From positions 3,421,001 to 3,485,000 of the forward strand of contig CP031740.1 of assembly GCA_022701275.1 (NCBI GenBank): a stretch of 64,000 bases of DNA, given 5' to 3'. This document shows positions 1 through 64,000 of this stretch, in pieces (the first letter of the stretch is position 1; the number at the start of each line of letters is the position of its first letter). The position numbers were made by a program, and so were the translations under genes. Under the pieces are notes generated by a model. That model did not search any database and had not been told where the DNA came from. It saw only the letters and a list, made by a program, of their open reading frames with translations. The DNA is from Microcoleus vaginatus PCC 9802 (lineage in GTDB: Bacteria > Cyanobacteriota > Cyanobacteriia > Cyanobacteriales > Microcoleaceae).

Positions 1-573
1 GCAGCAGTCAGCAACTCAACCGAAGATAACTCGCCCGCTTGGGCAAAATGGGCGATGGGATTGTTCTCGTTAACGACCGGAAATCTGGCGGGCGTAGCAA
101 TGGCAGGAGCGGGTTTTGATTGGAAAAATATCCTGCTTAATTTAATCACTGTGTTGAGCGTCAGTACGATTTTTGCTAGTTTGACGGGGGTTGTTTTGGG
201 ACCGCTGTCATTGGCTTTATTGGGAATCGGTGTTGGGGTTTTGCAAGCAGACGGAGCTCGCAAACAGTTGGTAAAAGCGGCGAAAAAAGAGCTGGTGAAA
301 TATCTGCCGCAGGTGGCTCAAGAGCAGTGGCAGCCGATTCACGATGCTGTTAAAGAGTGTTTTGATGTTTACGGGCGGGAAGTGGGCGATCGCATGAATG
401 CGGATATTAATTCTCGGAAAGCTGAGTTAGATAATTTGCTGGAACAAAAGGAATCTCGCGAGATTAATTGTCAGGCTGAATCTGAGCGGTTGAAAAAATT
501 GGAGGCTGATGTTTCTGCCGAGTCGCAGAGTATTGAATCCCTATATCAAGGTTTCCTAGCATCCGCTAAATGA
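1..573 (+). CDS. Dynamin-like GTPase, C-terminal part (5' truncated by window edge)
   Basis: The frame is open from base 1 with no start needed, so this is the 3' end of a larger gene. The visible ~190 residues hold a glycine/leucine-rich hydrophobic stretch (LSLALLGIGVGVL) followed by a charged, probably coiled-coil tail rich in E, K and Q. That is the layout of the membrane-paddle and stalk end of bacterial dynamin-like proteins. No G motifs are visible because the N-terminus lies outside. A second dynamin-like GTPase starts 14 bp downstream, so the two probably form an operon and may act as a pair in membrane remodelling (inference). Identity rests mainly on the neighbour and the overall pattern. 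Confidence 0.7.
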   Translation, partial: AAVSNSTEDNSPAWAKWAMGLFSLTTGNLAGVAMAGAGFDWKNILLNLITVLSVSTIFASLTGVVLGPLSLALLGIGVGVLQADGARKQLVKAAKKELVKYLPQVAQEQWQPIHDAVKECFDVYGREVGDRMNADINSRKAELDNLLEQKESREINCQAESERLKKLEADVSAESQSIESLYQGFLASAK

Positions 574-587
574 AATAAAACAGCAAT

Positions 588-2270
588 ATGCAACAACCCG
601 AAATTTATCAAAACCTGACCGACTATCTCAAATCAGCACTCGGTATTCTCGAACTTGACAAAAACTCCCAACTGTATCGAGATACCACCTCAATCTGCGA
701 CTATCTCGCCAAACCGACTTTTCAAATTGCTGTCTTTGGCCCGTTTAATTACGGCAAGTCAACTCTGCTCAATGCTTTGCTGGGAAATCGTGCTTTGCCG
801 ATCGACCTCGTGCCCACTACAGGTGCTGCCATTTATGTCAACTACGGCGAGGAATTGCGCGCAAAAATTACCCTGAAAGACGGCACGGAAGTTAGCGAAC
901 CGGGGACTGATGTGTTGAAACGCTACGCCATCCTTGACGATGCGAGACAAATGCGGGATGATGTGACCGCTGTTAATGTTTACTGTCCCCACCCTTTCCT
1001 GAAAACAGGTGTGGAATTGCTGGATTTGCCGGGAACCAACGATCGGGAAGAACAGGATAATTTAGTCAGGGATAAATTGCTAACGGCTGATTTAGTTGTG
1101 CAGGTTTTAGACGCTCGCAAATTGATGACTTTAGGCGAACGCGAGAACTTGAGAGATTGGTTGAGCGATCGCCACATCAACACTGTAGTCTTTGTTGCCA
1201 ATTTTCTCAATCTACTCGAACCAGACGACCAAAAACAAGTTTACAATCGGTTGTTGTTTGTTGCCGAAAGTTTTCGCTCCAATTTGCCGAACAATATCAG
1301 CAATATCTACCGCGTCGATGCTTTGCCGGCTTTGAGGGCGAGGCTGAAAGGAGATGTGGCTGCGGCCCAAACTACAGGAATTGCCATGTTTGAATCGGCT
1401 TTGCAAAGTATTGTGGCAGATCAACAGGAACAACTAGCAGTTAAGTTGCCCAGGATTGAAGCTATAGCTACTAAAATTTGCCAATCTCTCCGAGCGAAAT
1501 CTGAAACTGTCACGGCAGAAATAGCCACAGCTCAAAAAAAGCACAAAGACAGAATTGAAATTAAACAAAAAGCAGAAAAACTGATATCAAAAGGGTTTTT
1601 AGCCAGCGTTTCTGACTTCGAGAGTTGGCTTTACCAGCCCACACTTTTGCAGCGCTATCAATCCGAAATGGCCCTGTCGCTTCAGGAAGGGAGTTTTGAT
1701 GCGTGGAAGCTAAAATTTCAGCGAGAGGCGTTACATCAGCAGCAAACCATCGCAGAATGGGTAAATAAAGCTTGCGAATTCTTTGACAAAGAACAGCCGA
1801 TCGCACTTTTGATTTCGTTTCCTCCATCCCCACAAGTCACCTTACCGGAACCGCCGCCACCTCCAGCTCAAAAGTCGATCGAGGGCGAAGTGGCTCCAGT
1901 GGCGATCGCCACCGGCTTAGGTTGGCTGTTAGGCGGGCCTGTGGGAGCCGCAGTAGTCGGCGGTGCTAGCTATATTTTGAATAAAAGAACTGGGTATGAA
2001 AAGCCCGCTGAATCGTCAGAAGCTTATCTAAATCAAGTAAAGGAAATTTGCAGCGAGGCTGCTAAAAACTATCTCGCTCGCTTCAGCACCGATACTTTTT
2101 CCATGCTGCAACACTACAAGGAAATCGCCGGAAAAGTTATCTGTTTTCAAGACAGCAAAGAACCGCTACAGAAAAATATTCAGCAATATCAGAGCCAGTT
2201 AATCCATAATTTGTTAGAAAATATCGAATCCTGCCTTCAAATGACTAAATCTGTAATTAACGGCAAATGA
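588..2270 (+). CDS. Dynamin-like GTPase
   Basis: A 560-residue GTPase of the bacterial dynamin family. The P-loop GPFNYGKS is at residues 51-58, a G2-type PTTGA follows at 76-80, and the G3 motif DLPG is at 146-149. The N-terminal ~270 residues form the GTPase domain and the rest is mostly helical stalk. A glycine/alanine-rich hydrophobic segment (residues ~435-465) is a likely membrane-inserting paddle. Family members bind and tubulate lipid and are thought to act in membrane fusion or thylakoid maintenance. It lies 14 bp behind another dynamin-like gene. The 3' end overlaps the convergent gene at 2237-3529 by 34 bp. No good Shine-Dalgarno precedes the ATG. The precise role is unknown. Confidence 0.88.
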   Translation: MQQPEIYQNLTDYLKSALGILELDKNSQLYRDTTSICDYLAKPTFQIAVFGPFNYGKSTLLNALLGNRALPIDLVPTTGAAIYVNYGEELRAKITLKDGTEVSEPGTDVLKRYAILDDARQMRDDVTAVNVYCPHPFLKTGVELLDLPGTNDREEQDNLVRDKLLTADLVVQVLDARKLMTLGERENLRDWLSDRHINTVVFVANFLNLLEPDDQKQVYNRLLFVAESFRSNLPNNISNIYRVDALPALRARLKGDVAAAQTTGIAMFESALQSIVADQQEQLAVKLPRIEAIATKICQSLRAKSETVTAEIATAQKKHKDRIEIKQKAEKLISKGFLASVSDFESWLYQPTLLQRYQSEMALSLQEGSFDAWKLKFQREALHQQQTIAEWVNKACEFFDKEQPIALLISFPPSPQVTLPEPPPPPAQKSIEGEVAPVAIATGLGWLLGGPVGAAVVGGASYILNKRTGYEKPAESSEAYLNQVKEICSEAAKNYLARFSTDTFSMLQHYKEIAGKVICFQDSKEPLQKNIQQYQSQLIHNLLENIESCLQMTKSVINGK

Positions 2271-3529
2271 TCCGAACCGACATTTCGGCCAGTACGAATC
2301 TTTAAAACACCAATTTCTTTGCTGACTAGAAAGTGATCGATCGGAATATAAGCCAGCGGCATAAAAGTCGGCCAAGTCGGTAAAATGCCAAAGCCCGATC
2401 GCGCATTTCGCAAATTTCCGGTTTTTACCATATTTTTGTAGAACGGCGACCACATTGTGGTATTGAAATCTCCAACCACAATTAGCGGATTTTTTACTTG
2501 GGCTGCATACTCGCCGATGCCTGCTAGCTGTTTATTGCGATCGATAAAACTCTGCTGTTTTATCGGTACAGTCGGATGGGCAAGAATCAGAGAAATGATT
2601 TTCCCTTGAAATTCAACCTCCGCAAACAAGCTCTTTCTTCGCTTTGAAAAAGGTTTAACAGAGGGATTTTTTAAAGGCAGCTTGCTGTAGATGGCACTGC
2701 CAAATCTCTCAGATTGTTGGTAGTGGCAAGAGTAAGGAAACATTTCGCTTAAAACGGCTAACTCCTTCGCCCAAACTGTGCTGACTTCGACAAAAACCGC
2801 GATATCGGGTTGTTCTGCTTTTACCAGGGATATCACCTCAGAATATTGCCGGTTACTTGTTAAAACATTTGAATGCAAAATCCGCAGATGTTGTCCGGGA
2901 GTCGCTCCTGCAAAGGCTGGCACTGGGAAATACCAAGGAACAATTTCCGCCAAATTAATGATAATGCAAAATGCGCTCACCAGCAACCAGATTTTTTTTG
3001 AGCGCACGAGAGCGAAGAATATAAAAGTAGAGAAACCAACCAGCAGATATTGTAATTTAAAATGAGAACTCAATTCAAAAAGAATGTTGATTTGTCCCAA
3101 ATAACCTGCGATTGACAGTAGTGCACCTACAATTGCTGCGAGAATAAACCATTTTGAAATTACGTGCTTCAAGCTAATGATTTTGTAGTGGCTGCTGTGC
3201 ATCACCGCCCATTTGAGCTTAATTTTGAGGTCGTTGGTAATCGGCAATTTATCAATTTCTGTTACCAGTTGTTCTGGCGGTTCTAACTCTCGTCGCTTTT
3301 GATAAAATCTCACCAGCAAGCTATCTACCACAAAATAACTAACAGAATTGGCAACAAATCCTACAAATACCAACACACATAAACCGATCAGCATACCAAA
3401 GGAACCGCCTAATTTCCTCAAAACTGACCAAGTTGCTAAGTCACCTGTTTTACCTGTAGCTACTCTCGCTATTAATAGGATTAAAGTAGGCAATCCGATC
3501 GTGATTATGTTTCGGATAATAGAGTCCAT
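2237..3529 (-). CDS. Membrane-anchored endonuclease/exonuclease/phosphatase family protein
   Basis: 430 residues. The N-terminal ~200 residues contain several hydrophobic segments (about 8-25, 43-65, 126-147, 158-175, 180-200) and should be membrane-embedded. The C-terminal domain (from ~214) is an EEP fold with the expected metal/catalytic signatures: N221 in HSNVL, E248 in FVEVS, D354/N356 in VVGDFNTT, the DH pair at 398-399, and the terminal SDHLP (D420/H421). Such enzymes cleave phosphodiester or phosphate bonds; the substrate (nucleic acid or lipid head group) cannot be read from the sequence. It converges on, and overlaps by 34 bp, the dynamin-like gene. The polar stretch between the first two and later hydrophobic segments is unrecognised. 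Confidence 0.85.
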   Translation of the reverse strand: MDSIIRNIITIGLPTLILLIARVATGKTGDLATWSVLRKLGGSFGMLIGLCVLVFVGFVANSVSYFVVDSLLVRFYQKRRELEPPEQLVTEIDKLPITNDLKIKLKWAVMHSSHYKIISLKHVISKWFILAAIVGALLSIAGYLGQINILFELSSHFKLQYLLVGFSTFIFFALVRSKKIWLLVSAFCIIINLAEIVPWYFPVPAFAGATPGQHLRILHSNVLTSNRQYSEVISLVKAEQPDIAVFVEVSTVWAKELAVLSEMFPYSCHYQQSERFGSAIYSKLPLKNPSVKPFSKRRKSLFAEVEFQGKIISLILAHPTVPIKQQSFIDRNKQLAGIGEYAAQVKNPLIVVGDFNTTMWSPFYKNMVKTGNLRNARSGFGILPTWPTFMPLAYIPIDHFLVSKEIGVLKIRTGRNVGSDHLPLITDLVI

Positions 3530-3571
3530 TATTTATCCTGTTTGCTAAGCTTTTTTACCTTGGGTGTTGCT

Positions 3572-3958
3572 CTAAAATTCATAAATTTCTAACGGTAAGC
3601 TGTCTGGATCTCTGAAAAATGTAAACCGTTTTTCTGTAATCTCGTCAAGGCGAATTTCTTCTACTTCTACTTGTTGGGATTTTAAGTAAGCAACTGATGC
3701 TTCTATGTCCTCTACGGCAAAAGCTAAATGTCTCAAACCGCAAGCTTCAGGATTGTTAACTCTTTCAGGAGGATGGGAAAATGAGAAAAGCTCGATGGTG
3801 TCGCCGTTTCCGACTCGCAAATCTAGTTTGTAAGAATTCCTCTCGGTTCGGAAAGTTTCTTTGATAATGGAACATCCCAATACTTCTACATAAAATTTCT
3901 TCGACGCTGCGTAATCCGAGCAAATAATCGCCACATGATGTATTGCTTTTATTTTCAT
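3572..3958 (-). CDS. VOC family protein (glyoxalase-like)
   Basis: 128 residues covering a single vicinal-oxygen-chelate unit. An N-terminal metal-binding histidine sits in IHHVAIICSDY, a glutamate in DTIELFSF, a second histidine in GLRHLAFAVED, and a terminal acidic residue in LPLEIYEF. This spacing matches the small GloA2/SMU1112c-type glyoxalase subgroup, which dimerises to form metal sites. Substrate unknown; a role in methylglyoxal detoxification is only one possibility. It sits 42 bp from the start side of the EEP gene on the same strand. The upstream side faces a dispersed hairpin repeat (4018-4082). Confidence 0.85.
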   Translation of the reverse strand: MKIKAIHHVAIICSDYAASKKFYVEVLGCSIIKETFRTERNSYKLDLRVGNGDTIELFSFSHPPERVNNPEACGLRHLAFAVEDIEASVAYLKSQQVEVEEIRLDEITEKRFTFFRDPDSLPLEIYEF

Positions 3959-4017
3959 CTGAATAAAGTTAGTTTTGTTTTTCTGAGATGTTGCACCATT
4001 TTAAATAAGCTTTTTAT

Positions 4018-4082
4018 GAACAGGCAAGATGCCTGTTCCACAAAGAGTGAATTTTTTTGTGGAACAGGCATCTTGCCTGTTC
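4018..4082. repeat. Perfect 25-bp inverted repeat, dispersed family A, copy 1
   Basis: Arms 4018-4042 and 4058-4082 are perfect reverse complements around a 15-nt loop. Each arm is itself a near palindrome (CAGGC-AAGAT-GCCTG). A second copy with the same arm but a different loop is at 38236-38300. No ORF is associated, so this is a non-autonomous palindromic element rather than an insertion sequence. Confidence 0.93.
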
Positions 4083-4313
4083 TTGAGAATCGTGCAAGAT
4101 GTGAGGTTTTTTCAAAAGCACAGCACGCTATTGACAATTATATTTGACGATCGCAGACTCGGCGACAAACCCTGGGAAATTCAGGGCGATCGCTCTTTAT
4201 TTTCCCTCGCCCAAATCTTAATCTGAAAAATTTCTGCAAAAAAAGCACCCTACTTTGATAAAATGAGAGTTTTGCAGTCAATCACCCAATTTGCATCTCA
4301 GGAGACAAGGATT

Positions 4314-5312
4314 ATGGCCCGTATGTATTACGACACCGACGCGAACCTAGACCTCTTAGCCAACAAAACGATTGCTATCATCGGCTACGGTTCCCAAGGA
4401 CACGCCCACGCCCTCAACCTCAAAGACAGCGGCATGAATGTCGTTGTCGGTTTGTATCCCGGTAGCAAATCTGCCGCCAAAGCAACCGATGCGGGTTTAA
4501 CAGTTCACCCGGTAGACAAAGCAGCCGCCGCCGCTGACTTCATCATGATTTTATTGCCCGATGAAGTTCAAAAAACTATTTACACAGAACAAATTGAACC
4601 GAACCTTTCAGAAGGAAATGTTTTAGCATTTGCTCACGGTTTTAACATTCATTTCGGCCAAGTTGTTCCCCCTGCCAATGTAGACGTAGTAATGGTTGCC
4701 CCCAAAGGCCCCGGACACTTGGTGCGCCGGACTTACGAACAAGGGGAAGGCGTTCCGAGTTTGTTTGCAGTATATCAAGATGCTTCCGGTCAAGCGCGCG
4801 ATCGGGCAATGGCCTATGCTAAAGGTATCGGTGGCACCAGAGCCGGCATCCTGGAAACCACTTTCCGCGAAGAAACTGAAACCGATCTTTTTGGCGAACA
4901 AGTAGTTTTGTGCGGCGGTTTGAGCGCATTAATTAAAGCTGGATTTGAAACTTTAGTTAACGCCGGATACCAACCGGAATTAGCTTATTTTGAATGTTTG
5001 CACGAAGTTAAACTTATCGTTGACTTAGTAGTAGAAGGAGGCCTCGCCAAAATGCGCGACAGCATCTCCAATACCGCAGAATACGGCGATTTAACTCGCG
5101 GCCCCCGCATCGTCACGGATCAAACCCGCGCCGAAATGCGCAAAATTCTCAGCGAAATTCAATCCGGCCAATTTGCCCGCGAATTCGTTCTGGAAAACCA
5201 AGCCGGCAAACCGGGCTTTACCTCCATGCGCCGTCAGGAAGCAGAACATCCTATTGAAGAAGTTGGTAAAGATTTGCGAGCTATGTTTAGCTGGTTGAAA
5301 AAGCAGGCTTAA
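4314..5312 (+). CDS. ilvC: Ketol-acid reductoisomerase (class I, short form)
   Basis: Catalyses the Mg2+- and NAD(P)H-dependent isomeroreduction of acetolactate / acetohydroxybutyrate in isoleucine, leucine and valine synthesis; cytosolic. The Rossmann motif [10 protein letters not shown] lies near the N-terminus, followed by the conserved [19 protein letters not shown] block and the acidic metal-binding helix with ETDLFGEQ. The start is placed at MARMYYD (4314), not the upstream ATG at 4263, because an AGGAGA Shine-Dalgarno lies 9 nt before it and the resulting 332 residues match the usual cyanobacterial length. Monocistronic by context. A 3' region rich in palindromes and TTTTAGA repeats follows. 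Confidence 0.97.
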
Positions 5313-5316
5313 TCAA

Positions 5317-5345
5317 TTTTAGATTTTAGATTTTAGATTTTAGAT
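5317..5345. repeat. TTTTAGA short tandem repeat (4 units)
   Basis: Four consecutive TTTTAGA heptamers directly behind ilvC. The same heptamer, in either orientation, recurs at 28005-28034, 45437-45468 and 53964-53996, with a degenerate patch near 5478-5508. This resembles the short tandemly repeated repetitive sequences known from filamentous cyanobacteria. Confidence 0.9.
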
Positions 5346-5393
5346 GGGAGTACAAATCTAAAACAGTCCTGGACGCAGAACCTAATTATGTAG

Positions 5394-5539
5394 GGTGTGC
5401 ACTGCACACCTTACCGCTTGGAGGAAAATCTCAAATCTCAAGTTTAATAGATTACAGATTAGAGAGTGGATAAAAAATCTCTAATCTAAAATCCAAAATC
5501 TAAAATCGTACTGTTGGGTTTCGCTTCGCTTAACCCAAC
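5394..5539. repeat. Two intergenic palindromes downstream of ilvC
   Basis: A near-perfect palindrome GGTGTGCACTGCACACC spans 5394-5410. A hairpin with GTTGGGTT / AACCCAAC arms is at 5513-5520 and 5532-5539 around a CGCTTCGCTT-type loop. Both are typical dispersed cyanobacterial intergenic palindromes. Either could act as a transcription barrier for ilvC, but neither is followed by a clear U tract. Confidence 0.6.
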
Positions 5540-5598
5540 CTACAAGAAAAAGGCTAGGTATTATTAGAGAAACCAGGTTTCTCGCTGGTAGCTCAAAA

Positions 5599-5823
5599 CT
5601 ATCGACTGGGACTAGGACTTTTTTCCAAGTTTTCAATCTCCTTATCCCTTTGCTTGTTTGAATCTTTCGGCTTCACCCACGAAGGCCACAACCCGACGAA
5701 GAACTTTCGGCTTGCCACGCTAGTATCTCTTACAGGTTTGGGGAGAAAAGTTAAAGTGTCACCGTAAAGGGTAAACAGCGCTATAAACAGCAGCAACAGC
5801 GGGATAAGATTTTTTTTAGGCAT
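5599..5823 (-). CDS. Small single-pass membrane protein, unknown function
   Basis: 74 residues starting MPKKN, with one hydrophobic segment (LIPLLLLFIALFTLYG) right after a short basic N-terminus. A polar, lysine- and glutamate-rich tail with KPVRD and WPSWVKP follows. The start at 5823 is preferred because the upstream extension (to 5883) puts 20 polar residues before an obvious signal-anchor. No known domain is recognised. It stands alone between repeat-rich intergenic regions. Likely real, as the signal-anchor plus basic/acidic tail is protein-like. Confidence 0.5.
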   Translation of the reverse strand: MPKKNLIPLLLLFIALFTLYGDTLTFLPKPVRDTSVASRKFFVGLWPSWVKPKDSNKQRDKEIENLEKSPSPSR

Positions 5824-6156
5824 GGCAGTTTGGGAGTAGAGTTTGTGGAAGCGCTTTGTTATATTTTGCCCTTGCACGGACAAAATATATCAAAAACAGC
5901 TTAAGAAGAAAAATACACCCCTGGGGGCTAAGCGGCCGCGCATACAGAAGGAAAGGCTGCTAGTCGTAATATCGTTTCCCCTGACATCGGAATCATAATT
6001 TTCCCCATGCAGTGGTAGCGTCCTGCTTGGCTCCACCCTCTCAGGAGCGAGGGGGAGGCTCGCACTCAAGTATAATTCTGATGTTACCTTATTAGATATT
6101 ACTACAAGTCTTAATCATTAGTTATTAGCTAATGACTAATGACTAATGACTAATGA
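5824..6156. other. Intergenic region, no gene seen
   Basis: No credible ORF. It holds a CCCCTGGGGG palindrome near 5918-5928 and the motif AATTCTGATGTTACC...GATATTACT near 6074-6102, of which a variant recurs at 8486-8518 beyond the next gene. A TAATGAC tandem repeat (four units, about 6130-6157) runs into the stop codon of the hydrolase gene. Confidence 0.6.
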
Positions 6157-7815
6157 CTACTTATTCCCTTGAATGAAAGTTTGCACGACTGCATTAATTT
6201 CCGGGGAAATTTCTGTGACCAGCCGCACCGGGATTGCAGATGTGGAAGCAAATTGCGCGTATTCTGGTGTTAGAAAGACTGCATATTTGTCAGCTTCAGC
6301 AGTCAGTTGAGCGGCGGTAGCCAAACTTACAGCTTTAATATAATTGCGTATGCTAACAGCTTGGTCGCCGACAACTTCATCGCCGGTAATTCCTGTGCTT
6401 GGCCTGCGAACTTGGTCTAAAGTTTTACTGGGATCTTTGACGCTTAAGTGCGTTCCTCCTACAAAACCGACTAGCCATTTAGGAGATGGAATTTTGGGAA
6501 AGCCGGCAATTTGTTCGGCTAAGGCGGGAGTTGTTTTGTCGGCGGAAGATGCTACTATTAAGGTAGGAATTTGAATTGCACTTAAACCAGTTTCTCCAAA
6601 TAGTAATGATGTGATCGGATTCATGGCGATCGCCCTTTTAATCCTCGCATCCCGCAATTGATACCGTTCTTCGGGCAATCCGGCCGCCGCGCACTGAATG
6701 CCTTCGCCCAAGCTGAACCCAATCAAATCTCCCTGACACCGCTGTTTGAGTCCGCTCAATTGCAGTTCGGCGCCGGCCAAGGACAAGGCTGTAGCGCCGC
6801 CAAAGGAATAGCCAATTATTACGGCTCGGTCGATCGCGATTTTCCCCTGCAAATTATCATCAGTTTCGTTCAATTTTGTCAGTTCGTCGAGTACAAAACT
6901 GATGTCTTTGGGACGATCTAAAAACTCTTGAGGAGCTAGCAAGGGACACTTACCCGCGATCGCAGCATTGGTATTCGTCTCGTTGCTGCCCGGATGTTCT
7001 AAAGCTGCTACTACATAGCCGTGAGACGCCAAATGCTCGGCTAAGTAGCGCAAATCCGTGCGGACGGAACCCAACCCGTGAGAAAAGACGATCGTCGGTT
7101 TGTCGGCTGTCGCAGCTTCCGACCAGTACACATCAACCGGAATAGGTCGATTGCGGGCGCTATCGTTCAAATCTAGCGCCCGTACCTGCACGGAATTAGG
7201 GCCTGGCTGGGTTGGATCGAAAGGTAGGTTAAACGCGGGTTTAATCGGTGCTAACTGAGGTGCGATCGCCGCCATAAAGCGCTGAGTTTGCCAAAAACTT
7301 GCGTTCATATTTCCCAAAACTGCGAAAGCTCGATCGAGGTCCACCACGACCCGCGAGCTCGGATAAGATTCAATGAAACTCAATACCGATAAGCCTTCCG
7401 GCGCGTTTGCTCCCTGCAGCAGAGCCGATCGCAGGGCTTCCACACCCCCACCGTCGCGCCTGGGTATCACTGTAGTCAAATCCGTCAGGATGGCAGTGCC
7501 GATGCCCGTATTTAGCAAGTTGCTCAAGCCGACTACATTTAGGGGAATTTTCGCTTGCAGCGCCCGAAAGATTTTACTGCGCTGTTCGTCAGACAGGAGA
7601 TTGGCATAAGCTTGCAGTCTGGCGGGGACTTTTCCTGTTTCTGCGAGTTCACGCAAATCCGCAACCGATATTGACGATTCTAAAATACCTTTGCGGACAA
7701 CAACCGTTTCTGCAGCTTTTACAGGAGATGTCGTGTCACTGAAAGGATTAATCGAAATCGAACCCAAAACACTCGCCACTGAAGAAAACCATCTGAAATT
7801 TGGTCTGATGCTCAT
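6157..7815 (-). CDS. Secreted alpha/beta hydrolase with N-terminal DUF1400-type domain
   Basis: 552 residues. A hydrophobic N-terminal segment suggests export. The next ~150 residues match the cyanobacterial DUF1400 region often found before a lipase-like domain. The alpha/beta hydrolase core shows the oxyanion-hole strand VFSHGLGS, the nucleophile elbow GYSFGGATAL, and a catalytic-histidine candidate in GGTHLSV near the C-terminus. Related proteins are annotated as dienelactone hydrolase or platelet-activating-factor acetylhydrolase-like; the substrate here is unknown. It is monocistronic and flanked on both sides by related short motifs (about 6074-6102 and 8486-8518). The stop codon lies inside a TAATGAC tandem repeat. 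Confidence 0.87.
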   Translation of the reverse strand: MSIRPNFRWFSSVASVLGSISINPFSDTTSPVKAAETVVVRKGILESSISVADLRELAETGKVPARLQAYANLLSDEQRSKIFRALQAKIPLNVVGLSNLLNTGIGTAILTDLTTVIPRRDGGGVEALRSALLQGANAPEGLSVLSFIESYPSSRVVVDLDRAFAVLGNMNASFWQTQRFMAAIAPQLAPIKPAFNLPFDPTQPGPNSVQVRALDLNDSARNRPIPVDVYWSEAATADKPTIVFSHGLGSVRTDLRYLAEHLASHGYVVAALEHPGSNETNTNAAIAGKCPLLAPQEFLDRPKDISFVLDELTKLNETDDNLQGKIAIDRAVIIGYSFGGATALSLAGAELQLSGLKQRCQGDLIGFSLGEGIQCAAAGLPEERYQLRDARIKRAIAMNPITSLLFGETGLSAIQIPTLIVASSADKTTPALAEQIAGFPKIPSPKWLVGFVGGTHLSVKDPSKTLDQVRRPSTGITGDEVVGDQAVSIRNYIKAVSLATAAQLTAEADKYAVFLTPEYAQFASTSAIPVRLVTEISPEINAVVQTFIQGNK

Positions 7816-8876
7816 TTTTACCTTATTGAACTAGAGAGGATAGATCACCATATTCTCAAAATTCTCCCAGATACCGAGAAATTGTCCTAGATGCCGAGAA
7901 ATTGCCTCTATCGGGGTGCGATCGTCAAGGCCTCTACGCATATTTACTTGTCGATCGCACATTCCGTACCTAAGTACACTTCTTGTGCGGGTGCTAATGA
8001 TGATGAGTTGAAGGATTTTTTAATCGACCGCCAAAAAAATACAAACTTCGCGAGTGAAAAGAGCGATCTGCTCCTAACTGTAAGGTTTTCTTTGTTGGGT
8101 AAATCCTATACTCCTGGAACTTCACAATTATCCACATTGAATAATTCATAATTTGAGTCTAAAAAGTGAAGGGGAATTTAAGCCTGCAACATTGGTAAAT
8201 ATTGACCACAAAGGCCAGAAGTGCTTCATTGATTACAGGAAGTGATTGTGAAGCCAATTAAATATGGAAGTAAAAGTGAGCTGCGACAAATTATTAAGTA
8301 GAATTGTCCACCAAAGAAAGATAGCCATTTATATCACTTCCGGTTGCACTCATATATCATAGCAACGGAGGGCACAGCAGTGCTGTTCCCCAGCCCAAAA
8401 TAATCATAAGCGGTCGTGACAGATGTACCTATCGCCCGATTAATTTTTCGGAAACTGCACGGCGCGCGTCCTGACTGGGGGTAATATTAATTCTGATGCT
8501 ACCCGATTTGATATTACTTAAGGCACTAAGCCAAATTGCGGTAAGGGAAAGATTCAAAATAGAGTCTATCGATTAGCTATCCAAGTGTTGCCTAAAAACT
8601 ATGTACAGCGATCTAGTGTATTTCCGAACCGCGCAAAGGTGCGGAAATTTTGCTAGCAATTCCGTTGGATTAGGATTAAATATAGGACTTACACAATTGT
8701 CACAAATAGGGGGTTAAATATTAGGTATGTAGTTGCGCTTGTGCGCTCTTAGCTTAGGAAAGAGCGAGTCGAGCGCAACTACATACCTTTGTTTAATTTG
8801 CCACTTGGCTTTAGTCCTAAAACATTAACCGCCGATGAATGCAGATTCATAACATCATCTGCGGTTAAAATTTTCC
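7816..8876. other. Long intergenic region with no convincing gene
   Basis: About 1.06 kb. The only sizeable ORF (7891-8151, +) lacks a Shine-Dalgarno and protein-like composition. Short open stretches between about 8170 and 8370, for example one reading EGEFKPATLVNIDHKGQKC, could be gene remnants but cannot be assigned. A long inverted repeat sits at 8723-8788. Otherwise the region holds scattered palindromes such as CACAGCAGTGCTGTT near 8372. Confidence 0.6.
8723..8788. repeat. 17-bp inverted repeat with 32-nt spacer
   Basis: Arms AGGTATGTAGTTGCGCT (8723-8739) and its exact reverse complement (8772-8788). The spacer contains a smaller GCGCTC/GAGCG match. It lies about 90 bp beyond the 3' end of the antiporter gene. 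It could be a dispersed palindromic element or act as a terminator-like barrier. Confidence 0.85.
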
Positions 8877-10889
8877 TCAAGATACAGGAAAATAAACAAC
8901 AAGCATCGAAATATTTTGGTGAGCCCGGGCGATCGCTTCCGGTTCTTTGAGAGTTCCCGGTTGTTCCCACAATTTCTGTTGCTGAGAAATTGTTGTTAAA
9001 ATCAGCAAATCGTCTTCTAACAACTGCTGCGAAACTAGCTTGATAAAATTTCCCCGCACCCGATTTACTGGTATCTCAGAAAGAATTTCCACCTCCGACG
9101 CACTTTTGTTGCTTTTTTCCCCTTGTGTAGCCACCAACACCACTTGCAAAGTCGCCTTGAGTTCCTGGGCCAAACTCTTAGCAATATCCACCGTTTCCTG
9201 AAATCCAAACCGAGTCAACTCGCTGTCAGTTACCGCCAAAATAACTCTGGCTGTATTCTGGAGAGGATTGGGAAATCGAGCAATCAGTACGGGTACGGGC
9301 GATCGTCTTACCACATTGTCAATGATGCTGCCAAAAAAATTGTCGCGAGTAGTGGAAAATCCCTTCCAACCGCAAACAATTAAACTAGCCTCGCGTTCGG
9401 TTGCACTCCGCAGAATTCCGCGATCGATCGCATCATCTATCCTCGCGATCGGTTCAACCGCACAAGCAGCCGCATGGGCCACAGTTTCCGCAGCCGTCAA
9501 AAGTTGAGTTTGCTGCATTTTATCTGCGGGCGAAATTGCTTCCCCGCGATCGGACAAAATATGCAGCGGCAGCAAAGTTCCCTGATATCTTTTTGCTAAG
9601 ATCAAAGCCAAACGCAGCAAATTATCTTCCGTATTCGGATTAGCAACAGGCACTAAAACTCGCTCTCCCCATGAATGCTTTCCGGAAGTAGCAGTCGGCA
9701 AACTCAACCCCGGCTGCTGCATTTCTTGACCCCACCGAGATACAATCCAAGGAGAAGCGACACAAGTTACTAAAATCATGGCAATGATGCCGTTCACCGT
9801 TACGCGATCGACCAATTTAATGTCAAAAGCAACTGTAATCGCAGCCAAAGTAGAAGCAGCTTGAGCACCAGAAAGGCCGAACATTACCATAATGCTTGGA
9901 AACTCAAAACGAAATAATTTCCCCGGTATCCAAGCTGCCAAAAACTTGCTCACCGCCTCTGCTAAAATCATCACCACCGCCACCAACAAAGACTGCGGCT
10001 GCTTAACCAAAATTAGCGGGTCAATTAACATCCCCACAGAAATCAGAAAAAACGGCACAAACAGCGTATTGCCAATAAACTCAATCCGATTCATCAGCGG
10101 ACTCATTTTGGGAATAATTTGAGTAATGGCAATTCCCGATAAAAAAGCACCAATAATTGCCTCAATCTCAATTAGTTCGGCTGCGTAAGAAACTAAAAAC
10201 AGGGTGGCTAATACAAATATAAATTCGGCATTTTCGTCGTATCTGAATTTCTTAAAAAACCAGCGACCGATTTTAGGAACTCCCCACAAAGTACCAAAAG
10301 TGTAGATAGCAAGAGATGGAATTAGAAACAGCCAAAACTCTAGAGTGAGATTTCCTTTGAAAGCTTTGACAACAATTGCCAGCACCAACAGTCCCAACAC
10401 ATTTGTAATTAAAGTCCCCCCCAAAGTCGTAGTAATAGTCTGAGTTCGCATCAATCCCAATTTTGTGAGAATTGGCAGCGCTAAAAGTGTGTGCGTAGCG
10501 AAACAAGAAGCAATTAAAATTGAAGCCAGCCAGCTATATCCCAACAGCAGCATCGCTCCCGTCCCCAATATCATCGGCAACGAAAAAGTAGCCAGTCCAA
10601 ATATGACAGCTTTGTCCGCATTGAGTTTGAGGTCGTCGAGGCTAGTTTCCAGTCCCGCTAAAAACATCAAAAACAGCAACCCTACTGTACCTAACAAAAC
10701 AATAGTAGCGTCCCGTTGCAGCAAATTGAGACCGTTGGGCCCGACAATTACGCCAGCAATAATTAAACCGACTATTCCCGGCAGTCGCAAGCGCTCAAAT
10801 AACAGCGGCGCCAGTAGCATGATTGCTAAAAGAACTAGAAAAATGGGAACGGGAGCGGTAATCGGGCCGGAAGTTAACATAAATTTCAC
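8877..10889 (-). CDS. CPA2-type cation/proton antiporter with C-terminal UspA domains
   Basis: 670 residues. About 390 N-terminal residues form roughly 12 membrane helices of the monovalent cation:proton antiporter-2 (KefB/NapA-like) family. They contain a conserved LRLPGIVGLIIAGVIVGPN opening and a FLAGLE segment. After about residue 415 come two universal-stress-protein-like cytoplasmic domains, the first ending in the nucleotide-loop-like region CGWKGFSTTRDNFFGSIIDN. It should exchange Na+ or K+ for H+ across the plasma or thylakoid membrane; ion specificity cannot be read. UspA domains in such proteins are thought to sense nucleotides. It stands alone, transcribed leftward, with a repeat-rich 3' flank. 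Confidence 0.9.
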   Translation of the reverse strand: MKFMLTSGPITAPVPIFLVLLAIMLLAPLLFERLRLPGIVGLIIAGVIVGPNGLNLLQRDATIVLLGTVGLLFLMFLAGLETSLDDLKLNADKAVIFGLATFSLPMILGTGAMLLLGYSWLASILIASCFATHTLLALPILTKLGLMRTQTITTTLGGTLITNVLGLLVLAIVVKAFKGNLTLEFWLFLIPSLAIYTFGTLWGVPKIGRWFFKKFRYDENAEFIFVLATLFLVSYAAELIEIEAIIGAFLSGIAITQIIPKMSPLMNRIEFIGNTLFVPFFLISVGMLIDPLILVKQPQSLLVAVVMILAEAVSKFLAAWIPGKLFRFEFPSIMVMFGLSGAQAASTLAAITVAFDIKLVDRVTVNGIIAMILVTCVASPWIVSRWGQEMQQPGLSLPTATSGKHSWGERVLVPVANPNTEDNLLRLALILAKRYQGTLLPLHILSDRGEAISPADKMQQTQLLTAAETVAHAAACAVEPIARIDDAIDRGILRSATEREASLIVCGWKGFSTTRDNFFGSIIDNVVRRSPVPVLIARFPNPLQNTARVILAVTDSELTRFGFQETVDIAKSLAQELKATLQVVLVATQGEKSNKSASEVEILSEIPVNRVRGNFIKLVSQQLLEDDLLILTTISQQQKLWEQPGTLKEPEAIARAHQNISMLVVYFPVS

Positions 10890-11152
10890 CCTAAATATTG
10901 GCAGCGCTCTGCTACCATATTTAAAATAAAATAATCAAAATATTTATCAATCTAAAGAGGTATCATCAATAATTTACAGCGTGATTCTTAATAAGTAGGG
11001 CTGGGCGGGAGAAACCCTGTTTCTTGGTTAAACATGGGTTTGATTACGAGAAATTTATGAAAGAAGCCGGGTTTCTAGTTCCCGGCGCACAAGTCCTGAT
11101 TTGGAATAATACCCATAACAAAGGGAAACGTGCTTTTATCCCTTGCTCTTCT

Positions 11153-12550
11153 CTATTTAAAATCTAAAACCGGGAAAGGTTTCGCTGCTTCCATCTGCGC
11201 TGCTAAAGCAATTAAAGTTGCTTCCGCCGCCGGCCGCCCGATAATTTGAATTCCCACGGGCAAACCGTTGTTATCTAAAATGGCAGGAAGTGCGATCGCA
11301 GGCAAACCGCTAGCATTAAATGGCGGACAAGGAGCAATCCAATTAATGATCCGCTGCAAAGTTTCTTCAAAACTCAAATCCGCCCACTCCCCAACCCGGA
11401 TGGGGGAGTGCATATAAGTCGGCAAAACTAACACATCAAATTTTTCAAAGAATCCCACAATCCGCCGTGAAATCACCTGCATTTGATTCACCGCCCGCAA
11501 ATATTCCCCAGCGGAAATAGTTCTTTCTAACAGCCAGCGATTCATCGGTTCCAAAGCAGGGCCTGGAATGCCACTTGCAGCGACCCCAGACTGCCAAATT
11601 GCGGTAAACGGTTCGATTAAACCTGTAAAATCTGGGCATCCCGGTTCGACATCGTGACCCAAATCTGTCAATAATTTTACTGTTTCGAGTACCGCTTGCT
11701 GACAGATAGCGGAAGCCTCGCCCACAGGGGAAATACTGGTAGAAAAAGCAATTCGTAGCTTGCCTAACTCTTGAGTGCAAGCTTCTAAAAACGTCGGATT
11801 TGAATCTGGTAGCCAGTACGGATCGCCTGTTGTGTAGCCTGACATTACATCCAAAAGTGCGGCGGCGTCAGCTACAGTTCGCGCCAGGGGGCCGTTGGCA
11901 GAAATGCCACTGAGGTAATCTCCGACAGGTGCCCAGGAAACTCGCCCCCGCGATGGTTTAATGCCCACTAAACCGCAGCAGGAAGCTGGGCCTCGGATCG
12001 AACCGCCGCCGTCTGAACCTTGGGCGATCGCACACAAACCGGCTGCTACAGCCGCCGCTGAGCCTCCGCTGGAACCTCCGGGCGTATAGTCTAAATTCCA
12101 GGGATTGCGCGCGGGCGGGAAACCTTCGGGTTCGGTGTAAGGTAATGAGCCAATTTGAGAGGTGGCTGTTTTGCCCAGAATGTTAAATCCTGCTGCTTTG
12201 ATCCGCCATACTACTGACTCGTCGTAGGCAGAGATGTTACCCAGCAAAGCCTGAGTGCCGTATGTACAGGGAACGCCCGTAACTGGTGTCAAGTCTTTAA
12301 TGGCGATCGGCACTCCGAAAAAAGGTGGCAATTCCTGTGGCTTGTTTAATCCAGCTAGTTTTTCGGTTTGAGATTTAGCTAGGGCGATCGCCCGCTCGGC
12401 CGTTACTGTAAAATAACTGCCAAGCTCAGGGTTTAATCGCTCAATCCGTTCCAAGTAGAGATTAACAATTTCTAAAGGCGACACTTCCAGGGTGCGGATC
12501 GACTCCGCCAACTCCAGAGCTGGAGTAAAAGCCCGATCGACAGAATTCAT
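11153..12550 (-). CDS. Amidase (amidase-signature family)
   Basis: 465 residues with the complete Ser-cisSer-Lys triad of the amidase-signature family: K85 in PIAIKDLTP, the cis-serine in GGSSGGSAA (about 160-161), and the nucleophile S184 in [13 protein letters not shown]. It hydrolyses a carboxamide bond. It is not assigned as GatA because the C-terminal half ([15 protein letters not shown]..., [12 protein letters not shown]) looks like stand-alone amidases and no gatC is next to it. It is divergent from pilT, with about 300 bp between their starts. Substrate unknown. Confidence 0.9.
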
Positions 12551-12855
12551 CGGTTTAAGTCCTTAATATTTGGCTAAAGTATCAATTTATACTGCTTGGT
12601 TGCGGAAAACTCTTTTCCTTAAAAAAAATTCTCCAAAAATGTGGAAAATCCATATTTGGTCGTAGATATAGGTGAGCGCATCCTCCTATTGGCAGAATAT
12701 TTCCTTGGTATTGCACCAGTAGAACCTGATCTTGCGATAGACTGAGTACAACAGTTAAGCTTTTGTGCAAGACCCCCACAATGGCGATCGGCATTGTCCA
12801 ACTCCCACAAATCATCTGTTCGAGTCAGCCTTCTCACCAACTTAAGGTAGCGCAT

Positions 12856-14118
12856 ATGACACAGCAGCATCCGCCAGCTCCTCGCCCGCCCGTACCCGGA
12901 GCTCCCCCACTGCCAGGAATACCCCGCCCTCCAGCTCCAGGGATGCCCCCCAGAGCAGCAGGAATGCCGCCAGCACCGCCGCCCGCACCAGCACCAGCAC
13001 CAGCACCGCCGCCCCAATCCTTCGCCACACCTAAAGGCCCGAGCTTTAGCAGCGGCGGATCTCCGACTTTGAAAGAGCTAGTCCTCCGAGCCAAAGATGA
13101 AGGAGTATCCGACCTTCACCTCGGAGTAAACGAAGTTCCCCGCTTCCGCACGCGGGGCGAGATTGCCGACATCGGCTATCCACCAACAGATTTAGATACG
13201 TTTTTTGGCTGGTTGCGCGAGTGCATGAGCGATGAAGAAATTGAAATTTTCCAAAAAACCCTAGACTTTGACGGCGCTTTCGACTTCGGGTTCGTGCGGA
13301 TTCGGATCAGTTGCATGGACTCCTTGGCCGGCCCGGCGATGGTGCTGCGGCTAATTCCTTCCAAAATAATGACACTGGAGGAATTGAAACTGCCGGAGGT
13401 CTTTAAGAAAATATGTGGCTATCACAAAGGGCTGATTTTGGTAACAGGCCCGACAGGTTCGGGTAAGTCTACCACCTTGGCCGCGATGATCGACTACATC
13501 AATAAGAATAAAGCGTACAACATCATCACGATCGAAGACCCGGTAGAATTCGTACACGAAAGCAAAAAATCCTTGATCAAGCACCGGGAAGTCGGCAGGC
13601 ACACGCTCAAGTTTATGAACGCTCTCAAAGGCGCTCTGCGACAAGACCCGGACATGATGCTAGTAGGAGAAATTCGGGACAGAGAGACGGTCGAAATCGC
13701 CCTCAAAGCCTCTCAGACCGGTCACTTAGTTGCAGGAACGCTGCACACCAACAGTGCGATTAAAACTCTGAACCGGATTCTGGATATGTTCGGGCCCGAA
13801 GAACAGGAGGCCATACGGGTTTCAATTTCCGAATCCCTAGTGGCAATTATTGCTCAACTGCTGTGCAAAACGACAGACGGGAAGCGGGCTGCTTTCCACG
13901 ACGTTTTGATCAATACCGACGTGGTTAAGGAATACATTCTGAAGGGCCAGAATGAGGAAATTAATCAAATCATGATCAAAGATACTTATGAAGGCATGAC
14001 GACGATGAATAAGTCGCTCTACGGCCTTTATCAAGAAGGTCGGATTACTGAAGAACTTTGTGTAGAGAACTCGCCGTACCCGAACGAAATGGCTCAGATG
14101 CTTCGAGGTCGAGTCTAA
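12856..14118 (+). CDS. pilT: PilT-type pilus retraction ATPase with proline-rich N-terminal extension
   Basis: 420 residues. Residues 1-58 are a proline/alanine-rich low-complexity extension (repeated PAP and PPAP). PilT proper begins at TLKELVLRAKDEGVSDLHL. Walker A GPTGSGKS is at 198-205, the Walker B region DMMLVGEIRD at 266-275, and the His-box GHLVAGTLHT at 289-298. The hexamer powers type IV pilus retraction in twitching and phototaxis. The start at 12856 is chosen over the upstream ATG at 12763 because an AAGGTAG Shine-Dalgarno sits 5 nt before it. There is no pilB or pilC beside it, so this is probably a second PilT paralogue of the PilT2 type (inference). A KaiB-domain gene follows 61 bp later. 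Confidence 0.93.
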   Translation: MTQQHPPAPRPPVPGAPPLPGIPRPPAPGMPPRAAGMPPAPPPAPAPAPAPPPQSFATPKGPSFSSGGSPTLKELVLRAKDEGVSDLHLGVNEVPRFRTRGEIADIGYPPTDLDTFFGWLRECMSDEEIEIFQKTLDFDGAFDFGFVRIRISCMDSLAGPAMVLRLIPSKIMTLEELKLPEVFKKICGYHKGLILVTGPTGSGKSTTLAAMIDYINKNKAYNIITIEDPVEFVHESKKSLIKHREVGRHTLKFMNALKGALRQDPDMMLVGEIRDRETVEIALKASQTGHLVAGTLHTNSAIKTLNRILDMFGPEEQEAIRVSISESLVAIIAQLLCKTTDGKRAAFHDVLINTDVVKEYILKGQNEEINQIMIKDTYEGMTTMNKSLYGLYQEGRITEELCVENSPYPNEMAQMLRGRV

Positions 14119-14127
14119 AGGTGGAGT

Positions 14128-14161
14128 GTTAACAGTTAACTGTTAACAGTTAACTGTTAAC
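14128..14161. repeat. Tandem self-complementary GTTAACA repeat
   Basis: GTTAAC recurs five times with A or T separators (GTTAACAGTTAACTGTTAAC pattern), so the whole 34-bp tract is self-complementary. It lies between the pilT stop codon and the TTG start of the next gene. It could form a cruciform or an intercistronic hairpin that tunes translation of the downstream gene. Confidence 0.85.
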
Positions 14162-14179
14162 TTTTATTGGTGTACTGAA

Positions 14180-14980
14180 TTGAAAGTCGATCGCCCTATT
14201 TTGCCAGAATTTTTCAAAGGCATTGCGCTGTTTACACCAGGGGGAGACTTAATCTATTGCATAGACCCCCACAAGCAAACTCGGTGGCATTTGCAGTTGT
14301 GCGTAGCTCTACAGGAGCTCCTCGGTTTGTCGGAACCCCCGCATTTTCTGATACCTTGCTACACGGCAACCGTTGACTCCTGGCTCGATCCAGGCGATCG
14401 GCAGGTGCGGGTTGCTGCCGAGGCTTACCCCCCCGTGCTGCGACATCAAACGCTGCTGAACGCCATTTTTGGGACTGGCGACTTAGTGTGGCATCCCCAG
14501 AGTGAAGAAATGTGCGAACCGATGGCGATGGCTACTTATCACCAACAATTCCCCGAACTTTGGGAAAATCACGACTTAGTTGTACAGTATGCCAGCCCCG
14601 AAGCTCGATCGGACTCGAGCAGTTCGACAGTACCTCCCTTGGCCTTTCCGCAATCGCAGCAGACTCGGCTGCCCAAACCAACAGCACTCACCCCACCGCC
14701 ACACACTCAAGGGTACGTTTTGCGTCTGTTTGTTTCTGGCAGCAACCCCAGCACTGAACGCACCCTGGAAACATTACACCAGTTCTTAGAGCAATGCCTC
14801 GATCGTCCCTACACTTTAAAAGTAATTGATGTTTTGAAACATCCAGACCAAGCTGAGGCAGATCAGATTTCAGCAACTCCTACTTTGATTAAAATCTGGC
14901 CGAAACCCGTGCGACGAATTGTCGGCGAATTGAACGATGATGAAAAAATAGTGCGACTGCTGAGCTATTCGGAATTTTAG
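14180..14980 (+). CDS. KaiB-like domain protein with uncharacterised N-terminal domain
   Basis: 266 residues. The C-terminal 88 residues (about 179-266) match the KaiB / SasA-sensor thioredoxin-like fold: a first strand YVLRLFVSG, a helix, a middle strand YTLKVIDVL, a SATPTLIK strand with the conserved cis-proline (P234), and a final IVGELND turn. The N-terminal ~140 residues (GIALFTPGGDLIYCIDP...) are not recognised. A Pro/Ser-rich linker (about 141-177) joins the two. TTG at 14180 is the only usual start: an in-frame stop is at 14144-14146 and the next Met is residue 111. It follows pilT on the same strand, suggesting co-expression and a link between KaiB-type signalling and pili (inference). 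Confidence 0.82.
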   Translation: MKVDRPILPEFFKGIALFTPGGDLIYCIDPHKQTRWHLQLCVALQELLGLSEPPHFLIPCYTATVDSWLDPGDRQVRVAAEAYPPVLRHQTLLNAIFGTGDLVWHPQSEEMCEPMAMATYHQQFPELWENHDLVVQYASPEARSDSSSSTVPPLAFPQSQQTRLPKPTALTPPPHTQGYVLRLFVSGSNPSTERTLETLHQFLEQCLDRPYTLKVIDVLKHPDQAEADQISATPTLIKIWPKPVRRIVGELNDDEKIVRLLSYSEF

Positions 14981-15319
14981 ATTTGGGCGAGGATTGTTGG
15001 GATTATTTACTACTGGCGATCGCGGTTTTAGTAGCGATCGAATTAACAAGATTTCGTAATTCAGTGCTGGACGCAAAAAGTGGTTTGGCGTTCTACTTAT
15101 ATCAATTAGGTGTTCTTGGGCCGTACACCCTAAATATAGAAGTTCTGCATCCAGGAGTGAATGGCGGGTGAGGCACTGCACTCGCCGCGAATAATTAGGG
15201 TAACTTACTTTGCTGGAAAATTGCGGTAAGGTGCGCCGAAGAGCACCCTACTTTACCACAATCAATCTGGCAATCAGGAGAATTGAGAACCGTGCCTGAA
15301 GTAAAAAAAGTCGATCGAC
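14981..15319. other. Intergenic region between convergent genes
   Basis: No convincing gene; a 62-codon ORF at 14983-15171 has no ribosome site or recognisable content. Short imperfect hairpins are visible, for example GTAAGGTGC...GCACC...TTTAC at about 15218-15256, which may serve as shared termination between the KaiB-like gene (+) and the thioredoxin/NHL gene (-). Confidence 0.5.
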
Positions 15320-16960
<1,641 letters not shown>

Positions 16961-17188
16961 GGCATCTCCTGGGTAGGATGTGAATGATTTTTTTACTTCT
17001 TTAATTTAGCGGGAAGTTTGGCAGGATGGGGAAAGGGGAGGTTAAACGAGGGCTTGTGGTACAGGTCGGAGTGCCTGTACCACAAGAGGGGGAGGCCAAG
17101 GGTGCGATCGGGCCTCACTGTCCTTGTTGCGTATAAATACTCAAAAAATTCCTCTGTAATTAACATCTAAAAATCTTAGCCAAGATGC

Positions 17189-17217
17189 TTGACATCCCTG
17201 GCGGGTCAGTTTAAGCT
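17189..17217 (+). promoter_or_regulatory. Putative sigma-70 promoter of the two-gene unit
   Basis: A consensus -35 box TTGACA (17189-17194) is followed after 17 bp by a weaker -10 TAAGCT (17212-17217). The 13-bp sequence AATCTTAGCCAAG occurs just upstream (17172-17184) and again just downstream (17227-17239), framing the promoter. The direct repeats could be regulator sites. Confidence 0.45.
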
Positions 17218-17257
17218 ATATCTAGGAATCTTAGCCAAGGTTTTTAGGAACCAGCCA

Positions 17258-17965
17258 ATGTCTAAAATTATCTACGATGTCATCCAACGTTTTGAGGTAG
17301 AAGACGGCGTACCCCGGCTGATTTCGACCAATATTCAATTGATTGAAGGTGGCGAAGATTTGATATCTTTGGCTATTAGTTTCCTAAAGGAACTTGGTTT
17401 TTACGAAAAGTTTGAGGAGAAGCGAACCTCTCAATATATAGGATACAGAGTTAAGAAGCTATGGAAAGCGGATAAACGTTATCAAGTTGTTTTTCAAGAG
17501 CGAAAGGATAGTTTGTTTATTTCTATTCCTCAAGATATCTTAGACGAACATATACTCAGCTTCAAGTATTGGACAGGGGAAGGAGTAACACCTGAACTTG
17601 TTACAGCAGGAGCAGTCTGGGTTTTACCCAGTAAAAAAGAGCTTTTTTTAAATTCAATTGATCCGCAATTTACTACCCTAATAGAAGGGGAAACAAGGGG
17701 AAGTTTTTATATAAATGAAATTCCCAAAGAATACCACCTAATAAACTCTCATGTACGACGACTAGGAGAACGCAACGTTTATGTAAGGGCTCACTTTAGA
17801 AAAAATGAAAAATTTCCCCTTGAAACCTTAAGTAATAGGGACAGCTACGTCATACTCAGCGAAGATAAACTTTTTCCCTACGCATGGCAGGTTTCTATCA
17901 GTTCAAGTGAAGTTCTAGAAGAGTTCCTGGGTCACTTTGCAAAAATTCTCTTGGAGGGACAATAA
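17258..17965 (+). CDS. Hypothetical protein, first gene of a nuclease-like pair
   Basis: 235 residues, starting MSKIIYDVIQRF after AGGAACCAGCC. An upstream TTG start (17189) is rejected because it coincides with a consensus -35 box. I recognise no domain. The protein is mixed alpha/beta, with a basic central stretch (YRVKKLWKADKRYQ) and many charged residues, and no signal or membrane segment. Its stop overlaps the start of the next gene by one base (TAATG), so the two are translationally coupled. The pair is more AT-rich than its neighbours, which hints at horizontal acquisition (inference). Function unknown; it may be the partner or regulator of the DUF2726-like protein. Confidence 0.7.
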   Translation: MSKIIYDVIQRFEVEDGVPRLISTNIQLIEGGEDLISLAISFLKELGFYEKFEEKRTSQYIGYRVKKLWKADKRYQVVFQERKDSLFISIPQDILDEHILSFKYWTGEGVTPELVTAGAVWVLPSKKELFLNSIDPQFTTLIEGETRGSFYINEIPKEYHLINSHVRRLGERNVYVRAHFRKNEKFPLETLSNRDSYVILSEDKLFPYAWQVSISSSEVLEEFLGHFAKILLEGQ

Positions 17966-18444
17966 TGTCTGTCAAAGCCAAAAGACTGGTCAACCCTTAC
18001 GAACAAAGAATGCTTGAGTTTCTTGACACCTGCGTAGACAACAACTATAAAATCCATACACAGGTTAGCTTGTCCCAAATTTGCGAACAAGTCAGCAACC
18101 TTGACTGGGAACTCAAAAAGTTTTTATTTAGCCCCAGTGCTGTGGATGCTCTAATAACAGACTTAAACTACAATCCTTGCCTAGTAGTAGAGTTTCAGTC
18201 TCAGTACCACGATAGCCCAGAAGCGAAAGAGCGCGATCGCAAAAAAGCTACTTTACTTGACTTTGCCAAAGTTCCCTTAATTTACTCGCGGGTGAAAAAT
18301 TGTGGTTTGTTATATCTATCCTCTCAAGATGAGGAAGTAGTTTACAATTTATACACGGGACAAAACAGGGAAAATGCCCAAGCGCTAATCAGGCAGTATT
18401 GCAGGGAATCAGTCGCGCCTCAAGTTCAGCTTATAGCTTGGTAA
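17965..18444 (+). CDS. DUF2726-like, putative PD-(D/E)XK nuclease-fold protein
   Basis: 159 residues. The centre reads VDALITDLNYNPCLVVEFQSQYHD. This carries the D...ExQ arrangement of the restriction-endonuclease-like DUF2726 fold, and the following RDRKKATLLDFAKVPLIYSRV is the typical RDxxKxxxLxxAGxPLxR helix-strand. Family members are presumed DNA nucleases or DNA-binding modules. Here the second catalytic position is ExQ rather than ExK, so activity is uncertain. It is translationally coupled to the upstream hypothetical gene, and a strong hairpin at 18512-18533 ends the unit. It could be a small defence or mobile-element module, but nothing else around it proves that. Confidence 0.65.
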   Translation: MSVKAKRLVNPYEQRMLEFLDTCVDNNYKIHTQVSLSQICEQVSNLDWELKKFLFSPSAVDALITDLNYNPCLVVEFQSQYHDSPEAKERDRKKATLLDFAKVPLIYSRVKNCGLLYLSSQDEEVVYNLYTGQNRENAQALIRQYCRESVAPQVQLIAW

Positions 18445-18511
18445 CAGACTTTATGCGACTCTTGATTCTGTCCAAATCTACGGGGCGATTGGAAATCGCG
18501 ACTACACAAAC

Positions 18512-18533
18512 AAAACCCGCCTGGGCGGGTTTT
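18512..18533. terminator. Bidirectional intrinsic terminator
   Basis: AAAACCCGCC / GGCGGGTTTT arms with a 2-nt loop lie between the convergent nuclease-like pair (+) and arsM (-). A and T tracts on both sides allow it to work in either direction. Confidence 0.75.
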
Positions 18534-18594
18534 CAAGAGGCCGCGCAGGCCGACTTCGTTCGTCTAGCCGCTGTTTAAACCGCCGTTTTTTCTC

Positions 18595-19563
18595 CTAACA
18601 GCAACCGCCGCCGTTATAATGCCAAGTAGAATCCGTAATTAACACCTTATCCGGCATTAATCCGCCCAAATTCCCAGCAGTTTTATCGCACACCGCCGCC
18701 GGCACGCCCCGCTGCAAAACGTGACCCGCCCCGTCATCAAACAGCTCTTCAGACCCCGCATAAATCGCAGTCTTGCCAGTAAAAATGCAAGCTCCATCAT
18801 CCGGTACAGGCACTTTGAAAGACACCGAATCCAGGCTTTCTAACAGCAAATCCGCCTCTAACTGATAATTGTGTTTGTCCAGCAGTCGGTAAGGACGGCG
18901 CGCCCGAACTTCGACTTGCCCAAAACCTACATCTACAAGGTGTTGAACGTATTCTTCGTATGTCAGAGCACCCGACAAACACAGGGCGCGCAAGCGTTGG
19001 TCTTCTTTCAAATGCTGCGGAATTGGCCGAGTTGCGATCGGATCGCTCATCAACAATCTGCCACCCGGTTTTAACACCCGATAAGTCTCTTTTAATGCTT
19101 TAGCTAAATCTGCTGGTTCAAAGATATTAAACAAGCAGTTTTGAGCGACAACATCTACAGAAGCATCCGGCACTGGCAACGCAAAAGCATCGCCTTCACG
19201 AATTTCTACAAAACTCGGATCAAACCAATCATTTTCTTGGGCCGCAATTTGCAAGTTTCGTGCAGCCGCATCTCGCATTGCTGGAACCGGATCGACGGCA
19301 ATAACCGCTCCTTTGTGTCTAGAAAAATATGCAAATTGTAGTGCTTCCAAGCCGCCGCCGACGCCGACATAAAGCACGAAGGGATTGCCGACAAGTTCGG
19401 CGGCGTGAACGGTTGTGCCGCAGCCGTAATTCATTTCTTGCATTTGTTCGGGAATTTTTAATCCTGGCAATTGCAATGGACTGCTTTGGACGCAGCAAAG
19501 TCCGATTTGGGGTGTTTCGGCAACATCACTGTAGAATTTGGCTGCTGTTTCGAGGTAGGTCAT
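18595..19563 (-). CDS. arsM: Arsenite methyltransferase, arsenosugar-pathway type
   Basis: 322 residues. A class I SAM methyltransferase core: LYVGVGGGLEALQFAYFS (motif I), VIAVDP (motif II), EGDAFALPVPDASVDVVAQNCLFN (motif III/IV region), and VLKPGGRLLMSDP. Cysteines typical of the cyanobacterial arsenosugar-type ArsM are present: GLCCVQ near the N-terminus, MNYGCGTT before the core, and a terminal GGGCC. It methylates As(III) with SAM in the cytosol as part of arsenic detoxification. No arsS, arsR or arsC is adjacent. Downstream it shares the 18512-18533 hairpin. No Shine-Dalgarno stands out, but ATG at 19563 precedes the conserved N-terminus. Confidence 0.88.
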   Translation of the reverse strand: MTYLETAAKFYSDVAETPQIGLCCVQSSPLQLPGLKIPEQMQEMNYGCGTTVHAAELVGNPFVLYVGVGGGLEALQFAYFSRHKGAVIAVDPVPAMRDAAARNLQIAAQENDWFDPSFVEIREGDAFALPVPDASVDVVAQNCLFNIFEPADLAKALKETYRVLKPGGRLLMSDPIATRPIPQHLKEDQRLRALCLSGALTYEEYVQHLVDVGFGQVEVRARRPYRLLDKHNYQLEADLLLESLDSVSFKVPVPDDGACIFTGKTAIYAGSEELFDDGAGHVLQRGVPAAVCDKTAGNLGGLMPDKVLITDSTWHYNGGGCC

Positions 19564-19644
19564 TTTTTAGTGTCCTTTAATTTTTAACCGTAGATGGAGC
19601 ACGGGCGGGACCCCCATGCCACGAAGAAGCCCAGAAAGATTTTG

Positions 19645-21273
19645 TTAGGTGGCAAATTCGACTTTTTGTTCGGATTTGGGCGGATTTTCGGGTTCGGAAA
19701 CACTTGTTTTGGGATCTGCTAATTCGGTGGTTGGCTGGCTAGGAGTTTCAGCGGCAACTGGTGGCGTTGGCGGTACAAGATTGGGAGACTCTTCTGGTAT
19801 CGCGGGAGCGACTACTTTTGGTACTGGAGCTTTTCCTGTTATTTCTGGCAGGGTTGGCGGATATGAAGGATTAGCAGGTTGGGGTTCTTCAGGCAAGAAG
19901 TTGCGGAACCGATTGTAGTATCCTTTATATTCCTGTTTTTTTGTTTGGGGAGATGCTGTTGGGGTCGGTTCTATTATTTTAACGGGTGCAACAACTTTGG
20001 GGGTTTCTAACTGTGGAGTTGCTGTCGGTGTCGGTTCTATTACTTGAACTGGTTCTACAATTTTCGGCGCTTCAAGTTGGGGGGTTGCTGTCGGTGTCGG
20101 TTCTATTGCTTGAATTGGTTCTACAATTTTTGGCGGTTCGAGTTGGGGGGTTGCTGTCGGTGTCGGTTCTATTACTTGAATGGGAACAACTTCGGGAGCG
20201 ACTGTTGGCTCTAAGCTCGGTTGAGTAACAGGGGTTTCTGGAACCGCTGGTGAGGGTGGGACAACTGGTGTTTTGTCTAATGCAGGTGTCGGTGTCGGTT
20301 CGGGGCTTGGAGTTGGTTTGGGTTCGGGGGCTTGGTAGGTGCGATCGACTATACCGCGAGCTTCTGCTGCTGTTAGTTCGCGCCGCACTAATTTTGAAAG
20401 AGTATCTTGACCGAGCGGTTGGTAATTTATCAGTCGGGCTGTATTATTAAAGGCGTTTTTGACAATTTTTCCTCCTTCGTCAATTAATTCTAGCTGTACC
20501 CAGTTTTTCCCTGGTTTGAATCCTTTAAGATATATAGGTTGCCACTGGTCGATCGCAAAGCTTTCGCCGTTCACTGTGGCTCGAATTTTCCAATCGAGTA
20601 TTTCATCTTGGGAATTTTCTTGCGCCACTTCGTGCGGGAAGGCATTTGTCAAGTAAAAGTCGAGCAGGATGGGTTCTGCCCCGTAGCTGCCTTGGGGACT
20701 GTTGTACGTTAATAGGGGCAATGTTTGATCGGGATTATTGTCCTCTGTTTTGGTAAAAACGTGAAAGGTGGTTTGAGCAGCGGCACCTTCGTTTTTAAAG
20801 CTTTCTTCCCAAGGGCGAGCGGCGAACACCTGCAGGGTATGGGTTCCGGGTTCTAAGTCGGAGAACCTTAAAGGTTGGTTGATGTCGTAAACGGCTGCAT
20901 AAGGTTGGTTGTCTAATAAAACTTGCAGATGGGGGCCCAAACCCAAGTTTGCATCTTTGAAAATGGGCAAGTCCTTCACTTGGAACTCAACAGACACATT
21001 TATATCCTGAAGCACTTCGTCAGGTTTTGGATTCAAAATACTAATTTGAGGCTGGTAGATTTCTAGAGCCTGACGCAGTTGTTGAATGGCTTCTGGGGGA
21101 GAAACCTCTGAGATTCTGTTTACTGGGGCGGTAGCTGAGCCGCTCTTGTTCCCTGATTTGGGCAATTCGGGATGGCCCGCGCCACAACTTGCTAAACCCA
21201 AAATTAATATTGCTGCTGCGAACAATGCCAGCAGCCTGCCCGCAACCGTTCTGTGCCAATTGATCCCAATCAC
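19645..21273 (-). CDS. Proline-rich lipoprotein with Ig-like N-terminal region
   Basis: 542 residues. A lipoprotein signal (hydrophobic LLALFAAAILILG then the lipobox LASC) predicts membrane anchoring on the outer face. Residues ~75-280 look like two beta-sandwich (Ig-like) units, from ISILNPKPDEVLQDINVSVEF to WVQLELIDEGGKIV. From about 315 the chain is Pro/Thr/Glu-rich, with four copies of a 22-residue repeat around IEPTPTATPQLE-PKIVEPVQV. The end is again proline-rich. Probably a periplasmic or cell-wall-spanning protein; function unknown. Repeat number is likely variable between strains. Divergent from psaA, with more than 640 bp between the starts. Confidence 0.82.
   Translation of the reverse strand: MIGINWHRTVAGRLLALFAAAILILGLASCGAGHPELPKSGNKSGSATAPVNRISEVSPPEAIQQLRQALEIYQPQISILNPKPDEVLQDINVSVEFQVKDLPIFKDANLGLGPHLQVLLDNQPYAAVYDINQPLRFSDLEPGTHTLQVFAARPWEESFKNEGAAAQTTFHVFTKTEDNNPDQTLPLLTYNSPQGSYGAEPILLDFYLTNAFPHEVAQENSQDEILDWKIRATVNGESFAIDQWQPIYLKGFKPGKNWVQLELIDEGGKIVKNAFNNTARLINYQPLGQDTLSKLVRRELTAAEARGIVDRTYQAPEPKPTPSPEPTPTPALDKTPVVPPSPAVPETPVTQPSLEPTVAPEVVPIQVIEPTPTATPQLEPPKIVEPIQAIEPTPTATPQLEAPKIVEPVQVIEPTPTATPQLETPKVVAPVKIIEPTPTASPQTKKQEYKGYYNRFRNFLPEEPQPANPSYPPTLPEITGKAPVPKVVAPAIPEESPNLVPPTPPVAAETPSQPTTELADPKTSVSEPENPPKSEQKVEFAT
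19955..20175 (-). repeat. 66-bp in-frame tandem repeat in the lipoprotein gene
   Basis: The block around GCTGT(C/T)GG(T/G)GTCGGTTC starts at 19955, 20021, 20087 and 20153, an exact 66-bp (22-codon) period. It encodes the EPTPTATPQ units of the lipoprotein linker. Confidence 0.9.
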
Positions 21274-21916
21274 GCAACCATACTCCTAGAAGCCTTCTCA
21301 TAGGGAACTATAGCCCAAAAATGAATTTAGTATGGGGGAATTGCCGCTCAGGAATTCCAAAGCCGCGTAGGAACCCGGATTGAGGCGGCAGGGGGCAACC
21401 CATCCTCTCCCACTCTTAATTCCTGCAGCCTTTTTCCAAAACATATATGTACAAATGAGTATTGCTAAATTACTTGATCTTTGAGTTTTGTAAAGTTAAT
21501 GGCAGTACCCCTTGACTTTTTCGAGGGACTGTGGGATTTAAAGGCGTTATTACATCAAGAATAGAGGCTTTTTTAAGTATTGTTAACAAGCGATTAATAC
21601 TCCTCTAGCAAGCTTATAATTCATAAAACTCCCTCAAAAGGAGCAGCCGTATCAAGTCTGGATCAAGGACGAGATCGGCAGCTCATCTGGCGAGAAGAGT
21701 TGGCAGTACCCAGGGACATTGTTAGCGACACTGGGAAACTGGCTTCTTCAAAGAAGCAAAATGCTTGGGTAGACGATGCACCTGCGTCTAACTCTGCAAA
21801 GAGTGAAGTGCATTGCAGTGTCGGCTCTCCCGAGAATCCCCCGCCTAATCAAGCGCGGGGAGTGTCAGGTACAGTATTCAGTTCTCGTTCCTTGTCTTAC
21901 CGAGAGGAGAGTCTTC
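21274..21916 (+). other. Long psaA 5' region
   Basis: About 640 bp with no credible gene. It contains a candidate -10 box at 21615-21620, a possible TTGACT element at 21512-21517, and a GC-rich stem-loop near 21838-21864 (CCCCGC / GCGGGG) in what would be the psaA leader. Long untranslated leaders and multiple promoters are usual for cyanobacterial psaAB and fit light-regulated expression. Confidence 0.6.
21615..21620 (+). promoter_or_regulatory. Candidate psaA -10 box
   Basis: A perfect TATAAT lies 297 bp before the psaA ATG. No canonical -35 is at the ideal distance (ATTAAT at 21593-21598 is the nearest), which fits promoters that depend on an activator. Transcript start not observable here. 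Confidence 0.4.
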
Positions 21917-24211
21917 ATGACCATTAGTCCTCCAGAGCGAGAGGTAAAAGCTAGGGTAGTAGTCGATAAGAATCCGGTTCCAACTTCTTTCGAGAAGTGG
22001 TCAAAACCAGGTCATTTCGATCGCACTCTAGCTAAGGGGCCAAAAACCACCACTTGGATTTGGAACCTCCACGCTAACGCTCACGACTTTGACAGTCATA
22101 CAAGTGACTTAGAAGACGTTTCGCGCAAAATCTTTAGCGCTCACTTCGGCCACTTGGCAGTAATCTTCGTGTGGATCAGTGGCGCATATTTCCACGGCGC
22201 TAAATTTTCCAATTACGAAGCTTGGCTGACAAATCCTACAGCCATCAAGCCCAGCGCTCAAGTGGTCTGGCCGATTTTTGGTCAAGAAATTTTAAATGCA
22301 GATGTAGGCGGCGGCTTTCACGGAATTCAGATCACCTCTGGTCTATTCCAGTGGTGGCGCGCCAACGGCATCACTAACTCATACCAGCTATATTGCACTG
22401 CAATCGGCGCCCTGGTAATGGCAGCTCTGATGCTATTTGCCGGTTGGTTCCACTATCACGTCCGCGCTCCGAAACTGGAATGGTTCCAGAACGTGGAATC
22501 GATGATGAACCACCACTTGGCTGTGTTGTTGGGCTGCGGCTGCTTGGGCTACGCGGGACAGCAAATTCACGTGTCGCTGCCAATCAACGCTTGCATGGAC
22601 GCGATCGATGCAGGTTCACCGCTGACAGTCGGCGGCAAGCTGATCAAAACAGTTGCCGACATCCCCCTGCCGCACGAGTGGATTTTGACACCGGGCTTGA
22701 TGGCTGACATCTACCCGAGTTTCGCTAAAGGTTTAACCCCCTTCTTCACCCTCAACTGGGGCGCATACACAGACTTCCTGACCTTCAAAGGCGGTCTGAA
22801 CCCGACCACAGGCGGTTTGTGGCTGACTGATACAACACACCACCACTTAGCTTTGGCAGTGCTGTTCATCGTTGCTGGTCATATGTACCGCACGAACTGG
22901 GGCATCGGCCACAGCATGAAAGAAATCCTAGAGAACCACAAAGGCCCCTTCACTGGTGAAGGTCACAAAGGTCTCTACGAAATCCTGACTACTTCTTGGC
23001 ACGCGCAACTGGCGATTAACTTGGCACTGATGGGCTCTCTGAGCATCATCGTGGCTCACCACATGTACGCGATGCCTCCGTATCCGTACATCGCGACCGA
23101 CTACCCGACTCAGTTGTCCATCTTCACCCACCACATGTGGATCGGCGGATTCCTGATCGTTGGAGGAGCCGCTCACGGAGCAATCTTCATGGTGCGGGAC
23201 TACGAACCGAGCGGCAACGTCAACAACCTGCTCGATCGCGTGATCCGTCATAGAGATGCGATCATTTCCCACCTGAACTGGGTTTGTATATTCTTGGGCT
23301 TCCACAGCTTCGGTTTGTACGTTCACAACGACACGATGCGCGCTTTCGGTCGTCCTCAAGATTTGTTCTCGGATACCGGGATTCAGTTGCGTCCGATTTT
23401 TGCCCAGTGGGTACAAAACATCCACGCCTTGGCTCCGGGTACAACAGCGCCTAATGCTACGGAAATCGTTAGCCACGCTTTTGGCGGCGGTGCAGTAGTA
23501 GTCGCCGGCAAAGTAGCGATGATGCCGATCGAGCTGGGTACGGCGGATTTCATGATCCACCACATCCACGCTTTCACAATTCACGTTACAGTCCTGATTC
23601 TCTTGAAGGGCGTGTTGTTTGCACGCAGTTCTCGCTTGATTCCCGACAAAGGCAACTTGGGCTTCCGGTTCCCTTGCGACGGCCCAGGCCGTGGCGGCAC
23701 CTGCCAAGTTTCGGGTTGGGATCATGTGTTCCTAGGCTTATTCTGGATGTACAACAGCATCTCGATCGTGATTTTCCACTTTAGCTGGAAAATGCAGTCG
23801 GACGTGTGGGGAACAGTATCGCCAGACGGCACAATTTCTCACATTACCGGCGGCAACTTCGCACAAAGTTCGATCACGATTAACGGCTGGCTGCGGGACT
23901 TCCTTTGGGCGCAAGCTTCTCAGGTGATTCAGTCCTACGGTTCGGCACTGTCGGCATACGGTCTGATGTTCCTAGCTGGACACTTCGTCTTCGCCTTCAG
24001 CTTGATGTTCCTGTTTAGTGGCCGTGGCTACTGGCAAGAACTGATTGAGTCGATTGTTTGGGCTCACAACAAGCTCAAGGTAGCTCCGTCGATTCAGCCT
24101 CGCGCTCTGAGCATTATTCAGGGTCGGGCTGTGGGTGTAGCTCACTACCTCCTAGGAGGAATTGTCACTACGTGGGCATTTTTCCTAGCGCGAATCATTT
24201 CGGTAGGGTAA
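21917..24211 (+). CDS. psaA: Photosystem I core protein PsaA (P700 apoprotein A1)
   Basis: 764 residues, 11 membrane helices. With PsaB it forms the photosystem I reaction-centre heterodimer in the thylakoid and binds P700, A0, A1 and the Fx iron-sulphur cluster. The Fx loop [12 protein letters not shown] carries both ligand cysteines. Many chlorophyll-binding His clusters are visible (for example [21 protein letters not shown]). The start is ATG 21917 ([18 protein letters not shown]), preceded by GAGAGGAGAG, rather than the longer ORF from 21776, which would add an unrelated 47 residues. psaB follows after 110 bp. Slightly longer than the usual ~750 residues. Confidence 0.99.
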
Positions 24212-24224
24212 ACTACCCCTAGGT

Positions 24225-24268
24225 TTTGGATTCTCGATTTGGGAGGAATCTCAAATCGAGAATCCAAA
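24225..24268. repeat. Perfect 17-bp hairpin between psaA and psaB
   Basis: Arms TTTGGATTCTCGATTTG (24225-24241) and its exact reverse complement (24252-24268) enclose a 10-nt loop GGAGGAATCT, which holds a Shine-Dalgarno-like GGAGG. There is no U tract, so it is not a classic terminator. It lies 54 bp before the psaB ATG and could mark RNA processing or stability differences between the two cistrons. Confidence 0.9.
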
Positions 24269-24321
24269 CTCCGAACCGAATCCCTTCAATTTTGTTCAGG
24301 ATTCAGGATTAATCAAGGCTT

Positions 24322-26550
24322 ATGGCAACGAAATTTCCAAAATTTAGCCAAGACCTTGCCCAAGACCCGACCACACGGCGGATCTGGTACGGGATTGCCA
24401 CAGCACACGACTTTGAAAGCCACGATGGCATGACGGAAGAAAATCTTTACCAAAAGATTTTTGCTTCTCACTTCGGCCACATAGCAATCATTTTCTTGTG
24501 GACTTCGGGCAGCCTGTTCCACGTAGCATGGCAAGGTAACTTTGAACAGTGGATTAAAGACCCCCTAAACGTCCGCCCGATCGCTCACGCGATTTGGGAC
24601 CCGCAATTCGGCGCTCCTGCAGTAGAAGCTTTCACTCAAGGGGGCGCTTCTAACCCAGTGGACATCTCTTACTCCGGTGTCTACCATTGGTGGTTCACTC
24701 AAGGGATTCGGACAAACGCTGACCTGTATCAAGGAGCTATCTTCTTGCTACTACTGGCGGCTGTCTTCCTGTTCGCAGGTTGGTTGCACCTCCAGCCCAA
24801 GTACCGCCCCAGCTTGTCTTGGTTTAAAAATGCTGAATCTCGCCTCAACCACCACTTGGCTGGTTTGTTCGGTGTCAGCTCTTTGGCTTGGACTGGTCAC
24901 ATGGTTCACGTTGCTATCCCCGAATCTCGCGGACAGCACGTAGGTTGGGAAAACTTCTTGTCTACCCCGCCTCACCCGGCAGGTTTGGCTCCGTTCTTCA
25001 CTGGTAACTGGAGCGTATACGCCGAGAACCCAGATGCACCGAACCATGTCTTCGGTACTTCCGAAGGCGCTGGAACCGCAATTCTGACTTTCTTGGGTGG
25101 CTTCCACCCTCAAACAGAATCCCTGTGGCTGACAGACATCGCTCACCACCACTTGGCGATCGCAGTTCTGTTTATCGTTGCCGGTCATATGTACCGGACT
25201 AACTTCGGTATCGGTCACAGCATCAAAGAGATGTTGGATTCTAAGGCTGGTTTGGTCGGCGGCAAGAGTGAAGGGCAGTTCAACTTGCCTCACCAAGGCT
25301 TGTACGAAACCTACAACAACTCGCTGCACTTCCAACTGGGAATTCACCTCGCTGCTTTGGGCGTGATCACCTCCCTGGTAGCACAGCATATGTACGCGAT
25401 GCCTCCCTACGCTTTCATGGCGAAGGACTTCACGACTCAGGCTGCGCTTTATACGCACCACCAGTACATTGCTGGATTCATCATGGTCGGCGCTTTCGCC
25501 CACGGAGCTATCTTCTTGGTGCGGGACTACGATCCTGAAGCAAATAAAGGTAACGTGCTCGATCGCGTGTTGCAGCACAAAGAAGCGATTATCTCTCACT
25601 TGAGCTGGGTGTCGCTGTTCTTGGGCTTCCACACTCTGGGCCTGTACGTTCACAATGACGTGGTAGTTGCTTTTGGTACTCCTGAAAAGCAAATCTTGAT
25701 TGAACCAGTGTTCGCACAGTTCATCCAAGCTGCTCACGGAAAAGCTCTCTACGGCATGGACGTGCTGTTGTCTAACCCTGACAGCCTTGCTTCTACCGCT
25801 TGGCCGAACTATGCTAACGTGTGGCTCCCAGGCTGGTTAGACGGGATTAACAGCGGTACTAATTCTCTGTTCTTGGCGATCGGACCTGGCGATTTCTTGG
25901 TTCACCACGCGATCGCACTAGGCTTGCACACCACCACCTTGATCTTGGTCAAGGGAGCTCTCGACGCTCGCGGTACTAAGCTGATGCCGGACAAGAAAGA
26001 CTTCGGTTATGCTTTCCCTTGCGACGGCCCCGGCCGTGGCGGTACTTGCGATGTCGCTGCGTTTGACTCTTTCTTCCTGGCTATGTTCTGGATGCTGAAC
26101 ACCCTGGGTTGGGTAACGTTCTACTGGCACTGGAAGCACCTGGGCATCTGGCAAGGTAATGTGGCTCAGTTCAATGAGTCTTCTACCTACCTGATGGGCT
26201 GGTTCCGCGATTACCTCTGGCTGTATTCCGCTCAGTTGATCAACGGTTACAACCCGTATGGTACTAACAACTTGTCTGTCTGGTCTTGGATGTTCTTATT
26301 CGGACACCTTGTTTGGGCAACTGGTTTCATGTTCCTGATCTCTTGGAGAGGTTACTGGCAAGAGTTGATCGAGACTTTGGTTTGGGCTCACGAGCGCACT
26401 CCTTTGGCTAACTTGGTTCGCTGGAAAGACAAGCCTGTTGCTTTGTCCATCCTCCAAGGTCGTGTTGTGGGTCTGGCTCACTTTACTGTGGGATACATCC
26501 TCACTTACGCCGCCTTTGTAATTGCCTCGACGGCCGGGAAATTCGGGTAA
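24322..26550 (+). CDS. psaB: Photosystem I core protein PsaB (P700 apoprotein A2)
   Basis: 742 residues, the usual PsaB length; 11 membrane helices. Partner of PsaA in the photosystem I reaction centre. The Fx-binding loop [14 protein letters not shown] contains both cysteines. Conserved N-terminus [20 protein letters not shown] and C-terminus match the family. Translation starts at ATG 24322 behind a modest AAGG. It is co-transcribed with psaA and ended by a very strong terminator 31 bp downstream. Confidence 0.99.
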
Positions 26551-26580
26551 CTCTGAACTCTGGTTTCTAGGTAATTAACT

Positions 26581-26613
26581 AAAATCCCCCGCCTTCTAGC
26601 GGGGGATTTTTTT
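26581..26613 (+). terminator. psaAB intrinsic terminator
   Basis: Perfect 12-bp arms AAAATCCCCCGC / GCGGGGGATTTT (26581-26592, 26599-26610) with a 6-nt loop and a T7 run. Confidence 0.95.
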
Positions 26614-26620
26614 GTATAGC

Positions 26621-26664
26621 AGAAGGAAGAAGGAAGAAGGAAGAAGGAAGAAGGAAGAAAGAAA
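26621..26664. repeat. GAAGGAA short tandem repeat
   Basis: About six units of AGAAGGA directly behind the psaB terminator; a short tandemly repeated heptamer tract. Confidence 0.85.
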
Positions 26665-26828
26665 ATGCAGCCACGGTAATAGCTTCAGCGATCAAGAATG
26701 TCCTAACCGTCTTGGCGATTGCTATATTTGGGTTAATCGAAAGGAGATACTCAAAGGGATTGCAACATACTATGATTGACCAAAGACAACTTCCCGATTC
26801 AAAGAAAGTTAAGAAAACAGTCGCATGA

Positions 26829-26978
26829 GTGCGGGAAAGCAACCGAATGCTTGAAGCTTGGACTCTAACACTAGATGTACGGATGGCGATGGTAGAAGCT
26901 GATATTCGCAATAATCCGATTAATGTTCATCAGGGAGAAAATGCGAAGCGCTTGGCTGAGTCTGTTAAGCAGGAATAA
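26829..26978 (+). CDS. Small ORF, possible gene remnant
   Basis: 49 codons from GTG 26829 to TAA 26976-26978, containing MLEAWTLTLDVRMAMVEADI and a charged tail ending ESVKQE. Composition is protein-like and it ends 12 bp before the next gene. Upstream in the same frame, separated only by a TGA at 26826-26828, is another open stretch with a hydrophobic segment (VLTVLAIAIFGLI) and MIDQRQLPDSKKVKK. The two may be halves of one decayed membrane-protein gene. No family recognised. Confidence 0.35.
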   Translation: MRESNRMLEAWTLTLDVRMAMVEADIRNNPINVHQGENAKRLAESVKQE

Positions 26979-26990
26979 AAGTGCGATTTT

Positions 26991-27530
26991 ATGAAACCTG
27001 TTCTGAATAAAGGGCAACTGACAACATGGAAAGACGATCGGGGGTTTGGCTTCATTAAACCCGATGATGGCAGTAAAAAAGTTTTCTTGCATATCAGTGC
27101 GCTGAAGGGAGCAAGTCGCCACCCAAAAGTCGGAGATACGATTTTGTACGAGCGAGTTGCTGAAACAGACGGGAAAGTACGTGCCACTAGGGCATCAATT
27201 CAAGGTGTTGCACCTAGACATGAGCCAACAAAGCAGAAACTAAAGAAACCCGGTCTACTCAAAACAGTTGCTAGTATTGGGATTCTGGCTGTCATTGTGC
27301 TTGTTACCATGCAGTTGAGTCGCAGTCGTTCTCTCTCTTCAATTACATCGATCGCAAAACCAGGATGTACTATCAAAGGCAACATCTCGATCAATACAGG
27401 CAATAAGGTTTATCACCTTCCAGGCATGGAAGATTACGAATCAACAGTTATCGATCAAGCTAGCGGAGAGAGATGGTTTTGCACAGAGTCCGAGGCGAGC
27501 GCCAATGGTTGGCGTAAAGCACCGAGGTAG
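26991..27530 (+). CDS. Cold-shock-domain membrane protein with sunset-type C-terminal domain
   Basis: 179 residues with three parts. Residues 4-72 are a cold-shock nucleic-acid-binding fold with RNP-like motifs DRGFGFIKP and KKVFLHISAL. After a basic linker comes one hydrophobic segment (about 88-105, LLKTVASIGILAVIVLVTM). The C-terminal ~55 residues (GCTIKGNISIN...YHLPG...ERWFCTESEASANGWRKA) match the small 'sunset' domain with two conserved cysteines, often found at the end of nucleases and surface proteins. If the membrane segment is real, the CSD is cytoplasmic and the cysteine domain is outside, though the hydrophobic stretch is short. Function unknown. Confidence 0.8.
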   Translation: MKPVLNKGQLTTWKDDRGFGFIKPDDGSKKVFLHISALKGASRHPKVGDTILYERVAETDGKVRATRASIQGVAPRHEPTKQKLKKPGLLKTVASIGILAVIVLVTMQLSRSRSLSSITSIAKPGCTIKGNISINTGNKVYHLPGMEDYESTVIDQASGERWFCTESEASANGWRKAPR

Positions 27531-27805
27531 CCCCAGCATGGCAACAACGGCGCTGCACCAGAACGGATTGCCCAGTGAATAAGCAAGAAGTCGATATCCC
27601 CCTTGTTGCGATGGTGGATTTATTCGATCCCCAAATTGACTAGGCAACTCTACTTTGAAAGCAAAAGAAAGAAAATTGAGGTGATACGCAAGCAATCTTC
27701 TGAAGCGGAGATTATTGATGTGACATCCAAAGCCGATCAACCTTGGGTAAAGTTTAGTCGCTTTTAGCCGTAAAGATGATAATGTTGACCTTGTTTTCTT
27801 CAGCT

Positions 27806-28000
27806 TCAAATCTCCCCATTCATCTGCATCTGATGCACCTTATCTGCCAACTCTTGCAGGCGCTTTTCGTCCAACTCGTCAATCGCTAGCATCCCGACAT
27901 AAATGATTTCCTTCAGCGTTAGTCGGGTTGCTAGCGCCTTCTTCTGCACAAGTTCCTTAATTATGGGGCTCACCCCGATGGCGGTACTGGCTCTAGTCAT
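27806..28000 (-). CDS. Small hypothetical protein
   Basis: 64 residues, MTRASTAIGVSPIIKELV..., mostly helical and charged, ending in a leucine/acid-rich helix (DELDEKRLQELADKV). No domain recognised; the size and helicity would fit an antitoxin-like or regulatory peptide, but no toxin partner is next to it. Its ATG is preceded by four TCTAAAA heptamers ending exactly 4 nt before the start, and there is no Shine-Dalgarno. The same arrangement occurs at recJ and pyrB. Confidence 0.55.
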   Translation of the reverse strand: MTRASTAIGVSPIIKELVQKKALATRLTLKEIIYVGMLAIDELDEKRLQELADKVHQMQMNGEI

Positions 28001-28004
28001 CCAA

Positions 28005-28034
28005 TTTTAGATTTTAGATTTTAGATTTTAGATT
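28005..28034. repeat. TTTTAGA short tandem repeat abutting a start codon
   Basis: Four heptamers; on the minus strand they read (TCTAAAA)4 TTGG ATG, directly before the gene at 27806-28000. Confidence 0.92.
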
Positions 28035-28224
28035 GATCCCACAGATGAATCCGAGGCCCCGAACCAAATTGCTTGATTTTCACAAAGGTAACGGGAGATT
28101 AATAACTTGGATTAAATCTTAGCACTTTTAACCTCAGCTTTTAGCTACGACGAAACCTGTTTAAGCGCGTCTTGACACGACGTAACGCAACGGCTTATAG
28201 TGGAAATGTGGAAAAGCCGATCGC

Positions 28225-28437
28225 CTACTCCTCAATAATCTCCACCAAGTCCTCAATCATCACATCAAATGCCCGCGCTAACTTATACAGGGCGGTAAAG
28301 TCAACCATTGATATTTCTGAACGACGAGCATAGCTGGTTATGGTGCTGTAGATCACGCCTGATCGCTCAGCCACCTCCTTAAATGTCCAGCCCCTCTCAG
28401 CCGCTAGCTCTCGCACTTTAACTCTGACTAAACCCAT
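28225..28437 (-). CDS. XRE-family HTH regulator, tandem copy 1
   Basis: 70 residues from ATG (a TTG three codons upstream is possible). One helix-turn-helix of the Cro/C1 type: VRELAAERGWTFKEVAERSGV then IYSTITSYARR, and an acidic end FDVMIEDLVEIIEE. It should bind DNA as a dimer. It is one of three adjacent paralogues on the minus strand, each separated by about 75-85 bp, so they arose by local duplication. Copies 1 and 2 differ mainly in the recognition-helix neighbourhood (ITSYARRSE versus VRSYARRPE). Confidence 0.8.
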   Translation of the reverse strand: MGLVRVKVRELAAERGWTFKEVAERSGVIYSTITSYARRSEISMVDFTALYKLARAFDVMIEDLVEIIEE

Positions 28438-28523
28438 GCTTGACAAATAATGCAGTTGCGTTTTAAGATAATTGCATCTGAAAAAGCGATCGCCCCCGGC
28501 GTAGAAAACTCAAGGCCGATCGA

Positions 28524-28736
28524 CTATTCCTCCAAAACCTCAACCAAATCCTCAATCATCACATCAAAAGTGCGAGCTAACTTCCGCAGGCAAGTAAAGT
28601 CAACCATTGCCATTTCAGGACGACGAGCATAGCTTCTGACAGTGCTATAAATTACCCCGGAACGATCGGATACTTCCTTAAGCGTCCAGCCCTTCTCCGC
28701 CGCTAGTTCCCGAATTTTTAGCCTGACTAAACCCAT
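28524..28736 (-). CDS. XRE-family HTH regulator, tandem copy 2
   Basis: 70 residues from ATG 28736 (TTG at 28754 is the alternative). Same HTH layout as its neighbours: IRELAAEKGWTLKEVSDRSGV, IYSTVRSYARRPE, and MIEDLVEVLEE at the end. The three genes keep the same start context (TTGTCAAGCATGGG or TTGTCAACCATGGG), showing that the upstream region was duplicated too. No Shine-Dalgarno is visible. Likely a DNA-binding regulator; targets unknown. Confidence 0.8.
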   Translation of the reverse strand: MGLVRLKIRELAAEKGWTLKEVSDRSGVIYSTVRSYARRPEMAMVDFTCLRKLARTFDVMIEDLVEVLEE

Positions 28737-28811
28737 GCTTGACAGTTGATGCAATTCTAAGGTTGACTCACCATGATATCAGAAAATCAGTCAAAATCGT
28801 GGTCGATCGGC

Positions 28812-29024
28812 TTATTCCTCCAAAACCTCAACCAAGTCCTCAATCATCACATCAAAAGTCCGAGCTAATTTTAGCAGCAAAGTAAAGTCAACCGTTGTCA
28901 GCCCTGGACAGCGAGCATAATGCTTGACCGTGTTGTATACCACCCCAGAACGTTCTGAAACTTCCTTGAATGTCCAGCCTTTCTCTGCTGCTAGTTCTCT
29001 GACTTTAATTCTTACTAAACCCAT
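28812..29024 (-). CDS. XRE-family HTH regulator, tandem copy 3
   Basis: 70 residues from ATG 29024 (TTG at 29033 is the alternative). HTH of the Cro/C1 type: VRELAAEKGWTFKEVSERSGV, VYNTVKHYARCPG, MIEDLVEVLEE. It is the most diverged of the three in the recognition region (VKHYARCPGLTTV), which suggests different DNA targets rather than recent redundancy. First in the transcription direction of the trio. Confidence 0.8.
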   Translation of the reverse strand: MGLVRIKVRELAAEKGWTFKEVSERSGVVYNTVKHYARCPGLTTVDFTLLLKLARTFDVMIEDLVEVLEE

Positions 29025-29153
29025 GGTTGACAATGGGTGCTATAACACCTTACAATAAATTTATCTAAAAAGCCGATCGCCCCCCGGTCTGGACAACTAA
29101 AGGGCGATCGTTTTCAAAACTTAAATAGACAGTTACTAGCTGTCTGACTTACT

Positions 29154-29624
29154 ATGATAGCATCATCCCAGCTAAAATCAAGCACTTTCGCTTGCTCCAA
29201 AATAATTCACAAATCTCCCATCCTGCATCCGCTGGCAAGATTTGTCACAGAAGAAACAGTTGCACTGCTGTTCAATATCGCAGCAGACGAGATTTACCGC
29301 ATTGAATGCTGTCGCTACATGGTTTACGTGCACGCCAAAGGCCTCAGCCGCTTTGTCAGCTACGCCGATTTTCCCCCTATTTTAGAAGTACAGCCGATCG
29401 CACCTCAAGATTTTGGCAGATGGTACAAACGCTGGAAAAGCAAGCAAGCACCAGCATTTTGGACTAAATTCTACACCTACAAGTTCAAAAAAGCTGTTTC
29501 AGTTGACAGATTGCTGGAGTGGGGCCAATTGGTAGCTACTGTTAAATCGGTCATTTCTGGGGCGGCGCTGCAACAGCTACGAGATGTTTATGCTCAAGAA
29601 AAAGATTTGATGGAGAAATTTTAA
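29154..29624 (+). CDS. Hypothetical protein
   Basis: 156 residues. No signal peptide or membrane segment. The C-terminal half is rich in aromatic and basic residues (GRWYKRWKSKQAPAFWTKFYTYKFKKAV) and could bind nucleic acid (inference). No known domain. It is divergent from the three HTH genes (130 bp between starts) and could be under their control. The low HIP1 density and isolated position fit accessory DNA. Confidence 0.6.
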   Translation: MIASSQLKSSTFACSKIIHKSPILHPLARFVTEETVALLFNIAADEIYRIECCRYMVYVHAKGLSRFVSYADFPPILEVQPIAPQDFGRWYKRWKSKQAPAFWTKFYTYKFKKAVSVDRLLEWGQLVATVKSVISGAALQQLRDVYAQEKDLMEKF

Positions 29625-29665
29625 AGTGCGATCGACTTAATCCTACTTGAACTTTCAATTAAATT

Positions 29666-29872
29666 TTAAAACACCTCATCTTCGATTCCCAGCCACCATT
29701 CCCCCAGATTCATTAAATCTTTGTGAATGTCCGTAAGTTCTGTCATATACTCTTCAGCAGAAATCTCCGATCGCCTTTCTTGCAATTTTTTCAGCCGCAG
29801 TTGTACCAACAGCCAAGGTTTGGAAATCCCGTCAGTTGCTTGGATATATTTGGCTAAATCTTTGCTGTCCAT
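29666..29872 (-). CDS. Small hypothetical protein
   Basis: 68 residues, MDSKDLAKYIQATDGISKPWL..., all-helical and acidic at the end (GEWWLGIEDEVF). The sequence is protein-like and the frame is clean. Similar short acidic proteins occur next to accessory genes in cyanobacteria, but I cannot name a family. It converges with the gene at 29154-29624. Confidence 0.55.
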   Translation of the reverse strand: MDSKDLAKYIQATDGISKPWLLVQLRLKKLQERRSEISAEEYMTELTDIHKDLMNLGEWWLGIEDEVF

Positions 29873-30157
29873 AGTTATTGGTTATTTGTTATTCGTTAGA
29901 TCATTTCCGGTTTTATCTGACTGATTAAACCGCAAAGAACGCAGAAAACGCACATAAATCAGACGAAAAGAAGAGAGAGAGATGAATAATTACGATGCCA
30001 ACTGGCTTAATTTTATAAAACTCTTGAAAGGGCTAAAAAAAACTCTGATTTTTCCCACTGGGTTTAACCGACTTGAGCTTTGAGCCAGGAGTTTAAACCC
30101 CTGGCGGACTAACGGACTGGCGGAATGTTCAGCTAAGATGCCTCCCGCAAACATCCT

Positions 30158-31480
30158 TTACCTATAATCGGAAGTCTGAATATTCTTCAACTTCGCAGCA
30201 TATTTCATGCCGTATTCCGGGCGACAGAAGCGATCGATTTGAGACTCAAAGAAAGCTCGATTTGCCTTCAAATGCTTTGGATTTGGGTCATCTAAAGGAT
30301 ACAAAAGAGCAGTCCGCAAAGCTTGAATCACCGCCGAAGTAACGCAGTACATCGATCGCTGAAAAGTCACCCCAATTTGATTGAGAATATCATCTTCGCC
30401 GCGACAGCGCTGTTTGTAGAAATCCATCAAATAAGGCGGCAGGAAATGCAGCATATCTTGTGCTAGCAAAGTTGGCGGAATGCCCGCCGTACCTACCGGG
30501 AATTTGTCGGCATAAAGCACTCCGTAGTGGAAGTCTTTTTGATCGTCAGGAACTTCCTTAGCTTGAGCGTTGTAAGATTTGGTTCCTCGGAACGGCGAAG
30601 TGCGATAAAATACAGCTTCCACGTAAGGTAACGCTGCTTCATAAAGCCAAGTGAAACCTTTAGATTTGGGGATGATTTCGTAGGTTTCGCCGTCGATTTG
30701 AACGTGGTGGTAAATCGGACGACCGGCGATCGCAAATATGCCATTTACGAGGAACTCCATCGCCTGCGGGACTGTCGTAATTTTCCCTTCGTCGTACAAG
30801 TCGGAAACCTCAAAAAACACCGGCGCCATGACTTCCCAGAATAAACCGAGATTGCTGTAATAAGACATTTGGCGGCACTGTTCTAAAAACATTTCTGGAA
30901 ATGCTTTGTGAAGTGCCAGCATGAACGGGTTTTTTTTGAAGTAAGCTTTAATTGCCCGATCGGCATTAGCCTTATATTCGTCACTGTCCAAATAAGGATC
31001 GAATTGATTGGTCGGCACGTACAAGCCCCGGTGCCAAAGCATTGACCTCATGCACTCTTCGGCAAATTCCATGTTAATGCGATCGTGCCACAAATGGTGA
31101 AACAGCCGCGGCATTTTACCAGTTTCACCCTTCTGCATGAACTCCAAAAGTTCCGGGTGAACACTTCCAGTCCCGCGCCAAATTCGCAAATCTGCACCGT
31201 CGCCTGCATAGTGATTTTGCAAGTCTAAATACTCCTGGGGCAAGAAGTATTTAAAGAAAGGAAGTGGGTGTAAAAATACCCGTTCGGCGATGTAAAGTAA
31301 ATCCCGCCAGTAGAAATCCATCGGCACTGCGTAAGCTTTCCAGATAGCGATGATTTGCATCAGATTTTCCGGCGTATCTGGAATCATCGCGCCGCCAGCT
31401 TCCAGCCTGTGAATTACTTCGGCAAATTGGTGTTTGGAAGGAGGTAGTTTAGTTGCTGGTTTATTAGGGGTTTGTACCAT
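30158..31480 (-). CDS. CO2 hydration protein (ChpX/ChpY, CupB/CupA family)
   Basis: 440 residues, no membrane segment. Conserved blocks such as FHHLWHDRINMEFAEECMRSMLWHRGLY and the C-terminal DRFCRPEYGMKYAAKL are those of the cyanobacterial CO2-hydration protein that docks on specialised NDH-1 complexes and converts CO2 to bicarbonate in a vectorial, energy-driven reaction at the thylakoid. Order here is ndhF, carbonic anhydrase, ndhD, then this gene, all on the minus strand. The length suggests CupA (high affinity), but the absence of a fasciclin-type cupS gene downstream suggests CupB; I leave this open. A clear AAGGAAG Shine-Dalgarno precedes the ATG. Confidence 0.93.
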   Translation of the reverse strand: MVQTPNKPATKLPPSKHQFAEVIHRLEAGGAMIPDTPENLMQIIAIWKAYAVPMDFYWRDLLYIAERVFLHPLPFFKYFLPQEYLDLQNHYAGDGADLRIWRGTGSVHPELLEFMQKGETGKMPRLFHHLWHDRINMEFAEECMRSMLWHRGLYVPTNQFDPYLDSDEYKANADRAIKAYFKKNPFMLALHKAFPEMFLEQCRQMSYYSNLGLFWEVMAPVFFEVSDLYDEGKITTVPQAMEFLVNGIFAIAGRPIYHHVQIDGETYEIIPKSKGFTWLYEAALPYVEAVFYRTSPFRGTKSYNAQAKEVPDDQKDFHYGVLYADKFPVGTAGIPPTLLAQDMLHFLPPYLMDFYKQRCRGEDDILNQIGVTFQRSMYCVTSAVIQALRTALLYPLDDPNPKHLKANRAFFESQIDRFCRPEYGMKYAAKLKNIQTSDYR

Positions 31481-31548
31481 TGTTTCTTCCTTTGATTGAC
31501 TGAATCTAAATATTTTGAATTATTGCAAAAAGCTGCGATTCTTTAACT

Positions 31549-31648
31549 GGTTCCCAGGATATTCCTGGGAACCGATATCCAGGTCCGCGAGCCGTAAAAT
31601 TGGAGGCAGAGCCTCCGGAGCTGCGTTACCAGGCTCTGCCTGGTAACG
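31549..31648. repeat. Three-hairpin repeat module, dispersed family B, copy 1
   Basis: Three hairpins in order: GGTTCCCAGG/CCTGGGAACC (31549-31573), GGAGGC/GCCTCC (31602-31616) and CGTTACCAGG/CCTGGTAACG (31624-31648). The same three occur in reverse order, as the reverse complement, at 45265-45376. It sits between ndhD and the CO2 hydration gene. Confidence 0.92.
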
Positions 31649-31657
31649 AGTAGATTG

Positions 31658-33211
31658 TTAGTCTGCAGAGGCGGACTTCGTTTGTGTAGACGCGATTTCC
31701 ATATCCGAGTGTTCTAGGGGATAGCTAATAGCAACTTGGGTATTTCTGTCCGTCGGCAGAGTAGCAACGATCGCATTTGTAGTTGATTCGCTCCACTTGA
31801 GCAGCCAAGCAGGTTGAATCCCCAACACAAAAATGATGCCCGCCAAAACCAGCGCCGGCATATTTTCACCAAACGTAACTGGAGGGTAGTAAGCCGTGGC
31901 ATTGTCCAACTTGCCAAAACAGGTGCGGTTGAGCAGAATTACAAAGTAAACTGCTGTTAACCCCGAGGCTAAAATGCACAGTAAAGTTGGAATTGGAAAT
32001 GCTGAAAAACTACCTTGAAAGACTAAAAATTCAGCAATAAAACCCACCAAACCCGGAATACCGGCGCTTGCCATGCCGCCCAAAACTAACAGGGAACTGG
32101 CAGTGGGTAAACCCCGCATCGGGTTCATCAAACCGTTGAGCACGTCCAAATCCCGCGTGCCAACTTTGGTTTCGATGATGCCTACCAAATAAAACAGCAA
32201 AGCTAAAATTAATCCGTGGCTTACCATTTGCCCGACAGCACCGATTAATGCCAGCTTCGTACCCGCCGCGCAGGCAACGAGGATGTAGCCCATATGTCCG
32301 ATCGAACTATAGGCTACCATGCGCTTGATATCTTTTTGGGCGATCGCGCTCAAAGCACCGTACATCACGCTCACAGTCCCGATAATCGCTAAAGCGGGGG
32401 CTATAATCGACCAAGTTTCGGGAAACATCTGCAAGCCAAACCGCACTAAACCGTAAGTTCCCAACTTCGCCAGAATCCCTCCCAGCAAAATTGCTGTTGC
32501 TGGCGAAGCTTCGACGTAAGCATCAGGCAGCCACGTATGCAGCGGCACTAAAGGAATTTTAATTCCCAACCCAATTAGTACAATTGTTAGCAGGATCAAT
32601 TGCGTGTTCAAGGGCAATTCTTGAGTGGTAATCGCAGTGTAATCGAAATTTAAAGACCCACTCAGCCAAGCCACACCCAAAAATGCTGCCAGCACTAAAA
32701 GTCCCGAAACTGCCGTGTAGATCAAAAACTTCATGGCAGCGTATTCCCGCTGCTTTCCGCCCCAAATCGCAATCAACAGGTAAAAAGGAATTAATTCTAC
32801 TTCGTAAAACAGTACAAACAGCAGCAAATTTTGAGACATCAAAGCTCCGGCAATACCAGCATTGATTAGCAAAATCAAAGCGTAGTAAAGCTGGGGGCGC
32901 TCCATCTTTTCGCCCGTGCCGTAAATGACTAATAGCGTCAGCAAAGCACTTAAAACCAGCAGCGGCAAGGACAAACCGTCAATGCCCAAGTTGTAGCTCA
33001 AACCTAATTGTGGAATCCAAGGCAAATATTCTTGAAATTGCAGTCCCGAATTGGCTGGATCGAATTGAGTCAGCAGCCAGATATTCAAAATGAAAATAGC
33101 TGCCGCAAAAGCCGAGGCTATTGAACGCAGACGCATCCCATTGATATTTCCCGGCAGGAACCCGACTACCGCAGCGCCCAACGCGGGCAACCAGAGCAAG
33201 GCACTAAGCAT
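31658..33211 (-). CDS. ndhD: NDH-1 proton-pumping subunit NdhD (CO2-uptake type, D3/D4)
   Basis: 517 residues, about 14 membrane helices of the Nqo13/NuoM antiporter-like family. Motifs include the transmembrane-helix-5 region LLLFVLFYEVELIPFYLLIAIWG with the conserved glutamate, LGLGIKIPLVPLHTWLPDAYVEASP with the conserved lysine, and KDIKRMVAYSSIGHMGY. It pumps protons in the thylakoid NDH-1 complex. Neighbouring ndhF and the CO2-hydration gene identify it as the D3/D4 form used for CO2 uptake rather than the D1/D2 respiratory form. Start at 33211 by alignment of the MLSALLWLPALGA opening; no clear Shine-Dalgarno. Confidence 0.94.
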   Translation of the reverse strand: MLSALLWLPALGAAVVGFLPGNINGMRLRSIASAFAAAIFILNIWLLTQFDPANSGLQFQEYLPWIPQLGLSYNLGIDGLSLPLLVLSALLTLLVIYGTGEKMERPQLYYALILLINAGIAGALMSQNLLLFVLFYEVELIPFYLLIAIWGGKQREYAAMKFLIYTAVSGLLVLAAFLGVAWLSGSLNFDYTAITTQELPLNTQLILLTIVLIGLGIKIPLVPLHTWLPDAYVEASPATAILLGGILAKLGTYGLVRFGLQMFPETWSIIAPALAIIGTVSVMYGALSAIAQKDIKRMVAYSSIGHMGYILVACAAGTKLALIGAVGQMVSHGLILALLFYLVGIIETKVGTRDLDVLNGLMNPMRGLPTASSLLVLGGMASAGIPGLVGFIAEFLVFQGSFSAFPIPTLLCILASGLTAVYFVILLNRTCFGKLDNATAYYPPVTFGENMPALVLAGIIFVLGIQPAWLLKWSESTTNAIVATLPTDRNTQVAISYPLEHSDMEIASTQTKSASAD

Positions 33212-33323
33212 AATGTGTGAAGTGAAGAGTGAAGAGTGAACAATCTATTTTGCAGCCTCTTGTCTTTGATAATTTGAGAGTTTAGATGTTAAACTTTTTC
33301 CCAATTATCAATCCCAAATTTCC

Positions 33324-34043
33324 TCACGACTCAGAAAGAATAGTGACTGTTCCCGTGTCTAAATCGTAATAGCCACCAACAACTTTCAGTTTATTCTCCT
33401 CAATTAACTTAGAGATAACTGGAGATGCTTTCAACTTGTTAGCTTGGAGCACAACATTGGCTTTTGAAGCATTTTCTAGCTTGTCGCCTGTTTGGTTTTT
33501 CGAGCTTTCTACAGCAGGCTTAATCGCGTCGAGCAAACTGCCAATCTGGCCGGGAACTTGAGCTCCTTTGATGGTTGCGTCTACCGCACCGCAACGTTTA
33601 TGCCCGATTACCACAAGCACTTTTGCTCCCAATACCAGCGTGCCAAATTCCAGGCTGCCAATTTCTTCGGGAGTAGCAACATTTCCGGCTACGCGACAGA
33701 CAAATAAATCTCCCAATCCTTGATCGAAGATAATTTCCGAAGGAAAGCGGGAATCTGCACAGCCGAGAATAGCAGCAAAGGGTTTTTGAGTTTTGGCAAC
33801 TTCGGTGAGGCGCCCAAAGTCTTGGTTGGGACTTTGGCGTTTTTTGTCAACAAACCGCTTGTTGCCGTCCATTAACTTTTGCAAAGCTGCATCGGGAGTC
33901 GAGTCATTTTGAGCAATTGCCGGTTCGGGTGCAGCCAAATCAGCGCCTGCTCGTGCTGCGAGTATTCCTGTACCAATGGCTCCGGCGACAAATTTGAGGG
34001 AATTGCGGCGGGAAAGATTGAATTGTCTGTTGTTTGAGTTCAT
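33324..34043 (-). CDS. Beta-carbonic anhydrase with Tat signal peptide
   Basis: 239 residues. The N-terminus has a twin-arginine signal (SRRNSLKF followed by VAGAIGTGILAARAGA and an AxA-type end near EPAIAQ), so the enzyme should be exported folded, to the lumen or periplasm. The mature part shows the beta-CA zinc ligands and dyad: CADSR, then HKRCG. It interconverts CO2 and HCO3-. It sits between ndhF and ndhD of the CO2-uptake cluster, 104 bp from ndhF and 112 bp from ndhD, all on one strand. This suggests it serves the same pathway, comparable to the EcaB-type carbonic anhydrase described as thylakoid-associated with Cup proteins (knowledge; equivalence is inference). An AAGG element precedes the ATG. 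Confidence 0.93.
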   Translation of the reverse strand: MNSNNRQFNLSRRNSLKFVAGAIGTGILAARAGADLAAPEPAIAQNDSTPDAALQKLMDGNKRFVDKKRQSPNQDFGRLTEVAKTQKPFAAILGCADSRFPSEIIFDQGLGDLFVCRVAGNVATPEEIGSLEFGTLVLGAKVLVVIGHKRCGAVDATIKGAQVPGQIGSLLDAIKPAVESSKNQTGDKLENASKANVVLQANKLKASPVISKLIEENKLKVVGGYYDLDTGTVTILSES

Positions 34044-34147
34044 TTATTTTGCCTTATTTGAAAGAGTTGGAAATCTTTGTGCCAGACTTCATGTTTTTAA
34101 GATTTTAGATTAAAACTGTCACCTAAAATCTTAAATTTTATATAGTT

Positions 34148-36013
34148 TTACCCGCCCACAATCAGCGACAGGCGAGCTAGCAAAGGCCAGCTTACCAGCA
34201 GTCCCAAAAGTGCTACTCCGAACAGAATTGTCAGGGCGTAAAACTGAGTTTGACCCGTAACGTTGTATTTGAGGCTCTGCCCGCCGAAAACCGTTGCAAA
34301 ACCGATTAAGTTCACGAATCCGTCAACAATATTGCGATCGACCCAGGAGATGATTTGCGAAACCAAACCAACTGCAAATATCACTGTCACGCGGTAAAGT
34401 TTGGCAGTGTAAAAGTCGTAGGCAAAAAAGTCTTGCAGGGCTTGAGAACCGATTCGCACCGGTTTTTCCCATTTCTCGTTCAGGTAAACAAATGCTCCTG
34501 CACCGATGCCGATCGCGGTTGACAAAACTAGCAGTCCAGTGGCGGTATAATTCAAACTTGCCCCAGGCAAGACCTGCCACGTCGCCAGCAAGTGCGGAAC
34601 GTGCAAAGTAAAGCCCATTAAAACAGTCATGGGCAAGATAAAAGGCCAGTGAACTTCCGGCGAACGTTCGGTCATTTGCTTTGGTTTGCCGCCGAAAACT
34701 AAACCGAAGACGCGCACCAAGCCAAAAGCAGTGACGCCGTTTACAAACAGCACTATTCCTAACAAGAAAGGGTGAGTTTGCCAAAGCCCGGATGTGAAGT
34801 CTTCTAAAGCCCAGAAACAGCCGAAGGGCGGCAGTCCCACCAATCCAGCGCTACCGACAATAAACGATATCGCTGATATTGGCCGCTTTCCCCACAAACC
34901 GCCGAGAGCTCGGACATCCTGAGTGATGCTGTTCCAAACTACCGAACCGATGCTCATCACCAGCAAACCCATTGCGAAGGTGTAGGCAAATATCAATGTC
35001 AGGGCTGTCTGGGCTTGTCCGGTACCGACGGCGATAAATACTAAGCCCATGTAAGAGCTGACTATATAGGAAAGCGTGCGCTTGATGTCGATTTGGGCGA
35101 TCGCAATTAATGAAGCACCCACCGCTGTCGCAGCACCCACAGCAATAGTTGTCTTCAGTCCGATCGGCGACAAAGCAATCACTGGCTGCAACTTAATCAA
35201 AATCCAAGCACCAGTTTCCACAACTACGGTGTTCCGCAAAATCGTCGCCGGCAGCGGGCCTTCCATCGCCTCATCTAGCCACAGGTGCAAGGGAAACTGA
35301 GCACACTTACCCATCGGGCCGGCAATCAAAGCTAAAGTCAGCAGTGTCGCTACAGTGGGGTCAAGCTTTGCAGTCTGGGCCCAAACAGCCAACTCGTCAA
35401 AATTCCAAGTTCCAGCCAGCGGCAGAATGGCGACTACTCCCATCAGCAGAAATAAATCTCCCACCCGCTTTGTTAAGAAAGCGTCGCGGGCTCCTGTCAC
35501 CACCAAAGACTGATTGAACCACAGCCCGACTAGCAGGTAAGTACCCAAAGTCAGAACTTCCAAAATCATGTAGCTGAAGAACAGGGAATTGCACAGTACC
35601 AAGCCACACATCCCGGCTTCAAACAGCCCCATCAGAGAAAAGAACCGAGCCCAGCCCCAGTCCATTTCCATGTAACCGAAAGCATAAACCTGCGCCAGCA
35701 AGTTCAGTCCGGTAATCAAAACAGTCGCCCCGACGGTGACAGCAGAGATTTCAACGGGAATGGTTAAGTCTAAACCTGCTACATTCAGCCAAGGAATAAA
35801 CTGGTGTTGCGCCGGTTGGTTCCAGATAGCTGTCAGGGCTATGACGGCGTGTAAGAAAGCGAACAAGGTTAATATGGCGTTCACGTAACCGGATGGTCTT
35901 GGCCCCGTGCGGCGGGTAACTGCTGGAAACCACAGCATCGACAGAACTCCGCCGATGAGTGGATAGCAAGGTATAAACCAAACCGTCTGGAGTAAGATTT
36001 GAGCCATTGGCAT
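34148..36013 (-). CDS. ndhF: NDH-1 proton-pumping subunit NdhF (CO2-uptake type, F3/F4)
   Basis: 621 residues, about 16 membrane helices of the NuoL/Nqo12 family, including FFSYMILEVLTLGTYLLVGLWF, MGKCAQFPLHLWLDEAMEGPLPATILRNTVVVETGAW with the conserved lysine/histidine/glutamate residues, and QIDIKRTLSYIVSSYMG. The hydrophobic C-terminal part continues past the channel region as in NuoL. First gene of the minus-strand cluster with carbonic anhydrase, ndhD and the CO2-hydration gene, so it is the F3/F4 form of the CO2-uptake NDH-1 complex in the thylakoid membrane. Confidence 0.94.
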   Translation of the reverse strand: MPMAQILLQTVWFIPCYPLIGGVLSMLWFPAVTRRTGPRPSGYVNAILTLFAFLHAVIALTAIWNQPAQHQFIPWLNVAGLDLTIPVEISAVTVGATVLITGLNLLAQVYAFGYMEMDWGWARFFSLMGLFEAGMCGLVLCNSLFFSYMILEVLTLGTYLLVGLWFNQSLVVTGARDAFLTKRVGDLFLLMGVVAILPLAGTWNFDELAVWAQTAKLDPTVATLLTLALIAGPMGKCAQFPLHLWLDEAMEGPLPATILRNTVVVETGAWILIKLQPVIALSPIGLKTTIAVGAATAVGASLIAIAQIDIKRTLSYIVSSYMGLVFIAVGTGQAQTALTLIFAYTFAMGLLVMSIGSVVWNSITQDVRALGGLWGKRPISAISFIVGSAGLVGLPPFGCFWALEDFTSGLWQTHPFLLGIVLFVNGVTAFGLVRVFGLVFGGKPKQMTERSPEVHWPFILPMTVLMGFTLHVPHLLATWQVLPGASLNYTATGLLVLSTAIGIGAGAFVYLNEKWEKPVRIGSQALQDFFAYDFYTAKLYRVTVIFAVGLVSQIISWVDRNIVDGFVNLIGFATVFGGQSLKYNVTGQTQFYALTILFGVALLGLLVSWPLLARLSLIVGG

Positions 36014-36344
36014 TACCTGTAAAGGTTACAAAAATTTAAAATTATGAGAATAATTCCGATCGCGCTGACGACAGCACTGAAAAGCCACAAGGCAGAAGTA
36101 AAGAAAATTTGGCGGTTTGCCTCTGAGTTGGTTCCCGTCGTCAAACCGAGCGCTTCAGAATCGACTTATTAATTTTATATTAAGTATTGCGTTAAATTTT
36201 CATATTTCGGATTCAGCATATTTATCTGTACCGATAAACTCTACTTATAGGTATATATAGGGGGGATTGCGTACAAAGGAATATTTGTCGATCGCAAGTG
36301 CGATCGAACAATGATTTATTGCTCTAAAAAAATATTAAAGCCGA
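36014..36344 (-). other. Upstream region of the CO2-uptake cluster
   Basis: 331 bp, AT-rich, no ORF. This is where the cluster promoter and binding sites for CcmR/NdhR- or CmpR-type LysR regulators would be expected. I do not see a clear TCAATG-N10-ATCAAT site. Confidence 0.5.
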
Positions 36345-37331
36345 TTAAAACCGCTCAATGTCCCAAGCGGATTCGGGCAGTTTGGCTTGGCGCTGTCCCA
36401 TCGCCCGCGACCTAACATTCAAAAGACCGATCGGCGTATTAAACAAATCTACCAGATCGGCTCGGGCGATCGCACTTTTGGCAGCAGCAACCGGAAATTC
36501 CTTGAACAGCCACCTAGCCAGCCGGTAAAAATATTCCCCTGTTGTGAATTCTCGCATCAAATCGACACCGTGGAGTTCGTGCAAATATTTATTAGATTCG
36601 CCGTACCGATACCATTGACTTTGCAACTGTTTTATGGTTGAACGGTGGCGGTGTCGGACGATCGCCTTTTCGGCAAAATACATTTTATAGGATGTTTCCC
36701 GCAAAATCCGCCAACACAAGTCAGCATCGCCGCCACTGGTGAGGTAAGGGCGAAATAATCCTATTTGTTGTAAAACTAGCCTCCTTACAGCTAAGTTGGC
36801 GGTTTGACCGTAGGGACAAAAAGGGTGAGCGAGAGTATGTTTTTGAGATAAAGTATTTTGGCGATCGGCGTGTTGTTCTAAGATAGTTTTACCGGGCAAT
36901 GCGAGTATTTCCCCGCAGATAATTCCTATTTCTAAGTCAACAAAGGGCTTAACTAAATTTTCCAGCCAGTCAGATTCCGGGCGACAGTCTGCATCGGTAA
37001 ATGCAATGATTTCGCCTGTGGATGCGCGAATTCCTTGATTGCGGGCGGCGTAGGAACTTTGAATCTGATTTTCGGTGAGGGGGCGAATGGTTATTTGATT
37101 GAAATTGCTTCCTCCCCTTACCAAAGGGGGGACTGAGGGGGGGTTAGAGGCTGCTGTTTGGAGGATGGTTGAAGTGCGATCGCGACTTTTGTTGTCTACT
37201 AAGAGATATTCTACTCTGTGTGGCGGATAAGTTTGCGATCGCAGGCACTCGATCAACTCCGGCAAATCCATCTCGCCGTTGTAAACAGGCACAACTACCG
37301 AAACTTGAGGTAAAAACCCGTCACTGTTCAT
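36345..37331 (-). CDS. Family 2 glycosyltransferase
   Basis: 328 residues. GT-A fold: VSVVVPVYNGEMDLPELIECL at the N-terminus, the first acidic motif LLVDNKSRDRT, and the metal-binding DxD-type motif FTDADCRPESDW. A GGDADLCWRI motif follows. It transfers a sugar from a nucleotide-sugar to an unknown acceptor, perhaps an exopolysaccharide. Residues ~63-75 (NPPSVPPLVRGGS) are not part of the fold: they are translated from a palindromic DNA repeat inserted in frame between the first helix and the next strand. Monocistronic by spacing. Confidence 0.88.
   Translation of the reverse strand: MNSDGFLPQVSVVVPVYNGEMDLPELIECLRSQTYPPHRVEYLLVDNKSRDRTSTILQTAASNPPSVPPLVRGGSNFNQITIRPLTENQIQSSYAARNQGIRASTGEIIAFTDADCRPESDWLENLVKPFVDLEIGIICGEILALPGKTILEQHADRQNTLSQKHTLAHPFCPYGQTANLAVRRLVLQQIGLFRPYLTSGGDADLCWRILRETSYKMYFAEKAIVRHRHRSTIKQLQSQWYRYGESNKYLHELHGVDLMREFTTGEYFYRLARWLFKEFPVAAAKSAIARADLVDLFNTPIGLLNVRSRAMGQRQAKLPESAWDIERF
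37107..37145 (-). repeat. Palindromic repeat inserted in frame in the GT2 gene
   Basis: On the minus strand it reads CCCCCCTCAGTCCCCCC, then TTGGTAAGGGGAGG. The last 14 bases are identical to the plus strand inside the NACHT gene at about 60451-60464. It is read as NPPSVPPLVRGGS. Confidence 0.85.
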
Positions 37332-37405
37332 TAGCCCTCTATGCAGCTTTTTGAGTCAATTAGGAGTAAAGTTATTATTACTAACAAGTTTTATGGCAAC
37401 TTAAC

Positions 37406-38113
37406 TTATCGAATAATTTCTACTTCTGTGCCTTTCTCCACAAACTGATACAACTCCTCAACATCCTTATTTTCCAGCGAAACGCATCCCAAAGTCCAGT
37501 TCGATCGAGATTTTATAATATTATCCGAATTAGGAGGAACGCCGTGAATCCCGACTTCGCTGCCTACACTGTCGCCCCACCTAATTGTACCATCTTGCTT
37601 AGCTTTTATATGTTTGCGCCAAGATTGTTTGGTTGGATAATCCAGCCACATAAACTTTGACCAACTTTCGTGAGGGTACATATCTTTAATACTAAAAACA
37701 CCTTCCGGCGTCCGCAAATCTCCTGCTTTTAATTTATCACCTGTGGGATTGCCACCAAATACTACAGGATAAGATTTTACAGGCTTTTTGCTATCGTATA
37801 CAGTCAGCCTGTATTTTGATTTTTGAACCAGGATGGAAATTCTGTTTTTATCTAACTTATCTGGTTCGCCTAAAATTTGTATTAGCGGCTTGTCGTAGTT
37901 TAATAAATTCTCGGGCGGGAATTGGGTATGCAAAATATTTAAATCATCAGCCGGACAGTTATTTAAGCAGAAAACGTCTAAAATGTAGGGAATTGGAACA
38001 GCATAACCGAGCCTAACGAGGTTCCAGTAAAAAACTGAGCTAGCAGCCAGCAAGAGAAGGCTTGTAGATGAAACAATTTTTCCAAAATTGCCCCTGATTT
38101 TATTGATTTCCAT
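37406..38113 (-). CDS. L,D-transpeptidase (YkuD family)
   Basis: 235 residues. An N-terminal membrane anchor (about 14-36) is followed by a YkuD catalytic domain from ISILVQKSKYRLTVYD. The active-site signature is complete: H190 in IHGVPPN and C210 in NWTLGCVSL. It forms 3-3 peptidoglycan cross-links or attaches proteins to the wall in the periplasm. mraY lies about 250 bp upstream on the same strand, beyond a dispersed hairpin. Confidence 0.9.
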   Translation of the reverse strand: MEINKIRGNFGKIVSSTSLLLLAASSVFYWNLVRLGYAVPIPYILDVFCLNNCPADDLNILHTQFPPENLLNYDKPLIQILGEPDKLDKNRISILVQKSKYRLTVYDSKKPVKSYPVVFGGNPTGDKLKAGDLRTPEGVFSIKDMYPHESWSKFMWLDYPTKQSWRKHIKAKQDGTIRWGDSVGSEVGIHGVPPNSDNIIKSRSNWTLGCVSLENKDVEELYQFVEKGTEVEIIR

Positions 38114-38235
38114 TGCATTAACTAGGGATATTATAGATTGTTCAGCGGTTGAAACTGCTACTTACTACAGAAACGAAGTCCCTCTCTAAGAGACTAAGAA
38201 ATGTGGCTCAGCCCAAAGCGTGTTGCTTTAGCTTT

Positions 38236-38300
38236 AAACAGGCAAGATGCCTGTTCCACAACTGCATTCAGTTCTTGTGGAACAGGCATCTTGCCTGTTT
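38236..38300. repeat. Perfect 26-bp inverted repeat, dispersed family A, copy 2
   Basis: Arms 38236-38261 and 38275-38300 are perfect reverse complements with a 13-nt loop. The arm is the same as at 4018-4082 but the loop sequence is unrelated, so the stem is what is conserved. Confidence 0.93.
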
Positions 38301-38360
38301 CTTTCCAATAGTAGAAAATATCTCTTACATCCCCTGTGCAATCCGTCACCCAATCCGTTC

Positions 38361-39476
38361 TCAACTGTTCCCCGTCAACATCAAAATCATTAACACTAAC
38401 ACCCCGTTAGTTAAATAAAAGATTCCCACAACCTGAGTTTCCAACCAGCCGCACAGTTCTAGATGATGGTGGAGCGGAGCCATTCTTAACAGACGCTTGC
38501 CGATTCCATCAGGCCCTTTTGTAGCTTTGTAATAACCTACTTGAGCAATTACTGACAGCGTTTCAATAAAGAAAATCCCGCTGATAATTAATAATATCCA
38601 AAGGCTATTTGTTAATAAAGCTACCGCACCCAACGCACCGCCCAAAGCTAAAGCACCTGTATCGCCCATAAACACCTTGGCTGGATTGCGGTTGTGTGCT
38701 AAAAAACCGAGACAACTGCCGCTGGTGCAAGCGCAAAATATCATTAATTCGGGCGAAGTTGAGGCTACAGATGCGCCCAATCCCAAAAGTGCGATCGCGC
38801 CCAAACCGCCCATCAATCCGTCAACACCATCGGTAAGATTAGTAGCATTGCTTTCGGCAACTAGCACAAAACCAGCCAGCGGCCAGAACAGCAAACCTAA
38901 TGGCAGTACCCAACCGAAAGGCAAAGCAACATTCGTAGAAATAGCTGGTTGATGAAACATCAGCCACAGACAAAATAGAGCAGCAAAACTTATTTGCAAA
39001 GCCAATTTCATCCGAGGGGAAATACCTTTGTTCGACTTACGTCGCAGAATTTGCCAGTCATCGATCCAGCCAATGAAACCGTAAGCTAAAGTTAAAGCCG
39101 ATACGGCAACAACATCTGAGTTAAACTTAGACCAAAGTAAAGCGACTGCTACCCCCGCAGGTATAAAAAAGATGCCTCCCATTGTCGGCGTTCCCGCTTT
39201 TTTCAAATGGGCTTGGGGGCCGTCCTCGCGAATTATTTGTCCTGCTTTTAGTTGCTGGAGTACGGGCACAACTGCATAGCCCAACCCCGAAGCAACTAAA
39301 GCACAAACAACTAGCGGCATAAATAGCGATGCAGGTAAATTAAAAAATCTATCCGCTGCTAGATCTAAACCGATCGCTACAATGCCGAGCCCCAAACCCA
39401 GCAGCAGGAATAAATTCCTGCCTGTAAGTTTGAAAGGCATACTAAAAGGGACTTTCTCATCCAAAAAGTTATCCAT
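38361..39476 (-). CDS. mraY: Phospho-N-acetylmuramoyl-pentapeptide transferase
   Basis: 371 residues, about 10 membrane helices. It makes lipid I from UDP-MurNAc-pentapeptide and undecaprenyl phosphate at the inner face of the plasma membrane. Hallmarks: GWIDDWQILRRKSNKGISPRMK with the catalytic DD pair, NATNLTDGVDGL, FMGDTGALALGG, and the cytoplasmic RMAPLHHHLE loop. The start is taken at ATG 39476 because a GAGGAG Shine-Dalgarno lies 5 nt upstream; a longer frame to 39512 has none. Other mur genes are absent from the window. Confidence 0.97.
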   Translation of the reverse strand: MDNFLDEKVPFSMPFKLTGRNLFLLLGLGLGIVAIGLDLAADRFFNLPASLFMPLVVCALVASGLGYAVVPVLQQLKAGQIIREDGPQAHLKKAGTPTMGGIFFIPAGVAVALLWSKFNSDVVAVSALTLAYGFIGWIDDWQILRRKSNKGISPRMKLALQISFAALFCLWLMFHQPAISTNVALPFGWVLPLGLLFWPLAGFVLVAESNATNLTDGVDGLMGGLGAIALLGLGASVASTSPELMIFCACTSGSCLGFLAHNRNPAKVFMGDTGALALGGALGAVALLTNSLWILLIISGIFFIETLSVIAQVGYYKATKGPDGIGKRLLRMAPLHHHLELCGWLETQVVGIFYLTNGVLVLMILMLTGNS

Positions 39477-39606
39477 AACACTCCTCACCACACACAATTT
39501 GAGAATAAGCAATTGACAATTGGGGAATAGGGTGCGATATAGGAGATTTGGAAATCTCTTAGTTTTTCTTCCCTGTTTCCGGTTGATTCCTTCACCCTTC
39601 TACCAG

Positions 39607-39846
39607 TTATTCTTCGCCTACACTCACATCCTCTTCTACTTCCTCTTCTAAATCATCGTAAGGACTGTCGTCAACTGCCATCAGTTCAGAAATTTCTTCT
39701 TCGTGCAGATAGTCGGGTTCTTGGACATCCCTTGCTAACAGGCGATTGTTAGATTCCAACCAGTCTAAAAGAGAAGATTGCTGCTTTAATGGAATTACAT
39801 CCGCAGGCAAGTGGCGAGGTATTTGACGCAGAGATGGGTTGTACAT
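39607..39846 (-). CDS. DUF3134-type small acidic protein
   Basis: 79 residues, MYNPSLRQIPRHLPADVIPL..., then SSLLDWLESNNRLLARDVQEPDY and an extremely acidic tail (EEEISELM...DDLEEEVEEDV). This matches the cyanobacteria-specific DUF3134 family as I know it; function unknown. It is upstream of mraY on the same strand with about 130 bp between, and might be co-transcribed. The tail could bind metal or a basic partner (inference). Confidence 0.75.
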   Translation of the reverse strand: MYNPSLRQIPRHLPADVIPLKQQSSLLDWLESNNRLLARDVQEPDYLHEEEISELMAVDDSPYDDLEEEVEEDVSVGEE

Positions 39847-40257
39847 GATTCTTGGTTTTTAAAGACAAAGACGCGATCGAGTAGAGGTAACGTTTTGCCG
39901 ACGAACTGCTCCTTTGATCAAGCACTTGCAAATCGGGCATTTAGCAAGGCTAAAGCATTATACCACAGGCACTGTTTGGTTCCGGATCGGATAAGATGGG
40001 AGACCCAAAAGGCGATCGCCCCAATCATGGGCCTCAGAATAACACTAAAATCCGCTCTTGCCAATCCTTCTTTAGCCGTAAGCATAGTCATCCTAAACGA
40101 TCGTCTTTAAGATATCGCGGGACACGCGGCGATCCTATTGTGCAAGCTTCGCTAACGGCAAGGCGTTGATTCACAACAGTCTCCTGGTTTTTCATCAAAG
40201 CCTGAGCCCGAATGCCCTCTGGCTTCTTCAGTCAACTCTCAAGCAATAAATCTCAGA
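39847..40257. other. Divergent intergenic region
   Basis: About 410 bp between the DUF3134 gene (-) and the glycosyltransferase (+). A 99-codon ORF at 39811-40110 overlaps the DUF3134 start and looks like a shadow. Apart from HIP1-like GCGATCGC sites (for example near 40012) nothing definite is seen. Confidence 0.5.
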
Positions 40258-41934
40258 ATGGATATAACGGCAGCGGTTTTATACAACAAAGAGGGTTACC
40301 ACACCGGAGGGCAAAAACTTCTGGGGCGTCATTCAGCCGGAGAAGGGTTTCTCAAAAGCTTAGTCCAACACGGAACCGCTGACTCTCTCTACTGTTGCGC
40401 CGATAGCGCAACAACCTTTAAGGAATTTTGTTCGCACATCCAACCTTGGCTGCAAAAGCCTCGGAAAGTTCGCTGGATTCCCATGGAACGACCGGATTTG
40501 CTATCTCAACCGGGCACAATTTACCGACCCGATCCGGTCCTGTCGCAGATGGTGTGGGCGCGCAGATTTGTCGATCAGCGGGCCTACAGCGTTTGCGGCG
40601 TTACTCACACGATCGGTACAAAATACATCATGGAGGCGCTCGGCGATTTGATCACCGCACCCATGCAGCCTTGGGACGCCCTGATCTGCACCTCTACAGC
40701 CGTGAAAACAGCAGTAGAAGGAGTTATGAGGGAGTGGTCTGAATATTTAGCGCAGCGTAACGGCGGTAAACCGGAAATTTTGGTCAAATTCCCCGTTATT
40801 CCCCTAGGAGTGGATTGCAGCGCGTTTCCGCAGGGTCTGGAAGCAGTTAATAGTCGCCGCCTACTACGACAAGAACTCGGGATTTCTCCCGAAGATATTG
40901 TTGTGTTATTTGTCGGTCGATTGACTTTTTCTGCAAAAGCTCATCCGGTACCCATGTACATCGCCCTAGAACGGGCATCACAACAGACAAAAGCCAAAAT
41001 CCACTTAATTCAAGCCGGTTGGATCGAAGATCCGAGAGAAGAACCCGACTTTAAAAATAGCGCACAAATATTTTGTCCCTCGGTGAATGCTATTTTTTTA
41101 GATGGGAGACAGCCGGAAATTAGAACAAATATTTGGTCGGCGGCAGACATTTTCATTTCGCTGTCCGACAACATACAAGAATCCTTCGGACTGACACCAA
41201 TAGAAGCCATGGCGAACGGACTGCCGACCATAGTCTCCGATTGGAACGGATACAAAGAATCTGTACGCCACGAAATAGACGGCTTCCGCATTCCCACACT
41301 CATCCCGCCCCCGGAATCTTGTTTAGATTTAGCCCTAAATTATCTTGACGGCAGCTTAAATTGGCCGACTTACATGGGTCACACTTCCCTCGCCACAGCC
41401 GTTGACATTGATGCTTGCACCCTGGCGTTTTGCCAATTAATTGAAAACCCCGAATTGAGAAAGCGGATGGGGGAAAATGCGAGAGAAAGGGCGAGGGAAA
41501 TTTATGATTGGAAAGTAGTAATTGCTGCTTACGAACAATTGTGGCGGGAATTAGCAGAGATTCGCCTTGCGGCACCGGAGTCAGCACCTTTAAAACCCGG
41601 GAAGCCACCTTATCCCCTAGGCGACGATCCGTTTCGGGTATTAGGTAATTATGCGACTAGAAGTTTAAGCAATGAGATGATGCTGAGTCTGGGTGCGATG
41701 GCCACACCAGAACTTCTGAGAGAGTTGCAAACAATTTGGTTTACCAGCTTCGGTCAGGACAGAAGAATCTCTGTTAACATTCAGAGGGAGATATTGGATG
41801 CGATAGAGCAAAAGGGTGCTGTCAGCGTCGGAGAAGTTCTCAGGCGTTATACCAAAAACGACCAAGAATTAGCATCCCTGTATCGGACTCTGCTCTATCT
41901 GGTGAAATTTGGTATCTTAGTTATTAGTTGTTAA
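40258..41934 (+). CDS. Glycosyltransferase (GT4-like)
   Basis: 558 residues. The centre (about 185-430) is a GT-B C-terminal domain: VVLFVGRLTFSAKAHPVPMYIALERA, LIQAGWIEDP, and the E-x7-E nucleotide-sugar motif in SFGLTPIEAMANGLPTIVSDWNGYKE. The first ~180 residues would be the acceptor domain. The C-terminal ~110 residues after the GT fold (RVLGNYATRSLSNEMML...) are an unrecognised helical extension. Substrate unknown; such proteins usually build surface polysaccharides or glycolipids. It stands alone. Confidence 0.85.
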   Translation: MDITAAVLYNKEGYHTGGQKLLGRHSAGEGFLKSLVQHGTADSLYCCADSATTFKEFCSHIQPWLQKPRKVRWIPMERPDLLSQPGTIYRPDPVLSQMVWARRFVDQRAYSVCGVTHTIGTKYIMEALGDLITAPMQPWDALICTSTAVKTAVEGVMREWSEYLAQRNGGKPEILVKFPVIPLGVDCSAFPQGLEAVNSRRLLRQELGISPEDIVVLFVGRLTFSAKAHPVPMYIALERASQQTKAKIHLIQAGWIEDPREEPDFKNSAQIFCPSVNAIFLDGRQPEIRTNIWSAADIFISLSDNIQESFGLTPIEAMANGLPTIVSDWNGYKESVRHEIDGFRIPTLIPPPESCLDLALNYLDGSLNWPTYMGHTSLATAVDIDACTLAFCQLIENPELRKRMGENARERAREIYDWKVVIAAYEQLWRELAEIRLAAPESAPLKPGKPPYPLGDDPFRVLGNYATRSLSNEMMLSLGAMATPELLRELQTIWFTSFGQDRRISVNIQREILDAIEQKGAVSVGEVLRRYTKNDQELASLYRTLLYLVKFGILVISC

Positions 41935-42092
41935 TACTCTGCGGACTCGGCGATTAAAATCGCTACTACACAAAATTTCGTCCCTCTCGCTTGAGACTGA
42001 AGAAAATATCGGTCTGACTTTTGCTTCACGTTCGATAATTAATCCGTGTATTCGTGTCAAAATCCGTGTCGTGCCTTCCTTCTTAAAAAATC

Positions 42093-42677
42093 ATGCTTAG
42101 AAAATCTGCACTATTAGAGATAATTGCTGGTAAGAATCGCGGTTTGCTGGCGACTCCTAGCGACAAACAAGCGATTTTAAGTGCGATGGCCAAATTGGAA
42201 GATTACAACCCCACACCACGCCCTGTCGAAGCCGCAGAGCTTTTAAATGGTGATTGGCGGTTATTGTACACCAGCAGTCGCGACCTGCTGAATCTTGACA
42301 GTTTTCCCTTGGTTAAATTGGGTCAAATTTATCAATCTATCCGCGTCAAAGAATCTAAAGTTTACAACATTGGCGAACTTTACGGCTTGCCTTATTTGGA
42401 AGGAATTGTCAGTGTAGCGGCGAGATTTGAGGCAACTTCCGAACGCCGAGTGCAGATCAAGTTTGAGCGGTCGATTTTCGGTTTAAGCAGGTTGATTGGC
42501 TATGAATCTCCGGTTAAGTTTATCAATGAGATTGAGTCGGGGAAAAAGTTCGCTGCTGTAGATATCGGGCTGGATACTCGCGAACAGCAGGGATGGCTGG
42601 ATATCACTTATTTGGATAAGGATTTGCGGATTGGACGGGGGAATAAAGAAAGTGTTTTTGTCTTGACAAAAGAGTGA
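42093..42677 (+). CDS. PAP/fibrillin family protein
   Basis: 194 residues. Conserved fibrillin features: an N-terminal helix LLEIIAGKNRGLLATPSDKQAILSAMAKLE, then LLNGDWRLLYTSSRDLL, and the closing strand WLDITYLDKDLRIGRGNKESVFVL. Plastid-lipid-associated proteins and cyanobacterial homologues associate with thylakoids or plastoglobule-like bodies and bind lipids; the cyanobacterial forms help photosystem protection. No signal peptide. About 155 bp behind the glycosyltransferase gene, which may be an independent unit. Confidence 0.9.
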   Translation: MLRKSALLEIIAGKNRGLLATPSDKQAILSAMAKLEDYNPTPRPVEAAELLNGDWRLLYTSSRDLLNLDSFPLVKLGQIYQSIRVKESKVYNIGELYGLPYLEGIVSVAARFEATSERRVQIKFERSIFGLSRLIGYESPVKFINEIESGKKFAAVDIGLDTREQQGWLDITYLDKDLRIGRGNKESVFVLTKE

Positions 42678-42795
42678 TTTTATGATGTGTGATTAAGTGC
42701 GATCGCAATTTCATCGGGGTTTATCCGCGTTCATCTGCGGTTGAAAAAATAAAATCTATTACTTTAACAAACATTTCAAGACTGCATAAGTATTG

Positions 42796-43035
42796 TTACT
42801 CCGTCAGTTTTGTCTGTTCTTTCTTTTCCGTCGGCATTGACTTTCTGACAGCTAGCACCAACTCCGCTTCGCTACATCGATACAAATCTCGCATTCGGAA
42901 TACTTGCCAAACTTCCATCTTTGGCAAGGTTCGGCTTTTTTCCCAGTTGCGAATAGAAGACTCCGCGCATTCTAGTTCCCGTGCTACGTCTAAGATTGTC
43001 AGCCCTGCACGTTCTCTCAAGGCTCTCAAATCCAT
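42796..43035 (-). CDS. XRE-family HTH regulator
   Basis: 79 residues: MDLRALRERAGLTILDVARELECAESSIRNWEKSRTLPKM is a full Cro/C1-type HTH, followed by a short dimerisation-like region (LYRCSEAELVLAVRKS). A 9-bp inverted repeat, GTGTCAATA / TATTGACAC, lies 28-57 bp upstream of the start and overlaps a promoter-like TTGGCG-N18-TATATT on the minus strand, so autoregulation is likely (inference). No partner gene is adjacent. Confidence 0.82.
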   Translation of the reverse strand: MDLRALRERAGLTILDVARELECAESSIRNWEKSRTLPKMEVWQVFRMRDLYRCSEAELVLAVRKSMPTEKKEQTKLTE

Positions 43036-43062
43036 AGCTGAATAAACCTTTTAATATAGTAA

Positions 43063-43092
43063 GTGTCAATATTTAGCGCCAAGTATTGACAC
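43063..43092 (-). promoter_or_regulatory. Operator-like inverted repeat upstream of the XRE gene
   Basis: GTGTCAATA (43063-43071) and TATTGACAC (43084-43092), 12-nt spacer. On the minus strand a -35-like TTGGCG lies between the arms and a -10-like TATATT just beyond the arm at 43063, so a bound dimer would block transcription. Confidence 0.6.
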
Positions 43093-43199
43093 ATGAGGTG
43101 AGTTTGGTGTTTAATCATAGTAGTAGAGGCGTTAGTCGATTTCCGGCAAGAGACTTACTAACGCCCTTTCCTGTAGCCCATAGAGGATACTAAACCATC

Positions 43200-43424
43200 A
43201 TGCCACAAAACGGTTATCAACAGGGATTCGCAGCGAATCCTGGGGCGATCGCGTACCAAAAACGGCTGTACCCTTGGGCGATCGCCAAACTCATGCCCAG
43301 TATGCAGCGGGCGATTGTGGGGCGATTTCGCAGTCGATCGGATGCTGACGGACACTTGCTGTGCCTGCCTCAACTGATGCCTCAAGCAACGCTTGTCGTA
43401 GTCTTTGACTTGCAACCAGACTAA
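43200..43424 (+). CDS. Small hypothetical protein
   Basis: 74 residues: MPQNGYQQGFAANPGAIAYQKRLYPW..., then AIVGRFRSRSDADGHLLCLPQLMPQATLVVVFDLQPD. The chain is basic in the middle and ends in a predicted strand. The frame is clean and the codon use is like the neighbours; I believe it is a conserved cyanobacterial family but cannot name it. It is followed by a CCCCCGTG/CACGGGGG hairpin that may terminate it. Confidence 0.6.
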   Translation: MPQNGYQQGFAANPGAIAYQKRLYPWAIAKLMPSMQRAIVGRFRSRSDADGHLLCLPQLMPQATLVVVFDLQPD

Positions 43425-43437
43425 AACTAGGATTAAC

Positions 43438-43478
43438 CCCCCGTGGTTGCCCCTCTAAGAGTAAGGTAGACACGGGGG
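43438..43478. repeat. GC-rich inverted repeat behind the 43200 gene
   Basis: CCCCCGTG (43438-43445) and CACGGGGG (43471-43478), 25-nt spacer. It could be a terminator without U tract or a dispersed repeat. Confidence 0.6.
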
Positions 43479-43588
43479 CATTACCCATGCAAGTTGTTCA
43501 CAATTCATACAGGATTGCTATATATATTTAAGTTAGTTACTCATTATCAGATCTTTGATTTCCCCAAGCTTCACAGTTATGATAAATT

Positions 43589-43625
43589 CTCACAAATCAT
43601 ATAGCAAGCCTATATGATTTGTGAG
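43589..43625. repeat. Perfect 16-bp inverted repeat upstream of the ParDE pair
   Basis: Arms 43589-43604 and 43610-43625 (CTCACAAATCATATAG and its reverse complement), loop CAAGC. AT-rich, no U tract, 112 bp before the antitoxin start. Confidence 0.9.
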
Positions 43626-43736
43626 TAAATTAAGATCGCCCGTTAATCCAAAACAATATAACTGAAGTACGCACGAGCGCAGCTATCCCGTAGGGAATCG
43701 CCTACAATAGAATCAACACTTCTCCTCTCAAGCGCC

Positions 43737-44006
43737 ATGCAAATTGTTTTGTCACCTGAAGTCGAAGCCCTCGTGCAGCGTCAACTCACGACTGGCAAGT
43801 ACAAAAGTGCGATCGAAGTAATCCTCGCAGCCATTCAACTCCTGGAACAACAAGAAGACATTTATCAAGGACGACTGCAAGAACTTCAACGAGACGCAGT
43901 GATTGGCCAGCAAGCATCCCAACGTGGTGAAGTCGTAGACGGTGCAATCGCAATCGCACAAATCCGCGCCAACCTGCGATCGCGCTACAGTTCATCAGAA
44001 GCATGA
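43737..44006 (+). CDS. ParD-like antitoxin
   Basis: 89 residues. The N-terminal MQIVLSPEVEALVQRQLTTGKYKSAIEVILAAIQLLEQQE is a ribbon-helix-helix DNA-binding domain of the CopG/ParD type. The charged C-terminal part would wrap the toxin. Its stop overlaps the toxin start by 4 bp (ATGA), the usual antitoxin-toxin coupling. It should repress its own promoter and neutralise the ParE-like toxin. Confidence 0.87.
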   Translation: MQIVLSPEVEALVQRQLTTGKYKSAIEVILAAIQLLEQQEDIYQGRLQELQRDAVIGQQASQRGEVVDGAIAIAQIRANLRSRYSSSEA

Positions 44007-44311
44007 CTCCCAAATTTCGCCTCACCGAACCCGCAATTCAAGACATCGAGCAAATTGTAGACTACATCGCTCGTCAATCGGGACTCGATATAGCCGATCG
44101 CTTTTTAAGGAAGATCGACGCAAAATTTGCCAAAATTGCTCAGTTTCCCAACCTGGGACGACAACGAGACGAAATTTTACCAGGTCTACGCAGTCTCCCG
44201 ATGGATAACTATCTTATACTCTATATGCCGATCGGACAGGATGTAGATATCTTTCGAGTTGTCAGTGGTTATCGAGATTTATCAGCCCTGTTCACCGATG
44301 TTGATGATTGA
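44003..44311 (+). CDS. ParE/RelE-superfamily toxin
   Basis: 102 residues: FRLTEPAIQDIEQIVDYIARQSG opens the fold, FPNLGRQRDEILPGLRSLPMDNYLILYMP is the conserved core, and VVSGYRDLSALF the final strand. This is the ParE toxin pattern; ParE toxins inhibit DNA gyrase, whereas RelE relatives cleave mRNA. It overlaps parD by 4 bp. Intact by length. Confidence 0.88.
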   Translation: MTPKFRLTEPAIQDIEQIVDYIARQSGLDIADRFLRKIDAKFAKIAQFPNLGRQRDEILPGLRSLPMDNYLILYMPIGQDVDIFRVVSGYRDLSALFTDVDD

Positions 44312-44420
44312 ATTCAATTCATCTCAGAACAAGAGATAGTTTGGGGGCAGAAACTCTTATAAATTTTTCATAAAAAGTATCACAAAACCTTACTACAAAC
44401 CAACAATATCACACCCAAAA

Positions 44421-45236
44421 ATGCTCCGACTCTCGCAAACCCAACTCAAGATTCTCGAAGAATGCCCCCGCAAATTCCAACACAGCTACCTAGAACTCCT
44501 AGCCACCACCGCCTCCCCAGAACATAAAGAAAAACTCACATGGGGAAGCCACTTTCACCTATTAATGCAGCAGCGAGAGCTCGGACTTCCCATTGAATTT
44601 ATCATCCAACAAGACCCCGAGCTGGGACGCTGTGTAGCAGCATTTATCAACACCGCACCCGAACTTTTCGCCGATTCAGAAAATAGCGACAACATTTTTC
44701 GCCAAGCCGAACACCCCCGCACCCTAATTTTCCAAGACTACCTATTCACCGTTATCTATGACTTGCTAATAGCAGAACCAAACTCCGCCCAAATTCTCGA
44801 CTGGAAAACCTATCCCCGCCCTCAAAAATCAAAATGGATAGCCGAAAGTTGGCAAACTCGCCTCTATTTATACGTCTTAGTAGAAACCAGCGACTATTCC
44901 CCCGAACAAGTTTCCATGACATACTGGTTCGTACAATTGCAAGGAGAAGAACCGCCGCAAAAACTCACATTTTATTACAGCCAAACAGAACACGATCGCA
45001 CAAAACAAGATTTAACCCACCTATTGCAGCAGCTAACCGACTGGCGACAGCGCTATACCGAAGGCGGCGAATTCTTACCCCAAGTAGAAATTAGTTCCAA
45101 TCTTTGCGATTCCTGTCAATTTGCCACTCGCTGCAACCGCACACCTGACACCCAAGCTTCCTCCCCAAATCTTCCGGCAGAAACTCCCACGGATTGGCTA
45201 CCAAATCTTGCTATAATCGACGAAATATTTATTTAA
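44421..45236 (+). CDS. RecB-like PD-(D/E)XK nuclease with predicted Fe-S cluster
   Basis: 271 residues. PDDEXK_1 features: the N-terminal SQTQLKILEECPRKF with Cys15, catalytic ILDWKTY (D-x-K), and the helix QTRLYLYVL (QxxxY). The C-terminal Cys229-x2-Cys232-x5-Cys238 together with Cys15 would coordinate a 4Fe-4S cluster, as in AddB and Cas4-type nucleases. It should process DNA ends. recJ lies 234 bp downstream, beyond repeats, on the same strand, which fits a recombination/repair role. No Cas genes are present, so Cas4 is not implied. Confidence 0.88.
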   Translation: MLRLSQTQLKILEECPRKFQHSYLELLATTASPEHKEKLTWGSHFHLLMQQRELGLPIEFIIQQDPELGRCVAAFINTAPELFADSENSDNIFRQAEHPRTLIFQDYLFTVIYDLLIAEPNSAQILDWKTYPRPQKSKWIAESWQTRLYLYVLVETSDYSPEQVSMTYWFVQLQGEEPPQKLTFYYSQTEHDRTKQDLTHLLQQLTDWRQRYTEGGEFLPQVEISSNLCDSCQFATRCNRTPDTQASSPNLPAETPTDWLPNLAIIDEIFI

Positions 45237-45264
45237 TATATAAACAAACCCCCCAAATTTTACT

Positions 45265-45376
45265 CGTTACTAGGCTCTGCCTGGTAACGCAGATAGGGAG
45301 GCTCTGCCTCCTATTTTCCCGATCGTAAGCGAGGCAGAGCCTCTGGAAATGGGTTCCCAGGCTCTTCCTGGGAACC
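45265..45376. repeat. Three-hairpin repeat module, dispersed family B, copy 2 (inverted)
   Basis: CGTTACTAGG/CCTGGTAACG hairpin (45265-45289), GGAGGC/GCCTCC (45297-45311), GAGGC/GCCTC (45331-45343), and GGTTCCCAGG/CCTGGGAACC (45352-45376). Order and orientation are the reverse complement of copy 1 at 31549-31648. Confidence 0.92.
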
Positions 45377-45436
45377 AGTTAGTCGCGTAAGTCTTATTTA
45401 ACATACAAACAAGCCCCTAGATTCATCTGTAGTCAC

Positions 45437-45468
45437 AATCTAAAATCTAAAATCTAAAATCTAAAATC
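45437..45468 (+). repeat. TCTAAAA tandem repeat abutting the recJ start
   Basis: (TCTAAAA)4 ending exactly 4 nt (TCGA) before the recJ ATG at 45471. It replaces any Shine-Dalgarno. Confidence 0.92.
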
Positions 45469-45470
45469 GA

Positions 45471-48026
45471 ATGACAGAAACCCCTCAAAACTGGCAAAAT
45501 CAACCCTTACCCCAACCCCCAGCTTGGCTGATCCAAGCTGTCAGAAACCACGCACCAGAACTCCCCGGAAACTATGCCGCAACACTTCTCTGGTATAGAG
45601 GAATTCAAAACCCCGAACAAATACCCGGTTTCTTAAACCCCCAACTTTACCAACCAGCAAGTCCCTTTGAATTCGGACTAGAAATGAACTGGGCAATAGA
45701 AAGAATCCAGCAAGCACGAAACAGCGCAGAAAAAGTAGCAATTTGGGGAGACTTCGACGCCGACGGCATTACCTCAACCTCCGTACTTTGGGACGGACTG
45801 GGAGAATTTTTTGCTCAAGACGACCAACTAACTTATTACATTCCCAACCGCTTCACCGAATCTCACGGACTCAACATCCCGGGAATAGATGCCTTAGCAA
45901 AATCGGGAATCAGCTTAATTATTACCTGCGATACCGGCAGTACAAACATCGCCGAAATCGAATATGCGACTAGCTTAAACATCGATACAATTATCACCGA
46001 CCATCATACATTACCCGACGATCGCCCGCCAGCTACAGCCATTATCAATCCCCGCTACTTCCCCCCAAACCACCAACTATTTAACCTCTCAGGAGTTGGA
46101 GTAGCCTACAAATTAGTTGAAGCATTATATCACACATTACCGGATATTCCGCAGCGCCCGCTCACAGATTTATTAGAATTAGTAGCGATCGGCTTAATTG
46201 CCGATTTAGTCCAACTTACAGGAGACAGCCGCTACCTAGCACAAATCGGCATCCAACAACTGCAAAAACAAATCGCAAATCCCACCCGCCCGGGAGTTGC
46301 AAAATTGCTCGAACTGTGCAAAAGATCGGGCGATCGCCCAACCGACATTTCCTTCGGCCTCGGCCCCCGAATCAACGCCGTCAGCCGCATTCAAGGATCA
46401 GCCAGCTTCTGCGTAGAACTCCTCACCAGCCGCGACAAAAAACGTTGCGAAGAACTAGCCAATTTAACCGAAATTGCCAACACCAGACGTAAATCTTTAC
46501 AAAAAGATGTTGCCAAAGATGCCGCCAACAAACTAGCCAAACTCGACCTTTCAACTACTAGCGTCATCGTCCTCAGCGACCCGCAATGGCCCGTAGGTGT
46601 ATTAGGATTAGTAGCGGGACAAATAGCCCAAGAATACGGCCGCCCGGTGATTTTATTCAGCACAGAAGGAAGCGAAAAAATTAATGAAAATTCCCCGGAA
46701 ATGCAATTTACCTCCTTCTTAGATTCCGAATCACCAACACTTTCCCCATCCAAAATTGCCAGGGGCTCGGCGCGTTCCGCCAATCAAATCGACCTTTACC
46801 AATTAGTCAAAGATCAAGCGCATTTATTGCACAGATTTGGCGGTCATCCTTTCGCCGCCGGATTGAGTCTCCCAGTTGAAAATATCCCCCTATTTACCGA
46901 TGCAGTTAATCAGCAACTGCGACAACAATACAGCACCGATAGTTTAACAGCCACCCCCATTCAAGCCGACTTAAAAATTACTGTCTCCGAATTAGGCAAA
47001 GACTTATTTCAAGAACTAAAATTGCTCGAACCTTGCGGTATGGGCAACCCCGCACCCAAATTGCTGATTGAAAACTGCTGGTTTGAGAATCTTTGGAATC
47101 AAAAAATTAAGGATTTGAAAGGGCAAAAAGTAGAATATATCAAAACAGAATTTACCATTAGGGACGAATCTAGCGATACGGGATTTCCCGGTATTTGGTG
47201 GGGACACAATCAAAATGAAGTTCCCCAAGGCCGCTGCGATGTCACCGTTGAACTCGATTTTAATACTTACAAATCGCGGTATGAAGTGCGCCTCGTATCA
47301 GTGCAAGAACGCACGGAAGACAACCAAATAAATTCTCAGACTCCAATAGATTGGATTGTAGACTGGCGCAATAGAAATAACGATGAAGAGTTATTAGGCG
47401 CTAGCACAAACTTAGAATCTCAAATGCCGATCGACAATCTAGTTTACAATTCCCAAAAAGCCGATCGCGAAAACTCGATCGTCCTCAAAGAATGCCCCGC
47501 AAGCTGGGACGAACTGCGGATCTGGTTTCGGCAAGCACAGCACACTCAGAAAAAACTTGCGATCGCCTATACATTACCCCCACTCGTACCCCCACAGCAA
47601 ATCTGCCAACAGCTAATCGGCATCGCCAAATACCTCAGCCGCACCAACAAACCCGTCACCAGACAGCAACTCCGCCAAAAACTCGGCATCAGCGACACAT
47701 CGCTGCAACTAGGGTTCAAAACCCTAACATATCTCGGTTTCCAAATCCATTACCGCGATCGAGCTTTCCACATCGCCAGACAAGCCGAAACCGCACAGCA
47801 GCAAGACGCGCTCGATCACATCCCCAAACCCTTATTAGATAGCCAATCCATTCAATTCTCAGTGCCAAATTCCCCGATTGCCGCGCGTTTTGCAGCGCAA
47901 TTCCTAGCAGCAGTCTCCGAAGAACAATTCCGGCGGAAATATTTCTGTGAAGTACCCCTCTCCACCATTGTGTCGATCGCCCGAGAGACCGTTTTCCAAG
48001 AAGATTCTACAGCAAATCCCTTCTAA
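45471..48026 (+). CDS. recJ: Single-stranded-DNA-specific exonuclease RecJ
   Basis: 851 residues. DHH-family catalytic motifs: GDFDADG (93-99), D154 in ITCDTG, and TDHH at 176-179. DHHA1 is marked by GRPVILF and GGHPFAAGLSL. An OB-like region (VTVELDFNTYKSRYEVRLV) follows, then a ~200-residue cyanobacterial C-terminal extension with a winged-helix-like segment (RQQLRQKLGISDTSLQLGFKTLTYLGF). It degrades ssDNA 5' to 3' in RecF-pathway recombination and mismatch repair. The start codon is preceded directly by a TCTAAAA repeat, with no Shine-Dalgarno. Confidence 0.94.
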   Translation: MTETPQNWQNQPLPQPPAWLIQAVRNHAPELPGNYAATLLWYRGIQNPEQIPGFLNPQLYQPASPFEFGLEMNWAIERIQQARNSAEKVAIWGDFDADGITSTSVLWDGLGEFFAQDDQLTYYIPNRFTESHGLNIPGIDALAKSGISLIITCDTGSTNIAEIEYATSLNIDTIITDHHTLPDDRPPATAIINPRYFPPNHQLFNLSGVGVAYKLVEALYHTLPDIPQRPLTDLLELVAIGLIADLVQLTGDSRYLAQIGIQQLQKQIANPTRPGVAKLLELCKRSGDRPTDISFGLGPRINAVSRIQGSASFCVELLTSRDKKRCEELANLTEIANTRRKSLQKDVAKDAANKLAKLDLSTTSVIVLSDPQWPVGVLGLVAGQIAQEYGRPVILFSTEGSEKINENSPEMQFTSFLDSESPTLSPSKIARGSARSANQIDLYQLVKDQAHLLHRFGGHPFAAGLSLPVENIPLFTDAVNQQLRQQYSTDSLTATPIQADLKITVSELGKDLFQELKLLEPCGMGNPAPKLLIENCWFENLWNQKIKDLKGQKVEYIKTEFTIRDESSDTGFPGIWWGHNQNEVPQGRCDVTVELDFNTYKSRYEVRLVSVQERTEDNQINSQTPIDWIVDWRNRNNDEELLGASTNLESQMPIDNLVYNSQKADRENSIVLKECPASWDELRIWFRQAQHTQKKLAIAYTLPPLVPPQQICQQLIGIAKYLSRTNKPVTRQQLRQKLGISDTSLQLGFKTLTYLGFQIHYRDRAFHIARQAETAQQQDALDHIPKPLLDSQSIQFSVPNSPIAARFAAQFLAAVSEEQFRRKYFCEVPLSTIVSIARETVFQEDSTANPF

Positions 48027-48375
48027 CTGATATCTAGCACGATTGTTAAGCATAGGCAGGATGACAGTTCCACTCATGAGATAACTTTTATTGTCGGGCC
48101 CGCACTCGCTCCCGCCGGTGGGGCTGCCTTTCTCGCCTGTGAAGCGAGAGAGGTTTTTGTAGATGTGGCTTAACAGGCCTATTCCTGACACGGAGGCAAC
48201 ATCTCAGTTCTAAGAAATATCTTAGTTCGGAATTCATCCCGATAAAATAAGGCATAGGGCAATGGGAGTTATCCGTTGCGAGTCAGACCAAAAACTCATA
48301 ACTCCTAACTCACAGGCCAAAACCCAAAACTCCCCACCGCCAAACTCGATCGCCCATCTCCAATTTAAAACCCCT
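48027..48375. other. Intergenic region
   Basis: About 350 bp without a gene. It contains GC-rich patches (near 48102-48135) and a CTAAGA/TCTTAG palindrome near 48211-48226. The frame upstream of the PP2C ATG is open from 48262 but lacks a ribosome site and is proline/asparagine-rich, so it is treated as non-coding. Confidence 0.45.
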
Positions 48376-50679
48376 ATGCTTCTCTGTCCCCGCTGCCAAT
48401 TTGAAAATCCCAATCCAAACAAGTTTTGTCAACAATGCGGAAATTCCCTAATTTACAAACCTTGCCACGAATGCGGTGCCCAAGTCGCTTTTAGCGCCAA
48501 AGAATGTCAGAATTGCGGCGTCGCAACAGGTCAAGTGTGGCGGGCCATTATCTGCGGTCGATCGAATTTTCCAGCAGTCGAGCCACACGAGTCAACCATA
48601 CCCCCAGCCGAGTTTCCCCAAAAACCAGAGATGGTTCCAGAAATCGCATCGCCCCAAAACTCTGCTGAACCAATCACAGACGCCATTAAAACAGAAATCA
48701 CCACCCCAGCCGAACCCCAAACAGCCGTAGAACCAACTTCTCCACTGACCGAAGTCCCCGAATTCAGCAGCCCAGAAATTGACGCTGTGGTAGCCGTGGG
48801 GGCGATCGCACCAGCATCCTTTCAAACAACCGAAAAAAGCTCTAATACAGCACCAGAGCGCCAAATAACCCCATCTGAGCAGATTTTTACAACCGCACCA
48901 CACCCTAAACAAATCCAGGAAGCAACAGAGAACCCCGACAGCCCAAACATAGCTGACATCTCCCCCCAATCTCCACAATTCCCCGTCCCCAATTCAGAAT
49001 ATTTAATCCCTTCCCAGCCAGCGGGAGCTTATTTAGACACTCAGCAGCGCTACCAACTCCTAGAAACCGTGCCGCCGAGAAAACGCTCAGACACAGTAGC
49101 AGTAACAGTATTGGACTGTCAGCCGCTGGAAATGTCACCCCTCAAAGCCATGCTAGCAGCCAACTCTGCCAGCGTCGCCAGACGAACATCCCCCTATAGC
49201 GCAGCAATCAAACGCGGAGAAAATTCAACCAATTCCGCCTTAGCAGAGCTGTGCCAAGGCATAGCTGAACCTTATCTGGCACTCCGGTGGCAATTCTCTC
49301 AAAACCTGCCAGTCATTCACGATAGCTGGTCAGACAACGAACAGGCAGTGCTGCTGCTAGAAGACTGCTCCCAATGGCCGCTGCTGGTAGAACGGTGGAG
49401 TCAACCTGAAACTTCCACCCAGCAAATTTTATACTGGCTGCACGAAATGACAGAACTGTGGGCTGCCCTAGAACCCTGGCGCTGTCGGCAAAGCTTGTTA
49501 GAACTGACAAATTTGCGAGTCAACCCCGACTCTTCCTTTTCCTTGGCTTCTTTGCGACTGCAATACCTCTATCCCGAATCCGCCGGCTCAAACCTGCAAC
49601 TGGTAGATTTGGGGCAATTGTGGCAGGTGATATTTAGCCAGTCCGATCATCGCACTCAGTTTGGCGCCCTGCTCGAACTGCTGCAACAAATGTACAGAGG
49701 CGAGATTAACACAATCGAAGAATTACGATCGCGCCTAGAAACTGTTCCCCTCGAACTCCAACCCGCACCTTCACCAACCTCAACCCCGACGCGCGGGCCT
49801 TTCCGCAGCCCAGACCAGTCCCCCCCCGACGTTGGCGAGGTCTTAACCCAGCCCATGCCAGTCCAGATTTACAGCTTAGAAGACGCAGGTCTCACCGATG
49901 TTGGCCGCACGCGCGACCACAACGAAGACTTCTTCAGCATCTGGACTCAGCTCAACAAACTCGAAAGCTCCTTCGGTCGCATCTTTCAAATCAAAGGGCT
50001 TTACATTCTCTGCGACGGCATGGGCGGACACGACAGGGGAGAAGTAGCCAGTCAACTAGCCGCTGAAACCCTCAGAGAATTTTTTCAAACCAGTTGGGAA
50101 AATCAACTACCTCCTGCAGATACCATCCGCGAGGGAGTCCTACTAGCCAACAAAGCCATCTTTGAAATCAATCAAAAGGACGGACGCTCCGGCAGCGCCC
50201 GCATGGGTACAACTCTAGTCGCAGTCTTAGTTCAAGACACCAAATTCGCCGTTGCCCACGTCGGCGACAGCCGCCTCTACCGACTGAGAAAGGGACAAAC
50301 CCTAGAAAAAATCACCTCAGACCACGAAGTAGGGCAGCGCGAAATAAAGCGCGGGGTTGACCCGGAAACTGCTTATGCCCGTCCCGACGCCTATCAACTA
50401 ACTCAAGCCATCGGCCCGCGAGACAGTAATTTTCTCAAGCCCGACGTGCAGTTTTTAGACTTGTGCGAAGATACTTTGTTGATTTTGGCCTCCGACGGTT
50501 TGACAGATAATGATTTGTTGGAAACTCACTGGCAAAACACTCTCGAACCTCTGTTCAATCCCCAAGCTGATCTCGACCAGGGAGTTGCCCAGTTGATTGA
50601 ACTGGGTAACAAACGCAACGGTCACGACAATATCACGGCAATTATCATTCGGGCGCAGGTAGGCGCATTTCGATTTTAG
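48376..50679 (+). CDS. PP2C-family protein phosphatase with N-terminal zinc ribbons
   Basis: 767 residues. The N-terminus holds two zinc-ribbon-like units (CPRCQFENPNPNKFCQQCG; CHECGAQVAFSAKECQNCG). A long Pro/Glu/Thr-rich linker follows, then a mid-region of unclear fold (about 280-490). The PP2C domain (about 530-767) carries the metal-binding motifs GRTRDHNEDF, CDGMGGH, GDSRLYRLR, ASDGLTDND and DNITAI. It removes phosphate from Ser/Thr with Mn2+/Mg2+. The nearby FHA-kinase gene (51736) also contains a zinc-ribbon-like cysteine set, suggesting opposing partners. Start 48376 begins exactly at the first zinc ribbon. Confidence 0.9.
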   Translation: MLLCPRCQFENPNPNKFCQQCGNSLIYKPCHECGAQVAFSAKECQNCGVATGQVWRAIICGRSNFPAVEPHESTIPPAEFPQKPEMVPEIASPQNSAEPITDAIKTEITTPAEPQTAVEPTSPLTEVPEFSSPEIDAVVAVGAIAPASFQTTEKSSNTAPERQITPSEQIFTTAPHPKQIQEATENPDSPNIADISPQSPQFPVPNSEYLIPSQPAGAYLDTQQRYQLLETVPPRKRSDTVAVTVLDCQPLEMSPLKAMLAANSASVARRTSPYSAAIKRGENSTNSALAELCQGIAEPYLALRWQFSQNLPVIHDSWSDNEQAVLLLEDCSQWPLLVERWSQPETSTQQILYWLHEMTELWAALEPWRCRQSLLELTNLRVNPDSSFSLASLRLQYLYPESAGSNLQLVDLGQLWQVIFSQSDHRTQFGALLELLQQMYRGEINTIEELRSRLETVPLELQPAPSPTSTPTRGPFRSPDQSPPDVGEVLTQPMPVQIYSLEDAGLTDVGRTRDHNEDFFSIWTQLNKLESSFGRIFQIKGLYILCDGMGGHDRGEVASQLAAETLREFFQTSWENQLPPADTIREGVLLANKAIFEINQKDGRSGSARMGTTLVAVLVQDTKFAVAHVGDSRLYRLRKGQTLEKITSDHEVGQREIKRGVDPETAYARPDAYQLTQAIGPRDSNFLKPDVQFLDLCEDTLLILASDGLTDNDLLETHWQNTLEPLFNPQADLDQGVAQLIELGNKRNGHDNITAIIIRAQVGAFRF

Positions 50680-51356
50680 AATGTGGATACTCCAAACTTT
50701 TTCTTGGCCTAGCCCAAGCCAGCGGCTGCCAGAGTTAAACCTGCCATTGTTCCAGGTTCAGGAACAGCCTCTGAGTTTTCAGAGCAAGGCTTGACTTGCT
50801 CTGCTATTACCTATCCGCTGTTGAGGTAGCTTCCGTTTGATTGGAAACCATTTTGCAGCCAGCTCATTCTAGATCCTGGCCCGTCGCTATTCCCAAATAT
50901 GACCAGATTTGGAGGTGTTCGTATATTTCCAAATGCCCAATTTCCCCACAGATTGGGTTCTTCGGAACCGAAAGGGGAAAAACTTGCCGTAACAACTTGT
51001 AATTGAGGTCGGTCAAACGGTGCCGACAAGAAAGGTGAAAGCCTTGTACCCCTGTCGCCAACTCTAGCCTGGGACAAGTTCCACGACAGCCGGAGTAAAT
51101 TTACCGCAAAATCCTGTACTACAAACCATTTATCGCTGGCCTTAATTTCTAAAAGAGGTGTTCCCACACTTCTTGACGGAAAAATAGCTTCATAAGGAGT
51201 CGATTCAGCATAGCTGAAAGAGCCTAGAGCTACAGGATTGTCGGTGTCCTGAAAAAAAGTTAATTTCACTGATGCAGCCTCTGCAGATTAGACTGCGGTC
51301 GCCTCCACTCCCAAAATAGCAGCAGCAACAGCCATTTTTTGTAAGTTTTTAGTCAT
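50676..51356 (-). pseudogene. PEP-CTERM-anchored exported protein with three in-frame stops
   Basis: From ATG 51356 (AAGGA Shine-Dalgarno upstream) one frame of 227 codons reads: signal peptide MTKNLQKMAVAAAILG, then a TAA (codon 23, 51288-51290), a ~158-residue body, a TAG (codon 182, 50811-50813), then VPEPGT with a hydrophobic helix, a third stop TAG (codon 216, 50709-50711) inside the sorting signal, and AKKKFG before the natural TAA. There is no frameshift. PEP-CTERM proteins are exported and processed by exosortase. As read, only a 152-codon internal fragment (50811-51269) is open. It overlaps the PP2C gene by 4 bp. Confidence 0.85.
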
Positions 51357-51735
51357 TGTTATTCCGTCCTTAATTTTGATAGGATGAAGTAGATATACTT
51401 GGGTAAAAAGCTCGATCTATTTATCAGCAATAATATTGAAAATATTTTACATAAATGAGAGAGCGATAGCATCTTTATGCAATTTTTAATAAAAAATGTG
51501 CTTTAATCAAGATTTGATGAAGCTAAGGGCTGAAATCATAGTAATAATACTTATTACGCGAACGATGCAACAGATTGATTTCTAGTAAATTTACGGTTAA
51601 ACGCTGCAACAGAGCTAGTTATTAGTTCCTCGTTCAATAGCCAGCTATTACAGTTGGCGCTGGGCAAAAGAATTGCCCAGCCAGAAGCGGGGCAACTCCT
51701 GCTAGTTATTAGCAGATTAACCACATCCATCAAAA
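51357..51735. other. Intergenic region
   Basis: About 380 AT-rich bp with no gene. A CTGGGCAA/TTGCCCAG hairpin with a 5-nt loop is at 51660-51680, 55 bp before the kinase ATG. Confidence 0.5.
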
Positions 51736-52977
51736 ATGCTGCTGACTCTTTTAGACCCAGAAAAACAGACCCCCCTGCAACAGTGGAGTTTCGAGAGCGA
51801 ATCCATTATTCGCATCGGTCGCTCTCCAGACAATCACGTTGTGATCCCTAACGCTCTAGTGTCGCGACAGCATCTGGAACTGCAAAGAGTTAATAACGGG
51901 AGAGCCAGTCAGTGGTACTTAGTCAATTCGGGGACAAATGGCACTTTGGTAAACGGTATTCTCATGTCTCAGGGTTGGATATCCGACGGTGCCCTGATCC
52001 AGTTGGCGCGGGGCGGCCCAATTCTCCATTTCCAAGTTATTACTATTGAAGTCGGCGGCAAGATTGAGGCGAACCCCACCGTCAATCTCGCCACCCCGAG
52101 GTGTACCCATGCGGGAAACCCGCCGGGGAATTTATTCTGCATCCACTGCGGCGAACCGATTAAAGTCGATCGCACTGTCCGACACTACCAAGTGCTGAGA
52201 ACTTTGGGCCAAGGCGGTATGGGGACAACGACTTTAGCCTGGGATCGAGAGAAAGCAAAAGCTCAAAAACCCGGAAGTTCCCCCGCAGCATCTCTGGTAG
52301 TCCTCAAGGAAATGAATGCTGATATGGCTCAAATAGTCAAAGCTCAAGAACTGTTTGAACGTGAAGCTAAAACTCTCAAGGCCCTCCACCATCGGGGAAT
52401 TCCTCAGTTTTTTGACTTTTTTGTGGAAGGGGGGAAAAAATACTTGGTGATGGAAATGCTCCACGGCGAGGATTTAGAAAAACGCATCTACAACCGTGGC
52501 CCTGTTGCTCCCCAACAAGCAATAGAGTGGATGATCCAAACCTGTGAGGTTTTGGGCTACATTCACTCTCAAAAACCCCCGATCGTCCACCGGGATATTA
52601 AACCTGCTAATTTGCTGGTGCGCCACCGCGACAATTGCATTACAGTGCTGGATTTTGGTGCCGTTAAAGAAATCGGCACTCCTCCAGGGACTCGCATCGG
52701 CGTTGAAGGCTACACCGCACCAGAACAAGACAGGGGACAGCCTCTCCCTCAGTCGGATTTATATGCTATTGGGCCTACTTTGATTTTTTTGCTGACGGCC
52801 CAAAGCCCTCAAAACTTTTACGGGAAAATACCTGGAGGTTACGGGTTTAAGCTCGAAAATATTCCGACGATCGCCCCCAAGCTGCGGGAAACCATTTTGC
52901 GAACCACGGCAGCTAAGCCTGGGGATCGCTTTCAAACTGCTCAACAATTAGCTCGAGCTTTAGCAGCTTCCCTTTAA
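51736..52977 (+). CDS. FHA-domain serine/threonine protein kinase
   Basis: 413 residues. FHA domain at about 20-100: RIGRSPDNHVVIPNALVSRQH and NSGTNGTLVNG, which binds phosphothreonine. A C-x15-C-x2-C group (CTHAGNPP...CIHCGEP) follows as a short zinc-ribbon-like link, then the Hanks kinase: YQVLRTLGQGGMG (glycine loop), VVLKEMN (lysine), HRDIKPANLL (catalytic loop) and LDFGAVKE (DFG). Putative opponent of the PP2C phosphatase 1 kb upstream. No membrane helix, so cytoplasmic. Ending VALA-type helices complete the C-lobe. Confidence 0.92.
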   Translation: MLLTLLDPEKQTPLQQWSFESESIIRIGRSPDNHVVIPNALVSRQHLELQRVNNGRASQWYLVNSGTNGTLVNGILMSQGWISDGALIQLARGGPILHFQVITIEVGGKIEANPTVNLATPRCTHAGNPPGNLFCIHCGEPIKVDRTVRHYQVLRTLGQGGMGTTTLAWDREKAKAQKPGSSPAASLVVLKEMNADMAQIVKAQELFEREAKTLKALHHRGIPQFFDFFVEGGKKYLVMEMLHGEDLEKRIYNRGPVAPQQAIEWMIQTCEVLGYIHSQKPPIVHRDIKPANLLVRHRDNCITVLDFGAVKEIGTPPGTRIGVEGYTAPEQDRGQPLPQSDLYAIGPTLIFLLTAQSPQNFYGKIPGGYGFKLENIPTIAPKLRETILRTTAAKPGDRFQTAQQLARALAASL

Positions 52978-53128
52978 TAGAAGTCACAAATCAAAAGTCG
53001 CAAGTCATTAGGAAGAGGGCCAAGGGAAGAGGGAAGAGGGAAGAAGCTAGCAACGGAAATTTATGAAAGAAAATTTACCCTATCGCCTCGAAATTTCTCT
53101 CCGACACCCCAGTCCTCCGTCTCCTCTG

Positions 53129-53347
53129 TTATTCCTCGTCCCAAGCTTCTACAGCTATCAACTCGCTCACGGGGTCTTGCATAGAAAAATCAAACTCTAG
53201 CAATTGCTGTTTCCAATACGGCCATTCGTCGCCGTAAAGCAGAGCAATTTTCCAAATACTGTCTGTCGGCTTGATAATGTCAGACGTGACAAGAGAATGC
53301 ACCTGACGCTGGAACTTAACCATCGGCTGTATAACCTGCTGGCTCAT
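53129..53347 (-). CDS. DUF4327-type small protein
   Basis: 72 residues: MSQQVIQPMVKFQRQVHSLV then IIKPTDSIWKIALLYGDEWPYWK and FSMQDPVSELIAVEAWDEE. This is the cyanobacteria-specific DUF4327 pattern; function unknown. Start at 53347 is set by an AGAGG Shine-Dalgarno 6 nt upstream; the longer frame to 53398 has none. Confidence 0.8.
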   Translation of the reverse strand: MSQQVIQPMVKFQRQVHSLVTSDIIKPTDSIWKIALLYGDEWPYWKQQLLEFDFSMQDPVSELIAVEAWDEE

Positions 53348-53998
53348 AATACCTCTTGAATTGTTTAAATCTTGTGTAATTACAACTTCCCAGCTCACAC
53401 TTGTTACCGCAGTTTCGCCAAGAACAGTCTCGCCAAGATACGTGTAGATTTTTGTCGGGAAGCTACATATTCAACTTGTATCTTAACACTGTTCGTTTTG
53501 ACAAGGGCCTATAAGCAGGACTGAAGAGTCAAGACCGACTTCAAAGAATTAATCATCTTTGAAATGTCCCGCTATATGCTGTCGAGTGACAGTGGGAGGC
53601 TTGCCGCCGCGATTGTTTCTACATAGTTGTTTCCACATAGTGGTAGATGCAAGGGCTGCGTTCGGCTTGTTCTGGACAAGGCTGAGTTGGCGTAGGAGAA
53701 ACTGCAACTACTGCTCTTTCGCTGCTACAGCGTAATTTCCGCTTTCCTGCGGGTAAACCACACCTGTTTCACCTTCGACGCTGGGTTCGCTGTGAGAGTG
53801 GGGTCTGAGCTACATAAACTGATTATAACTCTACTTACCGCAAAAGCGATCAAAAATTGTTGGATACTGTTGATCGCCACCCCTAAATGTCGATCGAACA
53901 TTCTAGGCTGCCCCACGTGGGCCAGCAGGCAAGTTTCAAACCCATCGTCCGTCTTGATTCAACAAATCTCAAATCTAAAATCTCAAATCTAAAATTGT
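53348..53998. other. 650-bp intergenic region before pyrB, unassigned
   Basis: No protein gene is convincing: ORFs at 53725-53916 (-) and 53792-53992 (+) overlap each other and neither has a ribosome site. Several short hairpins (for example CTGTCG/TGACAG near 53580) and GC-balanced sequence between about 53560 and 53800 could indicate a structured RNA. I cannot match it to RNase P, tmRNA, SRP or 6S RNA. Confidence 0.4.
53964..53996 (+). repeat. TCTAAAA-type tandem repeat abutting the pyrB start
   Basis: Alternating TCTCAAA and TCTAAAA units, the last TCTAAAA followed by 4 nt (TTGT) and the pyrB ATG. Confidence 0.88.
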
Positions 53999-54979
53999 AT
54001 GACTTGGACAAGGCGACACATTCTCACTCTGGCTGATTTTACCTCGGACGAATACGATACGGTGCTGCAAACTGCAGCCAGTTTTCGGGAGGTACTCGGC
54101 CGCCGCACGAAGAAAGTGCCGGCCCTGCAGGGTCAGGTGGTCGCGAATTTGTTTTTTGAACCTTCTACCCGGACTCGCAATAGTTTTGAGTTGGCGGCGA
54201 AGCGACTGTCAGCGGATACGCTGAATTTTACCCCGGGAAGTTCTTCTCTGACGAAGGGGGAGACTATTCTGGATACGGCTAAGACTTATCTGGCGATGGG
54301 AACGGATTTGATGGTGATCCGCCACGAACAAGCTGGAGTTCCCAGCACGATTGCTTCGGAAATGGATCGCTTGGGTTCGAGAGTCAGCGTTCTCAATGCA
54401 GGAGACGGCCAGCACGAACACCCATCGCAAGGTTTGCTAGACTTATTTACTATTTGTACTCTGTTAGATACCGAACGTCCGCGGCTGGAACTTTTAGCGG
54501 GTAAAAAAATTGCTGTGGTGGGCGATATCTTGCATTCGCGGGTGGCTAGGTCTAATATTTGGAGTCTAACGGCTTCTGGGGCAGAGGTTCATTTGGCCGG
54601 GCCGCCGACTTTGCTACCGCTGTTGTTTGCTGAGTGTGGCGACGGTAGGGAAGGCAAGTTATTTTTGCACTGGCAGCTTGAACCTGCTTTGGCCGATGCT
54701 GATTTTGTGATGACTTTGCGGCTGCAAAAGGAACGGATGAGCGACCATTTGCTGCCGAGTTTACGAGAGTACCATTCTTTGTACGGGATTACGCGCGATC
54801 GACTCCAACTCTGCAAGCCAGATGTGAAGGTGTTGCACCCAGGCCCGGTTAACCGCGGCGTGGAAATTAGTTCGGATTTGATGGACGATGCCCAGTTTAG
54901 CCTGATTTCTCAGCAAGTTACCAGTGGCGTGGCGGTGCGGATGGCATTACTTTATCTGATCGGCGGTGGTAAAGTTTAG
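53999..54979 (+). CDS. pyrB: Aspartate carbamoyltransferase catalytic subunit
   Basis: 326 residues. Joins carbamoyl phosphate and aspartate in pyrimidine synthesis; cytosolic trimer. Carbamoyl-phosphate site [13 protein letters not shown] (STRTR), [16 protein letters not shown], and aspartate-binding [11 protein letters not shown] are present. Start ATG 53999 gives the usual [15 protein letters not shown]-terminus. No Shine-Dalgarno; the 5' side is a TCTAAAA repeat. No pyrI or pyrC is adjacent. Confidence 0.97.
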
Positions 54980-55046
54980 GGTGTTAGTTGTGAGTCATGA
55001 ATTTCGGATATTTGATTATTTTCAGGCTAGATCGCCTCGTTACAAT

Positions 55047-55077
55047 AATCGTTACCCAGTATGTCCGGGTAACGATT
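55047..55077 (+). terminator. Hairpin behind pyrB
   Basis: AATCGTTACCC (55047-55057) and GGGTAACGATT (55067-55077), 9-nt loop, then AAA rather than a U tract on the plus strand. It may stop transcripts from either pyrB or the convergent SH3 gene. Confidence 0.55.
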
Positions 55078-55116
55078 AAAACTCTTTCTAGAAATGTAAA
55101 GTGATCTAGTTAAGAG

Positions 55117-55515
55117 TTAGGATATCCAGGAAGTAGACACCCAGCCACCACCTTTGAGTTGGGCCCAGCCGTTTTTGTAACGACCGGTCAATTTGACGTG
55201 GTCTCCATAATGTAACTTGCCGATTACATGAGAACAGCTATCGGGACGGTGGCGGATATTCAGTCGGCCGCCATTCGTGACAACTTTGGCGTAGCTGTAA
55301 TTGGCGTGATGGCTTTTCTTGGCGCAGCGGGAGTAGCAACTTGCTTGCGCTTCGCCAGCAACACCCAGAACAGATAAAGCTACTGCCATACCTGCAACGC
55401 CTACCCATGCAGAATTAGGAATTTTCAAGCCCAGCTCGTCTAAGGACTTGAGCTGGAGTTCGGACTCTGGAGATTCATAAGCAACAAAAGAGTGGCTCAA
55501 TGCTAGTGCTTCCAT
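55117..55515 (-). CDS. Exported SH3-domain protein
   Basis: 132 residues. The N-terminal ~35 residues are a polar leader, followed by a hydrophobic stretch (AWVGVAGMAVALSVLGVAG) ending in EAQASC, a likely cleavage site. The C-terminal ~60 residues form a bacterial SH3b domain (GGRLNIRHRPDSCSHVIGKLHYGDHVKLTGRYKNGWAQLKGGGWVS). SH3b domains bind peptidoglycan or proteins outside the cell. Start 55515 is set by a GAGGAAACT element; a longer frame to 55572 lacks one. Several cysteines (CYSRCAKK, DSC) may form disulphides. Confidence 0.78.
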   Translation of the reverse strand: MEALALSHSFVAYESPESELQLKSLDELGLKIPNSAWVGVAGMAVALSVLGVAGEAQASCYSRCAKKSHHANYSYAKVVTNGGRLNIRHRPDSCSHVIGKLHYGDHVKLTGRYKNGWAQLKGGGWVSTSWIS

Positions 55516-56146
55516 AGTTTCCTCGTAATTGTTTTTAACATTTATTGGTGCAGACTCAGGTCGAAACCTCAATTAACAGCCCAAACTATTAACTTATGTT
55601 TCATAAAAGGCACATGAAGGCGTTACGGTTTTGCTTTTGCCTGGTATCCGCCAAGTTGCCTCAACCCTGCACAGGTATATCATGTCATCTAAGTAGCTTT
55701 CCGGAACAAAAAAATAAATAAAGTTTACATCTGCTGCTAGAAATTTTGGCGACGAGGATTAAGTAGGAGGGCAGAATTAAAGTTAACTGTGTCATTCAAA
55801 AGGGAACAAAGTAATCGCTTGGGGTTTGAGATTTATTATACTGAGTTGCGAATGACACTAATTATTTGCGTGTGCTTTATTGAGTTGCTACAGCAATATC
55901 GGCAGTTAATATTATCGAACAAGCATCCTGCTCGTCTTCAATCACGCTCTTATTTGGGTTCGGGCGAGTTATATTGTAGCCGATCGCACTGGTACAAAAG
56001 TTCGGGGTGATGGCGTCGGGCCCTCGCCCGTGCTACGATATGGGTCTCAGCATTAGCCACCCCGTTTCCGGGACAAGGATGCAAGATTGATCGCGACTTG
56101 ATTTGTGTCAAGATCAATTAACTTCTCCACCACCACTTCTTTGGCA
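55516..56146. other. Intergenic region between SH3 gene and moaE
   Basis: About 600 bp. The ORF at 55789-56010 has no supporting features. Short palindromic pieces occur, for example GGGCCCTCGCCC near 56019-56030. Confidence 0.45.
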
Positions 56147-56638
56147 ATGAACTCTAGCGCTGCACTTTCGATCGGCACAATTCCTCAACGCCATGAATCA
56201 GACAGCTTCGCCATTACCTTAGCGCCGTTGTCTGTAGAGGAAATATACGCTTTGGTAGATGACCCGGCGAACGGAGCCGTGGTAATGATGAGCGGTACAG
56301 TCCGCAACCAAACTGACGGTCAAGCTGTAGTTTCCCTAGAATATCAAGCCTACGAACCGATGGCCGTGCGAGTATTCCAGCAAATCGCTACAGAAATCCG
56401 TCGCCAGTGGGCCGGTGTCAATCGGGTCGCTATTCACCACCGCGTCGGACACTTGCAGGTGGGGGAAATCAGCGTACTGGTGGCTGTTGGCTGTCCCCAC
56501 CGGGGGGAGGCCTTTGCAGCTTGCCAGTACGCCATAGATACGCTCAAACACAATGTACCGATTTGGAAAAAGGAACATTGGGCCGACGGTTCTAGCAGTT
56601 GGGTTAGTATAGGAGCGTGCGAGGTTGTCGGGCATTAG
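56147..56638 (+). CDS. moaE: Molybdopterin synthase catalytic subunit
   Basis: 163 residues from ATG 56147 (GTG 56105 is an alternative; neither has a clear Shine-Dalgarno). MoaE transfers sulphur from thiocarboxylated MoaD to precursor Z, making molybdopterin in the cytosol. Motifs: GAVVMMSGTVRNQTDGQAVVSLEYQAYEPMA, HRVGHLQVGE, and the catalytic lysine region VPIWKKEHWADGSSSW. The N-terminal ~30 residues before FAITLAPLS are not conserved. moaD is not adjacent. Confidence 0.9.
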   Translation: MNSSAALSIGTIPQRHESDSFAITLAPLSVEEIYALVDDPANGAVVMMSGTVRNQTDGQAVVSLEYQAYEPMAVRVFQQIATEIRRQWAGVNRVAIHHRVGHLQVGEISVLVAVGCPHRGEAFAACQYAIDTLKHNVPIWKKEHWADGSSSWVSIGACEVVGH

Positions 56639-56760
56639 TAACCAGTTAGCAGTCATTGACTGTTTGATGACTGAAGCCGATCGCAGTTTCCGAGCGCGGG
56701 AACCAATCGGGATCTGCTAGCGTCAAAAAGTGTGGAATGTTCGATGAGCCAATTCCACCG

Positions 56761-57420
56761 ATGAGCGACTTTATTTCCGTGTCCTGGTCTGCGGTTGTGG
56801 CGACCGTTCAAAGAGTGCAATTGCCAGCCGAAAAACTCTCTAATTATGACTTGGTATTGCGTTGTCAGGAAGGAAATCGACCTGAGAGCACTGCCTTTTC
56901 AGAACTGTTGAAGCGGTATCAGTCCCACGTAGACAGGGTTCTCTATCACTTGGCCCCTGACTGGCAAGACCGAGCAGACTTGGCTCAGGAAGTGTGGATT
57001 CGAGTGTACCGCAATATTAACCGCTTGCAAGAGCCTGTTAAATTTCGGGGCTGGCTGAGCCGCATCGCCACTAATTTGTTTTACGATGAGTTGCGGAAGC
57101 GCAAGCGGGTGCGAACTCCGCTGTCGTTGGACGTACCCCGTGCTCTGGAAGATGGCGAGGTAGATTGGGAAATTCCGGCCGACAGTCCGGGGCCTGATGA
57201 AGATTTGACGACTAGAGAATTTTACGACCAGTTGCGGGTGGCGATCGCCGATTTGCCGGAAGTATTCCGCACGACAATTGTTTTAAGAGAAATTGAAGGT
57301 TTAGCATATGAGGAAATAGCCGAAATGACTGGAGTTTCTTTGGGAACTGTCAAGTCGAGAATTGCTAGAGCTCGCCAAAGATTGCAGTTGGAATTGCAAA
57401 AATATCTCGATGGCAATTAG
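56761..57420 (+). CDS. ECF-type RNA polymerase sigma factor (SigG-like)
   Basis: 219 residues from ATG 56761 (ATG 56737 is possible; the shorter start fits the MSDFISVSWSAVV opening). Region 2: DRADLAQEVWIRVYRN and FRGWLSRIATNLFYDELRKRKR. Region 4: LPEVFRTTIVLREIEGLAYEEIAEMTGVSLGTVKSRIARARQRL. There is no region 1.1 or 3, so this is an extracytoplasmic-function-type factor. The next gene is a transmembrane anti-sigma factor, the usual partner arrangement, for an envelope or redox stress response. Confidence 0.9.
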   Translation: MSDFISVSWSAVVATVQRVQLPAEKLSNYDLVLRCQEGNRPESTAFSELLKRYQSHVDRVLYHLAPDWQDRADLAQEVWIRVYRNINRLQEPVKFRGWLSRIATNLFYDELRKRKRVRTPLSLDVPRALEDGEVDWEIPADSPGPDEDLTTREFYDQLRVAIADLPEVFRTTIVLREIEGLAYEEIAEMTGVSLGTVKSRIARARQRLQLELQKYLDGN

Positions 57421-57560
57421 CAATAGTGCTTTTAGAGGCCGGTCAAGAAGCTTTGGTGATGTTTGCTGTCACATCAAAACTTCTCTTTTAAAATATAAAT
57501 AAGCAGTAAATCATTCTAAGCGCGGGTGCGTCCTTTCTCCAATTAAAGCAATTTTGAAAT

Positions 57561-58148
57561 ATGAATTATAACTTTGAATCGGATAAAAATCAGAATCAGC
57601 AAGGTATCGGGGATTCACTCGCTGAAACTCAAGCTAACAACAATTATCCCCAGGGGAATGTAACTACTATGATGCGCGATCGCTTTGAATTGCTGAGTGC
57701 CTACCTCGACGGTGAAGTGACGGCGACAGAACGTCGGCAAGTTGAGGAGTGGCTGACAAATGACCCCACTACGAAACGTTTGTACTCGCGACTGCTGATG
57801 ATGCAGCAGAGTTTTCAGGCAATGCCGGTGCCTGCTGCGGAACAATCTGCACAAGAGTTGGCGACGAAGGTTTTGCAGCGGGTGGAACGCAAGCCGAAAC
57901 AAACTTGGATTTTGGGTGGAGGTGCGATCGCAGCTTTGTTGATTGCGGTGGTGTCTGGTGTCGGTGGTGGCCGCCAATTGTTTGCTCCCGAGTTTGCTCG
58001 ATCGCCCGTTCCTGCTGAATCTGACGGTTTGATTATGGCTTTAAACGAGCCTCTGGTGGAGATTGTTAATCCTAACGATTTGATGCTTGGGGTGAATGCG
58101 CCGATAATGGATATTCCCAAAGTTGGTGTAGCAACCCCTCAAAAGTAA
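57561..58148 (+). CDS. Transmembrane anti-sigma factor
   Basis: 195 residues. The cytoplasmic N-terminal part carries a zf-HC2-like anti-sigma domain without the full zinc ligands (RFELLSAYLDGEVTATERRQVEEWLTNDPTTKRLYSRLLMM). One membrane helix (about 117-135, WILGGGAIAALLIAVVSGVG) and a ~55-residue external tail follow. It lies 140 bp behind the ECF sigma gene, so it should sequester that sigma at the membrane until a signal. A hairpin at 58202-58227 closes the unit. Confidence 0.86.
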   Translation: MNYNFESDKNQNQQGIGDSLAETQANNNYPQGNVTTMMRDRFELLSAYLDGEVTATERRQVEEWLTNDPTTKRLYSRLLMMQQSFQAMPVPAAEQSAQELATKVLQRVERKPKQTWILGGGAIAALLIAVVSGVGGGRQLFAPEFARSPVPAESDGLIMALNEPLVEIVNPNDLMLGVNAPIMDIPKVGVATPQK

Positions 58149-58201
58149 TTGCCAAAGGCGCAGTAGGATTTCTGTTTTGAGCATAACTGAAGTCGCTAAG
58201 T

Positions 58202-58227
58202 AAGCTCCCTAAAAAAGGGGGCTTTTT
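58202..58227 (+). terminator. Terminator of the sigma/anti-sigma unit
   Basis: AAGCTCCCT / AGGGGGCTT arms around AAAAA, followed by TTTT; one G-T pair in the stem. Confidence 0.8.
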
Positions 58228-58338
58228 GCCATATTTCCCAATTTTTCAAGGTGGATATATCCTTTGACACTTTCCCCGCTTTGAATGAGGAATTGTGGGG
58301 CGCTCGCATCTTAATATGGGAGTAGGGAGCGAGTGGAA

Positions 58339-60744
58339 TTAGAGCGGGCGATCGCACTTGTCACCGGTTTTTTGGAGATGTGCGATCGGCAACAGCAATG
58401 TCTCCTCAATTTCCTGCCACACAGTAGGAGATACATTAGAAGCGCTATTGAGGCAATATACCAGCAATTTATTAGCATCGTAATACTTCCTCAGCAATGA
58501 CTTCTGCTGTTCGCTAAATTGCCAATCGTGACCTATATTGCGATAGGAAATTATGATTTTTCTTAATTCGCTAGTCCAAACTTGTCCGTTAGCTTGCCAC
58601 CATTTCCTAAATATTTCCTTGTCACCATCGGGCTGAGGTAGCTGTTTCTTAAGTTCTTGCAGTGCTTGCATTAATTCAGGTTCAACAAGAGGGATAAGAA
58701 GAATGTCGTGGGCAAGACTAAGGGCTGGGTCAATAGCACCGTCGAGTACAGGCAAAATGGCAAGGTCAAGAACAAGGTCCAGGGTAATTTCAACAGCAGG
58801 GTCAAAGGTATATTTAACGGCAAGGTAAAGGGCTGGGTCAAGGAAACGTTCAGGGTTACGATTAAGAGCAAGCTCAAGGCATGGAAGAAGGGAAAAGTAA
58901 AAGAATCTGACTGCCGCAGGTTTGTACGGAAAATCCACAGAAAGGGATTTTTGATTTACCCACAGTAGGAATTGCTGCAACTGCTCATCCTCAGCGACCA
59001 GTCCATCAACTTGTTGTTTCATTAACAGTAAAAAATCATCAGCTTTTTGCAACATCCCAACTGCTAAGAACAATACTTCTCGCCAACGCTTCTCGGTCAG
59101 GTGGCTGACCAGTTTTTCCAAAGCTTGTGAATCGCAATTATTAACTATTTTTATAGCAGTGAAATACTCTTGGAATGTTAGATGAGAAAACGAATAAATC
59201 CCTCTTGCCCTCTCCACTAATAAGCCATGTTGTGCCTCGATAGCCTTCAGCACAATCTCACTATGGCTCTCCAACTGAACGGGGTCAGTTGTGCCATCTG
59301 GCAAGTTAGCTAGATAGTCGGCAATCAATTGCTGAACTGTGTTTTTTTCAAAAAAGTAATCGCCCCGTTCAAAAGTAATAGCTGCCACAAAAGCAAGTAA
59401 ATGTTGCTTGTGGGAAAAATTTAAATTGCGATAAACTTCATCCCGTTGAATCCCTCTGGTTTCATCCCATTTTCGGAGCATAATTTCCAGTCCTTCCTCA
59501 TACAACTTGGCTCGGTTGGATGGAAAATCTGCTTTGGCTTGGAATACTAAACAAGTCAGATTCAACAATATAGGCGTTACTGCCAGTTCTCGGATTTGCT
59601 GATTTTTATTCATTTTTAGCTGCTCTACAAATTGAGATGCTAAAGCTTTACCTGCCTCCCTATTCTGGGAAAAGGCCACAAACCAATTGCGAGCAAAGGC
59701 AGCGATTTGCTTGTTATTAAAATCGGCTACCTCAACATTGGTAAATCCTTCTTCGTGAAATCTGTACTTAGAAGCGGCAATTCGACAGGTAATAATAAAC
59801 TGATTGTTGTAATACTTTCCGGCAAAATGACGAATCTGTCTGACGACTACATCGCTATCTGATTCTGGCACTTCATCTAAGCCGTCCAGCAAAATCAGCC
59901 CTCTGCCTTGACTGAGTGCGAATTCAGTTTGCGATCGCGCCTCAACTCCGCAACTGGCAAATTCGTCGCTGATATATTCTAATAAGTCAACATTAGCGAT
60001 TTCAGCAAAGGTTTTGAGAGAGATAAAAATCGGTATTTTGTTGGCTTCAAATTTGGCGCGATCGCACTGAATGGCGATGTGTTTCAAAAAAGTAGTTTTA
60101 CCGGAACCCGGTTTGCCGAGTACCATTAGTTTAGAGTGAGATTTCACCGCATCCAATCCTGGTACTCGTTTCTGATGCACTTTGCCTAATCCCAAGCGGT
60201 TAAAGTTATCTGCATCTGGGTTGAAGTCTCTCAGTAAATCGCGAATTTCTCCCGGCTGCCAACTGGTAATTTCCTCCAAAATGTTGACTTCAACGTAGAG
60301 GTTGCTGACATCAACGGGCTGTGCAATATCCAACAGTTGCATTTTGCTGTAAAGCTGTTGGATTTTGCTGTGGCATTTTTGCCGTATCTCTTCGACTACC
60401 GAATCAATAGGCTGTTGACAAAAATCTCTAACCCCCCCAACCGCCTCTTGGTAAGGGGAGGCTAAAGGAGGACGATCGACAATTTCTTCCCAATTCAACT
60501 GCAAAATCGTGCAGAAAGCCTTGAAAGCATTGGCTTTTATGGGTTCTCTTCCTCCTAAAAAGCGCCTCCAAGTGGGCAGCGAAAGACCATCGGCATAGGG
60601 TCCGGCCTCTGTCCAAGTTCGATCTGGATCTAATGCTTTACTAGCTTCTACTAGCCATCTGGGGTCTTCTATCGTCGAGCCCCTTTCTCTTCTAGCTTGC
60701 CTAATTTTTACTAATCCCTCCTCAGAGGCTTTGAGGGTGGTCAT
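58339..60744 (-). CDS. NACHT-domain STAND NTPase with N-terminal HTH-like domain
   Basis: 801 residues. The N-terminal ~90 residues resemble a DNA-binding helix-turn-helix-like module (SLPTWRRFLGGREPIKANAFKAFCTILQLNWEEIV). Residues 91-105 (RPPLASPYQEAVGGV) are encoded by an inserted palindromic repeat. NACHT core: Walker A GKPGSGKT (210-217), Walker B LILLDGLDEV (283-292), FIITCRIA sensor region, TPILLNLTCLVF winged-helix start, and FSHLTFQEYFTA. Then helices and a 12-residue repeat (636-695). STAND NTPases oligomerise on ligand binding; bacterial NACHT proteins are known in anti-phage immunity. No effector nuclease or TIR domain is recognised here, so the output is unknown. Confidence 0.88.
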   Translation of the reverse strand: MTTLKASEEGLVKIRQARRERGSTIEDPRWLVEASKALDPDRTWTEAGPYADGLSLPTWRRFLGGREPIKANAFKAFCTILQLNWEEIVDRPPLASPYQEAVGGVRDFCQQPIDSVVEEIRQKCHSKIQQLYSKMQLLDIAQPVDVSNLYVEVNILEEITSWQPGEIRDLLRDFNPDADNFNRLGLGKVHQKRVPGLDAVKSHSKLMVLGKPGSGKTTFLKHIAIQCDRAKFEANKIPIFISLKTFAEIANVDLLEYISDEFASCGVEARSQTEFALSQGRGLILLDGLDEVPESDSDVVVRQIRHFAGKYYNNQFIITCRIAASKYRFHEEGFTNVEVADFNNKQIAAFARNWFVAFSQNREAGKALASQFVEQLKMNKNQQIRELAVTPILLNLTCLVFQAKADFPSNRAKLYEEGLEIMLRKWDETRGIQRDEVYRNLNFSHKQHLLAFVAAITFERGDYFFEKNTVQQLIADYLANLPDGTTDPVQLESHSEIVLKAIEAQHGLLVERARGIYSFSHLTFQEYFTAIKIVNNCDSQALEKLVSHLTEKRWREVLFLAVGMLQKADDFLLLMKQQVDGLVAEDEQLQQFLLWVNQKSLSVDFPYKPAAVRFFYFSLLPCLELALNRNPERFLDPALYLAVKYTFDPAVEITLDLVLDLAILPVLDGAIDPALSLAHDILLIPLVEPELMQALQELKKQLPQPDGDKEIFRKWWQANGQVWTSELRKIIISYRNIGHDWQFSEQQKSLLRKYYDANKLLVYCLNSASNVSPTVWQEIEETLLLPIAHLQKTGDKCDRPL
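58660..58839 (-). repeat. 36-bp / 12-residue repeat in the NACHT C-terminal region
   Basis: Five degenerate units beginning DPALYLAVKYTF, DPAVEITLDLVL, DLAILPVLDGAI, DPALSLAHDILL and IPLVEPELMQAL, codons 636-695. The 12-residue period suggests a solenoid. Confidence 0.75.
60430..60474. repeat. Palindromic repeat inserted in frame in the NACHT gene
   Basis: The plus strand reads a C-rich run, then CTTGGTAAGGGGAGGC. Its 14-base core is identical to that in the GT2 gene (37107-37145) but in the opposite orientation relative to the coding strand. It encodes RPPLASPYQEAVGGV. Confidence 0.82.
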
Positions 60745-60946
60745 TATATAATTTACTTATCTCATTGTCAATGTCAGTTTTCGCTCAGTTTAGCGATCGC
60801 AAACTGAGTTTGTCAAGACCCGAGCAAAAAAGAGAAAATGATCGGGACAACAACTGCACGGCATACGGGAAAAGTCAGGCATAAATCATGCAAACTTAAT
60901 CGTTTAGAATGCCACTCTCTTTTTTAGGTAAAAAAGTACACATTAA

Positions 60947-61540
60947 ATGATGACAAAGGATAGCACCATGAGAGATAACATAGATGAAATTCCGTCAGGT
61001 GGGATAGGTATAAAAATTATTGGCAAAATTGCCGATGAGCTAAGTTATACCCGCACTTCTGACGGTCGAAACTGTCTGTTCATTGTAAAATATTATCAGC
61101 AGCCTGGTCTAGTACCATCCCAACACAGCCTTCAAGATGGTTTTTTTAAGCGCGCGATCGATGTTTTAAACAGCTTTAATTTCAGGTTTCAAAAGCAACG
61201 AAATCGCCAAGCGGAGCCAAGTTATAACCAGCAAGTTCAAAAATTTAGCCTTCAAGTAAATACTGAGATCAAGGCTGTTGCTCAAGTTTTATCGTGGGTT
61301 GAACAGTTAGATACTCTACCAATTCCCCTAGTCGTTTTGCATCAGTGTAAACTTGCTGTGATTGAAGGGTTTACGAATGCTGTTCGCCACGCTCACAAAA
61401 ATCTGCCATTAGAAACTCCGATAGAGCTTGAAATAATGGTATTTAACGAACACCTAGAAGTAAAAATTTGGGATTGGGGAGAGCCTTTTGACATTCAAGC
61501 GAAGTTGAAAGAAGAATTGCCCCAAAAAAATATGTATTAG
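60947..61540 (+). CDS. Circularly permuted RsbW-like GHKL ATPase
   Basis: 197 residues. The order of ATPase blocks is reversed. Residues ~17-50 (GGIGIKIIGKIADELSYTRTSDGRNCLFIVK) are what normally ends an RsbW-type anti-sigma/serine kinase (G2 box onward). Residues ~95-197 (FSLQVNTEIKAVAQVLSWVEQL..., N-box IEGFTNAVRHAHKN, G1 WDWGEPFD) are what normally begins one, and the chain stops at KEELPQKNMY just where G2 should come. A ~40-residue linker lies between. It may fold as a permuted domain, or be a recombination remnant of two tandem rsbW genes. A ruined response regulator follows 85 bp later. Confidence 0.7.
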   Translation: MMTKDSTMRDNIDEIPSGGIGIKIIGKIADELSYTRTSDGRNCLFIVKYYQQPGLVPSQHSLQDGFFKRAIDVLNSFNFRFQKQRNRQAEPSYNQQVQKFSLQVNTEIKAVAQVLSWVEQLDTLPIPLVVLHQCKLAVIEGFTNAVRHAHKNLPLETPIELEIMVFNEHLEVKIWDWGEPFDIQAKLKEELPQKNMY

Positions 61541-61625
61541 TTGGAACGATGTGGGATTTACGCTTCACTAAAGCTGTTCGGTAATCGCCAGTTATCCCTT
61601 GACAAAAAAAAGAAACTTTTTTGTG

Positions 61626-62346
61626 ATGACTACTGATACTACTCCCAAGATTCTCGTTGTGGATGATGACCCAGCCATCCGCAATCTAGTTCATCGTTTT
61701 TTAACTCAGAAATATCCAGTAGATTAGGCAGCAGATGGCGAAACGGCTTTAGAATTGTTTGAGAAATTAAAGCCACTGCTAGTAGTTCTTGATTGGAATT
61801 TGCCGGATACTACAGGCTATCACCTCTGCCAAGAAATGCAGCGCCGTACTAATGTTTTTGGGATTATGCTAAGCAGCCGCACCCAGGAAGCTGATAAACT
61901 TAAAGTCCTGTCGGCCGGTGCTGATGATTATATCTGTAAACCCTTTGGTTTGGCAGAGTTGGCAATTCGTATAGAAGTTGTGTTGAGACGGATGAGGCCT
62001 GTCACTTCATCACGTATTGTATTCGATCAATTCGCGATCGATTCAGCGCGTCGGGAAGCAACACTCAACGATCGCATTATCAAGTTAACAGCCTTGGAAT
62101 TTAAGATATTGTATTTTTTGGCTAGTCATTCCGGTTAATCTTGGCGTCGCCAACAGCTAATTGAAAAAATTTGGGGGGTGGAACTGCAACGACACAAGAG
62201 AAGAGAAAGTTGTTAGCGTACATATCGGTCAGATTCGCAAGAAAATGATTCAAGTTGATGCTACTGGATCGCAGTTTATTAAAACTATTCGGGGTTACGG
62301 TTACAGGTTCGATCCGCCCGATCACACGGCAATGGCAATTTCCTAA
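61626..62346 (+). pseudogene. OmpR/PhoB-family response regulator, inactivated
   Basis: Reading from ATG 61626: MTTDTTPKILVVDDDPAIRN (receiver start with acidic pocket), then a TAG at codon 34 (61725-61727) inside the receiver, followed by the phospho-aspartate segment VVLDWNLPDTTGY and KPFGLAELAIRIEVVLRR. The DNA-binding domain begins (LTALEFKILYFLASHSG) and meets a TAA at 62136-62138. The frame then shifts by one around 62195-62205 to continue as VVSVHIGQIRKKM...IRGYGYRF. Two stops plus a frameshift make this a clear pseudogene of a winged-helix response regulator. Confidence 0.92.
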
Positions 62347-62366
62347 GCTCATCGGCATTAACCACC

Positions 62367-62771
62367 TTATTTGGTGAAAAACATATTTTCCCACCTGCCG
62401 TGGGGCAGCCAGATGCCTCCTAGGGAACGAACGCGATCCGGTAACATGAAGTAAGCCCAAGCCGTGCCTAAAGGTTTGAGGTGTGGATCAAAGATTTCGA
62501 TTTCCTGTCGCTGATATTCGTTTTGTGTCGGTTCCCGCAGGGGATGATAGTCTTCCAATCGGTCTAAATCGTCCAAAATAGCCGAGTTTGCGAAACTGAG
62601 GAGAAAACCGCAGACTGTGCCATCTCCGGCCATCATCGCAGGATAGCCGATCGGCAGCGCAAAAAGTTGACCGCGGGCGATCGCGGGGCAAGCATCCACA
62701 ACTTTTCCTTCGCAGTAGCGGAGGTAGTTGGACTCCCCGGGTTTGAGTGTGCCGTAGACAAAGACTTTCAT
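62367..62771 (-). CDS. Gamma-glutamylcyclotransferase-like (AIG2) protein
   Basis: 134 residues. Opening MKVFVYGTLKPGESNYLRYCEG gives the YGTL substrate-binding motif of the GGCT fold, and the conserved catalytic-acid position is in LDRLEDYH. Enzymes of this family release 5-oxoproline from gamma-glutamyl peptides, or act on gamma-glutamylamines. The substrate here is unknown. It stands alone between the response-regulator pseudogene (convergent) and the VOC protein (divergent). Confidence 0.88.
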   Translation of the reverse strand: MKVFVYGTLKPGESNYLRYCEGKVVDACPAIARGQLFALPIGYPAMMAGDGTVCGFLLSFANSAILDDLDRLEDYHPLREPTQNEYQRQEIEIFDPHLKPLGTAWAYFMLPDRVRSLGGIWLPHGRWENMFFTK

Positions 62772-62891
62772 CGGGTAGGGCTTAACCGCTAGTTTTTGCT
62801 AACATAGATGGCTAAGCTAATAGTTTAAGTCTCGCGGGCGATCGCGACTGCAATCTTCCTAAATTTCGTTGTTTACCCTTTCTTATAATTC

Positions 62892-63491
62892 ATGACTCTA
62901 GCAGTTAGTTTTATTGCTTTTGGACTTCGGCCTTTGTACTTGAGCTCTTTTTTGCCGTCCCTGCCCCTTGACAGCTTGTTTTCGACTCAAGGGATTATGG
63001 TAATGCTGCTGGCCGCCTATGCGGGGGCGATGTGGATGTTTCTCACCAGTGCTCCGAAGGTACACACGGTGATGGTATCCGATCTCGGGCAAGCGAGGGA
63101 GTTCTATGAAGGTATGCTAAACCTGCCCGTAGCAGAAGTGCCGCTGCACTACTACTACAATTACGAGCAAACTTTGGGCACCACTGGCATCGATCCGCTG
63201 TATTTGTCGCCGAATGTCGGGAGGGCAACCACCTCTCAAACGCTGGGGAGTCCCGATGGTTTGTGGTATCAGTTGATGAAAAATACCCAACTGCACATTA
63301 TTAGCGGGGCCGGTGCAGGGGAAAAAAATCGCCAGCGTCACGTTTGTTTCGATCGCGAATGTTTGGATCAGTTATTGATGAGGGTACAAACTCGGGGCAT
63401 TAGTTATAAAATTCGCCGGGAAAAGCCGCTGAATTTTTTGGTCAAGGATTACGACGGCCGCGTGATTGAAATGGCTGAGGTTAGTAATTAA
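62892..63491 (+). CDS. Membrane-anchored VOC (glyoxalase-fold) protein
   Basis: 199 residues. The first ~55 residues hold hydrophobic segments (TLAVSFIAFGLRPLYL; IMVMLLAAYAGAMWMFL) and anchor the protein. The rest is one VOC unit: VHTVMVSDLGQAREFYEGMLNLPV, LHIISGAG, RHVCFDRECLDQLLMRVQTRG and NFLVKDYDGRVIEMAEV. Metal-binding residues are only partly recognisable, so enzymatic activity is unsure. Known as a cyanobacterial glyoxalase-like family; reaction unknown. Confidence 0.8.
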   Translation: MTLAVSFIAFGLRPLYLSSFLPSLPLDSLFSTQGIMVMLLAAYAGAMWMFLTSAPKVHTVMVSDLGQAREFYEGMLNLPVAEVPLHYYYNYEQTLGTTGIDPLYLSPNVGRATTSQTLGSPDGLWYQLMKNTQLHIISGAGAGEKNRQRHVCFDRECLDQLLMRVQTRGISYKIRREKPLNFLVKDYDGRVIEMAEVSN

Positions 63492-63554
63492 GTAGGTCGT
63501 TCTAATTAAACGTAAAACGATCTCCCGCGCTACCCCCGACTTCTTTTGGTGGGT

Positions 63555-63585
63555 AATATCATTCCGGCTGTGCCGGAATGATATT
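63555..63585. repeat. Perfect 14-bp hairpin
   Basis: Arms AATATCATTCCGGC (63555-63568) and its exact reverse complement (63572-63585) with a TGT loop, 64 bp behind the VOC gene. No U tract. Palindromic element or transcription stop. Confidence 0.9.
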
Positions 63586-63769
63586 AGTCGCGAATACGGT
63601 TGCTCTCCCGAGAGAGAATGGCTCAATAAAAAAATGATAAGAATAGTTGAGATTTTTGAGAGATCACTATATTTTAATTAAACTACCTTGATTGGTTTCC
63701 GGAGATTTTTGTATATTCCCAGAATAATCAGTAACACTCTTGTTAACTAAACCTTGGAGATAAGTAGAA

Positions 63770-64000
63770 ATGACAGAAGTTGAAGCCATTGTGGCAAGTT
63801 TGTGGGAGCTGGATGATGATGTATTGGAAGCTCAGCTAGGCTCTCGCGTACAAGCCATAGGGGATGATGTTGCTGGACGTGGAGCAGGAGGGATAGACCC
63901 AGCTTCCTTGGAATCTATTGATGTGAACGTTGCGGCTAGAGCATCCATCGATCCAAGATTTTTAGATGCTGGTCGGCAGCTTGTCGATCGCGTCAACCCC
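63770..64000 (+). CDS. Hypothetical protein, 3' truncated by window edge
   Basis: 77 codons from ATG 63770 (GGAGA Shine-Dalgarno 9 nt upstream) to the window end, still open: MTEVEAIVASLWELDDDVLEAQ..., then GSRVQAIGDDVAGRGAGGID. Acidic and alanine/glycine-rich with no recognised domain. It is the first part of a longer gene. Confidence 0.6.
   Translation, partial: MTEVEAIVASLWELDDDVLEAQLGSRVQAIGDDVAGRGAGGIDPASLESIDVNVAARASIDPRFLDAGRQLVDRVNP

Follow-up and report, generated by a model that had tools for sequence, protein, structure and literature searches.

In the cyanobacterial CO2-uptake complex NDH-1(3), also called NDH-1MS, hydration of CO2 is assigned to the cytoplasmic subunit CupA, and the structure of the complex led to the proposal that CO2 passes from the lumen along a tunnel in NdhF3 (PMC6981117). 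It is debated whether the thylakoid lumen or the cytoplasm supplies the CO2 that CupA hydrates, and a 2026 review describes the lumen-feeding hypothesis as resting on structural data alone and in need of biochemical evidence (PMC13249358). A candidate partner on the opposite face of the membrane is Synechocystis EcaB, a beta-class carbonic anhydrase (CA) with a Tat signal that is reported to reside mostly on thylakoids in association with NDH-1MS/MS' (PMC9283085, PMC10096703, PMC11360081) and to interact with CupA/B (PMC10096703, PMC11360081). Proteomics placed EcaB in the periplasm (PMC10096703, PMC9865033), and reports on its activity are in conflict (PMC9865033); a word search of the main text of a Synechocystis proteome map found no EcaB. 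A two-sided hydration scheme, such as the earlier note proposed for the locus described here, is therefore not new as an idea, the partnership of an exported CA with NDH-1 being in print for EcaB.

The window analyzed here, a stretch of 64,000 nucleotides from Microcoleus vaginatus PCC 9802, carries a CO2-uptake cluster in which a gene for an export-type beta-CA lies between ndhF3 and ndhD3 (Table 1). The four genes (ndhF, beta-CA, ndhD, and a gene for a CO2-hydration protein) had been read from the sequence as a single-strand cluster with the CA embedded in it, and all four ORFs agree with that reading in position, strand, and family. No published report of the ndhF3-CA-ndhD3 gene order was found in a literature search.

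Table 1. Features of the NDH-1(3) cluster and its surroundings (window positions)
Feature	Position	Strand	Description
ndhF3	34148..36013	minus	621 aa; distal antiporter-like subunit with proposed CO2 tunnel; TIGR01960 ndhF3_CO2, 955 bits
ndhF3-CA gap	34044..34147	minus	contains an A+T-rich hairpin with 15 pairs in predicted fold (the one window gap that was folded)
Export-type beta-class CA	33324..34043	minus	239 aa; PF00484 Pro_CA, 135 bits
CA leader region, residues 1-44	33912..34043	minus	twin-arginine motif, hydrophobic stretch, A-I-A cleavage-like site
ndhD3	31658..33211	minus	517 aa; proton-pumping subunit; PRK07363 NdhD, 871 bits
cupA (chpY)	30158..31480	minus	440 aa; cytoplasmic CO2-hydration subunit; TIGR01964 chpXY, 749 bits
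ORF downstream of cupA	29666..29872	minus	68 aa; no Pfam family; putative cluster member

The earlier note left it to be settled whether the cluster belongs to type 3 or type 4. By sequence, it is a low-CO2 cluster of type 3, an assignment made because the closest PDB matches come from NDH-1MS and the catalytic residues are kept. The best PDB match of NdhF3 is 6tjv_F (759 bits, versus 255 for 6hum_F of NDH-1L), NdhD3 scores 649 bits with 6tjv_D and 303 with 6hum_D of NDH-1L, and the sole match of CupA is 6tjv_P (726 bits). His129 and Arg134 of CupA align with the Zn ligands His130 and Arg135 of 6TJV, and NdhF3 retains equivalents of Arg37, Tyr41, and Glu114, according to our own reading of the alignment against PMC6981117. 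Type 4 identity is ruled out by the same matches and residues and by the presence of a separate type 4 cluster in this genome (G000:C1, 6.663-6.669 Mb), which contains no CA. Five matches to fasciclin (cupS-type) genes are found elsewhere in the genome and none within the window, so no cupS stands beside cupA; the core definition of the NDH-1MS cluster given in PMC5472144 and PMC9120777 does not include cupS.

The CA starts with MNSNNRQFNLSRRNSLKFVAGAIGTGILA, and its leader carries SRRNSLK and, judged by eye, an A-I-A|Q cleavage-like site. The zinc ligands noted earlier, C-A-D-S-R (CADSR) and H-x-x-C (HKRCG), form a complete motif, which is also intact in all 47 CA rows with the ndhF3-CA-ndhD3 order (45 distinct sequences from 45 loci). 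The twin-arginine signal proposed for this protein is supported by motif: the RR leader is present in the window CA and in 47/47 of these rows, but the NCBIfam TAT profile TIGR01409, which matches 12 of the 31 members of the CA family alignment, fails to match the window CA at a threshold as loose as E<=1. The twin-arginine motif suggests Tat as the probable export route. No lipobox was seen in the window CA, and a loose lipobox pattern occurs in 2 of the 47 linked rows. The AF2 model (mean pLDDT 83.8, with residues 1-35 below 50) is most similar to Mycobacterium tuberculosis Rv3588c (2a5v; TM 0.77 by query length, rmsd 1.5), which is also the closest solved relative by sequence (116 bits, versus 47 bits for CcaA, 5swc). 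These scores, the leader, and the grouping with export-type CAs rule out CcaA identity.

The gaps within the cluster are 104, 112, and 177 bases long and contain no terminator-like sites on the minus strand, which rules out a terminator between the genes in the reading direction (11 such sites were found on both strands of the region, versus 8.5 expected by chance). The genes ndhF3, CA, ndhD3, and cupA may be co-transcribed. As the genes are read, no T run follows the hairpin in the ndhF3-CA gap; sequences resembling it by eye are present in loci L003, L010, L015, L017, and L020 and absent from L021 and L024. No Rfam elements were detected in the window at the gathering score. NdhR-like promoter motifs have the form ATAG-N8-CTAT. 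This form was absent from all 13 of the 400-base upstream stretches scanned (the window and 12 other loci), and a looser form was found upstream of 3 of the 12 loci (L034, L145, and L139). The 68-aa ORF downstream of cupA recurs in 14 other fetched loci with 84-97% identity. Its identification as cupAR, described as a 127-aa protein with two membrane spans (PMC11456788), is unsupported, given its length. No same-strand ORF of at least 90 aa is found within 2.3 kb 3' of cupA, and therefore no 127-aa cupAR-like gene is present there.

A gene order peculiar to this genome, which would have undermined the earlier note, is ruled out by its recurrence. The ndhF3-CA-ndhD3 order was found in 40 of the 47 cyanobacterial loci retrieved by CA similarity, a figure biased towards this order by the use of the window CA as the query; none of the 25 non-cyanobacterial CA loci had any ndhF, ndhD, or cup match. 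A large ndhD ORF seen in one locus (L025) extends into N. When loci were sampled by CupA, ignoring the CA, the order was present in 12 of 80 genera among the matches listed, spread over seven family codes, and a thirteenth genus carried a CA directly 3' of cupA. In the remaining 67 genera, again among the matches listed, an exported-type CA lies neither inside the type 3 cluster nor directly 3' of it, and the CA is therefore dispensable for the complex. This sample took one locus per genus from the ∼150 best rows (a Cup match was found in 358 of 388 genomes), with seven listed genera omitted, either for a match too close to a contig end or to limit the sample size. Exported-type CAs were found at none of the CupB loci from 60 genera, likewise one per genus among the matches listed (CupB matches in 324 of 388 genomes), where 8 of the 60 stretches carry cupB without ndhF4-ndhD4. 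The CupB sample omits G020 and G053, already covered at CupA loci L096 and L131; with G020 included, the count is 1/61. The difference between 13/80 and 0/60 among the matches listed gives a Fisher p of 0.0006, with genera that are not independent. The genomes of the 47-, 80-, and 60-locus samples partly overlap.

At least two clades of exported beta-CAs are found in cyanobacteria. The CAs inserted between ndhF3 and ndhD3 form one supported clade along with some unlinked relatives, whereas the constraint of all linked CAs into a single clade is rejected (AU p 0.0001), so linkage to CO2-uptake clusters arose more than once. Other exported CAs joined such clusters separately. In two Chamaesiphon-type loci, an exported CA, a sister copy, follows cupB. 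In G020, the run is cupB-sbtA-sbtB-CA-ndhF3-ndhD3-cupA-CA (sbtA, PF05982; sbtB, PF00543), and both export-type CAs come from another clade. CcaA-like genes, so labeled by eye from the protein start and from low scores, lie near ndhF3 in G015 (L099) and after cupB in G289 (L239). Losses also occurred, because the empty ndhF3-ndhD3 junction of L165 retains a 3' remnant of the CA gene and L117 has a headless CA; L120 has a weak candidate remnant (best E 0.0002, versus 0.016 for the reversed-sequence control). A tree of NdhF3 and CupA requires 15 gene-order changes, 12 of them forced by starred branches. The first CA set dropped 14 Microcoleus-group loci, L001/L002 and the own-genome L075-L086, set aside four CAs shorter than 180 aa, including L117, and retained eight of the 22 non-cyanobacterial rows. 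The final set of 94 rows, six of them non-cyanobacterial, was obtained after removal of L099, L192, three long non-cyanobacterial sequences, and three near-copies.

The reading that we favor, at slightly better than even chances, is that an EcaB-like exported CA cooperates with NDH-1(3) and plausibly supplies the NdhF3 channel with CO2 produced in the thylakoid lumen. The CA would fold in the cytoplasm with its zinc, be exported by Tat, and act on the membrane face opposite CupA, beside the complex whose NdhF3 forms the proposed tunnel. There it would equilibrate bicarbonate and CO2, with net conversion of bicarbonate to CO2 in the acidic, light-driven lumen. The CO2 could then pass via NdhF3 to the zinc site of CupA and re-enter the cytoplasm as bicarbonate, with protons pumped at the same time, so that the pair may recapture inorganic carbon leaked into the lumen. 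The lumenal compartment, the physical partnership, and the direction of the reaction are parts of the scheme that we infer. Its most specific form, in which the CA is the lumen-side partner of NDH-1(3) and makes CO2 at the mouth of the tunnel in a two-enzyme relay across the membrane, is put forward tentatively; if true, the recurring CA-ndhF3 neighborhood would be a genomic trace of CupA receiving its CO2 from the lumenal rather than the cytoplasmic side.

Its main competitor, which we regard as rather unlikely, is a periplasmic CA that is merely co-induced by low CO2 and brings bicarbonate and CO2 into equilibrium at the cell surface, the CO2 drawn by NDH-1(3) being replaced by diffusion. 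An export-type leader and the proteomic detection of EcaB in the Synechocystis periplasm (PMC10096703, PMC9865033) would fit it, as would the export-type CAs of G020, which also adjoin the sbtA-sbtB bicarbonate transporter pair. Work in PCC 7002 that employed Tat leaders as periplasmic baits (PMC12341915) favors the periplasm; the main texts of two PCC 7002 compartment-proteome papers do not contain the word "carbonic." Leader hydrophobicity, used to tell lumen from periplasm, does not separate 35 distinct linked CAs from 20 CAs of the standalone clade (p 0.59, by a published rule made for Sec, not Tat, leaders). However, most EcaB is reported on thylakoids, where it interacts with CupA/B (PMC10096703, PMC11360081), and at CupA-sampled loci the CA usually occupies a slot next to ndhF3, within the NDH-1(3) cluster. 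That slot, between two NDH-1(3) subunit genes, together with the Chamaesiphon sister copy after cupB, indicates that the CA tracks CO2-uptake modules. It thereby makes improbable a lumenal CA that acts for photosystem II or lumen pH instead of NDH-1(3), for example through proton removal with bicarbonate, and shares with the operon only its low-CO2 timing, although such a role is described for the algal lumenal CA CAH3 (PMC10096703) and standalone export-type CAs without NDH-1 neighbors exist. Least probable of all is a functionless insertion accident, with the CA gene maintained through expression of the operon. The patchy spread (12/80 genera among the matches listed) and repeated loss (L165, L117) are what such an accident might leave behind, but the zinc motif and RR leader are intact in 47/47 rows, the same slot is occupied in seven family codes among the 80 genera (matches listed), separate linkages arose from another CA clade, and no exported-type CA was found at the 60 CupB loci (matches listed).

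The favored cooperation of an exported CA with NDH-1(3) thus gains an evolutionary argument that is independent of Synechocystis biochemistry and bears on the debated source of the CO2 used by CupA. Strains with an export-type CA in the cluster of the tunnel subunit offer a direct genetic handle on the lumen-feeding question, and natural controls are available in close relatives from which the CA has been lost.

Compared with the Synechocystis NDH-1MS operon (ndhF3-ndhD3-cupA-cupS, sll1732-1735), the window shares the three core genes and their order, but adds the export-type beta-CA between ndhF3 and ndhD3 and is without a cupS-type gene. The catalytic residues of CupA and NdhF3 in the Thermosynechococcus elongatus structure 6TJV are kept in the window proteins. 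Among CAs, carboxysomal CcaA is of the same beta class but has no export leader, and the alignment with Rv3588c (2A5V) begins at residue 48 of the window CA, past its leader. EcaB (Slr0051 of Synechocystis PCC 6803), a putative counterpart of the window CA, has a putative lipid attachment site (PMC11360081), whereas the window CA has no lipobox and is encoded within the operon. Both are beta-class enzymes with twin-arginine leaders, and the published partnership of EcaB with NDH-1MS/MS' (PMC9283085, PMC11360081) fits the operon link of the window CA.

All four open reading frames of the CO2-uptake cluster lie exactly where the earlier note had placed them (see the table), and family scans assign their products as an NdhF3-type subunit, a beta-carbonic anhydrase (CA), NdhD, and ChpXY. 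The best solved-structure match of CupA, NdhF, and NdhD is the NDH-1MS complex of T. elongatus (6TJV), with NdhF and NdhD scoring far higher against it than against NDH-1L; the zinc ligands of CupA and the Arg-Tyr-Glu network of NdhF3, as named in the accessible part of the structure paper (PMC6981117), are retained. The window genome, a single contig (C1) of 6.70 Mb, carries a second CO2-uptake cluster, ndhF4-ndhD4-cupB (type 4). Only two PF00484 matches are encoded in the entire genome, the window CA and a standalone export-type CA that shares 49% identity with it, and the type 4 cluster therefore lacks a beta-CA; no CcaA-type carboxysomal CA was seen by PF00484 in this genome, both matches being of the export type.

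Short palindromic G+C-rich repeats are visible by eye in the ndhD3-cupA gap, and an A+T-rich hairpin occupies the gap between ndhF3 and the CA gene. Similar ndhF3-CA gap sequences were recognized by eye in the fetched loci L003, L010, L015, L017, and L020, with a paired change in the hairpin of L017 and an apparent duplication in L015 (gap before 8001). The 68-aa ORF that lies 285 bases downstream of cupA has counterparts of 84 to 97% identity in 14 other fetched loci; a Pfam search with it gave no match.

Coordinates of the features discussed (L, fetched locus; G, genome)
Feature	Source	Position	Strand
ndhF3	window	34148-36013	-
CA	window	33324-34043	-
ndhD3	window	31658-33211	-
cupA	window	30158-31480	-
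ndhF3-CA gap hairpin	window	34044-34147	
ndhD3-cupA gap repeats	window	31560-31650	
68-aa ORF	window	29666-29872	-
ndhF4-ndhD4-cupB	C1	6.663-6.669 Mb	
Standalone export-type CA	window genome	0.83 Mb	
CA after cupB	L044	7992-8684	
CA after cupB	L046	2729-3378	
Tandem CA pair	L040	5456-6983	
Tandem CA pair	L104 (G366)	5125-6640	
CcaA-like CA	L099 (G015)	8648-9418	-
CcaA-like CA	L239 (G289)	8299-9132	

By sequence and predicted fold, the window CA is an ordinary beta-CA with an SRR leader, and both zinc motifs are present, which bears out the complete set of ligands reported for it earlier. In the fetched-loci set, from which the truncated CA of L117 was kept apart, the RR pair and an intact zinc motif are found in all 47 CA rows (45 distinct) located between ndhF3 and ndhD3; RR is also present in 39 of 41 unlinked rows and in 5 of 22 non-cyanobacterial relatives, the other 17 lacking it. 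Given the counts for linked and unlinked rows, the cyanobacterial members of the family look Tat-type. Positions distinguishing the linked CAs from 26 standalone rows include C116, E127, G134, K141, V209, and Y225.

A single scan of genome contigs with the window CA yielded 72 loci, of which 47 bear cyanobacterial titles. The ndhF-CA-ndhD order recurs in 40 of these 47 (followed within the stretch by cup in 36 of the 40) and is thus not confined to the window genome, a restriction that the earlier note had held would refute its reading. Of the other seven, L013 has ndhF-CA where its contig ends, L044 and L046 have the CA after a cupB, and L033, L043, L048, and L049 show no linkage (two of these four lie close to a contig end). 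In Tychonema bourrellyi (L010), ndhF3-CA-ndhD3 is present and no cupA match was found in the next 6 kb. No ndhF, ndhD, or cup match turned up at any of the 25 non-cyanobacterial loci.

Because that scan started from the window CA, CupA loci were sampled without reference to CA, one per genus in 80 genera, from the best matches listed. The CA lies between ndhF3 and ndhD3 in 12 genera from seven family codes (including one tandem pair and one truncated CA), and one genus encodes a CA immediately downstream of cupA together with a second CA immediately upstream of ndhF3. In the 67 other genera, the type 3 cluster neither contains nor is directly followed by an export-type CA, and one of them (L115) has such a CA ∼9 kb away; at CupB loci, no export-type CA was found in 60 genera (one per genus, among the matches listed). 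Tandem export-type pairs occupy the ndhF3-ndhD3 slot in Planktothrix UBA8402 (L040) and in a member of the window genome's family (L104), and leaderless CcaA-like beta-CAs are encoded upstream of ndhF3 in L099, likewise one of the 67, and after cupB in L239, one of the 60 CupB loci.

In a tree of 94 CAs, one clade of 62 rows, with support of 100/99, takes in all 44 inserted CAs, 2 Chamaesiphon-type CAs encoded after cupB, and 16 that are unlinked or lie at a contig edge. Another clade, of 20 rows (100/99), unites 17 standalone CAs, both export-type CAs of G020 (L096), and the CA of G212 (L202), which stands divergently beside ndhF3; the window genome's own standalone CA falls outside both. A single clade of all linked CAs was rejected (p 0.0001), with a likelihood gap of 471, so large that the constrained search may be imperfect. 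In Chamaesiphon-type loci, sister CA copies are found directly after cupB (L044 and L046) and between ndhF3 and ndhD3 (L041, from the same assembly as L043). G020 brings several inorganic-carbon uptake systems together in the run ndhD4-cupB-sbtA-sbtB-CA-ndhF3-ndhD3-cupA-CA; PF05982 and PF00543 matches support the naming of its sbtA and sbtB, respectively, and no close NCBIfam name was found for them. The Chamaesiphon, G020, and G212 linkages are separate routes to one neighborhood.

On a quick NdhF3+CupA tree of 108 loci, 15 changes between presence and absence of the inserted CA are counted (gains and losses together), and starred branches force at least 12 of these. A remnant search covered 68 junctions without a CA call. 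The empty ndhF3-ndhD3 junction of L165 (G283) retains a stretch of ∼24 codons from the 3' end of the CA gene, with up to 95% identity over 21 residues, and the CA of L117 (G048) lacks its first half, including the leader and the first zinc motif; in these two cases the direction of change is loss. From the changes on the tree and these two relics, the CA-in-cluster arrangement either dates far back or spread at an early stage, and it has been lost repeatedly.

The structure paper, in its accessible part, proposed a path for CO2 that leads from the lumen via NdhF3 to CupA (PMC6981117); biochemical proof of this route is missing according to the available text of a 2026 review (PMC13249358). A putative exported CA encoded beside ndhF3 agrees with a relay in which this enzyme would make CO2 on the lumen side and CupA would hydrate it on the cytoplasmic side. 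The main rival explanation is that the CA is a periplasmic partner within the same regulon as NDH-1(3). The exported Synechocystis CA EcaB (Slr0051) is described, in the accessible parts of later papers, as active, mostly thylakoid, and found with CupA and CupB complexes (PMC10096703, PMC11360081, PMC9283085), although earlier reports, as available through PMC9865033, described it as periplasmic and inactive. Leader hydrophobicity, a lumen-versus-periplasm discriminator for Sec proteins according to the accessible text of PMC12341915, gives no separation between linked and standalone CAs; the rule was derived for Sec and not for Tat proteins. The word “carbonic” is absent from the main texts of two compartment-proteome papers on PCC 7002, which may or may not encode such a CA, and a word search of a Synechocystis proteome map did not return EcaB.

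In the accessible literature, including genome papers on CO2-concentrating genes, no mention was found of a CA gene inside ndhF3-ndhD3. We regard the cluster as an apparently new form of the NDH-1(3) operon that includes an EcaB-like CA, rather than as a separate system.
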